A stretch of 64,000 bases of DNA, taken from positions 62,001 to 126,000 of the forward strand of contig CACBYP010000005.1 in assembly GCA_902543485.1 (NCBI GenBank). The letters run 5' to 3'. The notes beneath the pieces are model-generated. The model ran no database searches and was not told the DNA's origin. It saw only the letters and a list, made by a program, of their open reading frames with translations. Positions 1 to 64,000 of this stretch are shown piece after piece; position 1 is the first letter of the stretch; each line of letters begins with the position of its first letter. The stretch is from an uncultured Pelagibacteraceae bacterium (GTDB lineage Bacteria; Pseudomonadota; Alphaproteobacteria; Pelagibacterales; Pelagibacteraceae). Made by a program: the position numbers and the translations under genes.

Positions 1-1
1 A

Positions 2-628
2 GATAAGCATCAAAATATTAAATCTTTTCCACTTGATGTAAATGATAAGGAAAAGTGTAAGTCTGTTTTTGAAAATATAAAAAAGGAACTTGGTGACATC
101 GAAATTTGTTTTTTTTCTACGGGAACTTGGGATCCAAAAAAAGAAAAAGAAATTGATGTAGAGCAAATTGAAAATGTATTTAAAGTAAATTTTTTTGGAA
201 CATTAAATTGTATAAAAGCAGTTGAAACTCATTTTCGAGAAAGAGGAAAAGGTATTATTACCATTGTTTCTTCGATTGCAGGATACAAAGGCTTACCTAA
301 CTCAAGTGGCTATGGACCATCCAAAGCTGCTTTAAGTAATCTTGCTGAAAGTTTACATTTTGATTTTGGAAGATATGGCGTGAGGGTTTGTTTAGTTTCT
401 CCAGGTTTTATCAAAACACCAATGACTGATAAGAATGATTTTAAGATGCCTTTTCTAAAAACTCCAGAATTCTCGGCAGACAAAATTTATGATGGGCTTA
501 TTAATGGTTCTAATTTTGAAATACACTACCCAAAAGAATTAACTTTGATCCTTAAATTTTTAAAAATAATACCTGATCGATTATATTTTTATTTAATACG
601 GAAATTAACTAAATTACAAAAAAAATAA
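2..628 (+). CDS. SDR-family short-chain dehydrogenase/reductase (5' end cut by window)
   Basis: The ORF track starts this gene at 380, but the same frame is open back to base 2, so the gene enters from outside the window and its start is not visible. The catalytic pair YGPSK (Tyr-x3-Lys), with a serine-rich SSIAGYKG segment before it, and VSPGFIKTPMT after it are classic SDR features. The usual NNAG motif is replaced by FFSTGTWD. It therefore encodes an NAD(P)H-dependent oxidoreductase whose N-terminal Rossmann glycines lie upstream of the window. It converges on the DUF3833 lipoprotein gene with only 2 bp between stops. SDR genes often accompany Cfa/DUF1365/DUF3833 clusters, so a role in lipid modification is plausible but inferred. 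The substrate is unknown. Confidence 0.88.
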   Translation, partial: DKHQNIKSFPLDVNDKEKCKSVFENIKKELGDIEICFFSTGTWDPKKEKEIDVEQIENVFKVNFFGTLNCIKAVETHFRERGKGIITIVSSIAGYKGLPNSSGYGPSKAALSNLAESLHFDFGRYGVRVCLVSPGFIKTPMTDKNDFKMPFLKTPEFSADKIYDGLINGSNFEIHYPKELTLILKFLKIIPDRLYFYLIRKLTKLQKK

Positions 629-630
629 AA

Positions 631-1179
631 TTAATCTTTAACAAACATCACAGTCAACTCTGCAACTTTAATTCCAAATTTTGTCATCTTAGCTCTGTTG
701 ATAGCTACTCTTTCGTCTTGCATAAATATCCAATCATCAAAAGTAATTTTGATATTTTTTCCTTTCACAGGAACTAACAAAACATACTCAAATTTAAATG
801 CTGGGCCATATGAATACCCCCTAGCCTTACCAACTACATCGCCTGCAGTTCCCTCGTAATTATGTTCATCAATTTTATCTATTACCCATTGCCTATTTTG
901 TATTTCACCATCATTCCAAATAAATTTTTCGTCTAATATAAGTTGTTTGCCATCCCACTTACCGTCTAGGTCTGCTGAAAATTGTCTTGTAACTTTACCT
1001 GATCTATTTTGTAGTATACCCCAAGCTTTGACGTTTCCGCTTAAATATTCTTCAATTATTAGTCTTGGTTTTTGATCTTTAAAATCTTCTGGTTTCATAG
1101 ATTGATTATTTATACAGCTTGTAATTAATCCTGTGAAAATTATCAATAAAAATACTTTAAAAAATTTTTTGTTAATCAT
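631..1179 (-). CDS. DUF3833-family lipoprotein
   Basis: The 182-aa product begins with a lysine-containing start and a hydrophobic stretch ending in a lipobox-like LITSC at about residues 18-22, so it should be lipidated and envelope-anchored. The rest matches the DUF3833 pattern: a beta-rich domain with repeated aromatic and charged strands (WGILQNRSG, FIWNDGE, DDWIFMQDE). It is the last gene of the run FAD oxidoreductase-DUF1365-Cfa-DUF3833, one base after the Cfa stop. This gene set recurs in proteobacteria, often with stress-responsive lipid modification. The molecular function is unknown; a supporting role in modified-lipid synthesis is inferred from context only. Confidence 0.8.
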   Translation of the reverse strand: MINKKFFKVFLLIIFTGLITSCINNQSMKPEDFKDQKPRLIIEEYLSGNVKAWGILQNRSGKVTRQFSADLDGKWDGKQLILDEKFIWNDGEIQNRQWVIDKIDEHNYEGTAGDVVGKARGYSYGPAFKFEYVLLVPVKGKNIKITFDDWIFMQDERVAINRAKMTKFGIKVAELTVMFVKD

Positions 1180-1180
1180 A

Positions 1181-2362
1181 TTAAATTTTATTTTGCATGG
1201 AAAATTGAATTAAATCTATATTCTTTGATTTAAACCCAGCTTCACAATATGACAAATAAAAATGCCACATACGTTTAAATTTATTATCAAATCCATGTTT
1301 TGAAATCTCTTCCCATTTTTTTAGGAATTCATCTCTCCATATTTTTAAAGTATTGGAATAGTGAGAGCCATATGACTCGTATTTTTTAATTTCTAAACCG
1401 TTGCTACTAGATAAATCATATAATTTTCTTTTTGATGGCAAAAAACCTCCAGGAAATATGTATTTTTGTATAAAGTCTTCTTTGGTTTTATATCTGTCAA
1501 ATAAACTATCATCGATTGTTATCGCTTGTATCGCGGCCCTTCCATTCTCAGATAGATTTTTTTTAATACTTTTAAAATAATTGACTAAATAATTTTGCCC
1601 AACCGCTTCTATCATTTCTATAGATGCGATAGAGTCATATTTGTCTTTTACATCTCTATAATCTTTCAAAAATATATTCACTTTTTCATTCAATCCATTT
1701 TCAAATATTCTTTTTTTTGAAAATTCAAATTGCTCTTTAGAAATTGTTATACAATCTAATTTTACATCATAATTTTTACCCACATATTCAGCAAAGCCGC
1801 CCCAGCCACAGCCAATTTCTAAAATTTTATTTCCTACGTTTGGCTTTATTAATTCTGTAAGCTTTTTATATTTATTTAGTTGAGCAGAAAATAAATCGTC
1901 TTTTTGTTTTTCAAAAATTGCACTTGAATAAGTAAGTGAAGGATCCAACCATAATGAAAAGAAATCATTTCCTAAATCATAATGTTTTGAAATATTTTTC
2001 TTACTTCTACTCTTATTATTTTTTATGAAAATACTCTTTAATTTATTAATCATTGATAAATCAAAAATACCTGAAAATTTATAGACAATTTTTATATTTT
2101 TAGCTGTTATTTCTATTAGATTAGTTAGATTATCTGTTTCAAATTCATTTCGCATGTACGCTTCTGCAAGTCCTACACTTCCCGATTTTATTATTTGAAG
2201 TGTTAAACCAGGTTTGTTAATTTTAATCTTTGCTCTTAATTGTTCACTCTCATTACCAAACTTATATATTTTGCTGTCATGATTTTGAATTTCAAGAAAT
2301 CCATGCTTTATTAGTTTTAGAGAATTAAATACGATTTTATCTGACAAAAGATTAAAATTCAT
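1181..2362 (-). CDS. Cyclopropane-fatty-acyl-phospholipid synthase family methyltransferase
   Basis: This 393-aa protein is a SAM-dependent methyltransferase acting on double bonds of membrane phospholipid acyl chains. The family signature SKHYDLGNDFFSLWLDPSLT lies near residue 125, the SAM-binding loop ILEIGCGWGGFAEY near 182, SIEMIEAVG near 247, and the Cfa-type YIFPGGFLPS near 302. The length is close to the usual 380-420. The start overlaps the DUF1365 stop by 4 nt, indicating translational coupling. Related enzymes make cyclopropane fatty acids or, together with an FAD oxidoreductase, methylated and furan fatty acids in other Alphaproteobacteria. The companion FAD enzyme here makes the second possibility attractive but unproven, so I give no symbol. 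Confidence 0.9.
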   Translation of the reverse strand: MNFNLLSDKIVFNSLKLIKHGFLEIQNHDSKIYKFGNESEQLRAKIKINKPGLTLQIIKSGSVGLAEAYMRNEFETDNLTNLIEITAKNIKIVYKFSGIFDLSMINKLKSIFIKNNKSRSKKNISKHYDLGNDFFSLWLDPSLTYSSAIFEKQKDDLFSAQLNKYKKLTELIKPNVGNKILEIGCGWGGFAEYVGKNYDVKLDCITISKEQFEFSKKRIFENGLNEKVNIFLKDYRDVKDKYDSIASIEMIEAVGQNYLVNYFKSIKKNLSENGRAAIQAITIDDSLFDRYKTKEDFIQKYIFPGGFLPSKRKLYDLSSSNGLEIKKYESYGSHYSNTLKIWRDEFLKKWEEISKHGFDNKFKRMWHFYLSYCEAGFKSKNIDLIQFSMQNKI

Positions 2363-3126
2363 TTTTTTTCAAACGTAATATTATTTTTTATTTTTATGTT
2401 TTTTTTAACTAACTTAACTCCCTTTAACCATAATTTTAATGCTTCAAAATGAATTGCGGCAATAACTTTAAAGGTCATTAAAGGGTGAGAAATATAAGAT
2501 ATAAGCATATTTTTATTGTTAATTTCTTTTGCAACCCCATCTTGTGAAGCATATAACAATTTTCCTTCCTTATCACTTTGATCAATTATTACGGATAACA
2601 TTTTTTCAGGTTTGAGGATTCTAAAATTATATTTACTTTTCATTTCAATAAATGGTGAAACGAAAAACTTCTTCTCGCAGCTATTTGTAATTATTTTTTC
2701 GTCGTTGACTTTAAATATATAAGTATGTTGCTCACCAAATGTATTTTTAACTTCATACAATATAGCTATAATTTTTGAATGATTATCATAAACGAAAAAA
2801 ATACTTAATGGATTAAATACGTAACCAAATATTCTAGGATAACAAAGCAATTTTACCTTTATGTTTTCAAATTGAATGTTGTTTGATTTTAAATTTTCTA
2901 TTACCCAGGCTTTTAAATCACTACCATCTCTAGGTCCGTGATCTTTGTCATAAAAACTTAAAATATTAAAATTATTGTTAGAAAAAATTTTAATTTTTTT
3001 TTGTATCAAATTAATTTCATCAAGATCTAAAAAGAGTGAGAAAACGTTGTATTTAAAAAAGTGATATTTTGGCTTAAATCTTTTATGAATTACTTTACCT
3101 TCGTAAATATTGGAATTTTTAATCAT
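2359..3126 (-). CDS. DUF1365 family protein
   Basis: The 255-aa product shows the DUF1365 pattern: an N-terminal HKRFKPKYHFFKYNVF block, HGPRDG near residue 63, and YPRIFGYVFNPLSIFFVY near 100, followed by GEQHTYIF. The biochemical role is not established. The family is almost always encoded between an FAD-dependent oxidoreductase and a Cfa-type methyltransferase, as here, so it probably takes part in the same acyl-chain modification. It overlaps the FAD oxidoreductase gene by 8 nt and the methyltransferase gene by 4 nt, so the three are likely co-translated. No transmembrane segment is obvious. Confidence 0.85.
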   Translation of the reverse strand: MIKNSNIYEGKVIHKRFKPKYHFFKYNVFSLFLDLDEINLIQKKIKIFSNNNFNILSFYDKDHGPRDGSDLKAWVIENLKSNNIQFENIKVKLLCYPRIFGYVFNPLSIFFVYDNHSKIIAILYEVKNTFGEQHTYIFKVNDEKIITNSCEKKFFVSPFIEMKSKYNFRILKPEKMLSVIIDQSDKEGKLLYASQDGVAKEINNKNMLISYISHPLMTFKVIAAIHFEALKLWLKGVKLVKKNIKIKNNITFEKK

Positions 3127-4357
3127 TTAGGTTTTCAATCATATTAATGGATGATTTTATTCCATCTTCATGAAAACCGTAACCAAAATAACTTCCACAA
3201 AACAATACATTTCTTTTATTTTGTATTTCTTTTAATAATTTTTGATTATTCAAAGCATCTTGATCAAAATAAGGATGGGTAAAAGTAACTTTTTGTAGGA
3301 TTTTTTTTTGATCTATTTCAAAAAAAGGATTTAAGGTTAAGAAAATATTTTTTTCTGTCTTCAGATTTTGTAATAAGTTCAACCAATAAGTTAATGATGT
3401 CTTACTAATATCTGATTTATCAACTGAGGAATTCCATGAAGACCAAACTTTTTTATTGTTTGGCATACATACATCGTCAGTATGTATTACTGCTAGATTG
3501 GATTTATATTTAAAATTTGAAAGTATTTTTTTTTCATCCTCAGTCGGCTCACTCAAAATTTTCAATGCATCGTCTGCATGAGTAGCGATGACAACTTTAT
3601 CATAGTCAAAAAATTCGTTACTAGCACCGTAATATACTTGAACACCAATTTTATTTCTTTTTATCGAACTAATCTTATAATTTTTAAAATATTCTCCACT
3701 TATTTGAGTTAATACTTTCTCTACATAAGTTCTACTTCTGTTGGTGACTGTGTACCATTGTGGTCTATTTTTTAATTTAAAAAGTCCATGATTTTGAAAA
3801 AATTTTAAAAAAAATTTAATTGGCATTTGATTTGCTTCTACTGGGGGCATTGACCAGATAGCAGAAACCATTGGGATTAGATGAAAATTAATAAAATTTT
3901 TTGACCATTTATTTTTTTCAAGAAATTCACCAAGAGTAATCTCTTCATTTAAACTTTTAATTTGATCACACTTTTTGTAGAAATTTATAATATCAAAAAA
4001 CATTTTTAAAAATTTTAAATTAAAAAGATTAGCTTTATTTGCAAAAATTCCGTTTAAACCTCTACCACAATATTCATAATTTGTATCTTTTACAGAAACA
4101 GAAAATGACATATCGCTTTTTTCAATTTCAATTTTTAATTCGTAAAAAAAATTTATGAGATTTGGATAAGTTTCATGATTAAAAACAATAAAGCCAATAT
4201 CTACAGGAACTTTTTTACCATTAATTAAAGTATCTAAAGTATATGAATGACCACCAAAATGATCTTCGCTTTCGAATAAATCAACATGATGTTTTTTGGA
4301 AAGCTTTTGTGCTGCTGATAAACCAGAGATTCCTGATCCGATTACTGCAATTCGCAT
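3119..4357 (-). CDS. FAD-dependent oxidoreductase (amine-oxidase-like, NAD(P)-binding)
   Basis: The 412-aa protein opens with a Rossmann FAD-binding motif, IAVIGSGISGLSAAQKL, followed by the GGHSYT segment typical of amine oxidase / desaturase-like flavoproteins. KVVIATHADDALKIL (about 255) and a C-terminal FCGSYFGYGFHEDG (about 385) belong to the cofactor-binding domain. Family members next to Cfa and DUF1365 are thought to dehydrogenate modified acyl chains. It starts 5 bp after the gcvP stop and shares its strand, so it probably lies on the glycine-cleavage transcript. The exact substrate is unknown. Confidence 0.87.
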   Translation of the reverse strand: MRIAVIGSGISGLSAAQKLSKKHHVDLFESEDHFGGHSYTLDTLINGKKVPVDIGFIVFNHETYPNLINFFYELKIEIEKSDMSFSVSVKDTNYEYCGRGLNGIFANKANLFNLKFLKMFFDIINFYKKCDQIKSLNEEITLGEFLEKNKWSKNFINFHLIPMVSAIWSMPPVEANQMPIKFFLKFFQNHGLFKLKNRPQWYTVTNRSRTYVEKVLTQISGEYFKNYKISSIKRNKIGVQVYYGASNEFFDYDKVVIATHADDALKILSEPTEDEKKILSNFKYKSNLAVIHTDDVCMPNNKKVWSSWNSSVDKSDISKTSLTYWLNLLQNLKTEKNIFLTLNPFFEIDQKKILQKVTFTHPYFDQDALNNQKLLKEIQNKRNVLFCGSYFGYGFHEDGIKSSINMIENLND

Positions 4358-4362
4358 TAAGG

Positions 4363-7233
4363 CTATGCTGCGTCTTCTTTAAACTCATCCATACTTGGAC
4401 ATGTGCAGAATATATTTTTATCTCCATAAACATTGTCTACCCGAGCAACTGGAGGCCAAAATTTGTTTTGTTTTAAAAAACTTGCAGGATATGCTGCTTC
4501 TTCTCTTGAATATTTATGTTCCCATACATCTGATGATAATTCAGTATCAGTGTGAGGAGCGTTTTTAATTGGATTATCAATTTTATCAAATTCACCTGAT
4601 TTAATTTTTTCAATTTCTTGTTTAATCTTAATTAAAGTGTCACAAAATCTGTCTATTTCTGATAAACCTTCGCTTTCAGTTGGCTCTATCATCATAGTGC
4701 CAGCTACAGGCCATGACATAGTTGGTGCGTGAAATCCAAAATCTATCATTCTTTTTGCAATATCTTCTTCAGTTACCCCTGTTTCAGATTTAATATTTCT
4801 AATATCAATTATGCACTCGTGTGCAACATTGCCATTTGCACCTTTGTACAAAATAGGAAAGTGATCTTTAAGTCTATGTGCAATATAATTTGCGTTTAAA
4901 ATTGCAACTTGAGTAGCAAGCTTTAATCCTTCTGATCCCATCATTTTAATATACATCCAAGAGATTGATAGAATACTTGAACTACCCCAAGGAGCTGCTG
5001 ATACTGCTCCAATTCCACTTGTTGGTCCGCAATCTTTTATTACTGGATGATTAGGCAGATAAACTTGTAAATGTTTTTTACAAGCTATAGGTCCCATTCC
5101 AGGTCCACCACCACCGTGAGGAATACAAAATGTTTTATGCAGATTAATATGACAAACATCTGGACCAAAATTTCCAGGCTTTGCAACTCCAACAAGGGCA
5201 TTTAAATTTGCTCCATCCATATAGACCTGTCCACCATGTTTATGAACTAACTCACAAATATCAGTTATTTTTTCCTCAAATACTCCATGGGTAGATGGGT
5301 AAGTTACCATTAAAGCTGCAAGATTTTCTGAATGTTGCTCTACTTTTTTCTTTAAATCATCGAAATCTACATTTCCCTCTTTATCACAATTAACAACAAC
5401 GACTTTCATTCCAACCATTTGTGCGCTTGCTGGATTTGTACCATGTGCCGAACTTGGGATTAAACATATATTACGATGAGCATCATCTCTATCTAAGTGG
5501 TACTTTCTTATAACCATTAGACCTGCATATTCTCCTTGAGCGCCTGCATTAGGTTGTAGAGAAACACCAGAAAATCCTGTTATAGATCTTAACCAATTTT
5601 TTAAATCAGTAAACAAATCTCTAAAACCTTCCATTTGTTCAACTGGAACAAAAGGATGAGGTTCTGCAAATTCTTTCCAAGAAATCGGGATCATTTCAGC
5701 GGCAGCATTTAACTTCATTGTGCACGAACCAAGTGCTATCATAGTTCTATTCAATGCTATATCCTTATCCTCTAACTTTTTAAGATATCTAAGCATTTCA
5801 GTTTCTGAATGATATAAGTTAAAAATTGGATGCTCTAAATATTTTGAAGTTCTTAGTAAATTTTTTGGTAAATTAGGTAATTTAACTGAAGGATCCTCTT
5901 TTTTTATTGATTCTGCAGCATTAAAAATTTTTAATAATTGATTTACTCTATAAACGTTCTTTCTTTCATCGAAAGAGACAGCAAGCATTTCAGAATTTAC
6001 TTTTCGTATATTAACTTTCTGATTTAGTGCATTTTTATAAATTTGATCAGTCTTTTCTTTGGTAATAATTGTAACAGTATCAAAAAAATAATCAGAATAA
6101 ATTTCATAACCTGACTGTTTTATTTTATCAGCAAAACTTTTTGCTAATTGAGAAACTCTTTCAGAAATATTTTTAATTCCCTCTGGACCATGATAAATAG
6201 CATATGCTGCTGAAACAATTGCTAATAAAGCTTGTGCAGTACAAATATTGCTTGTCGCCTTATCTCTTCTGATGTGTTGCTCTCTAGTTTGTAGAGATAA
6301 TCTGTATGCCTTGTTACCATGTCTGTCAACTGACACACCAACAATTCTACCAGGCATCGATCTCTTATACTCGTCTTTAGTTGCAAAAAATGCTGCATGA
6401 GGTCCTCCATACCCCATCGGTATTCCAAATCGCTGAGAGCTTCCAACTGCTATATCAGCACCAAGTTCTCTTGGTGTTTTTAATTTTGCTAATGCTAATA
6501 AATCACAAGCTAATACAGCCTTACCGTTTTTTTTATGAATTTTGCTAATTGCTTCACTAGGATCTTTAATATCTCCTAAAGTTCCAGGATATTGTAAAAT
6601 TCCACAAACTAAATCCTCTTTTAATTGATCTAAAACTTCATCTTCTTTCCCAACTAAAACTTTTAAACCCATTGGTTCAGCTCTAGTTTGAATTACATTT
6701 ATTGTTTGAGGATGGCAATCCTCAGATACAAAAACTAAATTACTATCTTTTTTATTTAATCTATGACTAAGACCCATGGCTTCTGCTGCTGCTGTACCTT
6801 CGTCCAATAAAGAAGCATTAGCAATATCCATACCAGTAAAATCAACAATCATTTGTTGAAAGTTTAATAACATCTCAAGTCTTCCTTGAGCTACTTCAGG
6901 TTGATAAGGTGTATATGATGTATACCAACCTGGATTTTCTAAAATATTTCTTAAAATTACATATGGCGTATAAGTTCCATAATAACCCATTCCAATAAAG
7001 TTTGAGTAAACATGATTTTTTTTTGAAATTGCTCTTAATTTTCTTAAAGCCTCATATTCTGAATTAGACTCTCCGATATTAAGCTCACCTTTAAACATTA
7101 TTTTTTCTGGAACAGTGTTATTCATTAAATCATCTATTGATTGATAATTTAATTCTTTTAACATTTTTGATTGGTCTTCTTTAGAAGGTCCAATGTGTCT
7201 TTTTATAAAATCTTTTTCTGAATTTGGTAACAT
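4363..7233 (-). CDS. gcvP: Glycine dehydrogenase (decarboxylating), P protein of the glycine cleavage system
   Basis: The 956-aa length fits the fused, homodimeric P protein. It decarboxylates glycine with pyridoxal phosphate and passes the aminomethyl group to lipoylated GcvH. The N-terminal FIKRHIGPS motif, [19 protein letters not shown], and the PLP-lysine segment [21 protein letters not shown] (about residue 700) are diagnostic. It is the last of gcvT-gcvH-gcvP; its start overlaps the gcvH stop by one base. Downstream, the FAD oxidoreductase follows after 5 bp with no terminator. Expression should follow the glycine riboswitch at the operon head if transcript or coupling effects carry through. 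Confidence 0.98.
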   Translation of the reverse strand: [956 protein letters not shown]

Positions 7234-7613
7234 TATGCTGATGACTCCTTTGCAAATTTTTCATATTCTTCTTTACTCATAAGACTATCCATTTCAGATT
7301 TATCTTTTATTTTAAGTTTAAAAAACCACGCAGACTCCTCTGGGTCTTCATTTATTTTTGATGGATCATCAACTATCATTTGATTTGTATCTATTACTTC
7401 TCCACTAACAGGAGTGTAAACATCGCTAGCAGCTTTCGTTGACTCAACCACTCCAGCAGTTCCATCTTTATCAACATTTGAACCTTTCTCTGGGAGTTCT
7501 GCAAATACTATATCGCCAAGCATTTCTGTTGCATGCTTAGTTATTCCAATTGTAGCTTCTTCTCCATCTAGTTTAATCCACTCATGTTCTTTTGAATATT
7601 TAACTTCAGACAT
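7233..7613 (-). CDS. gcvH: Glycine cleavage system H protein
   Basis: The 126-aa shuttle carries the aminomethyl intermediate on a lipoyl group between GcvP and GcvT. The lipoylation site is the lysine in [18 protein letters not shown] (about residue 60). The N-terminal [20 protein letters not shown] and the [12 protein letters not shown] strand are typical of the family. It overlaps gcvT by 8 nt and gcvP by 1 nt, so all three subunits are likely translated as a coupled set. Length and motifs are normal. Confidence 0.98.
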
Positions 7614-8712
7614 TAATTTCCCCTTTTACGTAATTTTTTTTATAAAACGGTAAGTTGCAAATATTTGCAGGAATTTTTTTTCCTCTAACTTCAAGAAATA
7701 TTTTTGTATTTACAGTTGAATAACTATTATCGACATATCCCATTGCTATTGGATGTTCAACGCTAGGTCCAAATGTGCCACTTGTTACTTTTCCAATTTC
7801 TTGATTTTTATCATTGTAAATTTTGGTATTTCCTCTAGCAATTACTTTGCTGTCTGGTTTTATGCCAACTCTCAATTTTTTTACTCCGCTTTGAAATTGG
7901 TTTTTTAAAACTTCTGATCCAACAAATTCAGTCTCAATTCTGCTCTTGGGTATTGCCCATTTTAGATTAGCTTCGATAGGACTTGTATCGTTGTCTAAAT
8001 CATTTCCATACAAGCAGAGTCCAGCTTCCATTCTTAATGTATCTCTTGCTCCTAAACCAATCAATTTAGATCCATTTTCTATCAAACTTTCTACAAAAGT
8101 TTCTGTATCACTATGTTTTATAGAAATTTCAAATCCATCCTCACCAGTATATCCTGATCTAGTTATGTATACTTTTTTATTGTTATAGATATAGTTGTTC
8201 CCGTTCATAAATTTTAGACTATTACAACCAGGTATAACTTTATTTAAAACATTTTTTGCTTCGGGGCCCTGTAATGCAATTAATGACAATGACTCGTCAA
8301 GATTTAATTTATATTGATTATCAAGCTTAGATTTTATTACTTCATAATCATTATACTTGCATGCAGCATTTAAGATAATTAAAAATCCATCAGATGTTTT
8401 GGTAATTATCAGATCGTCCTGAATTCCTCCTTTGTTATTCATTAAAAATGAATACTTACTTTGATTAGTTTTCAATTTTTTCAAATCTGCAGGAAAAATC
8501 TTCTCAAGATCATTTGTAAGATCATCACCACCCGATATAAATAATTGACCCATATGAGAAACATCAAAAATACCAGAGTGTGAACGTGTGTATTTATGCT
8601 CTTGTATAATTCCATCTTTATATTGGATGGGCATTTGATATCCAGCAAACTCTACAAGCTTTGCGCCGTACTTGATGTGGAGATTATTTAACGATGTTTT
8701 TTTTATACTCAT
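7606..8712 (-). CDS. gcvT: Aminomethyltransferase, T protein of the glycine cleavage system
   Basis: The 368-aa enzyme transfers the methylene group from GcvH to tetrahydrofolate and releases ammonia. Visible motifs include the N-terminal [29 protein letters not shown] near residue 50, [10 protein letters not shown] near 190 and [21 protein letters not shown] near 215-235. It is the first gene after the tandem glycine riboswitch. The ATG is preceded by AAAGAG about five bases upstream, and both SD and ATG are covered by the pairing described for the expression platform. This explains why the start is taken at 8712. Confidence 0.98.
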
Positions 8713-8796
8713 ATTAACTCTTTATGCCCCCTCTGTCTTTTTGCCTGAGAGATTTGCTCCTTCGGCGAGAATAATTCTCTTTCCAGAGTTAATATG
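8710..8796 (-). promoter_or_regulatory. Expression platform: 12-nt anti-start helix of the glycine riboswitch
   Basis: The RNA segment CAUAUUAACUCU (8796 to 8785) is a perfect 12-nt complement of AGAGUUAAUAUG (8721 to 8710). The latter contains the gcvT Shine-Dalgarno and start codon. The upstream strand consists of the inter-aptamer linker plus the first four bases of aptamer 2's P1 helix. The anti-start helix and a closed, glycine-bound aptamer 2 therefore cannot coexist. The predicted result is a translational ON switch. The pairing is read directly from sequence; the direction of control is inferred. Confidence 0.8.
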
Positions 8797-8866
8797 TACG
8801 GTCCATTTGCCTGAGAGTTTCCGGGGTGGTTGCTCCTTCGGCGCTACAAAAGTAGTCTCTCCCGTA
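8731..8866 (-). promoter_or_regulatory. Tandem glycine riboswitch (two aptamers) upstream of gcvT
   Basis: Read on the minus strand, two copies of the glycine-aptamer core occur: GCGCCGAAGGAGCAA followed by AACTCTCAGGCAAA, and CTCGCCGAAGGAGCAA followed by ATCTCTCAGGCAAA. Aptamer 1 (8797-8866) is closed by UACGG/CCGUA. Aptamer 2 (8731-8788) is closed by CUCUG/CAGAG. Only 8 nt (CAUAUUAA) separate them. It lies directly ahead of gcvT, the standard target. SAR11 glycine riboswitches are known from the literature and are reported there to be glycine-activated. Confidence 0.95.
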
Positions 8867-8903
8867 TAAATTCTTATAACATAACTAATATAAATTTATA
8901 GCT

Positions 8904-9776
8904 CTAATTTGTTGCACTTTTTTTTTTCATAAGTGAAAGAAATTGTATTAAAACTGCAAATATCACTATTAAACCACCAATTAAAACGCTGGTTGGAGGA
9001 TTTTCATTTATAAACATCCACGCCCAAAAAGGTCCTAAAACTGCCTCTGATAACATTATGATTCCAACTAAGGCTGAAGGTGTAGATCTTGCACCAATTG
9101 TAATAAAAATAAAACCAAAACCAAGTTGGAAAAAACCAGCTAAAAATCCCAAAAAAATATCATTTAAAGATATAAAGATTGTTTTAGACATAAAATATCC
9201 AATGATCAAGGCAATAACGCCTGCAATAAATTGTAATGGAACCATATCTACACTTGGAAATTTTCTAACTATTAAAATTAATGTTGCGAATGATATTGGC
9301 ATAATAAAAGCAGCAATATTTCCACTAATTTGTCCAACTGTTAATGAGCTTCCAACCATCAAAATTATTCCTGAAATTGCTAAAACTATAGAAGTTAATG
9401 TTATTAAGTTTACTTTTTCTTTTAAAAAAATATATCCAAAGATTGCTAAAAATAATGTTTGGGTTTGAATTATAAAATTAGTATTTGCTACAGTAGTATT
9501 ATACATAGCAAAAACATAACCACTAAAGCCACAGGCAAGTATAATGCCTCCAATAAGACCAGGGAATCCAGATTTATAAAATGCTGAAATAAAATTTTGC
9601 TTATAACTAATAATTAGAAAGATCAGAACTACAATTATAAAAAAAACTGATCTCCAAAATAGAATCTGCCATAGAGTGGAACCTTCGAAAGATTTGACTA
9701 TCAACCCTCCAAAACTTAAACTGAAAGCACCAAAAAAAATCAAAAGCGGCCCTGGTAATTTTGTAATTAAATTCAT
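8904..9776 (-). CDS. EamA/DMT-family membrane transporter
   Basis: The 290-aa protein is almost entirely hydrophobic, with about ten predicted membrane segments in two homologous halves. These include PLLIFFGAFSLSFGGLIVKS at the N terminus and a second half with GFLAGFFQLGFGFIFITIGAR and the EAMA-like SALVGIIMLSEAVLGPFWAW. These are hallmarks of the drug/metabolite transporter superfamily, which usually exports or imports small metabolites in the inner membrane. Its ATG overlaps the pxpC stop by 4 nt, so it is coupled to the 5-oxoprolinase genes. The substrate cannot be read from sequence; a metabolite linked to 5-oxoproline or glutamate is an inference. Confidence 0.88.
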   Translation of the reverse strand: MNLITKLPGPLLIFFGAFSLSFGGLIVKSFEGSTLWQILFWRSVFFIIVVLIFLIISYKQNFISAFYKSGFPGLIGGIILACGFSGYVFAMYNTTVANTNFIIQTQTLFLAIFGYIFLKEKVNLITLTSIVLAISGIILMVGSSLTVGQISGNIAAFIMPISFATLILIVRKFPSVDMVPLQFIAGVIALIIGYFMSKTIFISLNDIFLGFLAGFFQLGFGFIFITIGARSTPSALVGIIMLSEAVLGPFWAWMFINENPPTSVLIGGLIVIFAVLIQFLSLMKKKSATN

Positions 9777-10729
9777 TTAATTTGAAAAATAAGATTATTA
9801 GTCTCCATCTGATAAAGTTTATATAATGTTTCAGCATCCTCTAAGCTTACATCTTTAAATTTAATATTAGATCCTGGTGTTAATTGTACCAGTCGATCAT
9901 AGTCAGCAGATATGACAGTTGCAATCTTCGGATATCCACCAATAGTTCCGTGATCTGATAACATAATTATTGGATCTCCAGCAGATGTTATTTGAATTAC
10001 ACCTTTTACCAAACCTTCAGATTTTATATTAGGATCAACAATATTTTCAATTTTTGGACCTTGTAATCTCATACCCATCCTATCTGAAAGTTTTGTAATT
10101 TTAAAACTTTCTTTAAAGAATTTATTTTGTGAAGACTCAGAAAAATAATCATAGTTTGTGCCTTTAATGACCCTTATATTTTCAATAGTGCTACCTAAAT
10201 AATCAAGTTTTCTTTTGTTAAAAGAATTATTAATATCAATTATTTCAATTTCTAAATCTTTAGAAAATTTATTCCCGTTATTTGGTCCAATTTGAGCTTG
10301 TGTATTTATTGAACAGCTTCCCCAATAATAATCAACACTAAAAGTTCCATTAATCGAAAAATATCCATAAACAGACTTGTTGGTTGAATGTATATCGACT
10401 TCATCACCATTTTTTAACAAATAACATTGGTAGGAATTACCATCAATAACACCCTCTTTTGTTATAATTTTAAATGATACATTTCCAGAAATACAAAAAA
10501 AAATATCTTTTCCAAAATACTTCAAATGCGGGCCTTGATAAGCAAATTCTATTACAGGTGAATTGTAATCATTTTGTAGAAGTGAGTTTAACAATTGAAA
10601 ATTTCTTTTATCCATCGCTCCACTAAAAGGAATGCCAATATGGTATAAATTATTTCTTCCTAAGTCTTGATATGTGGTGTTAATACCAGCTCTTAAAATT
10701 TTAAAGTAGTTTCTATCTTTTGATTTCAT
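9773..10729 (-). CDS. pxpC: 5-oxoprolinase subunit C (KipA / biotin-dependent carboxyltransferase-like)
   Basis: This 318-aa subunit belongs to the ATP-dependent 5-oxoprolinase PxpABC, which opens the 5-oxoproline ring to glutamate in the cytoplasm. Family motifs are ILRAGINTTYQDLGRNNLYH at the N terminus, IPFSGAMDKRNFQLLNSLL near residue 33, IRVIKGTNYDYF near 182, and ITSAGDPIIMLSDHGTIGGYPKIA near 250. Its start overlaps pxpB by 17 nt and its stop overlaps the EamA gene by 4 nt. All three subunits are present locally, which supports the oxoprolinase assignment over the older Kip naming. Confidence 0.9.
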   Translation of the reverse strand: MKSKDRNYFKILRAGINTTYQDLGRNNLYHIGIPFSGAMDKRNFQLLNSLLQNDYNSPVIEFAYQGPHLKYFGKDIFFCISGNVSFKIITKEGVIDGNSYQCYLLKNGDEVDIHSTNKSVYGYFSINGTFSVDYYWGSCSINTQAQIGPNNGNKFSKDLEIEIIDINNSFNKRKLDYLGSTIENIRVIKGTNYDYFSESSQNKFFKESFKITKLSDRMGMRLQGPKIENIVDPNIKSEGLVKGVIQITSAGDPIIMLSDHGTIGGYPKIATVISADYDRLVQLTPGSNIKFKDVSLEDAETLYKLYQMETNNLIFQIK

Positions 10730-11387
10730 TATATTGATCTAAAGTTATTCTATAAAATTTTATTGTATCACCTGGATTAACAAGATTAGGGTTTGATTGA
10801 TTGGATGTGTCGAAAATATTTTGTGGTGTATTTCCCAAAATATTCCATCCCCCAGGTGTTTCAAAAGTGTATATATTACAAAATTGTTCTGTTATTCCAA
10901 CTGAACCTTTTGGAACTTTAACTCTTGGTGTTTCTAATCTTTTTAATCTCATTTCCTGGTTAAGATCACCAAGAAAAGGCATACCAGCCACAAATCCTGT
11001 CATATAACAAAAGTAATTTTTGCTAAAAAATTTTTCTAGGATTATTTCTGATTTTAATTTTAGTTTATTTTCAACTCTTTTAATATCTAATGCAAAATTA
11101 TTATCACAACACACAGGAATTTTGATTAAGTTTTTTTCTAATTTATTGTTTTCTTTAATCTCTATATTTTCAATTTTTTTTTTTAAAGATAAAAAAGAAT
11201 GTATATTTAAATCATATGAAATTATTAATTTATTATAAGATGGAGTTAAGTTTGTAATACCTCTTAAGTTTAATTTTTTTATATGGTAAAAATATTTGAT
11301 TACATTTGAATTAATTTCTTGATTTACATCACTTCCAAAGTCGCAGTACAAAGCTGCGTCACCAAGATTTAATATATTTTTTATCAT
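10713..11387 (-). CDS. pxpB: 5-oxoprolinase subunit B (KipI-like, carboxyltransferase domain 1)
   Basis: The 224-aa product matches the carboxyltransferase domain / KipI family. It has the N-terminal NLGDAALYCDFG, the GFVAGMPFLGDL segment near residue 133, and PRVKVPKGSVGI...TPGGWNILGNTP near 155-185. It partners PxpC and PxpA to convert 5-oxoproline to glutamate at the cost of ATP. It is transcribed divergently from pxpA with only 27 bp between the start codons. The promoters of both genes must therefore overlap each other or the coding ends. The start is supported by the conserved N-terminal LGDAAL motif. Confidence 0.9.
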   Translation of the reverse strand: MIKNILNLGDAALYCDFGSDVNQEINSNVIKYFYHIKKLNLRGITNLTPSYNKLIISYDLNIHSFLSLKKKIENIEIKENNKLEKNLIKIPVCCDNNFALDIKRVENKLKLKSEIILEKFFSKNYFCYMTGFVAGMPFLGDLNQEMRLKRLETPRVKVPKGSVGITEQFCNIYTFETPGGWNILGNTPQNIFDTSNQSNPNLVNPGDTIKFYRITLDQYNEIKR

Positions 11388-11394
11388 ACCATGT

Positions 11395-11400
11395 TATACT
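11395..11400 (+). promoter_or_regulatory. Possible -10 element for pxpA (TATACT)
   Basis: TATACT lies 14 nt before the pxpA ATG on the plus strand. It would place transcription initiation about 7-9 nt ahead of the start codon, giving a nearly leaderless mRNA. No convincing -35 hexamer is visible at the expected distance, which falls inside pxpB, so this is tentative. Confidence 0.3.
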
Positions 11401-11414
11401 TATGATTTATTAGT

Positions 11415-12188
11415 ATGGAAATTAATATCAATTGTGATTTAGGTGAAAAATCAAAGCATCATTCAGATGAAAATGATCCAAAATTACTAGAAATTGTCAA
11501 TTCAGCTAATGTTGCTTGTGGTTATCATGCTGGTGATGAAGAGAGTATGAACCAAGTTGTAAAAATTTGTAAGAAAAACGGTGTTAGTATAGGTGCACAT
11601 CCATCATTTAATGATCCAGAAAATTTTGGACGTAAAAGACTAAATTTATCATCAGACGAAATAAATAAGCTACTAATTGATCAGTATGAAATTTTACAAA
11701 ATATAGCTGAAAAACATGGTGAGATCGTTACACATATTAAACCGCATGGTGCATTAAATAATATGGCTTGCGAAGATATTGAGCTTGCAACAATCATTGC
11801 AAAATCAATCTGCAATTTTAATAAAGATTTAATTTATTTAGTGCCTACAGGTTCAAAGATGGAAGAAGCAGCAAACAAATTTGATATGAGAATAGCATGT
11901 GAGATTTTCGCAGACAGAAATTATGAAGATAATGGAAACTTAGTATCTAGAAAAGAGCCTCATGCACTTATTACAGATCCAGATAAAGCAAAAAGTCACG
12001 TTTTAAGCATGGTTCAGAACCAAGCCATTAATTGTCACAGCGGAAAGCAAATACCTTGTGAAATAGACTCTGTGTGCATACATGGTGATAATGCAAGTTC
12101 TCTAGCTACAGCTATATCTATAAAAAATAATTTAATAGATAATGGCTTAGAACTAAAAACACTAACTAATTTAAGGAAATTTAAATAA
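11415..12188 (+). CDS. pxpA: 5-oxoprolinase subunit A (LamB/YcsF family)
   Basis: The 257-aa protein has the YcsF/LamB signature: N-terminal INCDLGEKS, NVACGYHAGDEESM near residue 33, and HIKPHGALNN near 105. A C-terminal CIHGDNASS completes the set of acidic and histidine residues seen in the family. It is the third subunit of the 5-oxoproline-opening enzyme, acting with PxpB and PxpC encoded on the opposite strand. The start is fixed by the conserved MEININCDLGE. The stop codon overlaps the next ATG by one base (TAATG), linking it to the TPR protein gene. Confidence 0.92.
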   Translation: MEININCDLGEKSKHHSDENDPKLLEIVNSANVACGYHAGDEESMNQVVKICKKNGVSIGAHPSFNDPENFGRKRLNLSSDEINKLLIDQYEILQNIAEKHGEIVTHIKPHGALNNMACEDIELATIIAKSICNFNKDLIYLVPTGSKMEEAANKFDMRIACEIFADRNYEDNGNLVSRKEPHALITDPDKAKSHVLSMVQNQAINCHSGKQIPCEIDSVCIHGDNASSLATAISIKNNLIDNGLELKTLTNLRKFK

Positions 12189-12676
12189 TGATAAAGAAGA
12201 TATTTTTTTCAATGTTCTTTTTAATAATTTTAGCAGGAACGTCTTTTGCTGCTGGATCTAGTAGCGATTCTGGATCAACAGAAAGCTATTATGATAAGGC
12301 AGTGAAATTGATTAAAGCTGCAAAAAAATTAGAAAAAAAAGGTAAAACAGAGAAAGCAATTAAAAGATACGAAAGAGCAATTAAATTTTTAGTAAAGTCG
12401 AATAAGATGAATCCAAATAAAGCAGACACATTAAATTATCTTGGGTTTGCAACAAGAAAAACTGGTGATTTTGAAAACGGTGAGAAATATTATCTTCAAG
12501 GTTTAGCGATTGAGCCAAATCACATAGGAATTAACGAATATTTAGGTGAATTATATGTTGCAACCAATAGAATGAATTTAGCAAAAGAAAGATTGAATGT
12601 TCTAGAGGGATGTAATTGTGAAGAATACAATCAGCTAAAAGGTGTTATAGACGGATCTAAAAAATCAAAATACTAG
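12188..12676 (+). CDS. Exported TPR-repeat protein of unknown function
   Basis: The 162-aa product has a clear signal peptide (MIKKIFFSMFFLIILAGTSFAA) with an AxA-type cleavage site near residue 22. A lysine-rich helical segment and roughly two to three tetratricopeptide repeats follow, for example DTLNYLGFATRKTGDFENG and GINEYLGELYVATNRMNLA. A Cys pair, GCNCEE, lies near residue 147. It is probably periplasmic and mediates protein interaction. It is coupled to pxpA by a one-base overlap and converges on dctM with a 4-nt overlap. No specific function can be assigned. Confidence 0.8.
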   Translation: MIKKIFFSMFFLIILAGTSFAAGSSSDSGSTESYYDKAVKLIKAAKKLEKKGKTEKAIKRYERAIKFLVKSNKMNPNKADTLNYLGFATRKTGDFENGEKYYLQGLAIEPNHIGINEYLGELYVATNRMNLAKERLNVLEGCNCEEYNQLKGVIDGSKKSKY

Positions 12677-13983
12677 TTTATATTTTTTATCATTTGCTCA
12701 GGCATCCAAAGAGCAATTTCTGGAAATATCACAACCAAGATAACAGCAAAAATCATTAGCAAGAAGAGTGGAAACGCGCTTCTTGCTATATAACCCATAT
12801 CTTTATTAGCCATACCCTGAAGAACAAAAAGATTAAAACCAACCGGCGGCGTGATCTGAGCCATTTCGACAACAATAACTAGAAAAACACCAAACCAAAT
12901 CATATCAAAACCTGCTTGTCTAATCATTGGTTCAATTATAGCCATTGTTAAAACTACAGCAGAGATACCATCAAGAAACATTCCAAGAATTATATAAAAG
13001 ATCATTAAAACAAAAATTAAAACATAAGGAGAAAGTTCCATTCCTTCAATCCATAGAGCAAGATTTCTTGGCAATCCTGTAAAACCCATTGCCAAAGATA
13101 AAAAAGTGGCTCCAGCTAATATAAAAGCTATCATGCAAGAAGTTTTAGTAGCACCCAAGAGAGACTCTTTAAATGTTCTTAAAGACAAACTCTTTTGAAA
13201 GTATGATAAAATTAATGCACCTACTACGCCCAAAGAAGCTGCTTCGGTTGCGGTTGCTATACCAGTATAAATTGAGCCAATAACTGAAACTATTAATAAT
13301 ATTACAGGTATCAGTTTTCCTGATTTCCTTACCTTTTCCATAAGTGAGAGGTCTTGTTTAAAAGTAGGCATGGATTTTTTATTTATTGCCGACCAAATCA
13401 TTACATATGTCATAAAGATCAACGCAAGCATTATTCCTGGTAAAATTCCTGCGATAAATAGTTTTGCTATCGACTCTTGGACAGTCACGCCATAAATAAT
13501 TAAAATAATTGAAGGTGGAATTAGAAGACCCAGCGTTCCGGAACCAGCTAAACTTCCAAGTAGAATACTTTCTGGATATTTTCTTTTTCTTAGTTCTGGA
13601 ATAGACATTTTTCCTACTGTGGCTACAGTTGCTGCAGAAGATCCAGAAATAGCTGCAAATAAAGCACATCCAACTACATTAACATGCACTAAACCACCGG
13701 GTAGTTTCTGCATCCATGGGGATAATCCTTCAAATAAATTTTCAGATAACTTCGTCCGAAATAAAATTTCACCCATCCAAACAAATAAAGGAAGTGCAGT
13801 TAAAGTCCATGAAGATGAAGCTCCCCAAATTGTTGTTGCCATCGCATCACCAACTGGCCTTGTGGTGAACAGCATCATTCCTATAGATGAAACACCAACC
13901 ATGCTTATAGCAACCCAAATTCCTGAGCCTAAAAATATCAAGAGAACACTTATGAAAAATATAGTAAGTAAAATTTCAGTCAT
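12673..13983 (-). CDS. dctM: TRAP transporter large permease (DctM type)
   Basis: The 436-aa protein carries about 12 membrane segments and belongs to the TRAP large permease family, the ion-coupled translocation channel. Motifs include GSSAATVATVGKMSIPELRKR (about residue 112), GTLGLLIPPSIILIIYGV near 150, and VVEMAQITPPVGFNLFVLQG near 375. It acts with DctQ and the periplasmic receptor DctP to take up organic anions using a sodium gradient. It overlaps dctQ by 8 nt. The substrate cannot be read from sequence. Confidence 0.94.
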   Translation of the reverse strand: MTEILLTIFFISVLLIFLGSGIWVAISMVGVSSIGMMLFTTRPVGDAMATTIWGASSSWTLTALPLFVWMGEILFRTKLSENLFEGLSPWMQKLPGGLVHVNVVGCALFAAISGSSAATVATVGKMSIPELRKRKYPESILLGSLAGSGTLGLLIPPSIILIIYGVTVQESIAKLFIAGILPGIMLALIFMTYVMIWSAINKKSMPTFKQDLSLMEKVRKSGKLIPVILLIVSVIGSIYTGIATATEAASLGVVGALILSYFQKSLSLRTFKESLLGATKTSCMIAFILAGATFLSLAMGFTGLPRNLALWIEGMELSPYVLIFVLMIFYIILGMFLDGISAVVLTMAIIEPMIRQAGFDMIWFGVFLVIVVEMAQITPPVGFNLFVLQGMANKDMGYIARSAFPLFLLMIFAVILVVIFPEIALWMPEQMIKNIN

Positions 13984-14467
13984 TTTTTTTTGTTTGTATT
14001 TGCAAAACTAATTGATGAGATACACATATGAAAAATATTAGCGATCCTAAAGCAACACTAGTTTGTGGTATCCAAATTAAAATTTCGTCAGCTCCTTCAC
14101 TTCTCTCTTGAAATTCATAAGATATTTTTAGCATTTTCAAAAAATAGAATGCTAAATAACCAGAAAATATAGTTGCAACTATCAAACTCCATAATTCCAA
14201 AAATCTCTTTTTAATCCCAGTAGCTTTTTCTAAAAATAAAGTAATTCTAATGTGACCACCTTCTACAAAAGTATAAGATAAAGCAAAAAAAGATGAGGCA
14301 GCCATACAATATCCAGAATATTCAGCTAGGCCTCTTATATAAAAACCAAATATTCTTGATGAAATTCCAATTAAAATAAAAACTGCAACCAAAATAAGAA
14401 AGAATGCAGCGATATAGCCTGAGTAACTATAAAGATTATTTAGAAATTTATTGACTTTATTAAACAT
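13976..14467 (-). CDS. dctQ: TRAP transporter small permease (DctQ type)
   Basis: The 163-aa protein has four hydrophobic segments and the pattern expected for a DctQ subunit, including YSGYCMAASSFFALSYTFVEGGHIRI at about residues 50-75. It forms the membrane complex with DctM. Its ATG lies only 3 nt after the hairpin that follows dctP, so there is no room for an independent Shine-Dalgarno. Translation must rely on read-through transcripts in which the hairpin is melted, or on the coupled passage of ribosomes. The only in-frame start near the conserved N terminus is this one. Confidence 0.9.
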   Translation of the reverse strand: MFNKVNKFLNNLYSYSGYIAAFFLILVAVFILIGISSRIFGFYIRGLAEYSGYCMAASSFFALSYTFVEGGHIRITLFLEKATGIKKRFLELWSLIVATIFSGYLAFYFLKMLKISYEFQERSEGADEILIWIPQTSVALGSLIFFICVSHQLVLQIQTKKND

Positions 14468-14470
14468 ATA

Positions 14471-14495
14471 AAAAGGCCGTTTAATACGGCCTTTT
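14471..14495 (-). terminator. Intra-operon hairpin / attenuating terminator between dctP and dctQ
   Basis: AAAAGGCCGT-TTAAT-ACGGCCTTTT is a perfect 10-bp stem with a 5-nt loop. On the minus-strand transcript it ends in a U-run that merges into the dctQ start region (UUUUUAUAUG). It lies between the binding-protein gene and the permease genes. It should therefore terminate or process most transcripts after dctP, giving excess receptor over membrane subunits. Confidence 0.85.
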
Positions 14496-14508
14496 TAATT
14501 ATAATGAT

Positions 14509-15480
14509 TTAATTATAAGCAGCAAGAACACTAGCACCTCTATCGCCAGCTTTTTTCTTCCACTCTTCTGCCATTGTAGCACCAACTTTTTTGAAATGAC
14601 TTTCAAGGGCTGCATTTACTTTGCCTACTTTCATTCCAGCATCAGCTAAAGCTTTTTTATCAGCAACATTTCCTTTTTTTGAAAGTGCCCAACCTTTTTT
14701 CTCAGCAACTGCTGCCTCTTCCATAATCATTTTTTGTGTAGCTTTATCTAATTTATTCCAAGAACCTCTGTGAGCTACAATCATATTTTTTGGAAACCAA
14801 GCCGCAATATCATAAAAATACTTTACTCCATTTTCCCAAATTTTACTGTTCTTACCAGTAGTTGGTGAAGTAATCATACTTTCAACCGCACCAGTTGAGA
14901 ATGCTTGGCTTATTTCAGCTGCTTCTATTTTTGTAGGAGCCATACCTGTCAATTCAGCCATTCTAATAGTTGCAGAATTATACGCTCTAAATTTTAAACC
15001 TTTTAAATCAGCAACACTGTTAATCTCTTTTTTACTATAAAGACCTTGCGCAGGCCATGGTACAGCGTATAAAAATACAAGACCTTTTTGATCTAAACCT
15101 TTGATTATTGCAGGCTTTGATGCTTGATACAGTTTCATAGCATCATCATAAGATGTCGCAAGAAATGGTTGCGAGTCAATCTCTAATAACGGATCCTCTT
15201 TACCTAGAGCCGACATAAATCGCTCACCAATTTGAGCTTGTCCAGTTCTAACAGCCCTAAATATCTCTCCACCTTTAAATAGAGATCCACCTGGGTGTGT
15301 TACTATTGTTAATTTTCCCCCACTTTTTTCTGAAACATTTTTAGCAAATTCAGCTGCATTAGCAGAATGGAAGTTGCTTGCACCATATGCTAGTGCCATA
15401 TCCCATTTTTCTGCGGCAAAAGCATTAGCAGTTAAAAGAACAGAAAATAAAACAGAGAGCAAAATTTTGAAAAGTTTCAT
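14509..15480 (-). CDS. dctP: TRAP transporter periplasmic solute-binding protein (DctP type)
   Basis: The 323-aa receptor has a signal peptide (MKLFKILLSVLFSVLLTANAFA) and the DctP fold. Its GLKFRAYNSATIRMAELTG segment near residue 160 carries the conserved arginine that normally binds a carboxylate of the ligand. GGSLFKGGEIFRAVRTGQAQIG near 65 is also typical. It captures an organic acid in the periplasm for DctQM. The gene has one of the strongest ribosome binding sites in the window (GGAGGA about 4 nt before the ATG) and is followed by its own terminator hairpin. Both suggest high expression. The ligand is unknown. Confidence 0.95.
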   Translation of the reverse strand: MKLFKILLSVLFSVLLTANAFAAEKWDMALAYGASNFHSANAAEFAKNVSEKSGGKLTIVTHPGGSLFKGGEIFRAVRTGQAQIGERFMSALGKEDPLLEIDSQPFLATSYDDAMKLYQASKPAIIKGLDQKGLVFLYAVPWPAQGLYSKKEINSVADLKGLKFRAYNSATIRMAELTGMAPTKIEAAEISQAFSTGAVESMITSPTTGKNSKIWENGVKYFYDIAAWFPKNMIVAHRGSWNKLDKATQKMIMEEAAVAEKKGWALSKKGNVADKKALADAGMKVGKVNAALESHFKKVGATMAEEWKKKAGDRGASVLAAYN

Positions 15481-15483
15481 AAA

Positions 15484-15489
15484 TCCTCC
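15484..15489 (-). promoter_or_regulatory. Strong Shine-Dalgarno (GGAGGA) of dctP
   Basis: On the minus strand GGAGGA stands about 4 nt before the dctP ATG. Many genes in this window have weak or no recognisable ribosome binding site, so this full-consensus site marks dctP as a high-translation gene and fixes its start. Confidence 0.8.
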
Positions 15490-15531
15490 ATATTTCTAAA
15501 AAACATATCTCATTATGTATTAAAACTTAAA

Positions 15532-15559
15532 TCAATAAAAATTTTTGATGTTTTATTGA
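15532..15559. promoter_or_regulatory. 9-bp inverted repeat in the dctP/terC divergent region (possible operator)
   Basis: TCAATAAAA-10 nt-TTTTATTGA is a perfect 9-bp inverted repeat about 50-80 bp ahead of dctP and about 35-60 bp ahead of terC. A second pairing, ATCAA with TTGAT, overlaps it. It could be an operator for one or both genes. The region is very AT-rich, so chance cannot be excluded. Confidence 0.35.
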
Positions 15560-15592
15560 AAAATAATAAATAATTACTATTATAATAACATC

Positions 15593-16204
15593 TTGATCGA
15601 ACAATCACTCATTTTACTGCAAATTATATTTATAGATATTATTCTTGCGGCAGATAATGCAATAATAATAGGATTAATAGCAGCTAATTTTGTACCAAAA
15701 AATAGAAAAAAAATAATATTCTGGGGAGTAGTTGGAGCGTTAGTTTTCAAAGTTATATTTGCAATATTTGCAACATATTTATTTAAGTTTTACTTCATTA
15801 AAATTCTTGGTGGATTACTTTTAATTTGGATTGTTAATGACTTAAGAAAAGATTTATTTGAAATTCAAAAAATTAAGTCTCCTAAAAAGAAATCTATGGA
15901 ACCTTCATTTATCAAAAGTATTTACAAAGTGTTATTTGCAGATATTACGATTAGTTTTGATAACGTTATAGGCGTTGTGGGTGCAGCCAAAGGTAATTTT
16001 GGTTTTATGATTTTTGGCTTGGTATTATCAGTAGTTCTTACTGGAGCCTTAGCTACTTATTTAGCAAATTATATACAAAAACATTTATGGATAGCTTATA
16101 TAGGTTTAGGCTTTATATTATTAGTTGCTATTCAATTAGTAATAGGTGGGCTAGTCGATTTAGAAATTTTAAATATTAATGAAAAATATATAAAGTATTT
16201 CTAA
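15593..16204 (+). CDS. TerC/YjbE-family integral membrane protein
   Basis: The 203-aa product has about six to seven membrane segments and the TerC hallmarks: acidic residues within membrane helices in FIDIILAADNAIIIG near residue 14 and ADITISFDNVIGVVGAA near 116. Family members are implicated in metal handling (tellurite resistance, manganese export), with conserved aspartates probably binding cations. The start is a TTG codon, chosen because the first membrane helix with its conserved DNA motif begins right after it. No clear Shine-Dalgarno precedes it. It converges on gloA with a 2-bp gap. Confidence 0.85.
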   Translation: MIEQSLILLQIIFIDIILAADNAIIIGLIAANFVPKNRKKIIFWGVVGALVFKVIFAIFATYLFKFYFIKILGGLLLIWIVNDLRKDLFEIQKIKSPKKKSMEPSFIKSIYKVLFADITISFDNVIGVVGAAKGNFGFMIFGLVLSVVLTGALATYLANYIQKHLWIAYIGLGFILLVAIQLVIGGLVDLEILNINEKYIKYF

Positions 16205-16206
16205 TA

Positions 16207-16626
16207 TTACCAAGTTCCAGTATTTTCCATAGATGACCAGGGCTCTTTAGGGGGAAGATTGCCTTCCTGAAGTATTTCAATTGATATTTTATCTGGTGAT
16301 TTCACAAATGCCATATGACCATCTCTAGGTGGTCTATTAATTGTATAACCCATATCCATTAGTCTTTGACATATTTCGTATATATTTTTAACTCTATAAG
16401 CTAAGTGACCAAAATTTCTAGATCCCTCTCCTAAATTATCACCGTCCCAATTATAAGTTAGTTCAATTTCTGCATTATTGTCGTTTGGTGCAGCTAAAAA
16501 AATTAATGTATATCTGCCTTTTTCATTTTCCATTCTTTTTGTCTCTTTTAAACCCAGTCCATCACAAAAAAATTTTAACGACTCCTGAATATTAGAAATT
16601 CTGATCATTGTGTGTAAATATTTCAT
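16207..16626 (-). CDS. gloA: Lactoylglutathione lyase (glyoxalase I)
   Basis: The 139-aa protein isomerises the methylglyoxal-glutathione adduct to S-lactoylglutathione. The four metal ligands of the family are visible: His5 in YLHTMIRI, Glu55 in IELTYNW, His74 in FGHLAYRV and Glu117 in ISIEILQ. Length and spacing match bacterial GloA of the nickel/cobalt type. It is the last gene of the guaB-TPR-guaA run, 20 bp after guaA, and converges on terC. Confidence 0.93.
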   Translation of the reverse strand: MKYLHTMIRISNIQESLKFFCDGLGLKETKRMENEKGRYTLIFLAAPNDNNAEIELTYNWDGDNLGEGSRNFGHLAYRVKNIYEICQRLMDMGYTINRPPRDGHMAFVKSPDKISIEILQEGNLPPKEPWSSMENTGTW

Positions 16627-16646
16627 AGTAAAATTATAATTTATTT

Positions 16647-18218
16647 CTATTCTAGTTCAATAGTACTTGGTGGTTTAGAAGTCACATCATAAACTACTCT
16701 ATTTATACCTCGAATATTATTAACTATTTTATTCGATACCATTTGCATAAATGATTTATTAAATTGAAAATAATCCGCTGTCATCCCATCTTCAGATGTT
16801 ATTGCTCTTAGCAAGCATAAATATTCATAGGTTCTATTGTCTCCCATGACACCAACAGTTTTAACAGGCAGTAATGCAGCATAAGCCTGCCATATCTTAT
16901 GATATAGATTGTTTTCTCTTAATGCATTTACAAAATAATTATCTGCTTCTTTTAAAATTTTTATTTTTTCTTTAGTAATTATGCCTGGCATTCTAATTGC
17001 TAAACCAGGACCAGGAAAAGGATGTCTAGAAATAATTTCTTTACTTAAATTTAATTCTAGACCTAACATTCTAACTTCATCTTTAAATAAATACTTCAAT
17101 GGCTCAACCAATTTTAATTTCATCCTTTTCGGCAGACCACCTACATTATGATGAGACTTAATTTTTGACGTTTGACTTCCTGTTACAGATTTACTTTCAA
17201 TTAAATCAGGGTATAGAGTTCCTTGAGCTAAAAATTTTACATTTTTTATTTTTTTTGCGTATTTTTCAAAAAGTTTGATAAATAAATTTCCAATAATTTT
17301 TCTTTTTTTTTCTGGATCTGTTACGTTTTTTAATTTGCTTATAAATAATTGTTCAGCATTTACATAAATTAAATTCAATTTAAATTTTTTTCTAAAAGTA
17401 TTTACTACTTGTTTTTCTTCGTTTTTTCTGAGCAGGCCAGTATTAACGAATATACAAGTTAAGTTTTTTCCAATCGCATTACTAATTAATTTTGCTACTA
17501 CACTGCTATCTACACCACCAGATAATGCACAAATTACTTTAGAATTTCCAACTTGTTCTTTAATTTGTTGCATAAGTTTGAATTTTTGATTTTTTGATGT
17601 CCAGTTTTTTTTAATTTTACAAATTTTAATTACAAAGTTTTTTAATATTATTTTGCCTTTAACTGTATGGGAAACTTCTGGATGAAACTGTATGCCATAT
17701 ATTTTTTTTTTTATATCTTCTATCATACATAATTTCGAATTTGAGGATTTTGCTATAACTTTAAAACCTTTAGGTAATTTAATTACCTCATCTCCATGAC
17801 TCATCCATACATTGGTAGATTTTTTTGAAAAGAAATTTTCAGTTAAAGCGCTTTTTTTTAATTTTGTAACTTTTGCTAACCCGAATTCTCTTGATTTTGC
17901 TCGTTTTACTTTACCTCCTAATTCTTTAGAGATTATCTGGTGGCCAAAACAAATACCTAAAATTGGAATATGTAAACTTAATATACTTTTATTGAATTTA
18001 ACTTTTTTATTTTGGTAAACATTTAAGGGACCACCTGATAAAATGATGCCTTTAACATTTTTTTCAGTTTTGTAGTCTTTAAGTTTGTTGTGACTTATAA
18101 TTTCACAAAAAACATTTAATTCTCTTACTTTTCTTGCAATTAATTGCGTAAACTGAGACCCAAAATCGATTATTAAAATTTTATCTAGATTATTTTCAAG
18201 ACGCATCTTTTTTTTCAA
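16647..18218 (-). CDS. guaA: GMP synthase (glutamine-hydrolysing)
   Basis: The 523-aa enzyme makes GMP from XMP with ATP and glutamine. The N-terminal class I amidotransferase domain shows [10 protein letters not shown], the nucleophile region [10 protein letters not shown], and the His-Glu pair in [10 protein letters not shown]. The ATP pyrophosphatase domain has the P-loop [10 protein letters not shown] near residue 233. The C-terminal dimerisation domain ends in [13 protein letters not shown]. The start overlaps the upstream TPR gene by 23 nt. A second Met, four codons in, would shorten that overlap and is an equally possible start. Confidence 0.97.
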
Positions 18219-18630
18219 ACTCTTTTAGGCGTTTGTTAATAGATGCGATTTTATCACAAAGGTTCGAGCATATTTTCTTAAAATCTTCTCTAAGTTCCTC
18301 TGCTTTAGAAAAATTAGATCTTTCTAACTCAATATCTATTAATAGATACATTGCTTCTTCGTTGTTTGGCTCAAGTAGTAAGACTGTATTTATATTTTTT
18401 TCTAGTTCTGTTTTGTTTTCTTCATTTTTAAATATTTTTGCTAAATATAGATACGACTTTGAGTCCTTGGGATTGTATACAATATTTCTTTGAAATAAAA
18501 ATTTTGAATCTTCATATTTTTCGTTCTCAAAAAGATTTTTTGCTTCATCAAAAAAATTAACTTTCTCCGCGCTAACATTAAAAATTAAATTAAAAAGTAA
18601 AATTATTGCTAAGGTAATTTTTTTTATCAT
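18196..18630 (-). CDS. Secreted TPR-like protein between guaB and guaA
   Basis: The 144-aa product begins with a signal peptide ([22 protein letters not shown]). It continues with TPR-like helices: [38 protein letters not shown], and [25 protein letters not shown]. It is presumably periplasmic. It overlaps guaB by 4 nt (ATGA) and guaA by 23 nt, so it is translated with the two GMP-synthesis enzymes although nothing about it suggests purine metabolism. Function unknown. Confidence 0.78.
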
Positions 18631-19691
18631 CTTTTTATTTCGTCTATGTTATGTACCATACTTTCATAAAAACCCGCTTTGGTAATTTTGACAAATTTTG
18701 GTTTTTTTCTGAGATCTTTAATTCTTTTTGCACCTAAGTAACCCATTGATGATTTTAAACCCCCTACTAGTTGGTAGATGATTTTTTCAACTGCGCCTTT
18801 GTATTTGACAAAACCTTCAACTCCTTCTGCTACATATTTTGAAGTATCTTTTTGTTTTGATTGAAAATATCTATCTGCTGAACCTTTATTCATTGCTCCA
18901 ATAGATCCCATGCCTCTAAAACTTTTAAATAATTTACCACCTCTTTTAATAATTCTTCCTGGAGCCTGATCTGTTCCTGCAAATAATGATCCAATCATTA
19001 CCGCATCTGCTCCTGCTGCAAGTGCTTTTGCAATATCCCCTGAAAATTTGATACCTCCATCAGCTATTAATGTTGTTTTACTTTTGCCCATACCTTTTTT
19101 TACATCTAAAATTGCACTTAACTGTGGAACTCCTATCCCCGCAACTAATCTTGTAGTGCATATAGATCCTGGTCCAATTCCAACTTTTATAATATCTACT
19201 CCTTGCTTAATCAGAAATTTAGCTGCTTCTGCTGTAGCAATATTACCTGCACATAAAGCTGTTTTAGTTGGTTTAATTTTTTTAATTTTTTTTATTATTT
19301 CAGCTACTTTTTTTGTGTGGCCATGAGCTGTATCAACAACAATTAAATCGATATTTTCTTTTAAAATCTTTTGAGCTCTTATGTGTTCGTTTAAACTTGC
19401 ACCAACAGCTGCACCAACTAACATTTTTTTTGCTTTTACTTTTCTTATTTCTTTTATCTGATCATTTATTGATAAATTTCTATGTATAACACCTATTCCA
19501 CCCTTTTTACCGATTGAAATAGCCATGTTAGACTCTGTTACAGTATCCATTGCTGAAGTTAGAAGGGGTATAGAAATATTTAAGTGTTCTGATAATTTAA
19601 CTTCTGTCTTTACTTCTGAAGGTAAAATTTCAGAATAATTTGGTGCTAAGGTTACATCATCGAAAGTGAGCGCTTCTTTGATAGGATCCAT
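18627..19691 (-). CDS. guaB: IMP dehydrogenase lacking the CBS (Bateman) module
   Basis: The 354-aa protein catalyses NAD-dependent oxidation of IMP to XMP, the step before GuaA. Catalytic Cys178 lies in GPGSICTTRLVAGIGVPQ. ADGGIKFSGDI, FRGMGSIGAM, the flap residues in ADRYFQ, and QLVGGLKSSMGYLGA all match IMPDH rather than GMP reductase. Usual bacterial IMPDHs are about 480-500 residues. Here GVIHRNLSINDQIKEIRKVK runs directly into MLVGAAVGA, so the roughly 115-residue CBS pair inserted at this point in other enzymes is cleanly absent. Allosteric purine-nucleotide control through CBS domains should therefore be lost. Confidence 0.93.
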   Translation of the reverse strand: MDPIKEALTFDDVTLAPNYSEILPSEVKTEVKLSEHLNISIPLLTSAMDTVTESNMAISIGKKGGIGVIHRNLSINDQIKEIRKVKAKKMLVGAAVGASLNEHIRAQKILKENIDLIVVDTAHGHTKKVAEIIKKIKKIKPTKTALCAGNIATAEAAKFLIKQGVDIIKVGIGPGSICTTRLVAGIGVPQLSAILDVKKGMGKSKTTLIADGGIKFSGDIAKALAAGADAVMIGSLFAGTDQAPGRIIKRGGKLFKSFRGMGSIGAMNKGSADRYFQSKQKDTSKYVAEGVEGFVKYKGAVEKIIYQLVGGLKSSMGYLGAKRIKDLRKKPKFVKITKAGFYESMVHNIDEIKR

Positions 19692-19728
19692 GTCCTTATA
19701 TAAACGATTCTTAAAAAAATGAAAGTAT

Positions 19729-20340
19729 CTATCTTAAATTTTTGCAGATTAAGAAACTTTCTTTAGAGTCTTTTCTACTTGCTGGAGGCTTATAGACATT
19801 AAATTTTACAAAATTTTTTTTTGAAAATGCAATTATCTCATTAAATGAAGTTCCCATAAATAATTTTGAGACAAAATAGCCATTTGGCTTCATCATTTTT
19901 GTAGCGAAATCCAAAGCTTCTAAAACTAATTCTCCAGTTACCATAGAGTCTAGGTTTTTGTTTCCCGTAGTATTGACTGCCATATCTGAAATAATTAGGT
20001 CAATTTTTCCACCAAAATAATTATTAATTTTATTTTGTTGCTCAATATCCGTAAAATCTCCTTTTAAAATTTTTACATTCTTTATTTCTTCTATTTCTTT
20101 TAAATCTATTGCTAAATGCTTATTACATTTTAAATTACTTGATATATATTGAGACCAACTTCCAGGAGCAGCTCCAAGATCTATTACTGATATATTATTT
20201 TTTAAAAATTTAAATTTTTCGTTAATTTCCTTTAATTTATAAACGGCTCTTGATCTATATCCTTCAACTTTTGATTGTCTAACATAAATATCTCTTCTCT
20301 GCTTATTAATCCAATTTTTTGAGATTTTATTTTTTTTCAA
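19729..20340 (-). CDS. rlmE: 23S rRNA 2'-O-methyltransferase RlmE (FtsJ/RrmJ)
   Basis: The 203-aa SAM-dependent enzyme methylates the 2'-O of U2552 (E. coli numbering) in 23S rRNA. The early YRSRAVYKLKEI, the SAM loop VIDLGAAPGSWSQYI near residue 55, DLIISDMAVNTTG near 115 and GYFVSKLF near 157 give the K-D-K-E-type layout of the family. It overlaps the upstream glycosyltransferase gene by 4 nt and precedes guaB by 37 bp. Confidence 0.94.
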   Translation of the reverse strand: MKKNKISKNWINKQRRDIYVRQSKVEGYRSRAVYKLKEINEKFKFLKNNISVIDLGAAPGSWSQYISSNLKCNKHLAIDLKEIEEIKNVKILKGDFTDIEQQNKINNYFGGKIDLIISDMAVNTTGNKNLDSMVTGELVLEALDFATKMMKPNGYFVSKLFMGTSFNEIIAFSKKNFVKFNVYKPPASRKDSKESFLICKNLR

Positions 20341-21251
20341 TTAGTTTTGAACCTTAAAGATTTTGAGATTTTATTATTATCCAAAGTATTTAATTCTATC
20401 TCTAGATTTTTCTCGTTTCTCATATCTTTATCATTTACTTTAATACCACTAGCTAAATGTATAATTCCAATTTTATGATTTGGTAAAAAAGGTTCCACGA
20501 AAATTTTATTCTTTTCATCAAACTTTGGAAGTAAGTTGCTAGCTAACCAGTTGCAATTATGAGGAAGAAATTCAACATCTACATTATCAATATATACGCA
20601 TATATTTATTGCTAGTTGCTCTGAACCAAATATTTGTCCATGACTAAGAGTAGTTTTTAAATTTTTTTGCCAAACATTCCAACAATTAGAGTCTTTTTCT
20701 AATGAGAAAACACCAATATTAATATGCGGAGCAAATGCTAACTTTCTTGCTTTATTAATATCAATTTTAGATTTAATGGCATGTTTAAAATTTTGAGATT
20801 TTATAATGGCTAATTTTCCAAACAACCAATTAACGTTACTTAATATTCTATATCCAGGTGTCATTGTCTGGGTAATGCCAAGTTTACCATTATCACAAGC
20901 TTTAAAATATAAGTCTATTGAACTCCAATCTTGAACCCAGGCATCACAATCAATCCATAGATATTTTTTATAGTTAGGAAAATATTTTGGAAGAAATGCT
21001 CTTGATACCTGACTTTTAAGCCATTCTTTGCCTTTAACTTTAGATTGTGGAACCTCAATATCCCATTCAGCTTTTTTGATTTCATCTACTTTATTTTTGA
21101 GAAGAGCAGTTTGCTCCTCTGTTAAACCCGCATCAAGTATACAAATAGCAACTTTTTCACTGTGATTGAATTGTTTAATAGAGTCTATTAATTCATTTAG
21201 CAATTCAAAGTAATTAGAATCTGCTAGAGAAATAATTACATTCTCTTTCAT
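20337..21251 (-). CDS. Putative GT-A type glycosyltransferase (GT8-like)
   Basis: The 304-aa protein starts with NVIISLADSNYFELLNELIDSI, resembling the nucleotide-sugar-binding strand of GT-A enzymes. It carries a DxD-like motif in YLWIDCDAWVQDW near residue 100, and later INIGVFSLEK and FGSEQLAINICVY typical of GT8-like folds. It is probably cytoplasmic and uses a nucleotide sugar; the acceptor is unknown. It sits between pssA (1-nt overlap) and rlmE (4-nt overlap), which hints at a membrane-lipid or envelope acceptor, but that is inference. Confidence 0.55.
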   Translation of the reverse strand: MKENVIISLADSNYFELLNELIDSIKQFNHSEKVAICILDAGLTEEQTALLKNKVDEIKKAEWDIEVPQSKVKGKEWLKSQVSRAFLPKYFPNYKKYLWIDCDAWVQDWSSIDLYFKACDNGKLGITQTMTPGYRILSNVNWLFGKLAIIKSQNFKHAIKSKIDINKARKLAFAPHINIGVFSLEKDSNCWNVWQKNLKTTLSHGQIFGSEQLAINICVYIDNVDVEFLPHNCNWLASNLLPKFDEKNKIFVEPFLPNHKIGIIHLASGIKVNDKDMRNEKNLEIELNTLDNNKISKSLRFKTN

Positions 21252-22048
21252 TACAAAATATCTTCGTGATGATCAACGCCGTCATCTTTTTCTTTATTTT
21301 GTTTTTTTAAAAATAAGTAATGAATTGAACTTGCTGGAATCATTAATAAATAAATAATTCCTGAAATTATAATTGTATTAAAGGTATATATTAGCAACAA
21401 ACCAAAATATAAAATTATTCCAAATAAAAGAAATATAGAAGTACTTCTTGGAACAACGATTCTTTTCAAAGAATATGTAGGAATTTTACTTATCAAAAGT
21501 ACAGAAATAACAATAAATAAAGATGGAACAATAATATTTTTATTAATAGTTATAAACTGAACTTCGCTAAAACTATAAATTAATGGCATTAACACTAATA
21601 CTCCGCCTGCTGGTGATGGAATGCCTTCAAAAAAATTATCTCTCCATGAAGGTTCACCTCCTGTTGAAACATTAAATCTTGCAAGTCTCAAAGCAACACA
21701 AACCACATATATTAATGATATTAACCAACCAAATCTGCCTATATTATCTAGCGCCCAAAAATACATTATGAATGCTGGTGCAACTCCAAAACTAATTACA
21801 TCCGTTAATGAGTCTAATTCTTTTCCAACTTTTGATGTGGCTTTAATTAATCTTGCAATTCTTCCATCTAAACCATCGATGATTGCAGCAATTAAAACTG
21901 CAATAACAGATAATTCAAATCTCCCATCAAATGCAAACTTAATTGAAGTTAAGCCAATACACACTCCAACGAGTGTCATAATATTCGGCAAAATAACTCT
22001 TGAATTTTTATTCGATACTAATCTTATATTCTTTTTTGGATTTTCCAT
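21251..22048 (-). CDS. pssA: CDP-diacylglycerol-serine O-phosphatidyltransferase
   Basis: The 265-aa membrane enzyme makes phosphatidylserine from CDP-diacylglycerol and serine. The CDP-alcohol phosphatidyltransferase signature is complete: DGLDGRIARLIKA followed by GKELDSLTDVISFG, at about residues 58-88. Several hydrophobic helices follow. The stop and start codons of psd and pssA are adjacent, so the product of PssA can be decarboxylated by the co-expressed Psd to phosphatidylethanolamine. The C-terminal tail is charged and acidic. Confidence 0.95.
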   Translation of the reverse strand: MENPKKNIRLVSNKNSRVILPNIMTLVGVCIGLTSIKFAFDGRFELSVIAVLIAAIIDGLDGRIARLIKATSKVGKELDSLTDVISFGVAPAFIMYFWALDNIGRFGWLISLIYVVCVALRLARFNVSTGGEPSWRDNFFEGIPSPAGGVLVLMPLIYSFSEVQFITINKNIIVPSLFIVISVLLISKIPTYSLKRIVVPRSTSIFLLFGIILYFGLLLIYTFNTIIISGIIYLLMIPASSIHYLFLKKQNKEKDDGVDHHEDIL

Positions 22049-22696
22049 TTATCTTTTAGCTATCAATGTTTCTCCAGCAACTGCTCTTTGATTAACTTTT
22101 ACTAATGGTTCATAGTTTTCAAAATATAAATCTGCTCTACTTCCAAATCTAATCATTCCTATTCTAGATCCTTGTTCAACATTTTCTTCAACTGAGGTAT
22201 CTGTTACTATTCTTCGAGCGACCAGTCCTGCTATTTGAACTACAATTATATCTTCGCCATGAGAATTTCTAATTTTATAATAATTTCTTTCATTATCCTC
22301 GCTTGCTTTATCAAGAGATGCATTAATAAATTTTCCAGGTTTATATAAAATTTCTTCAATTTTTCCTGAACATGGAGATCTATTCACATGACAATCAAAT
22401 ACATTCATAAATATACTTACTTTCTTAAACTTTTTATTTTCAAGACCCAATTCTTTTGGTCCGTTTGTATCTAAAACTTGTAAAACTAATCCGTCAGCAG
22501 GACTTGTTAAATAATTCTCATCATTTATTGGAATTCTCTCTGGATCTCTAAAAAAATAATAACACCAAATACTTAAGACAAAACCTATGAAACCTAAAAA
22601 ACCATGAATGAAATATAGAATGATCGTTGCTACTACGAAAATTACTATAAATTTATAGCCTTCGTTATGAATCTTTGGAAAAATTTTGTCTATCAT
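22049..22696 (-). CDS. psd: Phosphatidylserine decarboxylase (short type)
   Basis: The 215-aa proenzyme decarboxylates phosphatidylserine to phosphatidylethanolamine. It has N-terminal membrane helices (ILYFIHGFLGFIGFVLSIWCYYFF), the FRDPERIP motif, PADGLVLQV, FMNVFDCHVNRSP, and near the C terminus GMIRFGSRADLYF. The Gly-Ser of that last motif is the autocleavage site that generates the pyruvoyl group. It is the first gene of the minus-strand run psd-pssA-GT-rlmE-guaB-TPR-guaA-gloA and is divergent from icd. Confidence 0.95.
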   Translation of the reverse strand: MIDKIFPKIHNEGYKFIVIFVVATIILYFIHGFLGFIGFVLSIWCYYFFRDPERIPINDENYLTSPADGLVLQVLDTNGPKELGLENKKFKKVSIFMNVFDCHVNRSPCSGKIEEILYKPGKFINASLDKASEDNERNYYKIRNSHGEDIIVVQIAGLVARRIVTDTSVEENVEQGSRIGMIRFGSRADLYFENYEPLVKVNQRAVAGETLIAKR

Positions 22697-22770
22697 AATC
22701 GTTCAATTGATAATTCTGGATTAATATGTATATAAAAAGTATAAATTCAATTATTAAGATACATCAAAAA

Positions 22771-23985
22771 ATGAGCAAAATTAAGGTAAAAAATCCCATT
22801 GTCGAGCTAGACGGCGATGAAATGACAAGAGTAATTTGGGAATTCATAAAAAACAAATTAATTCTACCTTATTTAGATTTAGGCATTGAGTATTACGATC
22901 TAGGAATGAAAAGCAGGGATGATACGGATGACAAAATTACAATCGACTGTGCTAATGCAATCAAGAAAAATGGAGTAGGTATCAAATGTGCAACTATTAC
23001 TCCTGACGAGGCGAGAGTTGAAGAATTTAAATTAAAAAAAATGTGGAGATCTCCGAATGGAACAATAAGAAATATTATTGGAGGAACAGTATTTAGAGAG
23101 CCAATAATTTGTAAAAATATTCCTAAACTTGTCCCATCTTGGACAGATCCATTAATTATTGGAAGGCATGCTTTTGGTGATCAATATAGAGCTACAGATT
23201 TTTTAGTTCCAGGAAAAGGTAAATTAGAAGTTAAATGGACATCAGAAGATGGAAGTGATGAAAAGAAATATGAAGTATTCAATTTCCCAGGACCAGGTAT
23301 TGCTCTTTCAATGTATAATTTAGATAAATCAATAGAGGACTTTGCAAGATCATGTTTCAATTACGGCCTAATAAAAAAATGGCCTGTATATTTATCAACA
23401 AAGAATACCATACTAAAAAAATATGATGGTAGATTTAAAGATATATTTCAAAATGTTTTTGAAAAAGATTTTAAATCAGAATTCGAAAAAAATAGTATAA
23501 CTTATGAACACAGGTTAATCGATGATATGGTTGCTTGTGCAATGAAGTGGCACGGTAAATATATCTGGGCTTGTAAAAATTACGATGGTGATGTTCAGTC
23601 AGATACTGTTGCCCAAGGTTATGGTTCTTTAGGTTTAATGACAAGTGTTCTATTAGCGCCTGATGGCAGAACAATGGAAGCAGAAGCAGCTCATGGAACT
23701 GTAACTAGACATTTTAGAATGCATCAGCAAGGTAAAGAAACATCGACCAATCCAATTGCATCTATATTTGCTTGGACAAGAGGTTTGGCGCACAGGGGAA
23801 AGTTAGATAGCAATGATGAATTAATTAAATTTTCCAAAACACTTGAAGAAGTATGTGTTGAGTCAGTTGAATCAGGATCAATGACCAAAGATTTGGCAAT
23901 ACTTATTGGTCCTTCTACAAAATATTTAACAACTAACCAGTTTTTAGATGTAATTGATGGAAGTTTAAAACAAAAATTAAATTAA
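22771..23985 (+). CDS. icd: Isocitrate dehydrogenase (NADP-dependent, eukaryotic-type subfamily)
   Basis: The enzyme oxidises isocitrate to 2-oxoglutarate in the TCA cycle. I take the start at the second Met ([23 protein letters not shown]), 15 codons inside the ORF-track start. The family begins with this sequence, and the track extension ([15 protein letters not shown]) looks like leader. Motifs include [45 protein letters not shown] and [15 protein letters not shown]. At about 404 residues it is the normal length. Its 3' end overlaps the alaS stop by 9 nt in convergent orientation. Confidence 0.96.
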
Positions 23986-26640
23986 GGTTTTTAATTTTTC
24001 TAAAGCTTCATCGATTTTATTTGAGTCTTGGCCTCCAGCCTGTGCAAAGTCTTTACGACCTCCTCCACCATTTCCACCAATAATTTCAGATCCGAGTTTT
24101 GCAAATTTAACTGCATCGTATTTGTTCTTTAAATTTTCTGTTACACCTACAGCAAGACCAACTTTCTCATCTTTATTTGCAAATACAATTACTATTCCTT
24201 CACCCAATTCTTTTTTACCTGCATCAACAAGTATTCTTAGGTCTTTTGGAGATAAATCTTTAACTTTTTGTAATCTAACTTGAGTGCCATTTATATTTTC
24301 ATCTTTAATTATGTTTTTTGTTTTATCAGCTAAAACTGATTGAACATTTAATTGTTCTAATTGTTTATTAAGGTCTTTAATCAATCCTTTCGTATCTTTA
24401 TTTTGTAGATTTGGTTTTCCACCTAATTTAATAATTTGAGCAGACACCTCTTTAATACTTTCTTCATCCTTTTGTGCAGAAAGGTTTGACATTTTTTCCT
24501 TATTTTTTAAGAATATTTCGAGTTGTTTATCCCTTAAAGCTTCAACCCTTCTAACTCCAGCAGCTATTGAGGATTGGCTAACAGTTTTAAATTTTCCAAT
24601 ATCACCTGTATTTTTAACATGTGTTCCACCACATAATTCTGTTGAAAAGTAAGAGTTATTTTCCGCTCCCATAGAAACTACTCTCACTTCTTCTCCATAT
24701 TTTTCACCAAAAAAAGCTAAAGCACCTTTTTCAATGGCAGCTTTTGGTGTCATAATTCTTGTAGTTACATCAGTTTTGTTTTGTACGTATTCATTAACTA
24801 ATTTATCGATAATTGTTAATTCATCCTCAGTAATTGGTTTCATATGACTAAAGTCAAATCTTAGTCTATCAGGCGCAACCAAAGACCCTTTTTGCATAAC
24901 GTGCTTTCCCAATGTTCTTCTCAAAGACTCGTGTAATAAATGAGTTGCAGAATGATATGCCTTAAGATTGTTACGTCTTTCAATATCTATTTTCATTTCT
25001 ACAACGTCTTTAATCTTAATCTCACCAGATTTTAGAATTCCATGATGTATAAACAAATCTCCAAGTTTTTTTTGAGTATCTGTAACCTCAAATACTGAGT
25101 TACCAGATACTATTGTTCCTTGATCTCCAACTTGTCCACCAGACTCTCCATAAAAAGGGGTTTGATTAGTAATAATTATCCCTTCCTCGCCATTTGAAAT
25201 ATTTTGTGCTTCTTTATTATTTTTAATTATTGACAACACCACTCCTTCTGATTGGTTAAACTCATAACCAAGAAACTCTGTAGGTCCAATTTTATCTTTT
25301 ATACCAAACCAGATTTCTTCTTCAGAGGCGTCTCCAGAACCTTTCCAGTTTTGTTTTGCAAGCTCTTTGCTCTTTTTCATTAATTCATCAAATTTATTTT
25401 GATTAACGGTCAAAGATTTATTTTTTAAAATATCTTCTGTTAAGTCTAGCGGGAAACCATAAGTATCATATAATTTAAACGCTACTTCACCTGGTAAAAC
25501 TTTTTTAATTTTTGAAATTTCATCGTTCAAAATTTTAATACCTCTATCAAGTAATACTAAAAATTTTTCCTCTTCCATTTTTAATGTTTCTTTAATTAAA
25601 GTCTCTGATCTTTCTAATTCAGGATAATTTCCCCTCATTTCATCTTTCAATGTATCAAATATTTTATTGAAGACTGGTTCTTTAGAACCTAGCAAATGAG
25701 AATGTCTCATTCCTCTTCTCATAATTCTTCTAAGAACATAGCCCCTACCTTCATTTGAAGGTAATACTCCTTCTGCAAGAAGAAATGAGCTAGCTCTTAA
25801 GTGATCTGCAATTACTCTAAAGCTTGATAAATTATTTTCATCTTGTTTTACTTTTGTAAATTCAGAAATCGAACTAATTAATTTTTTAAAATGATCTGTT
25901 TCGTAATTATCATGTGTGCCCTGAAGTAATGCTGCAATTCTCTCTAAACCCATTCCAGTATCTACAGAAGGTTTTGGAAGATTAATTCTCTTATCTTTTG
26001 AGACTTGCTCAAATTGCATGAAGACTAAATTCCATATCTCAATATATCTATCGCCATCCTCATCTTTGGTTCCGGGTAAACCACCTTTTAAATGATCCCC
26101 ATGATCATAAAAAATCTCAGAACAAGGTCCGCAAGGGCCCGTTTCGCCCATTGACCAAAAATTATCAGAAGTTGCTATCCTAATAATTCTATCGTCGCTA
26201 AAACCCGCTATTTTCTTCCAAAAATTGAAGGCTTCATCGTCTTCATGAAATACAGTTACATATAATCTATCTTTATTTAATCCAAAATCCTTAGTAATTA
26301 AATTCCAAGCAAGTTCAATTCCCCTTTCCTTGAAGTAATCTCCGAAAGAAAAATTTCCAAGCATTTCAAAAAATGTATGGTGTCTTGGGGTGTAGCCAAC
26401 GTTTTCAAGATCGTTATGTTTACCTCCTGCTCTTACACATTTTTGAGAAGTAGTCGCTCTTTGATAATCTCTTTTTTCTAATCCGGTAAAAACATTTTTA
26501 AACTGGACCATGCCTGAATTTGCAAACATTAATGTTGGATCATTATTTGGAACCAGATTGCTAGACTCAACTATCTTGTGATCATTTTTTTCAAAATAAT
26601 TTAAAAAAGTTGATCTAATCTCGTTTAATGTTTTTGCCAT
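23977..26640 (-). CDS. alaS: Alanyl-tRNA synthetase
   Basis: The 887-aa enzyme charges tRNA-Ala. Domains in order: a class II catalytic core ([55 protein letters not shown]), the tRNA-recognition region, an editing domain with [12 protein letters not shown] and the zinc-binding [18 protein letters not shown], and a C-terminal domain with the glycine-rich [16 protein letters not shown]. It lies downstream of recA, separated by a terminator hairpin, so it probably has its own promoter or depends on read-through. Confidence 0.98.
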
Positions 26641-26690
26641 ATTTTGTTAAAATACAGCTTTTTCTATTGATGTCTACACCTCTGAAGGGA

Positions 26691-26718
26691 AAAAAGGCGC
26701 CCATTCGAGCGCCTTTTT
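26691..26718 (-). terminator. Rho-independent terminator after recA
   Basis: AAAAAGGCGC-8 nt-GCGCCTTTTT forms a perfect 10-bp stem whose minus-strand transcript ends in a run of U. It starts about 20 bp after the recA stop and lies 50 bp ahead of the alaS start, separating two co-directional genes. Confidence 0.9.
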
Positions 26719-26737
26719 AATAACTAAAAGTTATCTG

Positions 26738-27862
26738 CTAATTTTTTTTAGTAGGAACTTCTTCTTCTGTTTTTTGAGCCTCTACTTTTTCTTCGCTTAG
26801 TGGATTTCCTTCAATTTTCTTTGAGATCACACCAGCCTTTTCTCTGATTGCCATTTCAATTTCAGCAGCGGCTTTAGGATTTTGTTCAAGGTAAAGTTTC
26901 GCATTTTCCCTACCTTGACCAATTTTTTCACCTTTGTAAGCATACCAAGCTCCAGATTTCTCTACGATATCTGCTTTGGCACCTAGGTCTATTAGTTCCC
27001 CTACTTTACTAATTCCTTTTCCATACATTAAGTCAAACTCAACAACTTTAAATGGCGGAGCAACTTTATTTTTCACAACTTTAACTCTTGTTGTGTTTCC
27101 AACGATATTATCTTTATCTTTGATAGCTCCAATTCTTCTAATGTCCATTCTAACTGATGAGTAGAATTTCAAAGAGTTTCCGCCCGATGTTGTTTCTGGA
27201 CTTCCAAACATAACACCAATTTTCATTCTAATTTGGTTAATGAAAATAACCATTGTATTAGTTCGTGAAATTGAGCCCGTTAATTTTCTCAATGCTTGAG
27301 ACATCAATCTAGCTTGCAAACCAACATGGGTATCACCCATGTCGCCTTCAATTTCAGCTCTTGGCGTTAATGCAGCTACTGAGTCCACAACAAGAACTGA
27401 CATTGAGCCAGATTTAATTAATGTATCAGTAATTTCTAAAGCTTGTTCACCTGTGTCTGGTTGAGAAATTAGTAACTCTTCAGTATTTACACCTAATTTC
27501 TTTGCATACACTGGGTCTAAAGCATGTTCTGCATCAACAAAACCACAAATTCCACCTGCCTTCTGTGCTTCTGCAACTACTTGTAATGCTAAAGTAGTTT
27601 TTCCTGAAGACTCTGGTCCGTAAATTTCAATAATTCTTCCTTTTGGTAATCCACCAATTCCTAAAGCAAGATCTAAGCTTAAAGATCCTGTTGAGATAGA
27701 CTCAACGTCCATAGCTTTTTGCTCACCGAGCTTCATTACTGAGCCTTTTCCAAAGCTATCTGTAATTTGACTGATTGCTGCGTCTAATGCTTTATTTTTC
27801 TCTTTGTTTTCCAATTCTTTATCTTTTGCGGTTTTCACCACTTTTAGGTTATTTTTAGTCAT
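26738..27862 (-). CDS. recA: Recombinase RecA
   Basis: The 374-aa recombinase forms filaments on single-stranded DNA, promotes strand exchange and triggers LexA/UmuD self-cleavage. Walker A is [12 protein letters not shown] near residue 80. [42 protein letters not shown] and [21 protein letters not shown] are signature segments. The C terminus is charged (EEVPTKKN). An AGAGG Shine-Dalgarno precedes the ATG. A GTAC-N7-GTTC sequence about 50 bp upstream is a one-mismatch alphaproteobacterial LexA box. The gene is followed by its own terminator. Confidence 0.99.
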
Positions 27863-27912
27863 TTTTTGCCTCTTTTTTTGCTTTTTTTAACACTCGAATC
27901 ATGGATTTAAAT

Positions 27913-27927
27913 GTACACATTTTGTTC
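27913..27927. promoter_or_regulatory. Candidate LexA box upstream of recA (GTAC-N7-GTTC)
   Basis: GTACACATTTTGTTC on the plus strand differs by one base from the alphaproteobacterial SOS operator GTTC-N7-GTTC. It shares TTTTGTTCT with the reverse complement of the perfect copy ahead of umuD. It lies 51-65 bp upstream of the recA start codon, a normal operator position. Confidence 0.5.
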
Positions 27928-27969
27928 TCATTGGCAATATATTTCTCAAAATAGCTTAAAATCGTTAAA

Positions 27970-29262
27970 TTACTTAAGTTTTAGGTATTCGCTATTCAAC
28001 AAACCAATAGCTTTTAGAACATTATATTGGGCGATAAGATTATTTCTCTCAGATTCTGCTAAGGAAATTTTTGCAGCCAATAACAAAGAGTTTGATTGAA
28101 TAACATCTAGAGTTGTTCTTGAACCTCTTTCATACTCTGCAGCTATTCCTTCGTTAGCAATTTTTGCAGCTCTAACTTGAGATCTTACAGAATTTAAAAA
28201 ACTTTTAGATGCTTCAAGATTTGACCAAGCACTTCCAACATTTTTTTCAGTTGTTTTTACTGCATCCTCAAATAATAAAATTTTTCTAGTTTTTAGATTT
28301 GTATTCTTGTTTATTTTTGCACGTTTACTTCCACCTGAATAAAATGGCCAGCTTATTGTTGCTTTAAGAGTATCCTTTTCTCTTTCATCTATAGTAGAAG
28401 TAAAATCGTCAGCATAAGATCTTTCTAGAGATAAAGATGCGCTAGGTTTCAAGTCACTTTCAGCAATAGCAATATCCATTTCGGACTGATTTAATTCTAT
28501 TTTAGCGATCATTATATCTGGATTATTTTCTCTTGCTAAATTAATTGCTGAACTAAGTTCACTTGGAATACTTACAATTGCTCTATTTGTCTTTTTTAAT
28601 TCATTGGTATTTAAAAGTTTACCAATGATATTTTCATAATTTAATTTATTAATCATTAATTCGCTTCTTGCTTGAGTTAGCTGAGCACTTGCTCCTGCAA
28701 GAGAAGACTCGGTTTGTGATAAATCTGCAGTTTTTATTTGTCCTCTATCTAATCTAACTTTATCATTTTCAAGTTGTTTAATAAGTAAATTTAAATTTTG
28801 CCTATTAATTGCAACTTTTTCTCTTGATAAAATTACAGATGTAAAAGCTTCTATAGCACTGTAAAGAACATCTTGTTCTTTTTTAAATAATTTTGCTTTT
28901 GCAAGTTCTAAACCTATTAAATTTTTTTCATACTTAAGGTCTCTTCCAAAATCCAATAAGGTTTGCTCTAATTTTATGGATGTTGTGAATGGGTCTACAT
29001 CACTGATTGTTGCATCACCACCGCTCTGATTTGTAAGTTTATTTGTTTCTTCAAGGCTCTTGGACCCACTTAAACTCAAAGAAGGCATATAATCGGCTTT
29101 GGAAATATTTAGATCTTCTTCTGATGCTTTTATATTTTCTCTCTCGGCATTTAATTGTTTATTATTGTTATAAGTTTCATTTAATGCTTCGTATAATGTT
29201 ACTGCTAATGATTGAGCAGTTAAGCAAAAAAAACTAACAACTATTATTAATATTTTTTTCAT
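27970..29262 (-). CDS. tolC: TolC-family outer membrane efflux protein
   Basis: The 430-aa protein has a signal peptide (MKKILIIVVSFFCLTAQSLAV) and the long alternating coiled-coil helices of TolC, for example LYEALNETYNNNKQLNAERENI. The repeated second half ends in GIAAEYERGSRTTLDVIQSNSLLLAAKISLAESERN, the conserved TolC repeat. It should form a trimeric outer-membrane channel for efflux or type I secretion. It overlaps the glycerate-kinase-like gene by one base (TAATG), although no periplasmic adaptor is encoded nearby. Confidence 0.92.
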   Translation of the reverse strand: MKKILIIVVSFFCLTAQSLAVTLYEALNETYNNNKQLNAERENIKASEEDLNISKADYMPSLSLSGSKSLEETNKLTNQSGGDATISDVDPFTTSIKLEQTLLDFGRDLKYEKNLIGLELAKAKLFKKEQDVLYSAIEAFTSVILSREKVAINRQNLNLLIKQLENDKVRLDRGQIKTADLSQTESSLAGASAQLTQARSELMINKLNYENIIGKLLNTNELKKTNRAIVSIPSELSSAINLARENNPDIMIAKIELNQSEMDIAIAESDLKPSASLSLERSYADDFTSTIDEREKDTLKATISWPFYSGGSKRAKINKNTNLKTRKILLFEDAVKTTEKNVGSAWSNLEASKSFLNSVRSQVRAAKIANEGIAAEYERGSRTTLDVIQSNSLLLAAKISLAESERNNLIAQYNVLKAIGLLNSEYLKLK

Positions 29263-30188
29263 TAGTTGTACTTTACAGAATTAATTTGATGATTAGAATT
29301 TAATTTAATGACTATAGATGCGTATTTTGGCGCATATTTAAACATATTCTGTGTAATTCTCTGGTAAGTTTGCATAAAGTTTAAAACTTCCTTTTTTGTC
29401 ATAATTTTTTGTTTTGTTTTTTTATTCTTATTTTTTAATTTAAGTTTTTTTTCCTGAATAACTCTCCACTTTTGTAATAAACTAAAATTTTCTGCCCTTA
29501 AAAATAACAAACAATCGAGCTTACTATAAAGTTTCTTGTATCCTTTTTTTAGCTGGTCATTAACGTGTTTTCTCCAAATTAATTTATTATCATCATTTTT
29601 TTCCATCGTATTAACACTTTTTTTTAATGTTTTTAAGCTTTCAGCTCTTGCTCCAACACACCAACCTTCAAAAATGATTACATCTGGTCTGCTATTTACT
29701 TTATACCAATTTTTTTTTGTAAATCTGTCATCAATTGCCTTATCAAACTTGGGTAACATAATTGATCTAAATTTTCTAGAATTTACTTTTTTAATAAAAC
29801 TAGACATATATGCTATATCATGAGTTCCTGGAACACCTCTTGTCAATAATAATGGATGAATTTTCTTAGATAACTTTATTCTATCATTCTTTGTTTTGTA
29901 AATATCGTCAATTGATATTTTGAAAACTTTTAACTTAAAATATTTTTTTAAAATTATCATTAAGATAGAACTTATAGTAGTTTTTCCAGTTCCTTGTCCT
30001 CCTGTTAAACCAACAATATAAGGTTTCTTAAAATTTGTTTTTTTTGCAATCCAGAAACTCACAGGAACAAGATAATTTTTAAGCATCTTGTCTTTATTTT
30101 TAAATTTATCTGAAGATGTTTCTTGTGTTTTTATAAACTTATAACAATCTTTTTTTACTTTATTTAAACAATCCTCAACTAAATTCAT
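29262..30188 (-). CDS. P-loop kinase, D-glycerate 3-kinase-like
   Basis: The 308-aa protein has a Walker A motif in IVGLTGGQGTGKTTISSIL near residue 60, then ISIDDIYKTKNDR, HPLLLTRGVPGTHDIAYM near 135, and IIFEGWCVGARA near 180. This order (SIDD-Y, RG-GTHD, EGW) is that of the plant/fungal/bacterial glycerate 3-kinase family, which phosphorylates D-glycerate to 3-phosphoglycerate with ATP. The C-terminal half is unusually lysine-rich. It is flanked by the GFA protein gene (6 bp) and tolC. Glycerate kinase is the best match, but an uncharacterised relative acting on another small substrate is possible. Confidence 0.68.
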   Translation of the reverse strand: MNLVEDCLNKVKKDCYKFIKTQETSSDKFKNKDKMLKNYLVPVSFWIAKKTNFKKPYIVGLTGGQGTGKTTISSILMIILKKYFKLKVFKISIDDIYKTKNDRIKLSKKIHPLLLTRGVPGTHDIAYMSSFIKKVNSRKFRSIMLPKFDKAIDDRFTKKNWYKVNSRPDVIIFEGWCVGARAESLKTLKKSVNTMEKNDDNKLIWRKHVNDQLKKGYKKLYSKLDCLLFLRAENFSLLQKWRVIQEKKLKLKNKNKKTKQKIMTKKEVLNFMQTYQRITQNMFKYAPKYASIVIKLNSNHQINSVKYN

Positions 30189-30194
30189 TTAATT

Positions 30195-30560
30195 TTATTT
30201 TTTGTCAAGTGGATGGTTTAAACCATCAAAGAAAACAACATCTTTTAAATCGTCGATTTTAACTTCATCTACACAACCTAAATTAAATCCAGTCATGGTG
30301 GGTGCACTTCTTGGGTTATGATGTGTGTAAATTCCACATTCAACACAAAAGTAATGATTAGCAACTTTTGTATGGTACTGATAAAGCTTTAATTTATCTT
30401 CTCCCTTAGTGACTTTAAAATCTTCATTTTTTACCATTCCCATTGTTGCATTTTTTCTTTTACATATAGAACAGTTACATCTCACAATTTTTGGTAATTC
30501 ATTGATTGGAACATTAATTTCTGCTTCTACACATCCACAATGACATGTTAGTTTAGGCAT
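30195..30560 (-). CDS. GFA/CENP-V family zinc protein
   Basis: The 121-aa protein shows the zinc-binding pattern of the glutathione-dependent formaldehyde-activating (GFA) family: CHCGCVEAEI at the N terminus, CNCSICKRKNA near residue 29, and YFCVECGIYTHHNPRS near 70. Seven cysteines fit the two structural/catalytic zinc sites. Family members bind glutathione and may promote S-hydroxymethylglutathione formation, though the activity of most is unproven. It lies 3 bp after the cupin gene and 6 bp before the glycerate-kinase-like gene, in one run. Confidence 0.85.
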   Translation of the reverse strand: MPKLTCHCGCVEAEINVPINELPKIVRCNCSICKRKNATMGMVKNEDFKVTKGEDKLKLYQYHTKVANHYFCVECGIYTHHNPRSAPTMTGFNLGCVDEVKIDDLKDVVFFDGLNHPLDKK

Positions 30561-30563
30561 TAA

Positions 30564-30914
30564 TTATTCTCCCCATTTTCCATGAAACTCATAAACAACT
30601 GCTGGCTTATCACCAACTACCCAGCCGTCATGACCTGGGTCAATTGAATATGCATCGCCTGCTTTATATGTTAATTCTGTTCCATCATCATGTTTGGCGC
30701 AAACTGCTCCTGAAACTATTACTCCAAGATGTTTTGCTTTACAGCTATCAGTGCCTACAGTTGGTTTAATATCTTGTGACCATTTCCATCCTGGCTGCAA
30801 AACTAATCTCATTACTCTTTGATCTCCCACTTTTACGATATCCATTTTGGCATTGTTGAAACTGGTATTGCTTTCATCTGGATTATCAAAACTTTTAACT
30901 TCAATTGAACTCAT
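30564..30914 (-). CDS. Small cupin-domain protein
   Basis: The 116-aa product fits a single cupin barrel: VMRLVLQPGWKWSQDI (strand-rich), KAKHLGVIVSGAVCAKHDDG (first cupin motif region with a His) and YKAGDAYSIDPGHDGWVVGD (second motif with a His). The short length and lack of other domains suggest a metal-binding small-molecule sensor or enzyme of unknown substrate. It heads the run cupin-GFA-glycerate kinase-like-tolC. CTTCTCCTTT just upstream (AAGGAGAAG on the coding strand) gives a good Shine-Dalgarno. Confidence 0.8.
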   Translation of the reverse strand: MSSIEVKSFDNPDESNTSFNNAKMDIVKVGDQRVMRLVLQPGWKWSQDIKPTVGTDSCKAKHLGVIVSGAVCAKHDDGTELTYKAGDAYSIDPGHDGWVVGDKPAVVYEFHGKWGE

Positions 30915-31006
30915 ACCCTTCTCCTTTTATAATTAAATTTAGATCTTAGACTACTAATGGTTTAAGTTATCCACAATAGCACAAAATATAGTTTTGGATG
31001 TTCACG

Positions 31007-31028
31007 TTTTGATTCACTTTTGATTCAC
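31007..31028. repeat. Perfect tandem 11-bp direct repeat (TTTTGATTCAC x2)
   Basis: TTTTGATTCAC occurs twice without spacing, and a third TTCAC lies 12 bp upstream (31001-31005). The 11-bp period is one turn of DNA, so a protein could bind both copies on one face. It lies between the divergent cupin operon and umuD, about 25 bp ahead of the umuD -35. Confidence 0.6.
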
Positions 31029-31052
31029 TTACAGACTCAAAATACAACCTAA

Positions 31053-31099
31053 TTGACACTATTGTATAACTCATGTACTAATAAGAACAAAACAAGAAC
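31053..31099 (+). promoter_or_regulatory. umuD promoter with overlapping LexA box
   Basis: A perfect TTGACA (31053-31058) is followed after 17-18 nt by TACTAA/ACTAAT as a -10. Immediately downstream, GAACAAAACAAGAAC (31085-31099) is GAAC-N7-GAAC, the exact reverse complement of the alphaproteobacterial SOS operator GTTC-N7-GTTC. It covers the expected transcription start, as expected for a repressor site. The umuD ATG follows at 31104 with almost no leader. Confidence 0.65.
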
Positions 31100-31103
31100 A
31101 CTT

Positions 31104-31499
31104 ATGAAGCTAACAATACCTTATTATTTACACAAAGCGGGAGCTGGTTTTCCTTCCCCTGCAACTGACTACATAGAAGAAGATATAGATTTAAACGTAC
31201 ATCTAATCAAAAATGTTCCAGCAACTTTCATCATAAGAGTTCAAGGAAAATCAATGGTGGATGTTGGAATAAATGATGGTGATTTATTGGTTGTAGACAA
31301 AAGTTTAACTCCGAAAAATTTTTCAACTGTTATAGCAAATGTTCATGATGAGCTCGTTGTTAAAACTTTAGTTAAAGAAAAAGATAAACAATTTTTAACG
31401 TCAGGATCCAAAGAATTTTCTGATCGAATTTTAATTAATGAAGAACAAGATATTTTTATTTGGGGAGTAGTCACCTATGTCATACATTCAGTACACTAA
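31104..31499 (+). CDS. umuD: UmuD-like S24 peptidase-fold SOS protein
   Basis: I start the gene at the second Met of the ORF track (MKLTIPYYLHKAGAGFPSPA), because the track's N-terminal extension (from a TTG at 31053) is the promoter. The 131-aa protein has the LexA/UmuD fold: an Ala14-Gly15-FPSP self-cleavage site, nucleophile Ser50 in VQGKSMVD, and Lys87 in LVVKTLV. RecA filaments should trigger its cleavage to UmuD', which with UmuC forms translesion polymerase V. The N-terminal arm before the cleavage site is shorter than in E. coli UmuD. The 3' end overlaps umuC by 23 nt. Confidence 0.94.
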   Translation: MKLTIPYYLHKAGAGFPSPATDYIEEDIDLNVHLIKNVPATFIIRVQGKSMVDVGINDGDLLVVDKSLTPKNFSTVIANVHDELVVKTLVKEKDKQFLTSGSKEFSDRILINEEQDIFIWGVVTYVIHSVH

Positions 31500-32754
31500 A
31501 AAATTAGCACTAGTTGACTGTAATTCTTTCTATGTTTCTTGTGAAAGACTATTTAATCCAAAAATAAGGAAAAAACCTGTTGTAGTTTTATCTAATAATG
31601 ATGGCTGTATAGTTTCAAGATCTACTGAAGCAAAAGCTTTGGGAATTAAAATGGGTGAGCCCTACTTTAAAGCAAAAGATATTATTATAAAAAATGATGT
31701 ACAAGTATTCTCGTCAAATTATTCTTTATATGGCGATTTATCTAGAAGAGTAATGAGAACTTTAAAAAGATTTAACTCTGATATTGAAGTTTATTCAATT
31801 GATGAAGCATTTATGGATTTATCAAATTTTTCTGACAATGAAGTAGAGCAAGTTGGAAGAGAAATTAGGGAAACAGTTTTAAAGTGGACTGGTATTCCAA
31901 CAAGTATAGGAATAGCTAAAACTAAAACTTTAAGCAAAGTTGCAAATCATATAGCTAAGAAAAAACAATCAGGTGTTACAAGTTTAATTGGAATAGAAAA
32001 TCTTGATCCTATTCTTGAAAAAATTGATATTAACGATGTTTGGGGTGTTGGAAGACAAATGACAAAGTTTTATCAAAAAAATGGAATTTATAATGCTAAA
32101 CAATTAAAAAATAAATCAAACACCTGGATTAAAAAATCTTCAAATGTTCTAAGTTCAAGAACTGCAATGGAACTTAGAGGCGTGCCTTGTATTGATTTAG
32201 AAAAAACCGCATCAAAAAGAAAAAGCTGCGTAGTATCAAGATCATTTGGAAAAAGAATAGAACGATTTCAGGAACTTGAAGAAGCCGTTGCTAGTTATTG
32301 TTTAAATGCATCAGAAAAGATAAGATCTGAAAATCTTGTTGCAAAAGCAGTTATGGTGTTTGTTAGAACCAGTCCTTTTCAAAAACAATTTGGTTTTTAT
32401 TCAAACTCCAGAACTGTTGATTTTCCTATAGCAACTAACAATAGTATAGAGATAGTAAAAAATGCTTTATCTGTCTTGAAAGTAATTTTTAGAAAAGGAC
32501 ATCGTTATCAAAAAGCAGGAGTGATGCTAACCGGATTAACAGATGCTGAAAACAATGAAAACTTATTTTCATCAGCAAAAGACGAGAGAATTAATAGATT
32601 AATGAGATCAATTGATAATACAAATTATAGATATGGAAGATCAACATTAAGTCTTGCAAGTGCTGGTGTTAGAAAGTCTTGGAGTATGAAAAGAGATTAT
32701 AACTCAAAAATAGATACTGCTGACTTCTATTGTTTGCCAACAATTAGAGCTTAA
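31477..32754 (+). CDS. umuC: Y-family translesion DNA polymerase V catalytic subunit
   Basis: The 425-aa polymerase begins LALVDCNSFYVSCERLFNP, contains GCIVSRSTEAKALGIKMGEP and the catalytic YSIDEAFMDL (about residue 110), then TKTLSKVANHIAKK and DVWGVGRQM in the thumb/little-finger region. It synthesises across damaged DNA with UmuD'. Its start lies inside umuD, so it is translationally coupled and under the same LexA-type control. It converges on the glycosyltransferase gene with a 5-bp gap. Confidence 0.96.
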   Translation: MSYIQYTKKLALVDCNSFYVSCERLFNPKIRKKPVVVLSNNDGCIVSRSTEAKALGIKMGEPYFKAKDIIIKNDVQVFSSNYSLYGDLSRRVMRTLKRFNSDIEVYSIDEAFMDLSNFSDNEVEQVGREIRETVLKWTGIPTSIGIAKTKTLSKVANHIAKKKQSGVTSLIGIENLDPILEKIDINDVWGVGRQMTKFYQKNGIYNAKQLKNKSNTWIKKSSNVLSSRTAMELRGVPCIDLEKTASKRKSCVVSRSFGKRIERFQELEEAVASYCLNASEKIRSENLVAKAVMVFVRTSPFQKQFGFYSNSRTVDFPIATNNSIEIVKNALSVLKVIFRKGHRYQKAGVMLTGLTDAENNENLFSSAKDERINRLMRSIDNTNYRYGRSTLSLASAGVRKSWSMKRDYNSKIDTADFYCLPTIRA

Positions 32755-32759
32755 AAAAA

Positions 32760-33629
32760 TTATTTTATCGTATCAATACTTTCAATATTACTAAGAGAAT
32801 CATTTAATTCCTCTAAATTTTCTCTTCTTCCAATCATTACAACTGATAATCCAAATGTGATAATTAGAGCTAAGGGGATAGCTGTAACAACACTCATGTG
32901 ATCAGCCATTAAGATTAAATAAATGGCATAAAATAAAATTGATCGAATAATAACTGTAGATTTAAAAACAGCTATGATTGCTAAAGAATGCTTAATTAAA
33001 TTTTTAAAACTCATTTTAGAAGGACCAAAATATCTTGTTCCTCTTTCTGAAGGAGATGAAGATCTATCTTTTTCTAATTTTGCCAATGCTCCAGAGAAAC
33101 TGCACCAAATAGATTTATCATTTATTAATTTCTCAACAGTTGATTTCGGAAGACATGTATAATTTCCAAATTTTATCGAGTGACCAGTAAATACATAGGT
33201 AATTATTTTATGCAAATGATAACAAGTTTTAAAAAAAATATTTTCAGATCTTTTTAATCTTTCTCCTACGATTGGTTTTCCTTCATCATAATTAATATAT
33301 TCTAAAAAACTTTTAATTTCTTCAGGTCTATCTTCACCATCTGAATCCATTGGTATTACATAATCAAACTCTTTATTTTGAAATATATGTTTAAGTCCTG
33401 TTGCTATGCATCTTCCATGGCCTTGATTATTTTTAATATTTAAAATTTCAACAGATAATAGGTTTTCTGTATTGGAAATAGAAGTTGGTTTTTCCTCAGT
33501 TGATGCGTCATTAACTATGACAAGAGAAAATTCTGCATCTAAATCTTTTACTATTGTATTTATTTCTTCAATTAATTTTGAAGCTGATTTCCAGTCATTG
33601 TAAACTGGTGTTAAAATAGTAATTTTCAT
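32760..33629 (-). CDS. Membrane-associated family 2 glycosyltransferase (polyprenyl-phosphate type)
   Basis: The 289-aa protein opens with a GT2 domain: ITILTPVYNDWKSASKLI, VIVNDASTEE, NNQGHGRCIATGLKHI and the DxD motif in VIPMDSDGEDRPEE near residue 95. The C terminus carries two membrane helices (SILFYAIYLILMADHMSV, AIPLALIITFGLSVVMIG). This layout resembles enzymes that load a sugar onto polyprenyl phosphate at the inner membrane. A membrane GT39-type transferase encoded upstream could use such a lipid-linked sugar. The 34-aa ORF sits between them. Sugar and target are unknown. Confidence 0.82.
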   Translation of the reverse strand: MKITILTPVYNDWKSASKLIEEINTIVKDLDAEFSLVIVNDASTEEKPTSISNTENLLSVEILNIKNNQGHGRCIATGLKHIFQNKEFDYVIPMDSDGEDRPEEIKSFLEYINYDEGKPIVGERLKRSENIFFKTCYHLHKIITYVFTGHSIKFGNYTCLPKSTVEKLINDKSIWCSFSGALAKLEKDRSSSPSERGTRYFGPSKMSFKNLIKHSLAIIAVFKSTVIIRSILFYAIYLILMADHMSVVTAIPLALIITFGLSVVMIGRRENLEELNDSLSNIESIDTIK

Positions 33630-33633
33630 TTAT

Positions 33634-33738
33634 TTAACTTGCAAGCAACCTCAGCAAAGAAGCTACAATTCCATGTCCAGATAACTCTATAATTACAACA
33701 ATAAAGACGATGAAAAGTATATTTTTATTGAATTTCAT
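33634..33738 (-). CDS. Small 34-aa putative single-pass membrane protein between two glycosyltransferases (not in ORF track)
   Basis: Reading the minus strand gives ATG to TAA with the product MKFNKNILFIVFIVVIIE...SLLRLLAS: a short positive N terminus, a hydrophobic helix of about 14-16 residues, then a Ser-Gly-His-Gly turn and an amphipathic tail ending in LLRLLAS. It begins 2 nt after the stop of the GT39-type gene and ends 4 nt before the GT2 start codon. It fills the only gap in an otherwise gapless run. I do not recognise a family. It may be a small accessory subunit of the glycosyltransferases, or a leader ORF that couples translation of the GT2 gene. Confidence 0.5.
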   Translation of the reverse strand: MKFNKNILFIVFIVVIIELSGHGIVASLLRLLAS

Positions 33739-33740
33739 AT

Positions 33741-35066
33741 CTAAGACCCAACACAAATCTTATCAATACACATATATTTTTCAAATGAATTCAATTTTTC
33801 TTTTGTAACAAAGCCTATCCAAATTGGTCTTGAATTTATGTGATATGATAAATTTCCAGCTGTCCATTCATCACCAAGCACATATTTAATAGGTTCATCA
33901 TGTTGTTCATGCCATGCCATTTGAACTTTTGTAGCTATATCTCTTCCAGGATAATCAGTTCTTTTATCAGTCTGAGATATTGAGACATAACCATACAAAA
34001 TTGGAGATAATAAAAATAAAAATATAAATCCTATTAAAAATGAATTTATTTTTCTAAAGTTTATTTGAGATTTAAGAATATAAATGAATAAAGTTCCAAA
34101 GAATAAATAAAAAGGTGTCATCCACATAGTCCTAATCTTTGATCCAGTTATCAGAGCTGTCATAAAAACCAGAACAATTGGGACAAAATTAATAAATATT
34201 AAAAATAAAATTTTTTTATCTTTTAAATTTAATTTTTTAGGCATTTTTTTTACTAGCATCCAGACTAAAATTAAAAATGGTATTAAAATACCAATTTGTT
34301 TTAATATGAATATCAATGGATACTTAATATGATTTATTATTTGTCCTTCATCTAAACCTGCACGGGCAAAACCATATTTAATAGTGATAAAATCATTATT
34401 GAATAACCAAATTATATGTGGAATTAAAATTACAAAAAACACTTCCAAAGAAACTAAATATTTAAAATCAAATTTTTTAGTTTTTTTAAAAAATATTAAA
34501 TATGCAAACAATAAGTCTATTGCGACTAATAAATAAATAAAAAGATACTTAGATAAAATTCCAAATGCTGCTGCAGCACCTAGCAAAATACAATCATAAA
34601 GCCCAACTATTTTACTATTATATATTTTCCAAGCGTAATAAACCGTAAGACACCAAAAAGGTAATTGGCAAACATTTACATTAAATTCTGGAGTTGTAAA
34701 ATTATAGAAGTATATGCCTTCAATAAGAAAAACTGATAACAAACTCAAAGTACCGTCATTTAGAATTTCTTGTGATAGTTTAAAAATAATGAAAAAAGAC
34801 ACCACTACAAAAATTTGACTCAAAAAATAATAAGCCCAATCTTGTGGACCAAATATTTGAAAAAAAATTTCAAGTATAAAGGCCACCATTGGAGGATGTT
34901 TTCCGTAACCCCAGTCTAAATTACTTCCCCAAGCTAAGTGTTCAATTGTATCTAGAGGTAAATTTATATTTGTTATGCTAGGAACAACTGTCCATAGAAT
35001 AAGATGAGTCGTTACAAAAATATAAAAAATATTATTTAAATTTCTTTTGTTTAAGGCCATTTTCAT
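33741..35066 (-). CDS. GT39/ArnT-like membrane glycosyltransferase
   Basis: The protein (about 441 aa from the ATG; 451 aa from the track's GTG at 35096) has a large set of membrane helices. A family 83/39-like N-terminal loop reads DTIEHLAWGSNLDWGYGKHPPM, with the acidic residues and KHPP motif of lipid-linked sugar transferases near residues 45-65. Further on are GTLSLLSVFLIEGIYFYNF and GAAAAFGILSKYLFIYLL. Such enzymes move a sugar from polyprenyl phosphate to lipid A or protein on the periplasmic side. I prefer the ATG because the GTG extension lies in the narrow region divergent from dksA, but the start is not certain. Confidence 0.8.
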   Translation of the reverse strand: MKMALNKRNLNNIFYIFVTTHLILWTVVPSITNINLPLDTIEHLAWGSNLDWGYGKHPPMVAFILEIFFQIFGPQDWAYYFLSQIFVVVSFFIIFKLSQEILNDGTLSLLSVFLIEGIYFYNFTTPEFNVNVCQLPFWCLTVYYAWKIYNSKIVGLYDCILLGAAAAFGILSKYLFIYLLVAIDLLFAYLIFFKKTKKFDFKYLVSLEVFFVILIPHIIWLFNNDFITIKYGFARAGLDEGQIINHIKYPLIFILKQIGILIPFLILVWMLVKKMPKKLNLKDKKILFLIFINFVPIVLVFMTALITGSKIRTMWMTPFYLFFGTLFIYILKSQINFRKINSFLIGFIFLFLLSPILYGYVSISQTDKRTDYPGRDIATKVQMAWHEQHDEPIKYVLGDEWTAGNLSYHINSRPIWIGFVTKEKLNSFEKYMCIDKICVGS

Positions 35067-35139
35067 CAATCTATATGAATAAACCGTTCTTGACACTCAT
35101 TTATTCATGAATATATTCACCAACTCAAAATAGCTAAGT

Positions 35140-35556
35140 ATGGTAAGAATTTCAAAAACTTATATTCCAAAAGAAAAAGAAAAATACATGTGTGCTAAAC
35201 ATTTAGCGTATTTTAAGATGAAATTAATGGAGTGGAAAAAAGATTTAAAGAGATCTAATAACGAGGCGATTTTTCAAGCATCCATGGATGATAATAGTGC
35301 ATCAGCTGATATAGTTGATCAGGCAAGCTCTTACACAGAAAAAAATGTAGAAATGAGAGCTATTAATAGACAAATCAAATTAATCTCAAAAATAGACGGT
35401 GCATTGAAAAAAATACAGGATGGAACTTACGGTTTTTGTGAAGAAACTGGTGAGCCTATTGGTTTAAAAAGATTAATGGCAAGACCAGTTGCAACTCTCT
35501 GTATTGCAGCTCAAGAAAAACACGAAAAAGATGAAAAAGTTTACGCTGACGATTAA
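35140..35556 (+). CDS. dksA: DksA-family RNA polymerase-binding regulator
   Basis: The 138-aa protein fits DksA: a coiled-coil N-terminal part with the acidic tip motif DIVDQAS (D-x2-D-x-A) near residue 57 and a C-terminal zinc-finger region YGFCEETGEPIGLKRLMARPVATLCIAAQEKHE. It enters the RNA polymerase secondary channel and works with ppGpp to adjust rRNA and amino-acid promoters. Only the first cysteine of each canonical CxxC pair is kept (CEET, CIAA instead of CxxC), so classical four-cysteine zinc binding is not possible. It converges on the frameshifted GST with a 4-nt overlap. Confidence 0.92.
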   Translation: MVRISKTYIPKEKEKYMCAKHLAYFKMKLMEWKKDLKRSNNEAIFQASMDDNSASADIVDQASSYTEKNVEMRAINRQIKLISKIDGALKKIQDGTYGFCEETGEPIGLKRLMARPVATLCIAAQEKHEKDEKVYADD

Positions 35557-36177
35557 GGAAAATCAATTTCAGCATCTTTATTTAGAGCTTTAAACCCTTT
35601 TACTACAGCTGGACGTTCAGCAATTTCCACAAACCACCTAGACAAACTTTCAAAATTATTTAATCCAATATCATGTCTTTTGTGTCTTGCAATCCATGAC
35701 CATGTAGCAATATCAGCAATAGAGTACTTATCATTTGCTAAAAACTTACTTCGAGCCAATCTAGCTTCAAGATCTTCATAAATTTTTCTGGTGATTTTGA
35801 AGTATCTTTCCTCACCCCACTCACTTTTTCCTTGATGATAATAATGAAACTGATGATGTTGTCCTATCATTGGGCCAACAATAGCCATTTGAGCCATCAA
35901 CCACTGATTTATCTCTAACCTCTCTGCTTCAGGATATAGTTTTTTTACTTTTCTCACCTAAATACATAAGGATAACCCCAGACTCGAATACAGTCTTGTT
36001 ATGCTTATGATCTATAATTACAGGTATTTTATTAAAGGGACTTATTTTTTTAAATTCTGGTTTAAATTGATCTCCACTCAAATTAACTTTTGTAAGTTTG
36101 TATTTAAAATTAATTTCCTCGAGCATAATGCTAATTTTCCACCCATTAGGAGTATCGGCAGTAAAAAGTTCTATCAT
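35553..36177 (-). pseudogene. Glutathione S-transferase, interrupted by a single-base frameshift in an A7 run
   Basis: Two track ORFs are pieces of one gene. The first (36177 to 35929) has the thioredoxin-like GST N-domain: MIELFTADTPNGWKISIML, NKIPVI, and the glutathione-binding ESGVILMYLGEK. The second (35957 to 35553) has the helical C-domain: LYPEAERLEINQWLMAQM and YSIADIATWSWI. The natural junction LGEKSKK/LYPEAE falls at seven A residues (plus-strand T run 35940-35946); six would keep one frame. The intact protein would be about 207 aa. It overlaps the FNR gene by 4 nt. It may be a real pseudogene, a slippage-expressed gene or a sequencing error. Confidence 0.85.
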
Positions 36178-37190
36178 TCTTTTACACCCAATCTATCTTT
36201 GATAGTGCTGGATGCAGTTGTAAATTCAAATCTATATTTTTCATCAGGTCTTGCATATTTAAAACAACCTCTTGCGGCTAAAGCTCCTTCATGAAAACCT
36301 GAAAGTATTAACTTCAATTTGCCTGGGTAAGTACAAATATCTCCAATTGCAAATATTCCTTTTTTGTTTGTTTCAAAATTTTCTGTATTTACTGGTATTG
36401 TTTTTTTATCTAAATTCAATCCCCATTCAGCTATTGGCCCTAATTGCATTATTAATCCAAAAAAACCTAAAACATAATCAGCTTTAATAACTTTGCTTTC
36501 GCCTGACTCACTTTTTATTTCTACGCTTTCTAATATGCCATTTCCTTTGACGTCTTTAATTGAATATTTAGTAATTAAATCAATAGTTTTATTATCACTT
36601 AATTCTTTTATTTTTTGAACACTTGCTGGTGCTCCTCTAAACTCATCTCTTCTATGAACAAGAGTTACTTTAGATGAATTAGATAATTCTATAGCCCAAT
36701 CTAGTGCACTATCTCCACCTCCGAAAATAACAACTGATTTATCTTTAAAAATAGTTTTATCTTTTATTGAATATAATACTGATTTTCCATCGTACTTTTC
36801 GACACTTTTTATTGGAAATTTTCTTGGTTCAAAAGAACCTACACCTCCTGCGATAACAATATTTGGTGTTTCAAATTCCTTTCCATTTAAAGTTCTAACT
36901 AACCATTTATTGTTTTCATTTTTTAATTCTTGAACTCTATCACTTAAGTGAAAATTAAAATTAAACGGTTTAATTTGCTCAATTAAATTGTTTGTAAGTT
37001 CTTCTCCTGTACATTTAGGAACTGCAGGAATATCATAAATTGGTTTATCAGGATAAAGTTCAATACATTGTCCTCCAATTTTATCTAGGTTGTCTACAAT
37101 TTCACATTTTAATCCAATGATCCCTAATTGATGTGCACAGAATAAACCTGTAGGTCCTGCTCCAATAATTACTACATCTGTTTTTATCAT
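36174..37190 (-). CDS. Ferredoxin-NADP reductase, thioredoxin-reductase-like type
   Basis: The 338-aa flavoprotein has an FAD-binding VVIIGAGPTGLFCAHQLG, IGGQCIELYPDKPIYDIPAVP near residue 45, an NADPH-binding VVIFGGGDSALDWAIEL near 160, and FAIGDICTYPGKLKLILSGFHEGALAARG near the C terminus. The CxxC of true thioredoxin reductases is not present, so this is the YumC-type ferredoxin/flavodoxin-NADP reductase. It overlaps the ferredoxin gene by one base, its likely redox partner. The pair follows proteorhodopsin, as in known SAR11 genomes. Confidence 0.9.
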   Translation of the reverse strand: MIKTDVVIIGAGPTGLFCAHQLGIIGLKCEIVDNLDKIGGQCIELYPDKPIYDIPAVPKCTGEELTNNLIEQIKPFNFNFHLSDRVQELKNENNKWLVRTLNGKEFETPNIVIAGGVGSFEPRKFPIKSVEKYDGKSVLYSIKDKTIFKDKSVVIFGGGDSALDWAIELSNSSKVTLVHRRDEFRGAPASVQKIKELSDNKTIDLITKYSIKDVKGNGILESVEIKSESGESKVIKADYVLGFFGLIMQLGPIAEWGLNLDKKTIPVNTENFETNKKGIFAIGDICTYPGKLKLILSGFHEGALAARGCFKYARPDEKYRFEFTTASSTIKDRLGVKE

Positions 37191-37513
37191 TAAACTTGTT
37201 TCTCCGGCATATGTACAGTTAAACCATCTAAATCATCTGAAACGATTAATTGACAACTTAATCTGCTGTTAGATTTAGGTTCAAAGGCTTGATCTAACAT
37301 ATCATCCTCACCCATTTCTTTTTCTGGAAGTTTTTTAAACCATTCATCGTCGTTAATATATACATGACAAGTTGCACACGACATTCCACCTCCACAATCT
37401 GCATCTATGCCCGGGATATCATTTTGTATAGCTCCTTCCATTACACTAAGACCATTTGCAACATCGGCCTCATGTTCTGTACCATTGAATTCTATATATT
37501 TGATTTTCGCCAT
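37190..37513 (-). CDS. fdx: [2Fe-2S] ferredoxin, adrenodoxin type
   Basis: The 107-aa electron carrier has the cluster ligands in DADCGGGMSCATCHVYI (C-x5-C-x2-C at about residues 40-49) and a fourth cysteine in SRLSCQLIV near 86. That is the adrenodoxin/putidaredoxin pattern. The acidic surface (EKEMGEDDMLDQAFEP) is typical for docking to a flavoprotein reductase. It overlaps the FNR gene, so reductase and ferredoxin probably form an NADPH-linked chain. The proteorhodopsin gene and its terminator lie upstream on the same strand. Confidence 0.94.
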   Translation of the reverse strand: MAKIKYIEFNGTEHEADVANGLSVMEGAIQNDIPGIDADCGGGMSCATCHVYINDDEWFKKLPEKEMGEDDMLDQAFEPKSNSRLSCQLIVSDDLDGLTVHMPEKQV

Positions 37514-37590
37514 ATTAAATAAATAATTCTTATAAACTAATTTGTGACTGCGGCAAATTTTTGAAATTTAGCATTTTCTGTTTTTTGGAC

Positions 37591-37627
37591 CAAAAAAAAA
37601 GGCAGGTATGTTTTAACACACCCGCCT
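37591..37627 (-). terminator. Rho-independent terminator after proteorhodopsin
   Basis: The minus-strand RNA AGGCGGGUGUGUU-AA-AACAUACCUGCCU forms a 13-bp stem with two G-U pairs and a two-base loop, followed by nine U residues. It lies 21 bp after the proteorhodopsin stop and before the ferredoxin gene. Monocistronic proteorhodopsin mRNA is therefore expected. Confidence 0.92.
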
Positions 37628-37648
37628 CTTTTTAATATTAAAAGCTAA

Positions 37649-38419
37649 TTATCTAGCTCGTGCTCCACCTTGTGAAACTGCTGCTGACCAGATTACTAGA
37701 CCAAAAGCAATTTTGTTGATGAAGTCTGCTAAGTTGTAAATCACGTTCAATGAGTTAGCATCTACTCCTCCTACTAGGTAACCAAAAATGTAACCTAATG
37801 GGTAAATAGCCCAACCGATTGTTACGATCATTCTCATAGCACCCCATGCTGTTGCTAATGGCTTGTTTCCAGTTTTTGCTGCAATTTTTCCAGCTTCACC
37901 AGAGAATACTTCATATAAGATGTAGATCCATCCAGCCATACCGACTATGAAACCAAGCATAGCATTGATGTAACCTGCTTCTCCTAAGTATCCACCAATT
38001 AACATCACAAGCGAACCAATTAATAATCTCCAGAAGATTGCTCCTGGGATTTTCTTAACTGCTGCTAGAATTAAGTAAAACTCGATCATCTGTAATGGTA
38101 CAGTGATTAACCAATCAATATATCTATATACTGTTGGAGAATCTCCAGTCATTACCCATACATCTCTCATGTACATGTAGTGAATGAATGCAACACCAGT
38201 TACAAGACCAGCTACTGTTACTGAAGTTTTCCAGCCTGCTGCAACAGTATTTCTTTCCATGAAGAAGAATACTGTAGCTGCTGCCATACCCATTGCGATT
38301 ACCCAAAAGGAAATCCCAACGAAGTCGTCAGAAGCTAACATAGCAGTTGCTGCGTTTGCTGCACCAGTAAGACCAAATAGAGCCACTGCTGCTAATGCAA
38401 ACATTTTAAGTTTTTTCAT
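37649..38419 (-). CDS. Proteorhodopsin, light-driven proton pump (blue-absorbing type)
   Basis: The 256-aa seven-helix retinal protein has a cleavable signal peptide (ALFGLTGAANAA). Proton acceptor Asp102 (Asp97 in the GPR reference) is in RYIDWLITVPLQMIEFYLIL. Proton donor Glu113 (Glu108), retinal Lys236 (Lys231) in DFINKIAFG, and His80 (His75) are all present, so it should pump protons outward. Position 105 of the reference is glutamine (Gln110 here), the blue-tuning residue found in open-ocean types. A strong GGGAG ribosome binding site and a dedicated terminator fit very high expression. No retinal-synthesis gene is in the window. Confidence 0.98.
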   Translation of the reverse strand: MKKLKMFALAAVALFGLTGAANAATAMLASDDFVGISFWVIAMGMAAATVFFFMERNTVAAGWKTSVTVAGLVTGVAFIHYMYMRDVWVMTGDSPTVYRYIDWLITVPLQMIEFYLILAAVKKIPGAIFWRLLIGSLVMLIGGYLGEAGYINAMLGFIVGMAGWIYILYEVFSGEAGKIAAKTGNKPLATAWGAMRMIVTIGWAIYPLGYIFGYLVGGVDANSLNVIYNLADFINKIAFGLVIWSAAVSQGGARAR

Positions 38420-38425
38420 AAAAAA

Positions 38426-38430
38426 CTCCC
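38426..38430 (-). promoter_or_regulatory. Ribosome binding site of proteorhodopsin (GGGAG)
   Basis: On the minus strand GAGAGGGAG precedes the ATG with a 6-nt spacer (GGGAG core). It is one of the few strong Shine-Dalgarno sites in the window and sets the proteorhodopsin start. Confidence 0.7.
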
Positions 38431-38446
38431 TCTCGTTAGTTTTTTT

Positions 38447-38464
38447 TAGTTTAAATTTAAACTA
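38447..38464. promoter_or_regulatory. 18-bp perfect palindrome upstream of proteorhodopsin
   Basis: TAGTTTAAATTTAAACTA is fully self-complementary and lies 28-45 bp ahead of the proteorhodopsin ATG. A looser CCATAA...TTATGG pair (38473-38498) lies just behind it. Position and symmetry suit an operator for a dimeric regulator or a leader-RNA stem. It is AT-only except for one C and one G, so some caution is due. Confidence 0.45.
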
Positions 38465-38633
38465 CGGACAAACCATAAAGGTTTCTCCAAAGTTATGGGC
38501 TTAATATCAAATTAAATTAGTTTGTTGAAGACTTTTTGCCGCGTTATAAGTGTTGATTTTACTGACTTTTTAAAATTAAATACAACCTGTTGCATAAATT
38601 CAATAGAAAAATGAGCATAAAAACCAAATCATA

Positions 38634-40529
38634 ATGATAGGAAATTATAAAGAAATTTACGACAAATCTTTAAAAAATCCTGAGGAATTTTGGAGAAAAA
38701 CTTCTGATGATGTGTTTTGGTTTAAAAAACCAACTAAAATTTTAAACAAAGATAATCCACCATTCTACAAATGGTTTGAGGATGGTGTGACAAACACATG
38801 CTACAATGCATTGGATCTTCATATTGATGAAGGTAGAGGTGATAAAACAGCTTTAATCTATGATAGTCCAATTACAGGCAGTAAATCAAAGTTCACTTTC
38901 AAAGAATTAAAAGAAAAAGTCTCTAAATTTGCAGGAGCTCTCGATAAACAGGGAGTTAAAAAAGGAGATCGTGTAATAATTTATATGCCAATGATACCAG
39001 AGGCTGTGGTTGCTATGCTAGCATGTGGTAGAATTGGAGCAATTCACTCTGTTGTATTTGGTGGTTTTGCTTCAAATGAATTAGCAAGTAGAATTGATGA
39101 TAGTAAAGCTAAAATTTTAATCACTGCATCATGTGGATTTGAACCTGGAAGAACAGTTGAATATAGACCGCTTGTAGATGGAGCTTTAAAATTAGCAAAT
39201 CACCAAGTTCAAAAAGTAATATTATTTCAAAGAAAAGATCACGAGGTAAAATTAAATAAACCATTAGAAATAAGTTGGGACGAAGCACTATCTGGAGCTA
39301 ATGATAAAGATTGTGTTGAAATGGGTGCCAATGATTATGCTTACATCCTTTATACTTCAGGAACCACTGGTATTCCAAAAGGAATTGTTCGAGATATTGG
39401 TGGTCACATAGTTGCTCTCAAATGGACAATGAAAAATATTTATAATATTGATCAAGATGATGTTTGGTGGTCAGCAAGTGATATTGGTTGGATAGTAGGA
39501 CACTCTTATATTGTTTATGCTCCATTATTTAAAGGATGTGCAACACTTCTATTTGAAGGAAAACCAGTGGGCACACCAGATGCTGGAGTATTTTGGAGAA
39601 TTATATCAGAATATAAAATTAAATCTTTATTCACAGCACCAACTGCATTTAGAGCAATTAAAAAAGAAGATCCAGAAGGTAAGTTTTTCTCCAAGTACGA
39701 TTTAAGTTCATTTGAGTCATTATTTTTAGCAGGTGAAAGAGCAGACCCTGATACTATTAAATGGGCTGAGAATTTACTTAAAGTTCCAGTAATTGACCAT
39801 TGGTGGCAAACTGAAACAAGTTGGGCGATAAGTTCAAATTGTACAGGAATCGAAATGCAAGAAACAAAATATGGATCTGCTTGCAAAGCAGTTCCAGGTT
39901 ATGACGTAAAAATAATTAAACCAGATCAAACAATAGCTAAACCAAATGAGATGGGAGATATTGTGGTTAAACTTCCACTTCCTCCTGGTACTTTTCCAAC
40001 TTTATGGAATGCAGACGAAAGATATAAGGAAAATTATATGTCAAATTATAATGGCTACTATCAAACTTACGATGCAGGGCATATTGATGACGATGGATAT
40101 ATTTGGATTATGTCTAGAACAGATGACATAATAAATGTTGCGGGTCATAGACTTTCAACTGGCGCAATAGAAGAGGTTTTATCTGAACATCAGTCTGTTG
40201 CTGAATGTGCAGTGATAGGAATAAAAGATCAACTAAAAGGACAATTGCCAATTGGTCTAATTGCTCTAAAAGCGGGAGTTACAAAGGATAATGAGACTAT
40301 ATCAAAAGAGTGCGTGCAAATGGTTAGAGACAAAGTCGGGCCTGTTGCAGCATTTAAAATAGCAATCGTTGTTAAAAGATTACCAAAAACAAGATCAGGC
40401 AAAGTATTAAGAGGAACAATTAGAAAAATTGCTGACAAAGAAGAATATAAAATGCCTGCCACAATCGATGACCCTGCTATACTTGATGAGATAAAAAAAG
40501 AGTTAATAAGTAGCAATATTTTAAAATAA
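38634..40529 (+). CDS. prpE: Propionyl-CoA synthetase (acetyl/propionyl-CoA ligase family)
   Basis: The 631-aa AMP-forming ligase activates a short-chain acid, most likely propionate, to its CoA thioester. The N terminus (YDKSLKNPEEFWRKTSD), YILYTSGTTGIPKGIVRD (P-loop, near residue 240), DHWWQTETSW near 390, ISRTDD-like WIMSRTDDIINVAGHRLSTGAIEE near 490 and the catalytic lysine in KTRSGKVLRGTIRK near 590 are all present. The sequence is closer to PrpE than to Acs. It is divergent from proteorhodopsin and overlaps the next gene by one base. Confidence 0.88.
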   Translation: MIGNYKEIYDKSLKNPEEFWRKTSDDVFWFKKPTKILNKDNPPFYKWFEDGVTNTCYNALDLHIDEGRGDKTALIYDSPITGSKSKFTFKELKEKVSKFAGALDKQGVKKGDRVIIYMPMIPEAVVAMLACGRIGAIHSVVFGGFASNELASRIDDSKAKILITASCGFEPGRTVEYRPLVDGALKLANHQVQKVILFQRKDHEVKLNKPLEISWDEALSGANDKDCVEMGANDYAYILYTSGTTGIPKGIVRDIGGHIVALKWTMKNIYNIDQDDVWWSASDIGWIVGHSYIVYAPLFKGCATLLFEGKPVGTPDAGVFWRIISEYKIKSLFTAPTAFRAIKKEDPEGKFFSKYDLSSFESLFLAGERADPDTIKWAENLLKVPVIDHWWQTETSWAISSNCTGIEMQETKYGSACKAVPGYDVKIIKPDQTIAKPNEMGDIVVKLPLPPGTFPTLWNADERYKENYMSNYNGYYQTYDAGHIDDDGYIWIMSRTDDIINVAGHRLSTGAIEEVLSEHQSVAECAVIGIKDQLKGQLPIGLIALKAGVTKDNETISKECVQMVRDKVGPVAAFKIAIVVKRLPKTRSGKVLRGTIRKIADKEEYKMPATIDDPAILDEIKKELISSNILK

Positions 40530-40861
40530 TGCTTAAGACTTATCTTTTTTTAGTAGGAGCAATAATTTGTGAAGTTTGTGGGACAATGCTTCTTCCTGTT
40601 ACTCAAAACTTTACAAAAATAACACCAACAGTATTTTTAGCTGGCTTTTATTTATCTGCTTTTTATTTACTTACGTTTGTTGTTGATAAGTTACCTATCG
40701 CCATTGTTTATGGAACATGGAGCGGGCTTGGTATTTTTACCATAGCAATTTTAGGCTATATATTTTTTAAACAATCTTTAAGTTGGCAAGCTATATTGGG
40801 CATGTTTCTTATTGTTGTTGGTGTAACACTTGTAAATATGTATTCAAGTAAAACTATATGA
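40529..40861 (+). CDS. Small multidrug resistance (SMR/EmrE-like) transporter
   Basis: The 110-aa protein has four membrane helices. The conserved glutamate in the first helix (GAIICEVCGTMLL) couples proton and substrate transport in this family. YGTWSGLGIFTIAILGYIFF and GMFLIVVGVTLVNM are the typical third and fourth helices. It overlaps prpE by one base (TAATG), so it is co-transcribed. It likely exports cations or guanidinium-like compounds; the substrate is not visible. Its stop is 1 bp from that of the convergent dihydroorotase gene. Confidence 0.88.
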   Translation: MLKTYLFLVGAIICEVCGTMLLPVTQNFTKITPTVFLAGFYLSAFYLLTFVVDKLPIAIVYGTWSGLGIFTIAILGYIFFKQSLSWQAILGMFLIVVGVTLVNMYSSKTI

Positions 40862-40862
40862 T

Positions 40863-42173
40863 TTAATCAAAAAGAATCGGTTTACCAGATGGATCTCCCA
40901 AAATTTCATCTTCTTTCATTTTAATATCACCATTAATAATTGTATAAACTGGCGAACCTTTAAATCTATAACCATCAAATGGGCTCCATCCACACTTGCT
41001 ATGAATATTTTTGTTTTTGATTTCAATTGTTCGATTTATATCTATTATTGTAAAATCAGCATCGTAATTTTTTTTGATGAAACCTTTATTTTTAATACCA
41101 AATACTGAAACTGGATTCTCACAAAGAAGTTTAATTAACTGACCTAATTTAAGTTTTTTGTCATTCACATGATTTAGCATAACGGGTAATAATGTTTGTA
41201 CACCAGGCATACCAGATGGTGACTGAGGATATTCTTTTAATTTATCTTCTTTTAAATGAGGAGCATGGTCAGAACCGATAGTATCATTATAATTATTTCT
41301 AATTGCATACCACAATCTATCATAATGGGCCTTGTCTCTTAAAGGAGGGTTCATCTGTGCAAAGGTGCCAAGTTTATCATAACAATCTGGCGCATATACT
41401 GTTAAATGCTGAGGGGTAATTTCAAAAGTTATGTTCCCTTTATTTTGTGATAAGAAATCTATTTCTTCTTTTGTTGTAACATGCAGAATATGTGCTTTTT
41501 TATTGAGTCTTTTTGCAATCCTTACAATCCTCCTGGTAGATGACATTGCACATTCTTCATTCCTCCATACAGGATGGGTATGAACATTGCCTTTTTCAAT
41601 TAGTTTTTTTCTCAAATTAATTATTTCTTCATCTTCAGAATGAACTGCAACTATTTTTGAAGTATTCTGAAAGACTTTTTCAATATCTTCTTCTTTATCT
41701 ACTAATAGATTTCCAGTTGAAGAACCTGCAAAAAGTTTTACTCCACAACAACCATCTAATCCTTTTAACTTTGCTAAATCAGTCGAATTATCTGGAGTTG
41801 CTCCGAAATAAAAAGCATAATTTGAATACATCCTATTTTTAGCAAGATTTAATTTATTATTAAATTCTTTCATATTTGCAGTGGGCGGATTTGTATTTGG
41901 CATCTCAAATACACTTGTAATACCACCAGCAATAGCTGCTTTACTTCCAGTATGTAAGTCCTCTGCATTAGTTGATCCAGGCTCGCGGAAATGCACTTGA
42001 GTATCCATGCAACCAGGTAAAACTATTAAATTACTTGCATCAATAGTTTCTTTGCTTTGTTCGTTATTTAAATCACCAATTATTGAGATTTTTCCATTCT
42101 GAATACCAATATTAGTCTTAGTAAGCTTGTCGTCAATATAACACTCTCCATTTTTTATAATAAGATCTAACAT
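40863..42173 (-). CDS. pyrC: Dihydroorotase (class I, amidohydrolase superfamily)
   Basis: The 436-aa enzyme interconverts carbamoyl aspartate and dihydroorotate in pyrimidine synthesis. The metal-binding motif appears as VLPGCMDTQVHFREPGSTNAED near residue 55, with EMPNTNPPT, a likely carboxylated lysine in CGVKLFAGSS near 145, and further metal-binding residues in AVHSEDEE, HILHVTT and IGSDHAPH near 300. The architecture is that of the longer class I enzymes. A hydantoinase/allantoinase relative is possible but less likely given MPNTNP and the FREPG motif. It stands alone. Confidence 0.9.
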   Translation of the reverse strand: MLDLIIKNGECYIDDKLTKTNIGIQNGKISIIGDLNNEQSKETIDASNLIVLPGCMDTQVHFREPGSTNAEDLHTGSKAAIAGGITSVFEMPNTNPPTANMKEFNNKLNLAKNRMYSNYAFYFGATPDNSTDLAKLKGLDGCCGVKLFAGSSTGNLLVDKEEDIEKVFQNTSKIVAVHSEDEEIINLRKKLIEKGNVHTHPVWRNEECAMSSTRRIVRIAKRLNKKAHILHVTTKEEIDFLSQNKGNITFEITPQHLTVYAPDCYDKLGTFAQMNPPLRDKAHYDRLWYAIRNNYNDTIGSDHAPHLKEDKLKEYPQSPSGMPGVQTLLPVMLNHVNDKKLKLGQLIKLLCENPVSVFGIKNKGFIKKNYDADFTIIDINRTIEIKNKNIHSKCGWSPFDGYRFKGSPVYTIINGDIKMKEDEILGDPSGKPILFD

Positions 42174-42216
42174 TTTACGAAATCGTTACTATATTATTCT
42201 TTTATATCTATCAATA

Positions 42217-43107
42217 ATGAAAAAAAATAATGTTTATATTTTAGAGGACAGAGGACTTTTATACATATCTGGTGAAGACTGTAAAGAATTTCTACAAAAC
42301 ATAGTTACAAATAATATCAACAAAGTAGATGAAAAAAATTCGTGCTACTCTGCTTTACTTACTCCACAGGGGAAATATTTATATGATTTCAATATATCAA
42401 AACACAAATCTGGATATTTTTTAGATTGTGAAAAAAAAAATATAGATAATTTATTTAAACAATTAAATTTATACAAACTTAGATCAAAAGTAGAAATTTT
42501 AAATTTAAGTAATGAATTTGTAATTGCAGTTATTAGTAAAGAGAGATTTTTGGACATGGATAATTCAAAATCTAATGCCGGTTGTACTATAAAATTTAGA
42601 GAGGATAATATTTTTTTAGATCCTAGAAATATAGATCTTGGAGCAAGGCTAATAACTAATTTGGAAAAATTATATTTATCATTAAAAAAACTTGGTCTTA
42701 AGACCGCAGATAAAAAAGAATATTACAAATTAAGTCATGAAATTGGAATTCCTCAAAATAATACAGACAAACTTCAAAATAAACTTTTTGGTATTGAGTG
42801 CAATTTTGATGAATTAAATGCAATAGATTTTAAAAAAGGTTGTTATGTTGGTCAGGAAAATACTGCAAGAATTAAGTTAAAAGACAAATTAAGCAAACGT
42901 CTTCTGCCAATTGAAGTAGTAGAGGGTGATTTAAAAAATGATGTGATAGCGGTTGAAAAAGATGAAATAGGAAAAATATTAATAAATGATGATTATCCGT
43001 TTGCTATTATCAAAGTTAAAAATGAAAAATTTAATTTTAATAAAACTTTTGATTGTGGATCTGCCAAAATAAAAGTCAAAAAACCTGATTGGCTAAAAAT
43101 TATTTAA
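42217..43107 (+). CDS. ygfZ: YgfZ/GcvT-like folate-binding Fe-S maintenance protein
   Basis: The 296-aa protein has the YgfZ signature KKGCYVGQENTAR near residue 208 and an N-terminal GcvT-fold start, LEDRGLLYISGEDCKEFLQNIVTNN. YgfZ uses tetrahydrofolate to support iron-sulfur enzyme activity and tRNA modification. It is a distant paralogue of the gcvT product encoded at 8 kb but lacks that enzyme's role. It converges on the MazG-like gene with an 8-nt overlap. Confidence 0.88.
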   Translation: MKKNNVYILEDRGLLYISGEDCKEFLQNIVTNNINKVDEKNSCYSALLTPQGKYLYDFNISKHKSGYFLDCEKKNIDNLFKQLNLYKLRSKVEILNLSNEFVIAVISKERFLDMDNSKSNAGCTIKFREDNIFLDPRNIDLGARLITNLEKLYLSLKKLGLKTADKKEYYKLSHEIGIPQNNTDKLQNKLFGIECNFDELNAIDFKKGCYVGQENTARIKLKDKLSKRLLPIEVVEGDLKNDVIAVEKDEIGKILINDDYPFAIIKVKNEKFNFNKTFDCGSAKIKVKKPDWLKII

Positions 43108-43471
43108 TGAATTTAGATAAATCTGGTTTAAAATAATTTGGACCTTTCATAACTTTACCCTGATCATTATAAATAGGTTTTCCATCATTTCCTAACTTGC
43201 TCATATTAGAATTTTGAACTTCTTCAAAACAAGCATCTAAATTGATACCAAATGCATGCCCAGCACCATAAGTCACATATAATATATCAGTTAAAGCATC
43301 CGCAGCCTCTAAAAGATCATTATTGTCTAAAGCTTGTCTGAATTCATCTAGTTCTTCTTTAATCAAATTATACCTTAGCTCATTTATTTTTGTTGAGCTA
43401 AATGATGGTGATGATTTTACCTCTTGCCCAAAAGTCTCCATAAAATTTTTTACTTTTTGAAAATTTGTCAT
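43100..43471 (-). CDS. MazG-like all-alpha NTP pyrophosphohydrolase domain protein
   Basis: The 123-aa product has the acidic metal-binding pattern of all-alpha NTP pyrophosphatases: KEELDEFRQA (E-E-x-x-E) near residue 40 and EAADALTDILYVTYGAGHAFGI (D-x3-D) near 56. This is the MazG/PRA-PH-like fold, suggesting hydrolysis of nucleoside triphosphates or house-cleaning of modified nucleotides. It overlaps ygfZ in convergent orientation and is divergent from fumC across 61 bp. The substrate is not known. Confidence 0.72.
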   Translation of the reverse strand: MTNFQKVKNFMETFGQEVKSSPSFSSTKINELRYNLIKEELDEFRQALDNNDLLEAADALTDILYVTYGAGHAFGINLDACFEEVQNSNMSKLGNDGKPIYNDQGKVMKGPNYFKPDLSKFIK

Positions 43472-43532
43472 TTTACTCCTGTAAGATTAGTAAAAACTAG
43501 TATATAAATTATTTGGTTAATTTTTCAAACAA

Positions 43533-44921
43533 ATGAAAACAAGAAAAGAATTTGATAGTATCGGTGGGATAAATGTACCAAATGACAAATATTGGGGTGC
43601 CTCCACTCAAAGGTCAAAAAAATTTTTTAACATTGGAAAAGTATATGTCCCAGAATCAATTATAAAATCTATTGCAATCATCAAACGAAGTGCTGCCATA
43701 GTTCATCAAAAAGATGGGTTGATTTCATCTAAAGTTTCAAGAACAATAATTAAAGCTTCTAACGAAGTCATTAGTGGTAAAATGAGTAAAAATTTTCCTC
43801 TAAAAGTTTGGCAAACAGGATCTGGTACACAAACAAATATGAATGTTAACGAAGTTATAGCAAATAGAGCTATAGAGATATTAAAAGGTAAAAAAGGATC
43901 TAAAAAACCTGTTCATCCAAATGATCATGTTAATAAATCTCAATCTACAAATGATGTTTTTCCAACCGCAATGCATATCTCGGTAGCAACTGAAACTATT
44001 AATAAACTTTTGCCAAGTTTAAAATCATTAGAAAATTCATTAGCAAAAAAGAGCAAAGAATTTAAAAAAATTGTAAAAATTGGCAGAACACATTTACAGG
44101 ATGCTACACCTCTTTCACTTGGTCAAGAATTTTCTGGATATCATGAGCAGGTAAAAAAAAGTATAGAAAGAATAAAATATTGTTTAAATGATATTTATTA
44201 TTTGGCTCAAGGTGGTACCGCTGTAGGAACAGGGATAAATTCAAAAAAAAATTTTGATAAAAAGATAATCAAGGAAATTAAAAAATTTTGTAAGATAAAT
44301 TTTAAACCAGCACCAAATAAATTTTCTGAGTTAGCAGCTCACGATGCAATAGTAAATTTTTCTGGATCTTTAAATTCATGTGCAGTTGCTCTAATGAAAA
44401 TTTCAAACGATATAAGATTTTTAGGTTCTGGACCAAGAGCAGGTTATGGCGAACTTTTGCTTCCAGAAAATGAACCTGGGTCTTCGATCATGCCTGGAAA
44501 GGTTAATCCAACACAATGTGAGGCAGTTACAATGGTTTGTGCGAAAGTTATTGGAAACCATACTGGTATAACTGTTGCTGGCACTCATGGACATTTTGAA
44601 TTAAATGTATTCAAACCTTTAATTGCCTACAACATATTACAATCGATTGATATTCTTGGTGATAGTGTAAAGAATTTTAGCCTATATTGTATTAAGGGAA
44701 TTAAAGCTAATAAAAAAAAAATCAAAGAGCATTTAGATAATTCTTTAATGCTTGTTACAGCGCTTGCACCAAAAATTGGCTACGATAATGCTGCAAGAAT
44801 TGCAAAAAAAGCTCTAAAAAATAATACTAAATTAAAGGATGAAGTTATTAGATCAAGATTAATAAGTCCAAAAGAATACGACCTTATAATTAATCCTTCA
44901 AGAATGATTAAACCTGATTAA
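43533..44921 (+). CDS. fumC: Fumarate hydratase, class II
   Basis: The 462-aa enzyme hydrates fumarate to L-malate in the TCA cycle. Motifs run WGASTQRSKKFFNIG, WQTGSGTQTNMNVNEV near residue 93, VNKSQSTNDVFPTAMH near 132, and the superfamily signature GSSIMPGKVNPTQCE near 317. KIGRTHLQDATPLSLGQE is also present. This is the iron-free, thermostable class. It converges on the AsmA-like gene with a 4-nt overlap. Confidence 0.97.
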   Translation: MKTRKEFDSIGGINVPNDKYWGASTQRSKKFFNIGKVYVPESIIKSIAIIKRSAAIVHQKDGLISSKVSRTIIKASNEVISGKMSKNFPLKVWQTGSGTQTNMNVNEVIANRAIEILKGKKGSKKPVHPNDHVNKSQSTNDVFPTAMHISVATETINKLLPSLKSLENSLAKKSKEFKKIVKIGRTHLQDATPLSLGQEFSGYHEQVKKSIERIKYCLNDIYYLAQGGTAVGTGINSKKNFDKKIIKEIKKFCKINFKPAPNKFSELAAHDAIVNFSGSLNSCAVALMKISNDIRFLGSGPRAGYGELLLPENEPGSSIMPGKVNPTQCEAVTMVCAKVIGNHTGITVAGTHGHFELNVFKPLIAYNILQSIDILGDSVKNFSLYCIKGIKANKKKIKEHLDNSLMLVTALAPKIGYDNAARIAKKALKNNTKLKDEVIRSRLISPKEYDLIINPSRMIKPD

Positions 44922-46285
44922 TCTATAACTTTTCTAATATGTGATCTGAGATTATGTATATTTTTTATTAAAAAAATTTCACTAAAAATTGAATTATTCT
45001 CAATATTATTAATTTTTACGTTTTTTATAACAAAATCTGAAACACCAATATTTTTTTCTAAATCAAAGTGTATTTGTTTTATTTTTTTCACTTTTTTTGA
45101 TCCAATTTGAAAAATTTTTGCAAATTGGATATGATTTTCAATATTTAATAAATTTTTTGATACAAATTTAATTTCTCCTTGATCTTCAATAAAGCTCATA
45201 GAAGAATTAATCATACCAATTTTATCAAGGGTAAATTTTGCTTCTTTTGAGTTTATTTTTTTTTCACTTATTGCAAAATTTATTTCACCATTTTTTATTA
45301 ATTTATTTTTTAAGTCATTAAATTTAAGATTAAGTAGACCATTAAAATTTCCCAAATAATTTTCATCATATAAAAACATATTTATTAAAATATTATCTAT
45401 AACATTTTCGATTTTTTTATTTTTAATAACTAATTCTCCATTAAAATAAAAAGGGTTGAGTTGAATTTTACTAGCTATATTAAAGTTTGTATTTTTTTTA
45501 TCTGGAGATAAAATATAAATTTTTCCATTATCAAATCTAAAATTATAATGCATCTTGTCATTTAAATATGATATAAAGATATTTCCGCTGAATTTTTTAG
45601 GATTATTAAATTTTAAGATATTTGCGATTTCTATATTTGGATTAAATAATTGAATATCATGAGAAGTAGTTTTAGGAACATCATACTTTCTTTTCCAATG
45701 AGATTTAAATTTTAATCCAAAAACCTCACCATCTATTATGAAATTTTTGATCTTAGTTTTACTATTTATTGCATATAAAATTTTTTTTATTGGTGAAATT
45801 ATAATAACTTCATTATTTTTATTTTTTATAAAAACTTTACAGTTTTTAAATATGATCGGTTTGTTAACTTTTTGATATAAATGATTTCTTAATTCCTTAA
45901 TATCTGTTAAATCAAATTCTAGATTTGTATCAGAAATTTCTGTCGAAACTAAATTTTCAAATGATCTTAAATATATATCTCTTAAAGAAATAAATATTTT
46001 TAAGTTTGAAGAATTTATTAAATATTTGCCCTCTTTATATTGAGAAAAATCAAGTGAGGCATTTTCTACTATTAGGTGTGGTTTGGGAAATGGTTTGTAG
46101 GAAATTTTTCCTGATGATTTTAAATAAATTTTAAAATTTTTGTAAAAATTTTTTTCTATATCTACAACTTTACTTTTATAATTTAATAAAACTGGTAAAG
46201 ATAAAATTGTCAAAGATGAAAAAATTATGGCGATTGCTGAGAGAATCAACCTGAAGGTTATTTTATTTTGCTTTACTTTATTCAT
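44918..46285 (-). CDS. AsmA-like envelope protein
   Basis: The 455-aa protein has one N-terminal membrane helix (LILSAIAIIFSSLTILSLPVLL) followed by a long region rich in alternating beta strands. Its start, KIYLKSSGKISYKPFPKPHLIVENASLDF, resembles AsmA-family repeats. Such proteins span or line the periplasm and are thought to take part in lipid transport or outer-membrane biogenesis. It is unusually Lys/Asn/Ile-rich and short for AsmA. It is divergent from the UvrD-type helicase gene across 28 bp. Confidence 0.65.
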   Translation of the reverse strand: MNKVKQNKITFRLILSAIAIIFSSLTILSLPVLLNYKSKVVDIEKNFYKNFKIYLKSSGKISYKPFPKPHLIVENASLDFSQYKEGKYLINSSNLKIFISLRDIYLRSFENLVSTEISDTNLEFDLTDIKELRNHLYQKVNKPIIFKNCKVFIKNKNNEVIIISPIKKILYAINSKTKIKNFIIDGEVFGLKFKSHWKRKYDVPKTTSHDIQLFNPNIEIANILKFNNPKKFSGNIFISYLNDKMHYNFRFDNGKIYILSPDKKNTNFNIASKIQLNPFYFNGELVIKNKKIENVIDNILINMFLYDENYLGNFNGLLNLKFNDLKNKLIKNGEINFAISEKKINSKEAKFTLDKIGMINSSMSFIEDQGEIKFVSKNLLNIENHIQFAKIFQIGSKKVKKIKQIHFDLEKNIGVSDFVIKNVKINNIENNSIFSEIFLIKNIHNLRSHIRKVID

Positions 46286-46313
46286 TATTGCTTAAAATTA
46301 AAAAACGATACAT

Positions 46314-48338
46314 ATGTTAAAATCTGATTATTTGTTAAATTTAAATGAAAAGCAACAGGAAGCAGTAGAGCATCTTGACGGTCCACTTTTAATTGTTGCT
46401 GGAGCTGGGTCGGGCAAAACAAAAGTTTTAACCTCAAGAATTGCACACATTATTAGAAGCCACAAAGCTTTTTCAAGCCAAATTCTGGCAGTTACTTTTA
46501 CCAATAAAGCTGCAAAAGAAATGCAAATTAGAGTTTCGAAGCTACTTAGAAAAGATGCAACAGGATTACCATGGCTAGGTACATTTCATTCTATTAGTGC
46601 AAAAATTTTAAGAAAACATGCAGAGGCAGTTGGATTAAAATCAAATTTTACAATTTTGGACCAAGATGATCAAACAAGATTGATAAAAAATATATGTAAG
46701 GCAGAAAACATTGACATAAAAAAAATATCTCCAAAGTATGTTTTGGCAATTATAGATAAATGGAAAAATAAAGGTTGTTATCCTGAAGACGTAATTTTAA
46801 AGAAAAGTCAAATTTTAGAGAGAAATTTTTTAAGAATTTATAAAATTTATCAACAAAAACTTATAGACCTAAATTCAACAGATTTTAGTGATTTAATTTT
46901 ACATACAGTTAAAATATTCGAAAAATATAAAGACATATTATCCATTTATTCAAAAAAATTTAAATATATTTTAGTTGATGAGTATCAAGATACAAATTTT
47001 ATTCAAAGTGAGTGGCTTAAAAATTTATCTAAAACTAATATGAATTTATGCTGTGTTGGAGATGATGACCAATCTATTTATAGCTGGAGAGGTGCAGAAA
47101 TTAAAAATTTTTTAGAATTCGATAAAATTTATAAAGATACAAAAATAATTAGATTAGAGAAAAATTATAGATCAACCCAAAATATTTTAAATGTTGCCTC
47201 AAAATTAATAGAAAACAATCAAAATAGAGTTGGCAAAACATTGTACACTAATCAAGAGGAAGGGGAGCTTATTACATTAGATTGTTTTAGAAATGTGAAA
47301 GATGAAGCTATCGAGATAAGCACTACTATAGAAAATTATAAAAAAAAAAATTCATTAAACGAAATTGCTATCTTAGTTAGAGCAATTTTTCAAACTAGAG
47401 AATTTGAAGAAAGATTTTTAAAAGTTGGAATTCCTTATAGAATTATAGGAGGTATAAAGTTTTATGAAAGAGCAGAAATTAAGGATTGTATTGCATATTT
47501 AAGATGTATAGAACAACCATTAGACGATCTATCATTTGAGAGAATAATCAATGTACCAAAAAGATCAATTGGAGACACAACTATAAAATTAATTTCTGAA
47601 CATGCAAAAAAAAATAATTGTTCTTTGGAAATTGCCTCAAAAAAATTAATCGAGCTGAATAAAATCAAACCCAAGACAAAAGTTAGTTTAATATCACTTT
47701 TAAACTTACTAGAAAAATGGAGATATGAATTAAAAAAAAAAATTAATCATAATAAACTTTTACAAATTGTATTGGATGAGTCTGGATATAGTGAAATGAT
47801 AAAAAATAAGAAAGATATAGAAAATGAAAATAGACTTGAGAATATCAAGGAACTTTTAAATGCAATGAAAGAATTTGATAATTTGGAAAGTTTTTTAGAG
47901 CATGTCGCTTTAGCTACATCACTTGATCAAGATTGGGAGAGTGAAAAAGTTAATCTTATGACTTTACACGCATCTAAAGGATTAGAATTTAATATAGTTT
48001 ATTTACCTGGTTGGGAAGAAGGTTTATTCCCTCATCAAAAAAGTATTGAGGAAAAAGGTGAAAGTGGCCTTGAAGAAGAGAGAAGACTTGCATATGTAGG
48101 AATAACCAGAGCAAAAAAAATTGCAAAAATTTCTTTCTCTATGAATAGATTTTATCAAGGAGATTGGATGGATAGTATGGCCTCAAGATTTGTTGATGAA
48201 CTTCCAGATCAATTTATAAAGAAAAATAATAATTTTGAAGACCAAGATGAGGGTGACTTTGAATTTAATCAAGATATTGAGTTTGAGAGTGAAGTAAGAA
48301 GTCCTGGGTGGTTAAGATATCAGAAGAAATTAAAGTGA
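46314..48338 (+). CDS. uvrD: UvrD/Rep/PcrA-family superfamily 1A DNA helicase
   Basis: The 674-aa protein carries the SF1A motifs in order: LNEKQQEAVEH, Walker A VAGAGSGKTKVL near residue 30, AVTFTNKAAKEM, TFHSISAKIL, motif II LVDEYQDTN near 222, DDQSIYSWRGAE, LEKNYRST, VNLMTLHASKGLEF near 546 and YVGITRAKK near 596. It unwinds DNA 3' to 5' in nucleotide-excision and mismatch repair or clears replication blocks. Whether it is UvrD, Rep or PcrA proper is not settled by sequence alone; UvrD is the most common single copy. Confidence 0.92.
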   Translation: MLKSDYLLNLNEKQQEAVEHLDGPLLIVAGAGSGKTKVLTSRIAHIIRSHKAFSSQILAVTFTNKAAKEMQIRVSKLLRKDATGLPWLGTFHSISAKILRKHAEAVGLKSNFTILDQDDQTRLIKNICKAENIDIKKISPKYVLAIIDKWKNKGCYPEDVILKKSQILERNFLRIYKIYQQKLIDLNSTDFSDLILHTVKIFEKYKDILSIYSKKFKYILVDEYQDTNFIQSEWLKNLSKTNMNLCCVGDDDQSIYSWRGAEIKNFLEFDKIYKDTKIIRLEKNYRSTQNILNVASKLIENNQNRVGKTLYTNQEEGELITLDCFRNVKDEAIEISTTIENYKKKNSLNEIAILVRAIFQTREFEERFLKVGIPYRIIGGIKFYERAEIKDCIAYLRCIEQPLDDLSFERIINVPKRSIGDTTIKLISEHAKKNNCSLEIASKKLIELNKIKPKTKVSLISLLNLLEKWRYELKKKINHNKLLQIVLDESGYSEMIKNKKDIENENRLENIKELLNAMKEFDNLESFLEHVALATSLDQDWESEKVNLMTLHASKGLEFNIVYLPGWEEGLFPHQKSIEEKGESGLEEERRLAYVGITRAKKIAKISFSMNRFYQGDWMDSMASRFVDELPDQFIKKNNNFEDQDEGDFEFNQDIEFESEVRSPGWLRYQKKLK

Positions 48339-50011
48339 TAAAAAAAATTAAAAAATTTATAAATCTAAAAAATTTAGATGGCTATATTATTCCGAAGAAT
48401 GACAACTATTTTACAGAATATTCAAAAACAAATAATTTAGCAAGATTAACTAAATTTACAGGATCAGCCGGATTTGCATTAATTTTAAAAAATAAAAATT
48501 ATTTATTCGTAGATGGAAGATATACTTTGCAAGCCCAAAGACAATCCGGGAATAAATTTAAAATATTACAAATTCCATATTTTTTTCCCAAAGATTTAGA
48601 AAATATAGAAAATTGCAACATCGGTTTCGATCCAAAATTATTTACTGAAAAAACAATTAAAAATTACTTTGGAAATCTTATTAATTTAATCCCAGAAGAA
48701 TTTAATTTTAAAAATAAATTAGAGAGAAAAGTAAATAAAGTGTTCGGTTTAAATAAATTAGTCACAGGTGAATCCTCAATTTCAAAAATAAATAAAGTTA
48801 AAAAATTCATGCATAAAAATAAAATAAATTATATGTATATATCCGCTAGTGAGAATGTTAATTGGTTATTAAATATCAGAGGTAAAGATTTGCCAAACAG
48901 TCCATTGGTTAATTCAAAATTACTAATATCAGATAAAAATAAATTATATCTTTTTATTGATTTACGGAAAATTTCTAAACAAATGAAAAGATATTTAAAA
49001 AATTTCATTTTGTTGGGAGAAAAAAATCTCTTAAAAGTATTAAGTAATTTGAAAAATGGGTCCTTTAGCATAGACAAACATACATGCTCCATATTTGAGG
49101 AAAAAATAATATATAGTAAATTCGATATAAAAAACTTTAATGATCCAATATATGAATTAAAATCTATTAAGAATAAAATAGAAATTCAAAATACCAAGGA
49201 AGCACATATTGAAGACGGTGTTGCACTAACTAAATTTTTATATTGGTTTAAAAATAATAAAAAAAAAATAACAGAAAAGAAAATCGAGACAAAACTTGAA
49301 AGATTTAGAAAAAAATCAAATAACTATCTTTATCCAAGTTTTGATACTATAGCAGGCTCGGGTCCCAACGGTGCTATTATTCATTATAAGTCAAATAATC
49401 AAACAAACAGAAATTTAAAAAAAAATGATATTTTATTAATTGACTCAGGAGGGCAATATAAATGGGGTACAACTGATGTTACTAGAACAACTTGTTATGG
49501 TGAAGTTTCTAATGATATAAAAAATAATTTTACAAGAGTATTAAAGGGTCATATTGCGGTAATAGAATGCGATTTATCAAAAAATAATACAGGAAATTTA
49601 ATAGATAAATTGGCAAGAAAATCACTAAAAAAAGTTGGATTAGATTATTCTCATGGAACAGGTCATGGTGTTGGTTTTTTTTTAAATGTTCATGAAGGTC
49701 CACAAGGAATTTCTAAGTATAATAATACAAAGATTAAAAAAGGAATGATTATTAGTAATGAACCTGGGTATTATTTAAACAATAAATATGGCATTAGGAT
49801 TGAAAATCTTATTTACGTTGATGAGAATAAAGGTAGATTGGTTTTTAAAAACTTAACTTATGCTCCTATAGATACTGATTTAATCAACTTTAAAATTTTA
49901 ACAAAAAAAGAGAAGGATTATTTATTCAATTATCATTTGGAGGTTTATACAAAAATTTCTAATTACCTAAATAATTACGAAAAAAAATGGTTAATTAATT
50001 TGATTAAGTAA
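48335..50011 (+). CDS. pepP: Xaa-Pro aminopeptidase (M24 family)
   Basis: The enzyme removes N-terminal residues ahead of proline. The N-terminal creatinase-like domain starts near DGYIIPKNDNYFTEY. The catalytic M24 domain has metal ligands in LLIDSGGQYKWGTTDVTRTT, SHGTGHGVGFFLNVHEGPQGI, ISNEPGYY and GIRIENL. I prefer the GTG at 48335, which overlaps the helicase stop as GTGA. The track start (GTG at 48308) would overlap by 31 nt and add nine residues unlike the family. It converges on ligA with a 21-nt overlap, the longest convergent overlap here. Confidence 0.9.
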   Translation: MIKKIKKFINLKNLDGYIIPKNDNYFTEYSKTNNLARLTKFTGSAGFALILKNKNYLFVDGRYTLQAQRQSGNKFKILQIPYFFPKDLENIENCNIGFDPKLFTEKTIKNYFGNLINLIPEEFNFKNKLERKVNKVFGLNKLVTGESSISKINKVKKFMHKNKINYMYISASENVNWLLNIRGKDLPNSPLVNSKLLISDKNKLYLFIDLRKISKQMKRYLKNFILLGEKNLLKVLSNLKNGSFSIDKHTCSIFEEKIIYSKFDIKNFNDPIYELKSIKNKIEIQNTKEAHIEDGVALTKFLYWFKNNKKKITEKKIETKLERFRKKSNNYLYPSFDTIAGSGPNGAIIHYKSNNQTNRNLKKNDILLIDSGGQYKWGTTDVTRTTCYGEVSNDIKNNFTRVLKGHIAVIECDLSKNNTGNLIDKLARKSLKKVGLDYSHGTGHGVGFFLNVHEGPQGISKYNNTKIKKGMIISNEPGYYLNNKYGIRIENLIYVDENKGRLVFKNLTYAPIDTDLINFKILTKKEKDYLFNYHLEVYTKISNYLNNYEKKWLINLIK

Positions 50012-52012
50012 TTTTTTTAAATCAATCTGAGTAATAATTTTTATTCCTAATATTTTTGCTTGATCAATCTTTCTTTTAGTTGGTTTTTCTCCAATAACTA
50101 AATAATTTAAGTTTTTATTTATATTGCTTAAAGTAACTCCCGAATTCTTTTCTATTAAAGATTTTGCTTCTGCCCTACTAATTCCATCTAATTTTCCAGT
50201 AAACATGAATGTTTTGTTTTTCAATGTTCCTTTTTTAACTAAACTTATACTTTCGATCTTTAAAATATTTTCCAATTCTAATAAGATATTTACATTTGAA
50301 CTGTCTGAGAAAAACAATTTCAATGAGGCCACTTGAGTTTCACCAATTCCATCAATATTTAATAACTTATCAAATTGTTTATGCTTGATAATTTTAATAA
50401 AATTTGAAATATTTTTCACATTCTCACTGATGAGTTTAGCATTCTCTACTCCAATGTGTCTTATTCCAATAGAGTAAATCAATCTTTGTAGTGTGGTATT
50501 TTTAGATTTTTCTATTGATTTTCTAAGATTTTCTACAGAAAGTTTGCCCCAGCCTTCCAAATTTTCAATTTTATTATAATTTAGATGAAATATATCCTGA
50601 GGTTTTTTTATAAAATTTAATTCCCAAAATTTTTCAACTACTTTCTTGCCTAGTCCGTCAATATTAAGTGCTTCTTTTGATATGAAATGTTTTAATTTTT
50701 CAATAGAAATTCTTTCACATCCAAAACCCTCATTCGTACATCGTCTAACTGCATCATATTTTTTTGTTGAATTATTAAACTCTTTTAATGTGTTTGATCC
50801 ACATGACGGACACTTTGTTGGAAACACAAAAAATTTTGAATCTTTTTTTCTCTTTACTTTGTCAACTTCTATTACATGTGGAATTACGTCGCCAGCTCTC
50901 TCTATTTTAACAATATCACCTATTCTTATATCTTTTCTCTCAATTTCATCTTCATTATGTAGTGTAACATTTGAAACAACTACACCTCCTATATTAACAG
51001 GAGAAACTTTAGCTACAGGCGTTAATGCTCCAGTACGTCCAACTTGTATATCAATATTTATGATTTTTGTATCAGCACTATCTGCTGAAAATTTATGAGC
51101 TATAGCCCATCTTGGTGCATTAGAGGTAAACCCTAGTCTATTTTGAAGATATAAATTGTTCACTTTGTAGACTAAACCATCTACATCATAATCTAGGTTA
51201 AATCTTTTGCTTTCAAAATTTTTATGAAAAAGTAAAATCTCTTCTATATTTGGTAAAATTTTATTATCTTTATTTGTCTTGAAACCCCATTTTTTGAGAT
51301 TGCTTAAAAATTGTGATTGATACTTAAGTGAATTATTTTCGTAATAACCGTAAGTATAAGCAATAAAATTTAATGGAATTTTTTTTGTTTCACTTGGATT
51401 TTTTTGTCTTAAAGATCCAGATGCCGCATTTCTAGGATTCGCAAAATTATCTTTAATTTTGATGAAGTCTTTTTTTTTAATAAATACTTCTCCTCTTATT
51501 TCAATTTCATTTGGAAAATCACTTTTATTAATTTCCACAGGAATATCTTTTATAGTTTTTAAATTTTCGGTAATAATTTCTCCAGTTTTACCATCTCCTC
51601 TAGAAACACCATATTTTAATTTTTTATCTTTATAAGTAAGTGAAGCTGAAATGCCATCGATCTTTGGCTCAACACTATACTCAATATTTATATTTTTATT
51701 TAAATAATTAAAAATTTTTTTTTGGAAATTTATTAAGTCATCTTTATCAAAAGCATTTGACAACGATAACATTGGTACCTTATGTTTATATTTTTCAAAG
51801 GACTTGGAAGGCTTAAAACCAACAGAATTAGATGGCGATTTTGAATTTTTTAAAAAATCATGTCTATTTTCTAATGAATAAATCTCTTTTTTTAGATCAT
51901 CATAGTCTGAATCTGAAATTTTGGGGTTACTCTTATCATAATATAATTTGTTATGTTTATTAAACTCTTTTATCTTAGATCTATATATTTTTATAATTTG
52001 GTCTTTATTCAT
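49991..52012 (-). CDS. ligA: NAD-dependent DNA ligase
   Basis: The 673-aa ligase joins nicked DNA using NAD. Adenylation lysine is in the KxDG motif of YSVEPKIDGISASLTY (about residue 115). YGVSRGDGKTGEIITENL, the zinc finger CPSCGSN...CTNEGFGC near 400-430, helix-hairpin-helix repeats (ALNIDGLGKKVVEKF, LLNIDGIGETQVASL) and a C-terminal BRCT domain (FMFTGKLDGISRAEAKSLI) complete the family layout. It follows bamD after 11 bp, where many Alphaproteobacteria have recN between them. Confidence 0.97.
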   Translation of the reverse strand: MNKDQIIKIYRSKIKEFNKHNKLYYDKSNPKISDSDYDDLKKEIYSLENRHDFLKNSKSPSNSVGFKPSKSFEKYKHKVPMLSLSNAFDKDDLINFQKKIFNYLNKNINIEYSVEPKIDGISASLTYKDKKLKYGVSRGDGKTGEIITENLKTIKDIPVEINKSDFPNEIEIRGEVFIKKKDFIKIKDNFANPRNAASGSLRQKNPSETKKIPLNFIAYTYGYYENNSLKYQSQFLSNLKKWGFKTNKDNKILPNIEEILLFHKNFESKRFNLDYDVDGLVYKVNNLYLQNRLGFTSNAPRWAIAHKFSADSADTKIINIDIQVGRTGALTPVAKVSPVNIGGVVVSNVTLHNEDEIERKDIRIGDIVKIERAGDVIPHVIEVDKVKRKKDSKFFVFPTKCPSCGSNTLKEFNNSTKKYDAVRRCTNEGFGCERISIEKLKHFISKEALNIDGLGKKVVEKFWELNFIKKPQDIFHLNYNKIENLEGWGKLSVENLRKSIEKSKNTTLQRLIYSIGIRHIGVENAKLISENVKNISNFIKIIKHKQFDKLLNIDGIGETQVASLKLFFSDSSNVNILLELENILKIESISLVKKGTLKNKTFMFTGKLDGISRAEAKSLIEKNSGVTLSNINKNLNYLVIGEKPTKRKIDQAKILGIKIITQIDLKKLLNQIN

Positions 52013-52023
52013 TAATGGATTGA

Positions 52024-52860
52024 CTACTTTAATAATTTCTTAAATTTATTTAAAATATTATCTTTTTGATCTTTTTTCTTTTTTTTTGCAAAACTATAAT
52101 CTTTATTTAATATTCTATAACTTGCTTCATACCATTTACTTGATTGATAATTGTAGCCTAAAAGAAGAGCATATTTCTCAGCTTCATTAACTAATCCTAT
52201 TTTATAATGTAATTCAACTAGTCTATGTAATGCTTCTTCTACATATATTGTTCTTTCATAATTATTAACTACTGTTTTAAATCTATTTATTGCAGGAATC
52301 CATTTTTCTCTTTGTACATAATACCTTGCTAAATACATTTCCTTTGATGCCATAATTTCTTTAATAAAATCTAATTTATATCTTGCATCAAATGCATATT
52401 CAGTGTTTGGATAATTTTTTATAATTAATTCAAAATATTCTTTAGCTTGAATAATTTGCTTTAAATCTTTTCTTTCATCTATGATTTGATCATAATGACA
52501 TAGAGCTAAAAGATAATATGCGTAATCTGTTTGAGTATGGTTCTTATATTTGCTTAAAAAACGTTCAATCTCATTAATTGCATCATTGTAATATCCTTGA
52601 GAAAAATAACCATAAGCAGACATTAAAACTGCTCTAGGAGCCCAGATTGACTGAGGGTATAATAATTCAGCCTCACCAAATTTTTTACCAGCGTATATGA
52701 CATCACCTCTCTCGAACTCTTTCATTGCATCTTTGTAAACTTCAATCATTTGTGTTTCTAAATTTTTTTCTTTAAGCAGAGTTGCTTTTTCAGCATTTTT
52801 TGAACATGAAAGAATTAAAAAAAAAACAATTATATACAAAAGACTAAATTTAATACTCAT
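52024..52860 (-). CDS. bamD: Outer-membrane assembly lipoprotein BamD
   Basis: The 278-aa lipoprotein has a signal peptide with lipobox FLILSC near residue 19 and five TPR-like repeats, including EFERGDVIYAGKKFGEAELLYPQS, AYGYFSQGYYNDAINEIERFLSKY and AKEYFELIIKNYPNTEYAFDARYKL. BamD is the essential regulatory partner of BamA in outer-membrane protein insertion. Its position between lpxC and ligA is the conserved alphaproteobacterial one. Confidence 0.93.
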   Translation of the reverse strand: MSIKFSLLYIIVFFLILSCSKNAEKATLLKEKNLETQMIEVYKDAMKEFERGDVIYAGKKFGEAELLYPQSIWAPRAVLMSAYGYFSQGYYNDAINEIERFLSKYKNHTQTDYAYYLLALCHYDQIIDERKDLKQIIQAKEYFELIIKNYPNTEYAFDARYKLDFIKEIMASKEMYLARYYVQREKWIPAINRFKTVVNNYERTIYVEEALHRLVELHYKIGLVNEAEKYALLLGYNYQSSKWYEASYRILNKDYSFAKKKKKDQKDNILNKFKKLLK

Positions 52861-52898
52861 AGATCTGTTTTAACAGATAAATTACAAAATTCTAACTA

Positions 52899-53819
52899 TT
52901 AAGCAATTGTTCTTAGATTCTGATAATTTGCAAAAGTATGGGGGAGTTGTTTTCCCTTAATTTCTATTAGGGAATAATTCGATTGATTAGAAAAAACTTT
53001 TTTTAACAGCTGATTTGTCAGATTATGACCACCTTGAGAGCATTTTAAAGATCCAATTATTTTATATCCAGATAGAAATAAATCACCCATACAATCAAGG
53101 ATTTTATGATTAACAAATTCAAGATTATTTCTAAGTCCTCCATTATTAAGAACTTTGTTTTGTTTAATGACTATCGCATTGTCTAGACTGCCACCTAAAC
53201 CAAGGTTCATTTTTTTTAATTTTTCAATATCTTCATACAAACAAAAAGTTCTAGAGTTAAAGATATCACTTAAGTTATCTTCAAAAACATTAATCTTATT
53301 TTTTTGTTTATTAATTAAATTATTTTTATATTTTATTTCAAACTCTATATCACTTGTTACATTAGACTTTTCTATTAATATAGATTTTTCTCCATCTTCT
53401 ACTTCAACTTTTTTATTAATTTTTATTATTTTTATTGGCTGCTCGCTAAATTTTAAACCAACCTTATTTATATTTTCTATAAATACTTTTGCTGATCCAT
53501 CAAAAATTGGAACTTCTTGTGAGTCTATTTCTACAATTGCGTTATCTATTCCAAAACCGTAAAAAGCTCCCATCAGATGTTCTATTGTAGAAACTTTTAC
53601 TCCATGTTCATTAGATATCGTCGTACAGAGAGTTGTGTTTGTTACATTGTTATAAAATGGATAAATGGTATTATTTTTTTTTAGATCTTTTCTTATGAAA
53701 ACTATTCCCGTATTAGGATTTGCAGGCAAAACATTCAAATGTACTTCTTTTCCTGTATGGATTCCTATGCCTTTTAAAGAAATATTATTTTTTACAGTTT
53801 TTTGAGTTAGTATAGACAC
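52899..53819 (-). CDS. lpxC: UDP-3-O-acyl-N-acetylglucosamine deacetylase
   Basis: The 306-aa zinc enzyme performs the committed step of lipid A synthesis. Visible are the N-terminal QKTVKNNISLKGIGIHTGKEV, the zinc histidine in STIEHLMGAFYGFGIDNA near residue 80, and FVNHKILDCMGDLFLSG near 235 with the other zinc ligands, followed by the catalytic His in CSQGGHNLTNQ. It lies 62 bp after ftsA, with no ftsZ between them. Its presence shows that the organism makes lipid A. Confidence 0.96.
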   Translation of the reverse strand: MSILTQKTVKNNISLKGIGIHTGKEVHLNVLPANPNTGIVFIRKDLKKNNTIYPFYNNVTNTTLCTTISNEHGVKVSTIEHLMGAFYGFGIDNAIVEIDSQEVPIFDGSAKVFIENINKVGLKFSEQPIKIIKINKKVEVEDGEKSILIEKSNVTSDIEFEIKYKNNLINKQKNKINVFEDNLSDIFNSRTFCLYEDIEKLKKMNLGLGGSLDNAIVIKQNKVLNNGGLRNNLEFVNHKILDCMGDLFLSGYKIIGSLKCSQGGHNLTNQLLKKVFSNQSNYSLIEIKGKQLPHTFANYQNLRTIA

Positions 53820-53881
53820 TATTAGTTTATATAAAAACTGCCTGTCTTTAAGTACTCAATAAATATTACAAGAAAATACAA

Positions 53882-55045
53882 TTATCTACTGAAGAGATTA
53901 AAAAATTTTTCAAAAATACCTTGATTTTTAATAGTTTTTCTAAGTTTAACTTTATTATTTAAGTAATAATTCAATCCATACCTACAGACTTGGTCATCTT
54001 TATCCTTAAAACAATTGATTGAATTAAAATTAAATTTATCATTTAAATAAAAAGAATTATTATCAAAAAGCAAGGATCCTTCACCTATTAAAAAGAGATC
54101 AGAGTCTTTGAAATTTAATTTGTAACCAAAATTATCTAATTTTTTAAAAGATAGATCAATTATTTCCTGAACTCTGTACAAGATCACTTTTTTTAGCAAA
54201 TTTGTTGAAATATTCTTGTCTATTATTTCTCTTAATTCAATTCGATCAATTTCATCAACATTTTTATATGAAAATTCTGTATGGGTTTTATTAAAAGATT
54301 TTTTTATTTTCTCAGCATCTTTTAATGAAATTTTAAAAATTTTTGAGATATCTTTTGTAATATGTTGCCCACCAATAGGGATTGATTGAATAAACTTTAA
54401 TTTTTTTTGTTCAAATACAATTATTGTTGTTCTTTCCCAACCAATTTCTAGAAAGGAGACTTTTTTTAAATCTATTTTATTAATATAAATCAGTGATTTT
54501 ATATAACTTGTGCAAATTATTGTCTTTATATTTAAACTATTTTTTTTGAAGTTGTTAACTAAATGATTTAAAAAAAATTTTCTAAAGCATAGTACTTTAA
54601 ATTCAATTTTAATATTCTTAGAATATATTTTATTTTTTGGAAGCTCGTTAAAAATTTGATCATCAATAATGCATTTATTAATAATTATATGAAGGATCTG
54701 ATAACTATCATAATTTGTTTTTATTATTTGGTTTAACTCTAAAACAAAATTATCATAGGCTTTTTGTATTTCTGTTTTAACTTCCAAATCTTTTCTTAAA
54801 GAAAGATCAATTGTAAATAAATCTTTAGAATCCAAAGATAAAATGATATCTTGTATGTGTGAAGATATTTTTTTCTCGGCATTTTTTACAATATTATTAA
54901 TTTCTTCAAAGTGTTTTAAATAATTATCATTCAGAAAAACATTTTGTGTCTTTGAAAAAATTTCTTTTAAATTTTTATCGAATGCTGCAAATCTTATTTT
55001 TGATGATCCAAAATCAATAACATTAATATTTTCATTTTCATTCAT
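53882..55045 (-). CDS. ftsA: Cell division protein FtsA
   Basis: The 387-aa actin-like protein tethers FtsZ to the membrane and recruits later division proteins. The phosphate-1 loop is VIDFGSSKIRFAAF at residue 9, and the C terminus (GIFEKFFNLFSR) is the usual amphipathic membrane-targeting helix. The phosphate-2 loop, normally DIGGGTTD-like, reads LEIGWERTTIIVF near residue 200 and is degenerate. The middle is very Lys/Asn/Ile-rich. It overlaps ftsQ by 8 nt. No ftsZ follows it. Confidence 0.88.
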   Translation of the reverse strand: MNENENINVIDFGSSKIRFAAFDKNLKEIFSKTQNVFLNDNYLKHFEEINNIVKNAEKKISSHIQDIILSLDSKDLFTIDLSLRKDLEVKTEIQKAYDNFVLELNQIIKTNYDSYQILHIIINKCIIDDQIFNELPKNKIYSKNIKIEFKVLCFRKFFLNHLVNNFKKNSLNIKTIICTSYIKSLIYINKIDLKKVSFLEIGWERTTIIVFEQKKLKFIQSIPIGGQHITKDISKIFKISLKDAEKIKKSFNKTHTEFSYKNVDEIDRIELREIIDKNISTNLLKKVILYRVQEIIDLSFKKLDNFGYKLNFKDSDLFLIGEGSLLFDNNSFYLNDKFNFNSINCFKDKDDQVCRYGLNYYLNNKVKLRKTIKNQGIFEKFFNLFSR

Positions 55046-55727
55046 TGTTTAATATTATTCGATTTGGTATTCTTAAATCCACAATAGAGTTAGCTCGTAA
55101 TTCATTTAAATTTTTGAATTCTTTGTAAATTTTTAATGCATAATTTATATTTTTTTGAGGAAGTTTTAATATAAAGTTATTGTTAAAATATAAATCCCAC
55201 CTTTTATTTTTATGAAAATAATATTTTTTAATTTTTTTTTGATCAATACCATATTTTAAAAGTTTACTTTTTAAAGATAAATATTCTTTAATTTCAAAAT
55301 TACCGAAAATTATAGGTAATTTTTCTTTTTCTTTAAATAAATTCGCATTTATAAATTTTCCATTTTCTCCTACAAAATATTTTTTTTGATTTATGAAGGT
55401 AACCGCAACTAGATTTGTATTTGAAAAATCAATAATAATTGTAGAAGGATATTTCTTTTTTACTTTAATATTCTCAAGATAATTTAATTTTTTTAATTTC
55501 GAATAAAAAACATCTTCTTTTAAAAAAAAAATATTTTTATTCTTTAAATGTTTTATTTCCAAAGAAATCTTCTTATTTATTGATTCAGAATTAGAAATTA
55601 TTTTGATTTCATTAATTGAAAAACTATCATTAAAATTTGTGATAAAATTATTATTTAATATAGTTGTTAAAAAAAAGAACGAAAATATATAGAAATAAAT
55701 TTTTTTTTTATTTATTAATTGATGCAT
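55038..55727 (-). CDS. ftsQ: Cell division protein FtsQ
   Basis: The 229-aa protein has one N-terminal membrane helix (YFYIFSFFFLTTILNN) and a periplasmic POTRA-like segment (INEIKIISNSESINKKISLEI), followed by LNYLENIKVKKKYPSTIIIDF typical of FtsQ. It links cytoplasmic and periplasmic parts of the divisome. Length and sequence are divergent, so the call rests partly on position between ddl (20-nt overlap) and ftsA (8-nt overlap). It ends with DLRIPNRIIL, as in FtsQ. Confidence 0.85.
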   Translation of the reverse strand: MHQLINKKKIYFYIFSFFFLTTILNNNFITNFNDSFSINEIKIISNSESINKKISLEIKHLKNKNIFFLKEDVFYSKLKKLNYLENIKVKKKYPSTIIIDFSNTNLVAVTFINQKKYFVGENGKFINANLFKEKEKLPIIFGNFEIKEYLSLKSKLLKYGIDQKKIKKYYFHKNKRWDLYFNNNFILKLPQKNINYALKIYKEFKNLNELRANSIVDLRIPNRIILNNE

Positions 55728-56628
55728 CTTTCAAAATTTTTTTTATCAAATTTTCGAAAGTAATGTTATTAAATTTTGCTATTTCCGGCACTAATGATAA
55801 TGAAGTCATTCCTGGCTGTGTATTAGTTTCTAATAAATAAAACTTATTATTAAAAAATCTAAAATCAGATCTTGATACACCCCTACATTTTAATAACTTG
55901 TGAGCTTTAAGGGCAATATTTGTAACTTTCTTGTACTGTTCTTTAGTAATATCAACTGGAATTATATGCTCTGTCTTTGAATTTGGATTATATTTTGCCT
56001 GATAATCATAAAATTTTCTTCTTGGTTTTAGCTCTATTGCTCCTAAAATTTTCTCTGACAGTATTGCTACCTGAATTTCTCTTCCAGGTATAAACTTCTC
56101 AATCAATACTTCTTCATAATCTTTTAGTCTATTAAGATTTTTAAAAAAATTTTTTCTATCGCAAATAAAAACATTAACACTTGAACCTTCATTTAATGGT
56201 TTAATAACTAATGGAAATCCAATTTTTTTTTTTAAATAAATTTCACTTTTTTTTTTATTTTGAATATTTTTAAAAGAATACTTAAAGTAACTAGGCGTAA
56301 GGATTTTATTTTTTATGTAAATTTTTTTTGATAGTTCTTTATCTATAGCTAAAGATGAGGAGAGGACTCCAGAGTGTGTGTATTTAATTTTTTCAATCTC
56401 TAAAATAGACTGTATATACCCATCTTCACCATACCTTCCATGCAACAAATTTAAAACCACATCTGGTTTGAATTTTCTCAAATTTTTTACAAAGTTACCA
56501 TCTGGTTCAAAAATTCTTACATTATATTTTTTGTTACTAATCAGCTCAGAATAAACACTCTTTGCTGTTTCTAAACTAATTTCCCTTTCTTTAGAATATC
56601 CTCCTGCTACAATAAAAATTTTTTTCAC
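55708..56628 (-). CDS. ddl: D-alanine-D-alanine ligase
   Basis: The 306-aa ATP-grasp enzyme makes the dipeptide end of the peptidoglycan stem. IVAGGYSKEREISLETAKSV at the N terminus, LLHGRYGEDGYIQSILE near residue 62, IKPLNEGSSVNVFI near 141, CRGVSRSDFRF near 250 and FYLLETNTQPGMTSLSLVPE near 263 are the family signatures. It overlaps murB and ftsQ, as is usual for the dcw cluster. Confidence 0.96.
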   Translation of the reverse strand: MKKIFIVAGGYSKEREISLETAKSVYSELISNKKYNVRIFEPDGNFVKNLRKFKPDVVLNLLHGRYGEDGYIQSILEIEKIKYTHSGVLSSSLAIDKELSKKIYIKNKILTPSYFKYSFKNIQNKKKSEIYLKKKIGFPLVIKPLNEGSSVNVFICDRKNFFKNLNRLKDYEEVLIEKFIPGREIQVAILSEKILGAIELKPRRKFYDYQAKYNPNSKTEHIIPVDITKEQYKKVTNIALKAHKLLKCRGVSRSDFRFFNNKFYLLETNTQPGMTSLSLVPEIAKFNNITFENLIKKILKDASINK

Positions 56629-57536
56629 TATCCGATGATTTTAATTTCTAAATTAATGTTAATCCCAGTCTTCTCTTTAACATTTTTTTTTACAAAATTA
56701 ATTAAAGATATCATTTCTTTAGATGTTGCATTATTTCTATTTATAAAAAAGTTTGAATGTTTTTTTGATATACTAGCATCTCCAAAATTTATGTTTTCCG
56801 GAACTGATTCTTTTATGAGTTCCCAGGCTTTTTTTGATGTTTGATCGATTGGGTTTTTAAAAGTGCTTCCTCCAGTCTTAATTTTTGAAGGTTGTGAATT
56901 ATTTTTTTTTATCTCCATTTCTTCCATCAAATTTTTTATTTTTTTTTTATTTAATAAATCACCTTTAAAAGTAGCACTTAAAAAAATTAAATTTTCGTTT
57001 AATTCTATCTTCCTATATTGAAATTTAATTTTGTTAGATGGGATAACATTTATATTTCCTTCTGTATCAATACATTGCAGTGAAATTAATTTATCTTTAA
57101 ATTCTGCTCCAAAACATCCAGAATTCATTTGAAGACCACCTCCGACCGAACCTGGAATACAATACATAAATTCAAAACCACTTATTCCATTCTCTAGTGC
57201 GAATTCTGAAAGTTTTTTTTGTGGGCAGGCTGAGCCTGCTATTATTGTGTCTGGTTTTAATTTTGATAATGTGCTAAAATTTTTTCCAAGTTTAATGATT
57301 GCTCCTTCGTAAGTATTATCTTTAAATAATACATTTGAACCCATCCCTAATATAAATATTTTTCCTCTATTATTATATAGTTTTAGGAATTCCTTTAATT
57401 CTATTAGATTTTTTGGTTTAAAAAAGATTTTTGATTTACCACCTATATTAAACCAATTAAATTTTTTGATATCAGTATTAAAAAAAAGATCTGCATTAAA
57501 TTTATTTTTAAAATCTTCAATATCTTTTAATTCCAT
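56628..57536 (-). CDS. murB: UDP-N-acetylenolpyruvoylglucosamine reductase
   Basis: The 302-aa flavoenzyme reduces the enolpyruvyl group to make UDP-MurNAc. FNWFNIGGKSKIFFKPKN, FILGMGSNVLFKD near residue 58, GISGFEFMYCIPGSVGGGLQMNSGCFG near 120 (FAD site), the active-site serine region TGGSTFKNP near 222, and the end GININLEIKIIG fit MurB type I/II. It overlaps ddl by one base and starts 1 bp after murC. Confidence 0.96.
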   Translation of the reverse strand: MELKDIEDFKNKFNADLFFNTDIKKFNWFNIGGKSKIFFKPKNLIELKEFLKLYNNRGKIFILGMGSNVLFKDNTYEGAIIKLGKNFSTLSKLKPDTIIAGSACPQKKLSEFALENGISGFEFMYCIPGSVGGGLQMNSGCFGAEFKDKLISLQCIDTEGNINVIPSNKIKFQYRKIELNENLIFLSATFKGDLLNKKKIKNLMEEMEIKKNNSQPSKIKTGGSTFKNPIDQTSKKAWELIKESVPENINFGDASISKKHSNFFINRNNATSKEMISLINFVKKNVKEKTGININLEIKIIG

Positions 57537-57537
57537 A

Positions 57538-58920
57538 TCAATTAAGATTTCTTACCCAATTTGTTATAGATCCAGCACCCATAGCAATAAAAATTTTATT
57601 TCCAAATGCAATGTTTTTAGTAATTTTTTTTAAATCTATTTCATTTTTTAGCATTATCAAATTAACTTTAGAATTTTTAGCAATTAATTTTGCAAATGAA
57701 GTATATGAGAACCCTAATTTTATTGTTTCACTAGCTTTATAAATTGGACAAAGTAAAACTGTGTTAGCGTTTTTAAAACATTTAGAAAATTGAATTTTTA
57801 AATTTTTTACTCTTGAAATTCTATGAGGTTGAAAAATACAAACTATTTCTTCTTTATTATATACTTTGCTGACACCATCTAATACTGAGGAAATTTCGGT
57901 TGGATGATGAGCATAGTCGTCAAAAAACGGCACTTTATTAATTTTAAACAAGAAATTAAATCTTCTCTGGACTCCATTAAAGTTTTTGAGACCTAATTTA
58001 ATTATTTTATCTGATACACCAATAGAAAAAGCTACAGCCAATGCAGATGTTGCATTTTTTATATTGTGTAAACCCAGCAACGGTATTGAAATATTTTTTA
58101 TAATTTTTGTTTTGCCTGGTATTTTAATTTTAATACTAAATTTTGAATAATCTTTATTTTGAATTATATTGAAAATATGAAAATTTGATTTTTTATTTAA
58201 ACCAAATGTGTAGTAATTATTATTTTTTATATTTGGTAAAATATTTTTTACATTTTTGTCATCTAAACATAAAAAAGCCTTTCCAAAAGAGGGAGTTTTA
58301 TGAATAAATTCTATGAATTTTTTTTTTAAATTTTTCATAGTTCTGTAATAATCCAAGTGTTCATTGTCAATGTTGGTTATTATTGAATAATTAAAAGGTA
58401 TTTGAAGAAAACTTCCATCCGACTCATCTGATTCAACCAAACTCCAATCACTTTTTCCTAATTTTGCCGAACTTCCTATTGAATTCAAAACTCCTCCGTT
58501 GATTATTGTCGGATCTAATTTTGCATAATTCAAAATATTTGACAAAATTGATGTTGTTGTTGTTTTGCCATGTGATCCTGTCACAACAATATTTTTCATT
58601 AAAGAAACTATATGACCTAACAATTCTCCCCTTTTATATATCGGTAAGTTTAATTTTTCAGCATGCCTATATTCGGGATTTGATTTTTTTATAGCTGATG
58701 AAACTACTAATACAGTACAATTTTTTATATTTTGCTTATTATGATTTAAATAAATTGGAATTTTTCTTTTTCTTAGTAAATTAAGATTTTTATTATCTGA
58801 TTTATCACTTCCTTGTATTTTAAAACCTAAACTATCCATTATTAATGCTAGGCCACTCATACCAATACCACCAATTCCAACAAAATGAATTAGTTCAGTT
58901 TTTCCAATATTAATTTTCAT
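57538..58920 (-). CDS. murC: UDP-N-acetylmuramate-L-alanine ligase
   Basis: The 460-aa ATP-dependent ligase adds L-alanine to UDP-MurNAc. HFVGIGGIGMSGLALIM at the N terminus (UDP site), the P-loop VVTGSHGKTTTTSIL near residue 112, ESDESDGSFL near 163, NIDNEHLDYY, NIKNATSALAVA and FDDYAHHPTEI near 333 are all diagnostic. It overlaps murG by 11 nt. Length is normal. Confidence 0.97.
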   Translation of the reverse strand: MKINIGKTELIHFVGIGGIGMSGLALIMDSLGFKIQGSDKSDNKNLNLLRKRKIPIYLNHNKQNIKNCTVLVVSSAIKKSNPEYRHAEKLNLPIYKRGELLGHIVSLMKNIVVTGSHGKTTTTSILSNILNYAKLDPTIINGGVLNSIGSSAKLGKSDWSLVESDESDGSFLQIPFNYSIITNIDNEHLDYYRTMKNLKKKFIEFIHKTPSFGKAFLCLDDKNVKNILPNIKNNNYYTFGLNKKSNFHIFNIIQNKDYSKFSIKIKIPGKTKIIKNISIPLLGLHNIKNATSALAVAFSIGVSDKIIKLGLKNFNGVQRRFNFLFKINKVPFFDDYAHHPTEISSVLDGVSKVYNKEEIVCIFQPHRISRVKNLKIQFSKCFKNANTVLLCPIYKASETIKLGFSYTSFAKLIAKNSKVNLIMLKNEIDLKKITKNIAFGNKIFIAMGAGSITNWVRNLN

Positions 58921-59986
58921 CTATAATTTCTATAATCTTATTGTTTATATTATTCCAAGTATTTTTTTTAGTAATTTCCTCAAGATTTTTAAATTTTTCG
59001 TTATAATTTTTATAATCGTTAAATATTTCAAATATCATTTTTGAGGATTTTTTAAATTCAAATTCCTTTTGTTTTATTAACCAACAACAATTTTTTTTAT
59101 AGTAAAATTCTGAATTATAGAATTGGTGATTATCTCTTGCAGATGGGAGAGGTATTGAAATAAACGGTATGTTTAAGAATGAAAGTTCACTTAATGTGCT
59201 TGCGCCTCCTCTTGTAATTGCTAGATCTATACCACTGTAAAGTTCATGACTATCATTGGTAAATTCAATAAATTTATAGTTTATATTTGATTTATCATAT
59301 TTATTTTTTATTGAAGATAAATTATTAATATTTGATATTTGTTGTATAACTTCGAAATTTCGTTTTTTTGAAATTTCAATAATTAATTCAGTAATATTTT
59401 CGTCAAAAAACGATGCGCCTTGACTGCCACCGATGACAAGAATTTTTTTTATTTCCTTTTTTAATTTAATTATATTTTTTTCTAAGTTGTAAATCTCTTT
59501 TTTTAAAATAGGTTTGACTATAACTTTTTTAGAATTGTATTTTATTGGGAATTTTCTTAAATTTTCATCGTAACAAATTATTTTTGTAGAAAATTTCAAA
59601 GCAAAGCGGTTAGATCTACCTAAAACACTATTAGGCTCAAACAAGAAAACTTTTTTTTGTAATATAAATGCAGCTAAGCAAAATGGAAATGTCATGTACC
59701 CACCAGTACTAATCACAATATTTGTCTTATTATTTTTTAAAAATCTAATAGATTGAAAAATGTTTAGAAAATATTTAAAAATATTTATTGGAAGTAAATA
59801 AGGTTTTAAAAATAAATTAGGTACATCTATTAATTCATATTTAAATTTTTCAGTATTTATATATTTACTTCCTCTCAAATCAGATACCATGTTTACAGAA
59901 AATTTGTTTTTCAAATGTTCAAACAAAGAAGTAGATGGTACTACGTGGCCACCAGAACCACCTGTTACTATAAGTATATTTTTCAT
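58910..59986 (-). CDS. murG: Undecaprenyldiphospho-muramoylpentapeptide N-acetylglucosaminyltransferase
   Basis: The 358-aa membrane-associated GT28 enzyme converts lipid I to lipid II. The N-terminal IVTGGSGGHVVPSTSLF (glycine-rich loop), STGGYMTFPFCLAAFI near residue 92, FEPNSVLGRSNRFAL near 115, ILVIGGSQGASFFDE near 182 and ITRGGASTLSELSFLNIPFISIPLPSA near 257 are signature segments. It lies 1 bp after ftsW. Confidence 0.97.
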   Translation of the reverse strand: MKNILIVTGGSGGHVVPSTSLFEHLKNKFSVNMVSDLRGSKYINTEKFKYELIDVPNLFLKPYLLPINIFKYFLNIFQSIRFLKNNKTNIVISTGGYMTFPFCLAAFILQKKVFLFEPNSVLGRSNRFALKFSTKIICYDENLRKFPIKYNSKKVIVKPILKKEIYNLEKNIIKLKKEIKKILVIGGSQGASFFDENITELIIEISKKRNFEVIQQISNINNLSSIKNKYDKSNINYKFIEFTNDSHELYSGIDLAITRGGASTLSELSFLNIPFISIPLPSARDNHQFYNSEFYYKKNCCWLIKQKEFEFKKSSKMIFEIFNDYKNYNEKFKNLEEITKKNTWNNINNKIIEIIDEN

Positions 59987-59987
59987 A

Positions 59988-61097
59988 CTAATTTAATTTT
60001 CTCTTCGTCAAATTTAATATTATTCCAGTTAAAATTGATGTTCCAACTATTGAAGAACCACCATAACTAATAAATGGCATAGTCATGCCTGTAGTAGGAA
60101 GCATTCTTATATTTACACCAATATGAATAAAAGTTTGCAATAGTATTATTGAAATACTTCCAACTAATATAAGTTTAAAATTATTATTTTTTGTAAAATT
60201 TATTTTTTTTAAAACTCTATAAGATAATATTAAATAAAGTAATATTATACCTATTAAGATAATTACTCCAAATTCTTCTGCAATTACAGAAATTATATAA
60301 TCTGTATGTGCTTCTGGTATTCTTGAATTTAAAGTTCCTTCACCTATTCCTTTACCGAAAAAACTTCCACTGGATATTGCATCGCTTGCTTTATCAGCCT
60401 GGTAATTGTTACCGCTAGAATTATCTAAAAATGACATTAATCTTATTCTTATGTATTCAAACTTTGGCACCAAAAAAACTAAAAATAGAGTTAATGAACC
60501 CACAGCTAATAATGAAATTGCGAAAATTAATAAATTTATTCCTGAAACAAAAATAATGGCAAACCAAACAGATATTATTAATAATGTTTGTCCTAAATCT
60601 GGTTGAGATAAGAGTAAAATTATAATTGGCACTAAAAAGACTGAACTCAAGAAATATTTTATATAAAGGTTTTTTTTTTCTAAAGATATTATTAATGAAA
60701 TAACAATAACAAAAAAAGGTTTTAAAATTTCAATAGGTTGAAACCTAGGTAATGAGCCAATATCTAACCATCTCTTTGACCCTTTGACCTCCACTCCTAT
60801 TAAGGGAACTAAGAATAAACTTATAAATGTGACAACAAATAATACGACTGATAACCTAATTAAAATTTTTTGATCTAGTAGAGATAAAAATAAAATTAAA
60901 AATATTCCTATTAAAACAAAAATTAAATGTTTTAAAAAAAAATAGTAAGAATTTGTGTTTAATTTATCTGATGCGATAATTGAAGTTGAAACTAAAGAAA
61001 AGAACAATCCAAGTGAAAATAATAGACTTATTATCAAAAAAATTGTTTTATCGATGTTTTTCCACCAATCATAAAATGTATCAAAATATTTATTCAT
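59988..61097 (-). CDS. ftsW: Peptidoglycan glycosyltransferase FtsW (SEDS family)
   Basis: The 369-aa polytopic protein polymerises lipid II at the septum with its FtsI partner (not in this window). SEDS motifs visible are KRWLDIGSLPRFQPIEILKP near residue 107, the catalytic-aspartate region SQPDLGQTLLI near 163, GSFFGKGIGEGTLNSRIPEAHTDYIISVIAEEFG near 240 and TTGMTMPFISYGGSSIVG near 330. It overlaps murD by 4 nt. Position between murD and murG favours FtsW over RodA. Confidence 0.95.
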   Translation of the reverse strand: MNKYFDTFYDWWKNIDKTIFLIISLLFSLGLFFSLVSTSIIASDKLNTNSYYFFLKHLIFVLIGIFLILFLSLLDQKILIRLSVVLFVVTFISLFLVPLIGVEVKGSKRWLDIGSLPRFQPIEILKPFFVIVISLIISLEKKNLYIKYFLSSVFLVPIIILLLSQPDLGQTLLIISVWFAIIFVSGINLLIFAISLLAVGSLTLFLVFLVPKFEYIRIRLMSFLDNSSGNNYQADKASDAISSGSFFGKGIGEGTLNSRIPEAHTDYIISVIAEEFGVIILIGIILLYLILSYRVLKKINFTKNNNFKLILVGSISIILLQTFIHIGVNIRMLPTTGMTMPFISYGGSSIVGTSILTGIILNLTKRKLN

Positions 61098-62383
61098 TCG
61101 ATTGGTAAATATCTTTTAATTAGCATATTGAATTGTCTACCTCTTTCTTCAAAATTTTTGTATTGATCAAATGATGCGGCCGATGGGCTAAATAAAACTG
61201 TAACTTTTGATCTTATATCCTTAAGGTTTGGAATTAATTTAAGAGTATTTCTCAGATCTTTTGATAGATTAACTTTAATTTTATTTTTAAATAGTTTGAG
61301 GAAAACTTGTCTATCTTTCCCGTAAATATATGCTTCTAAATTTTTAAAATACTTTTTATTTAAATTAAATTTGTCACCTTTTTTAAATAATCCTCCCAAG
61401 ATCCATATAATTTTTTCTTTAGATTCTAAAAATGGAACAGTAGAAGATAATGTTGTTGACTTAGAGTCATTTATTATTTTTAAATATTTAGATTGATGGA
61501 TCACTTCCTGTCTAAATTTTAAAGGTTTAAATTTATTAATAGTTTTTATTACAGTTTTTAAATTAAGTTTCATATGTTTCGATAGCTCAAATAAAAAATT
61601 TAAATTTTGAAAATTTGTTCTATTTTTAAAATTATCATTACTCAATTTATTTTTTAAATATGCATACTTATTTTTACTTATGTATATTATTTTGGATTTT
61701 ATGTTTTTAGTTCTTAATAAATCTTTCAATAAATTAGTGTTTGATATTATTGCTACATCATTTTCGTTTTGTCTTATTACACATTTTAATTTTGATAATA
61801 CATAATTTTTCATTGTATTATGCCTTTCTAAATGATCTGGAGAAATATTGATGATTATAGAAAATTTTGATTTGAAATATTTACTATAAGCCAGCTGATA
61901 AGAAGAAGCCTCAATAACAAAGATAGTATTTTTGGTAACTCTTTTTTCCTCTAAAATAGGATTTCCAATATTTCCAGTTAGCCTAGTATCATAATGGTGT
62001 TTCTTTAAAATATCATAAAGCAACTTACTTGTAGTTGACTTCCCGTTCGTACCAGTAATCGTAATTGTTAAAACTTCAGGATTAAATTTATAAAAAATAT
62101 CGAAATCAGTGATAACTTTTTTTTCGTTCTTTTTCAAATAATTTGATAACTGGCATCTATTTATATTAATACCGGGACTTATAACTATATAATCAAAATT
62201 ATTATTTAATAATTTTGATTTAGAAATAAAAAATTTTTTATATTTATTTTTAATTTTTTTCTTATCATCATCGAAAATAAAACACCTATTTTTCTTTTTT
62301 AAATATTTTAATGATGAAATTCCAGATTTTCCAAAACCATAAATTAAAAAATTTTTACTTAACGTTTCATTTTTTAATTTCAT
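61094..62383 (-). CDS. murD: UDP-N-acetylmuramoylalanine-D-glutamate ligase
   Basis: The 429-aa ligase adds D-glutamate. It has an N-terminal Rossmann-like ISSLKYLK segment with FLIYGFGKSGIS, VISPGININ, the P-loop TITGTNGKSTTSKLLYDIL near residue 107, GNIGNP, NISPDHLERH near 180, NDSKSTTLSST near 310 and VLFSPSAASFDQYKNFEERG near 396. It shares a single base with mraY. It is highly Lys/Asn/Ile-rich but all motifs are kept. Confidence 0.96.
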   Translation of the reverse strand: MKLKNETLSKNFLIYGFGKSGISSLKYLKKKNRCFIFDDDKKKIKNKYKKFFISKSKLLNNNFDYIVISPGININRCQLSNYLKKNEKKVITDFDIFYKFNPEVLTITITGTNGKSTTSKLLYDILKKHHYDTRLTGNIGNPILEEKRVTKNTIFVIEASSYQLAYSKYFKSKFSIIINISPDHLERHNTMKNYVLSKLKCVIRQNENDVAIISNTNLLKDLLRTKNIKSKIIYISKNKYAYLKNKLSNDNFKNRTNFQNLNFLFELSKHMKLNLKTVIKTINKFKPLKFRQEVIHQSKYLKIINDSKSTTLSSTVPFLESKEKIIWILGGLFKKGDKFNLNKKYFKNLEAYIYGKDRQVFLKLFKNKIKVNLSKDLRNTLKLIPNLKDIRSKVTVLFSPSAASFDQYKNFEERGRQFNMLIKRYLPIE

Positions 62384-63468
62384 TATCTAAGTTTCAAAGT
62401 TGCTAATCCAATCATCGCTAGAACAATAGAAATTATCCAAAATCTAATTACAACCGTTGACTCTGGCCATCCTTTTTTTTCAAAATGATGGTGTATTGGA
62501 GCCATTTTAAATATTCTTTTACCTGTTAATTTATAGGAAATAACTTGAACTATTACAGAAACAGCTTCTAAAACGAACAATCCGCCTGTTATTGCTAACA
62601 CAATTTCGTGCTTAGTTATTATACCAACCGCTCCCAGTGAACCACCTAATGATAAAGATCCAGTGTCTCCCATAAAAATTTTTGCCGGTGGTGCATTAAA
62701 CCATAAAAAACCTAAACAAGCCCCGATTATTGATCCACAAAAAATCGAAGCTTCTCCTACACCCTCTATATATGCAATCTGAAGATAATCAGAAAAAATT
62801 ATATTACCAGAGACGTAACTAATGAATGCAAAACAAGCAGCAACTAACATAACAGGAACTGTTGCTAATCCATCCAAACCATCTGTTAAATTAACAGCAT
62901 TTGAAGCTCCAACTAATATGAACATATAAAAAGGTATAAAAAACCAACCAAGATTGATTACTAAGTTTTTGAAAAAAGGAAAATATAGATTGTTTATTTG
63001 ATCAGAATTACTTGTGATATAAAGTATAAATATACCAATCAAAGCTAAAATAATTTGTAGAGAAAACTTTAGTTTAGAAGAAATTCCATTCGAACTTTTT
63101 AACTTTATTTTTTTATAATCATCATAAGCTCCCAATAATCCAAAAGAAGCTGCAATAAATATTAAAAACCAATTATAAGGATTTGATAAGTCAGCCCATA
63201 GCAATACTCCAGAAAAAACACCTAGTAATATTATTAGTCCTCCCATTGTAGGCGTTCCAATTTTTCTAATTATATGATCGCTAGGTCCATCTTCTCTGAT
63301 TGGATTATGAATCTGTTTTGAAGAAAAAAAATTAATTAGTGGGTTTCCAACTAAAAAAACAACAACCATAGCTGTAAACATAGAAAGACCAGTTCTTACT
63401 GTTAAATATTTAAAAACATTCAAAAAACTAAATTGATCTACTAAAATTGAAAAAAGTTCAAACAACAT
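62383..63468 (-). CDS. mraY: Phospho-N-acetylmuramoyl-pentapeptide transferase
   Basis: The 361-aa integral membrane enzyme attaches phospho-MurNAc-pentapeptide to undecaprenyl phosphate, making lipid I. About ten membrane helices are present, together with RKIGTPTMGGLIIL near residue 67, the aspartate-rich GLLGAYDDYKKI near 112, NAVNLTDGLDGLA near 188, FMGDTGSLSLGG near 266 and MAPIHHHFEKKGWPE near 323. All catalytic aspartates and the HHH motif are intact. It overlaps murF by one base. Confidence 0.98.
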   Translation of the reverse strand: MLFELFSILVDQFSFLNVFKYLTVRTGLSMFTAMVVVFLVGNPLINFFSSKQIHNPIREDGPSDHIIRKIGTPTMGGLIILLGVFSGVLLWADLSNPYNWFLIFIAASFGLLGAYDDYKKIKLKSSNGISSKLKFSLQIILALIGIFILYITSNSDQINNLYFPFFKNLVINLGWFFIPFYMFILVGASNAVNLTDGLDGLATVPVMLVAACFAFISYVSGNIIFSDYLQIAYIEGVGEASIFCGSIIGACLGFLWFNAPPAKIFMGDTGSLSLGGSLGAVGIITKHEIVLAITGGLFVLEAVSVIVQVISYKLTGKRIFKMAPIHHHFEKKGWPESTVVIRFWIISIVLAMIGLATLKLR

Positions 63469-64000
63469 TAAGATTTTGATCCAATTTGTTTGGTTATTAG
63501 ATTAAGTCCTGTAGAATTTGAGCCCTTTATCATTAAAAAATCACCATTATTTAAATCATTTTTTATTATATTAAGAATTTCACTAGTTGATTTAAGTATT
63601 TTTCCTCTTTTTTGTGTTCTAATTTTGTTAAATGTTTCTGTGATATAATTCCCATAAACAAACAACTTTTTGAACTTTGCCTTATTTATATCTTTTGCAG
63701 CTTCAATATGAAGTTTTTTTGAAAATTTTCCTAATTCTAACATGTCGCCTAATAAGATAAATTTTTTATTTGGATTTACTTTTAAATTATCAAATTTCTT
63801 GATTGAGAAATTAAGAGATAATGGATTTGAGTTATAACTTTCATCTATTATATTAACTTTTTTAGAGCCGTCAGTGAATTTTTTTATATTTCCTCTACCA
63901 CTTGGTATTTTATAATTAGAAAAAAAGTTATTTTTTATTTTATCAATGATATTTAAACTTTTACAAACTGCTATGGAAGCCAATATATTATCCAAATAAG
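63468..64000 (-). CDS. murF: UDP-N-acetylmuramoyl-tripeptide-D-alanyl-D-alanine ligase (C-terminal part; gene runs off the window)
   Basis: The frame stays open beyond the track's TTG at 63995 to the window edge, so this is the 3' part of murF. Visible are the NILASIAVCKSLNI helix after the central domain, RGNIKKFTDGSKKVNIIDESYNSNPLS (the MurF-specific DESYNANP-like motif), FILLGDMLELG and the end FLMIKGSNSTGLNLI, matching the MurF C-terminal domain. It adds D-Ala-D-Ala from Ddl. Only about 177 of some 450 residues are in view; the P-loop lies outside. Confidence 0.93.
   Translation of the reverse strand, partial: YLDNILASIAVCKSLNIIDKIKNNFFSNYKIPSGRGNIKKFTDGSKKVNIIDESYNSNPLSLNFSIKKFDNLKVNPNKKFILLGDMLELGKFSKKLHIEAAKDINKAKFKKLFVYGNYITETFNKIRTQKRGKILKSTSEILNIIKNDLNNGDFLMIKGSNSTGLNLITKQIGSKS

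Follow-up and report, generated by a model that had tools for sequence, protein, structure and literature searches.

The window, i.e. the whole stretch of 64,000 nucleotides from an uncultured Pelagibacteraceae bacterium analysed here, carries on its minus strand the glycine-cleavage genes gcvT, gcvH and gcvP (Table 1). The encoded GcvT is over its full length 100% identical to GcvT of the Pelagibacteraceae single-cell genome AG-426-E13, and the gcvT start is conserved among relatives. Since the starts of both gcvH and gcvP overlap the preceding stops, the whole operon may follow gcvT by translational coupling, and the overlap of 8 nt makes such a coupling plausible for gcvT and gcvH in particular. 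In the gcvT leader aptamer 1 is followed by a compact aptamer 2, a GGGG stretch and the start region with the gcvT AUG. A simple scan of the window revealed no consensus promoter, and the start of the leader transcript was taken from published SAR11 5'-end data, not from this genome. Elsewhere in the window (30959-31049) the SAR11_0636 sRNA is found (RF01827, 99.2 bits).

Table 1. Genes of the gcvTHP operon and elements of its leader, with positions in the window.
Feature	Positions	Strand	Remarks
gcvP	4363..7233	-	start overlaps gcvH end by 1 nt
gcvH	7233..7613	-	start overlaps gcvT end by 8 nt
gcvT (368 aa)	7606..8712	-	putatively controlled gene; AUG = 8712-8710
Start region AGAGUUAAUAUG, 3' strand of the anti-start helix	8710..8721	-	SD-like AGAG 8721-8718 and AUG 8712-8710
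P5 pseudoknot, 3' strand (GGGG)	8727..8730	-	directly 3' of aptamer-2 P1; covarying complementarity
Glycine aptamer 2	8731..8788	-	compact, very short P3b; conserved core
Aptamer-2 P1	8788-8784 (CUCUG) with 8735-8731 (CAGAG)	-	
CUCU	8785..8788	-	common to the anti-start helix and the aptamer-2 P1 5' strand
Inter-aptamer linker CAUAUUAA, 8 nt	8789..8796	-	first 8 nt of the anti-start strand
Glycine aptamer 1	8797..8866	-	Rfam RF00504 and fold; P2, P3a and P3b inside
Aptamer-1 P1	8866-8862 (UACGG) with 8801-8797 (CCGUA)	-	
P5 pseudoknot, 5' strand (CCCC)	8823..8826	-	in the aptamer-1 P3b loop; covarying complementarity

Aptamer 1 matches Rfam family RF00504 at 8874-8789 with 69.2 bits (cut-off 32). 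Aptamer 2 of the window falls below this cut-off, while the homologous aptamer 2 of many relatives passes it with ~33-52 bits. Its core is strongly conserved among SAR11 relatives, and with these copies passing Rfam the view of it as a mere ghost aptamer was not adopted. The glycine-GGAnGA variant (RF03166) was rejected as well, with 79 bits against a cut-off of 110. In SAR11 the P3b loop of aptamer 2 comprises only a few nucleotides, and the Rfam matches of aptamer 2 are mostly 73-78 nt long, compared with mostly ~85-140 nt in other alphaproteobacteria. In J1/2 of aptamer 2 the window and its SAR11 relatives show GAAAG in place of GAGAG.

Between aptamer-2 P1 and the SD lies the 3' strand of a P5 pseudoknot, whose complementarity with the aptamer-1 P3b loop is conserved with compensatory variants (e.g., ACCCA/UGGGU and CCCAA/UUGGG). 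It corresponds to the P5 pseudoknot which, according to a citation in PMC13104608, occurs in 66% of aminomethyltransferase glycine riboswitches. With its covarying strands it is a part of the device, and in the ON state it may assist in drawing the start region away. A P0 helix with a kink-turn between leader and linker was not found, the respective columns being unpaired or deleted in the tandem-model alignment. According to the 5'-end data in PMC5069720, transcripts of SAR11 glycine riboswitches start at the first P1 nucleotide or at most 15 nt upstream, so that a P0 would hardly fit. Linkers of other alphaproteobacteria are often like GGGGGAUGAAA and by eye complement the leader. Three of these features had escaped the original prediction for this leader, namely the P5 pseudoknot, the lost P0/kink-turn pairing and the fact that P3b is very short in aptamer 2.

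What that prediction did contain is the claim that the linker together with the first four P1 bases is a perfect 12-nt complement of the gcvT SD and AUG, and this can be read directly from the sequence. In the minus-strand RNA positions 8796-8785 (CAUAUUAACUCU) are fully Watson-Crick complementary to 8721-8710, and within this helix the linker matches UUAAUAUG (8717-8710) perfectly. To test for chance, the linker strand was compared with the start of each window ORF that encodes at least 120 aa (n=58). It reaches 3-6 bp with 54 of these start regions, 8 bp with two, 10 bp with one and 12 bp with one, and this single 12-bp match is gcvT. Shuffled linkers attained 10 bp in 0.4% of trials. Such a low rate already argues against the complementarity being a by-product of an aptamer that fixes CUCU, ribosome binding that fixes AGAG and a linker that is AU-rich by chance, as could be suspected from other alphaproteobacteria, where short CUCU-type stretches match the start region over 4-5 bp.

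Leaders of gcvT were gathered from Pelagibacteraceae (SAR11) of several genera, and 167 of them were analysed for the helix. All 167 contain a contiguous helix of 10-16 bp between the linker/P1 5' strand and the start region. Its sequence varies between the SAR11 genera while the complementarity is kept, as is apparent from the genus-specific versions UUGUAAUAACUCU/AGGGUUAUUACAA, AAAUAAACUCU/AGAGUUUAUUU and AUUAAAACUCUG/CAGAGUUUUAAU and, in a further genus, AUUAUAUAACUCU/GGAGUUAUAUAAU. In one sequence (L125) the linker strand contains one additional nucleotide, for which the start region has a counterpart (CAUAAUAACUUCU/GGAAGUUAUUAUG), and in several leaders (L003, L073, L109) the AUG is located further 3' and the helix either ends before it or becomes longer. 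With the strands anchored by motif and not by pairing, helix pairs 1-12 are standard pairs in 97.7% of cases in register compared with 35-45% in slid registers. Seven same-branch compensatory double changes were counted on a tree for which only sequence beyond the helix was used, against an average of 1.6 coincidences under random placement (P ~0.0005). All pair-count measures for the helix were above those of all 500 shuffles, and RNAalifold predicted it unprompted on 46 diverse leaders. Aptamer-2 P1 was dropped as covariation control, being uninformative because four of its five pairs never vary.

The conservation and covariation of the 12-nt pair across SAR11 leaders that the original prediction had proposed as a check are thus clearly present. 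Covariation at helix pairs 7-12, where the free half of the linker changes together with the start region, contradicts the by-product explanation, which we regard as extremely unlikely. Chance complementarity was rejected on account of the covariation, the slid registers, the shuffled linkers, the other alphaproteobacteria (see below) and the window ORFs, and the 12-nt linker/start complementarity is confirmed as real. An inverted repeat of this kind exists of course also in the DNA and could be taken for an operator instead of an RNA structure. However, its arms are separated by 63 nt that include a conserved aptamer, one arm covers the start codon, and G-U pairs recur in the helix among relatives, all of which leaves this interpretation with next to no probability.

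Two further observations concern the gcvT leaders as such. In L036-L038 and in 11 of 54 close relatives among L220-L275 the aptamer-1 segment J1/2-P2-J2/3 is swapped wholesale (GACUACUUUUGUAGCG by AUGGUUUGAAAUAAAACCUG and similar), the remaining leader being nearly identical to that of the window. The flanking pair changes from G-C to A-U, and the exchange therefore looks like a compatible replacement of P2. Three genomes of genus g1 (G149, G280 and G284, included in both samples) show no glycine riboswitch match and no close gcvT homologue, with weak matches only. Gain and loss of the switch may hence go together with those of the operon, and as they are also devoid of a close gcvT these genomes were rejected as a disproof of the link between switch and gcvT.

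For comparison, 28 gcvT switches from alphaproteobacteria outside SAR11 gave best helix scores of 5.3 on average and 8 at most. L194 and L205 from this part of the sample possess 8 perfect GC-rich pairs of the same topology (GGCGCUCU/AGAGCGCC and GGCUCUCU/AGAGAGCC), and a shorter form of the plan may thus occur beyond SAR11. Within SAR11 it is not restricted to gcvT. In genus g1 the glcB leader generally shows the same plan with 9 pairs round one mismatch (GCAUA.CACU/AGUG.UAUGC); the g1 glcB leaders L305 and L314 have no such fold. The g1 glcB plan is present in genome G026, the riboswitch positions of which match those given for HTCC1062 in PMC2704228, and its glcB switch is on this basis very probably the one reported to be glycine-activated. 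The switch of that report is the glcB one of Ca. Pelagibacter ubique. The glycine activation that the original prediction had ascribed to SAR11 switches agrees with the title of Tripp et al. 2009 as it appears in the references of PMC2704228 and PMC5069720. In the glcB leaders of genus g4 (L141, L148, L150, L153, L154, L156 and L158) no linker-start helix was detected. By eye, GUACCAAU or ACCGAU located before the aptamer-2 P1 3' strand of these g4 leaders complements AUUGGU(AC) near the start, and GUACCAAU/AUUGGUAC adjoining the start appears to be a different expression platform.

Folding of the leaders was analysed by energy-model predictions without tertiary structure or ligand. For the window RNA without ligand the OFF fold has the minimum free energy (-40.5 compared with -33.2 kcal/mol for ON); it consists of aptamer 1 and the anti-start helix directly adjoining aptamer-1 P1. 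Pair probabilities without ligand are 0.92-1.0 for the anti-start helix and ~0.002 for aptamer-2 P1. Across 156 leaders the median helix probability is 0.997, and in three of them (L125, L146, L127) energy alone does not yield the helix. In stepwise folding P1 dominates the growing transcripts and is then displaced as the start region with the AUG emerges. This means that P1 is predicted to form before the start region is transcribed, which would give glycine a time window to lock it.

The original prediction described anti-start helix and aptamer-2 P1 as mutually exclusive. This holds for the four shared nucleotides (CUCU/AGAG) but not for the other eight, which according to the fold energies are compatible with P1. 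Forcing P1 together with a free start costs 7.3 kcal/mol relative to OFF but only 4.8 kcal/mol if the 8 linker pairs are kept, the 8-bp linker/UUAAUAUG part adding ~-2.5 kcal/mol. Most relatives have a P1 of 4 bp in aptamer 2 and share 3 nucleotides between P1 and the anti-start strand, compared with 4 of 12 in the window. Because only these 4 of 12 nucleotides are shared, the exclusivity is direct only at the SD, and with an 8-bp remnant that can coexist with P1 the closure of P1 alone may not fully free the AUG.

These energies also bear on the question whether the helix, real and conserved as it is, is chiefly a constant brake that keeps gcvT translation low (or a structure sensitive to temperature), with glycine binding by aptamer 1 and P5 altering little. 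Such a role would fit the strong preference for the OFF fold, which amounts to ~7 kcal/mol at 37 °C and 8.7 kcal/mol at 10 °C, as well as the compatibility of the part over the AUG with P1. Nevertheless, the helix shares CUCU with aptamer-2 P1, a constant brake would not need strongly conserved aptamer cores and P5, and gcvT switches elsewhere are glycine-ON, as stated in PMC13104608. We therefore consider a predominantly constant brake improbable.

As already claimed from the sequence alone, there is no intrinsic terminator on the minus strand of the leader; the sole match lies on the plus strand inside gcvT and was rejected. The lack of a terminator would suit Rho-dependent termination or RNase access as main route too, with the start-codon pairing being secondary and untranslated mRNA being terminated or degraded, and according to work cited in PMC13104608 other translational riboswitches do use this route. 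It is, however, at odds with a conservation that stays close to the start region even in leaders whose AUG is shifted with respect to the helix, and for Rho with the glycine response of N. gonorrhoeae, which according to the same source stays intact under bicyclomycin. As the main route we judge it to be very unlikely. What the leader displays is a start region held in a predicted helix and a minus strand free of terminators, as in a translational platform, with a direct exclusivity that extends over 4 nt only.

We consider it highly probable that a tandem glycine riboswitch of the translational ON type occupies the gcvTHP leader, with the linker and the P1 5' strand constituting its anti-start strand. 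This function of the linker, the specific proposal of the original prediction, has gained support from the family-wide conservation, the compensatory changes, the ligand-free fold and the absence of a terminator. At scarce glycine the linker and the aptamer-2 P1 5' strand would pair with the gcvT SD and AUG, and the resulting 12-bp helix adjoining aptamer-1 P1 would block the ribosome start and keep gcvT OFF; the start site is thus probably hidden by linker pairing at low glycine. In the presence of glycine aptamer 2 would close P1 and be held in this state by the aptamer dimer and P5. The closure would withdraw CUCU and free the SD, and at most a weak 8-bp AU remnant would stay over the AUG until it melts or is opened by the ribosome, whereupon translation would be ON and gcvH and gcvP would follow gcvT by translational coupling. 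In this scheme we infer glycine binding, the switching direction with its ON logic, the melting of the remnant and the coupling to gcvH and gcvP.

It further seems rather probable that the linker, which serves as P0/kink-turn scaffold in other alphaproteobacteria, was converted to an anti-start strand in SAR11, that the platform comprises little beyond the aptamers and the SD-AUG of the gene, and that the genera adjusted the helix by compensatory changes, also in cases of a start codon displaced relative to it. According to the comparative model SAR11 may need hardly any additional sequence to switch its glycine-cleavage operon, and the model further suggests a route from a structural linker to a regulatory strand during genome streamlining. 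The pairing of the start codon is backed by family-wide covariation and not by one predicted fold alone, and the mechanism is testable by a few point mutants.

The riboswitch class, its occurrence at gcvT and glcB of SAR11 and translational ON control of gcvT are already known. An earlier description of the linker as anti-start strand was not found in the openly readable literature, a scope that did not comprise Tripp et al. 2009. The gcvT and glcB switches of Ca. Pelagibacter ubique (Tripp et al. 2009; Meyer et al. 2009, PMC2704228; Kazanov et al. 2007, PMC2211319) represent the same element, and the passages on SAR11 switches in PMC2704228 and PMC2211319 describe no expression platform. With the tandem glycine riboswitch of the class of Mandal et al. 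2004 the SAR11 device shares the two aptamers, the gcvT target, P5 and the expected ON logic; it differs from that class by the very short P3b of aptamer 2, the missing P0/kink-turn pairing and the use of the linker as anti-start strand. The gcvT switch of Bacillus subtilis resembles it in having tandem aptamers upstream of gcvT and in being glycine-ON (as presented in PMC5666159 and PMC13104608), but there the control is transcriptional, whereas the SAR11 leader has no terminator. Closest is the gcvT tandem switch of N. gonorrhoeae as described in PMC13104608 (2026), which is likewise a translational ON switch without intrinsic terminator and P0/kink-turn and in which, as predicted for SAR11, aptamer-2 sequence pairs with the ribosome-binding region of gcvT as long as glycine is absent. 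In N. gonorrhoeae the sequence immediately preceding the start has its partners in the aptamer-2 pocket close by (nucleotides of P3a, P3 and P1), whereas the SAR11 start region pairs with the linker and the P1 5' strand in a helix that encloses the whole aptamer 2 and includes the AUG.
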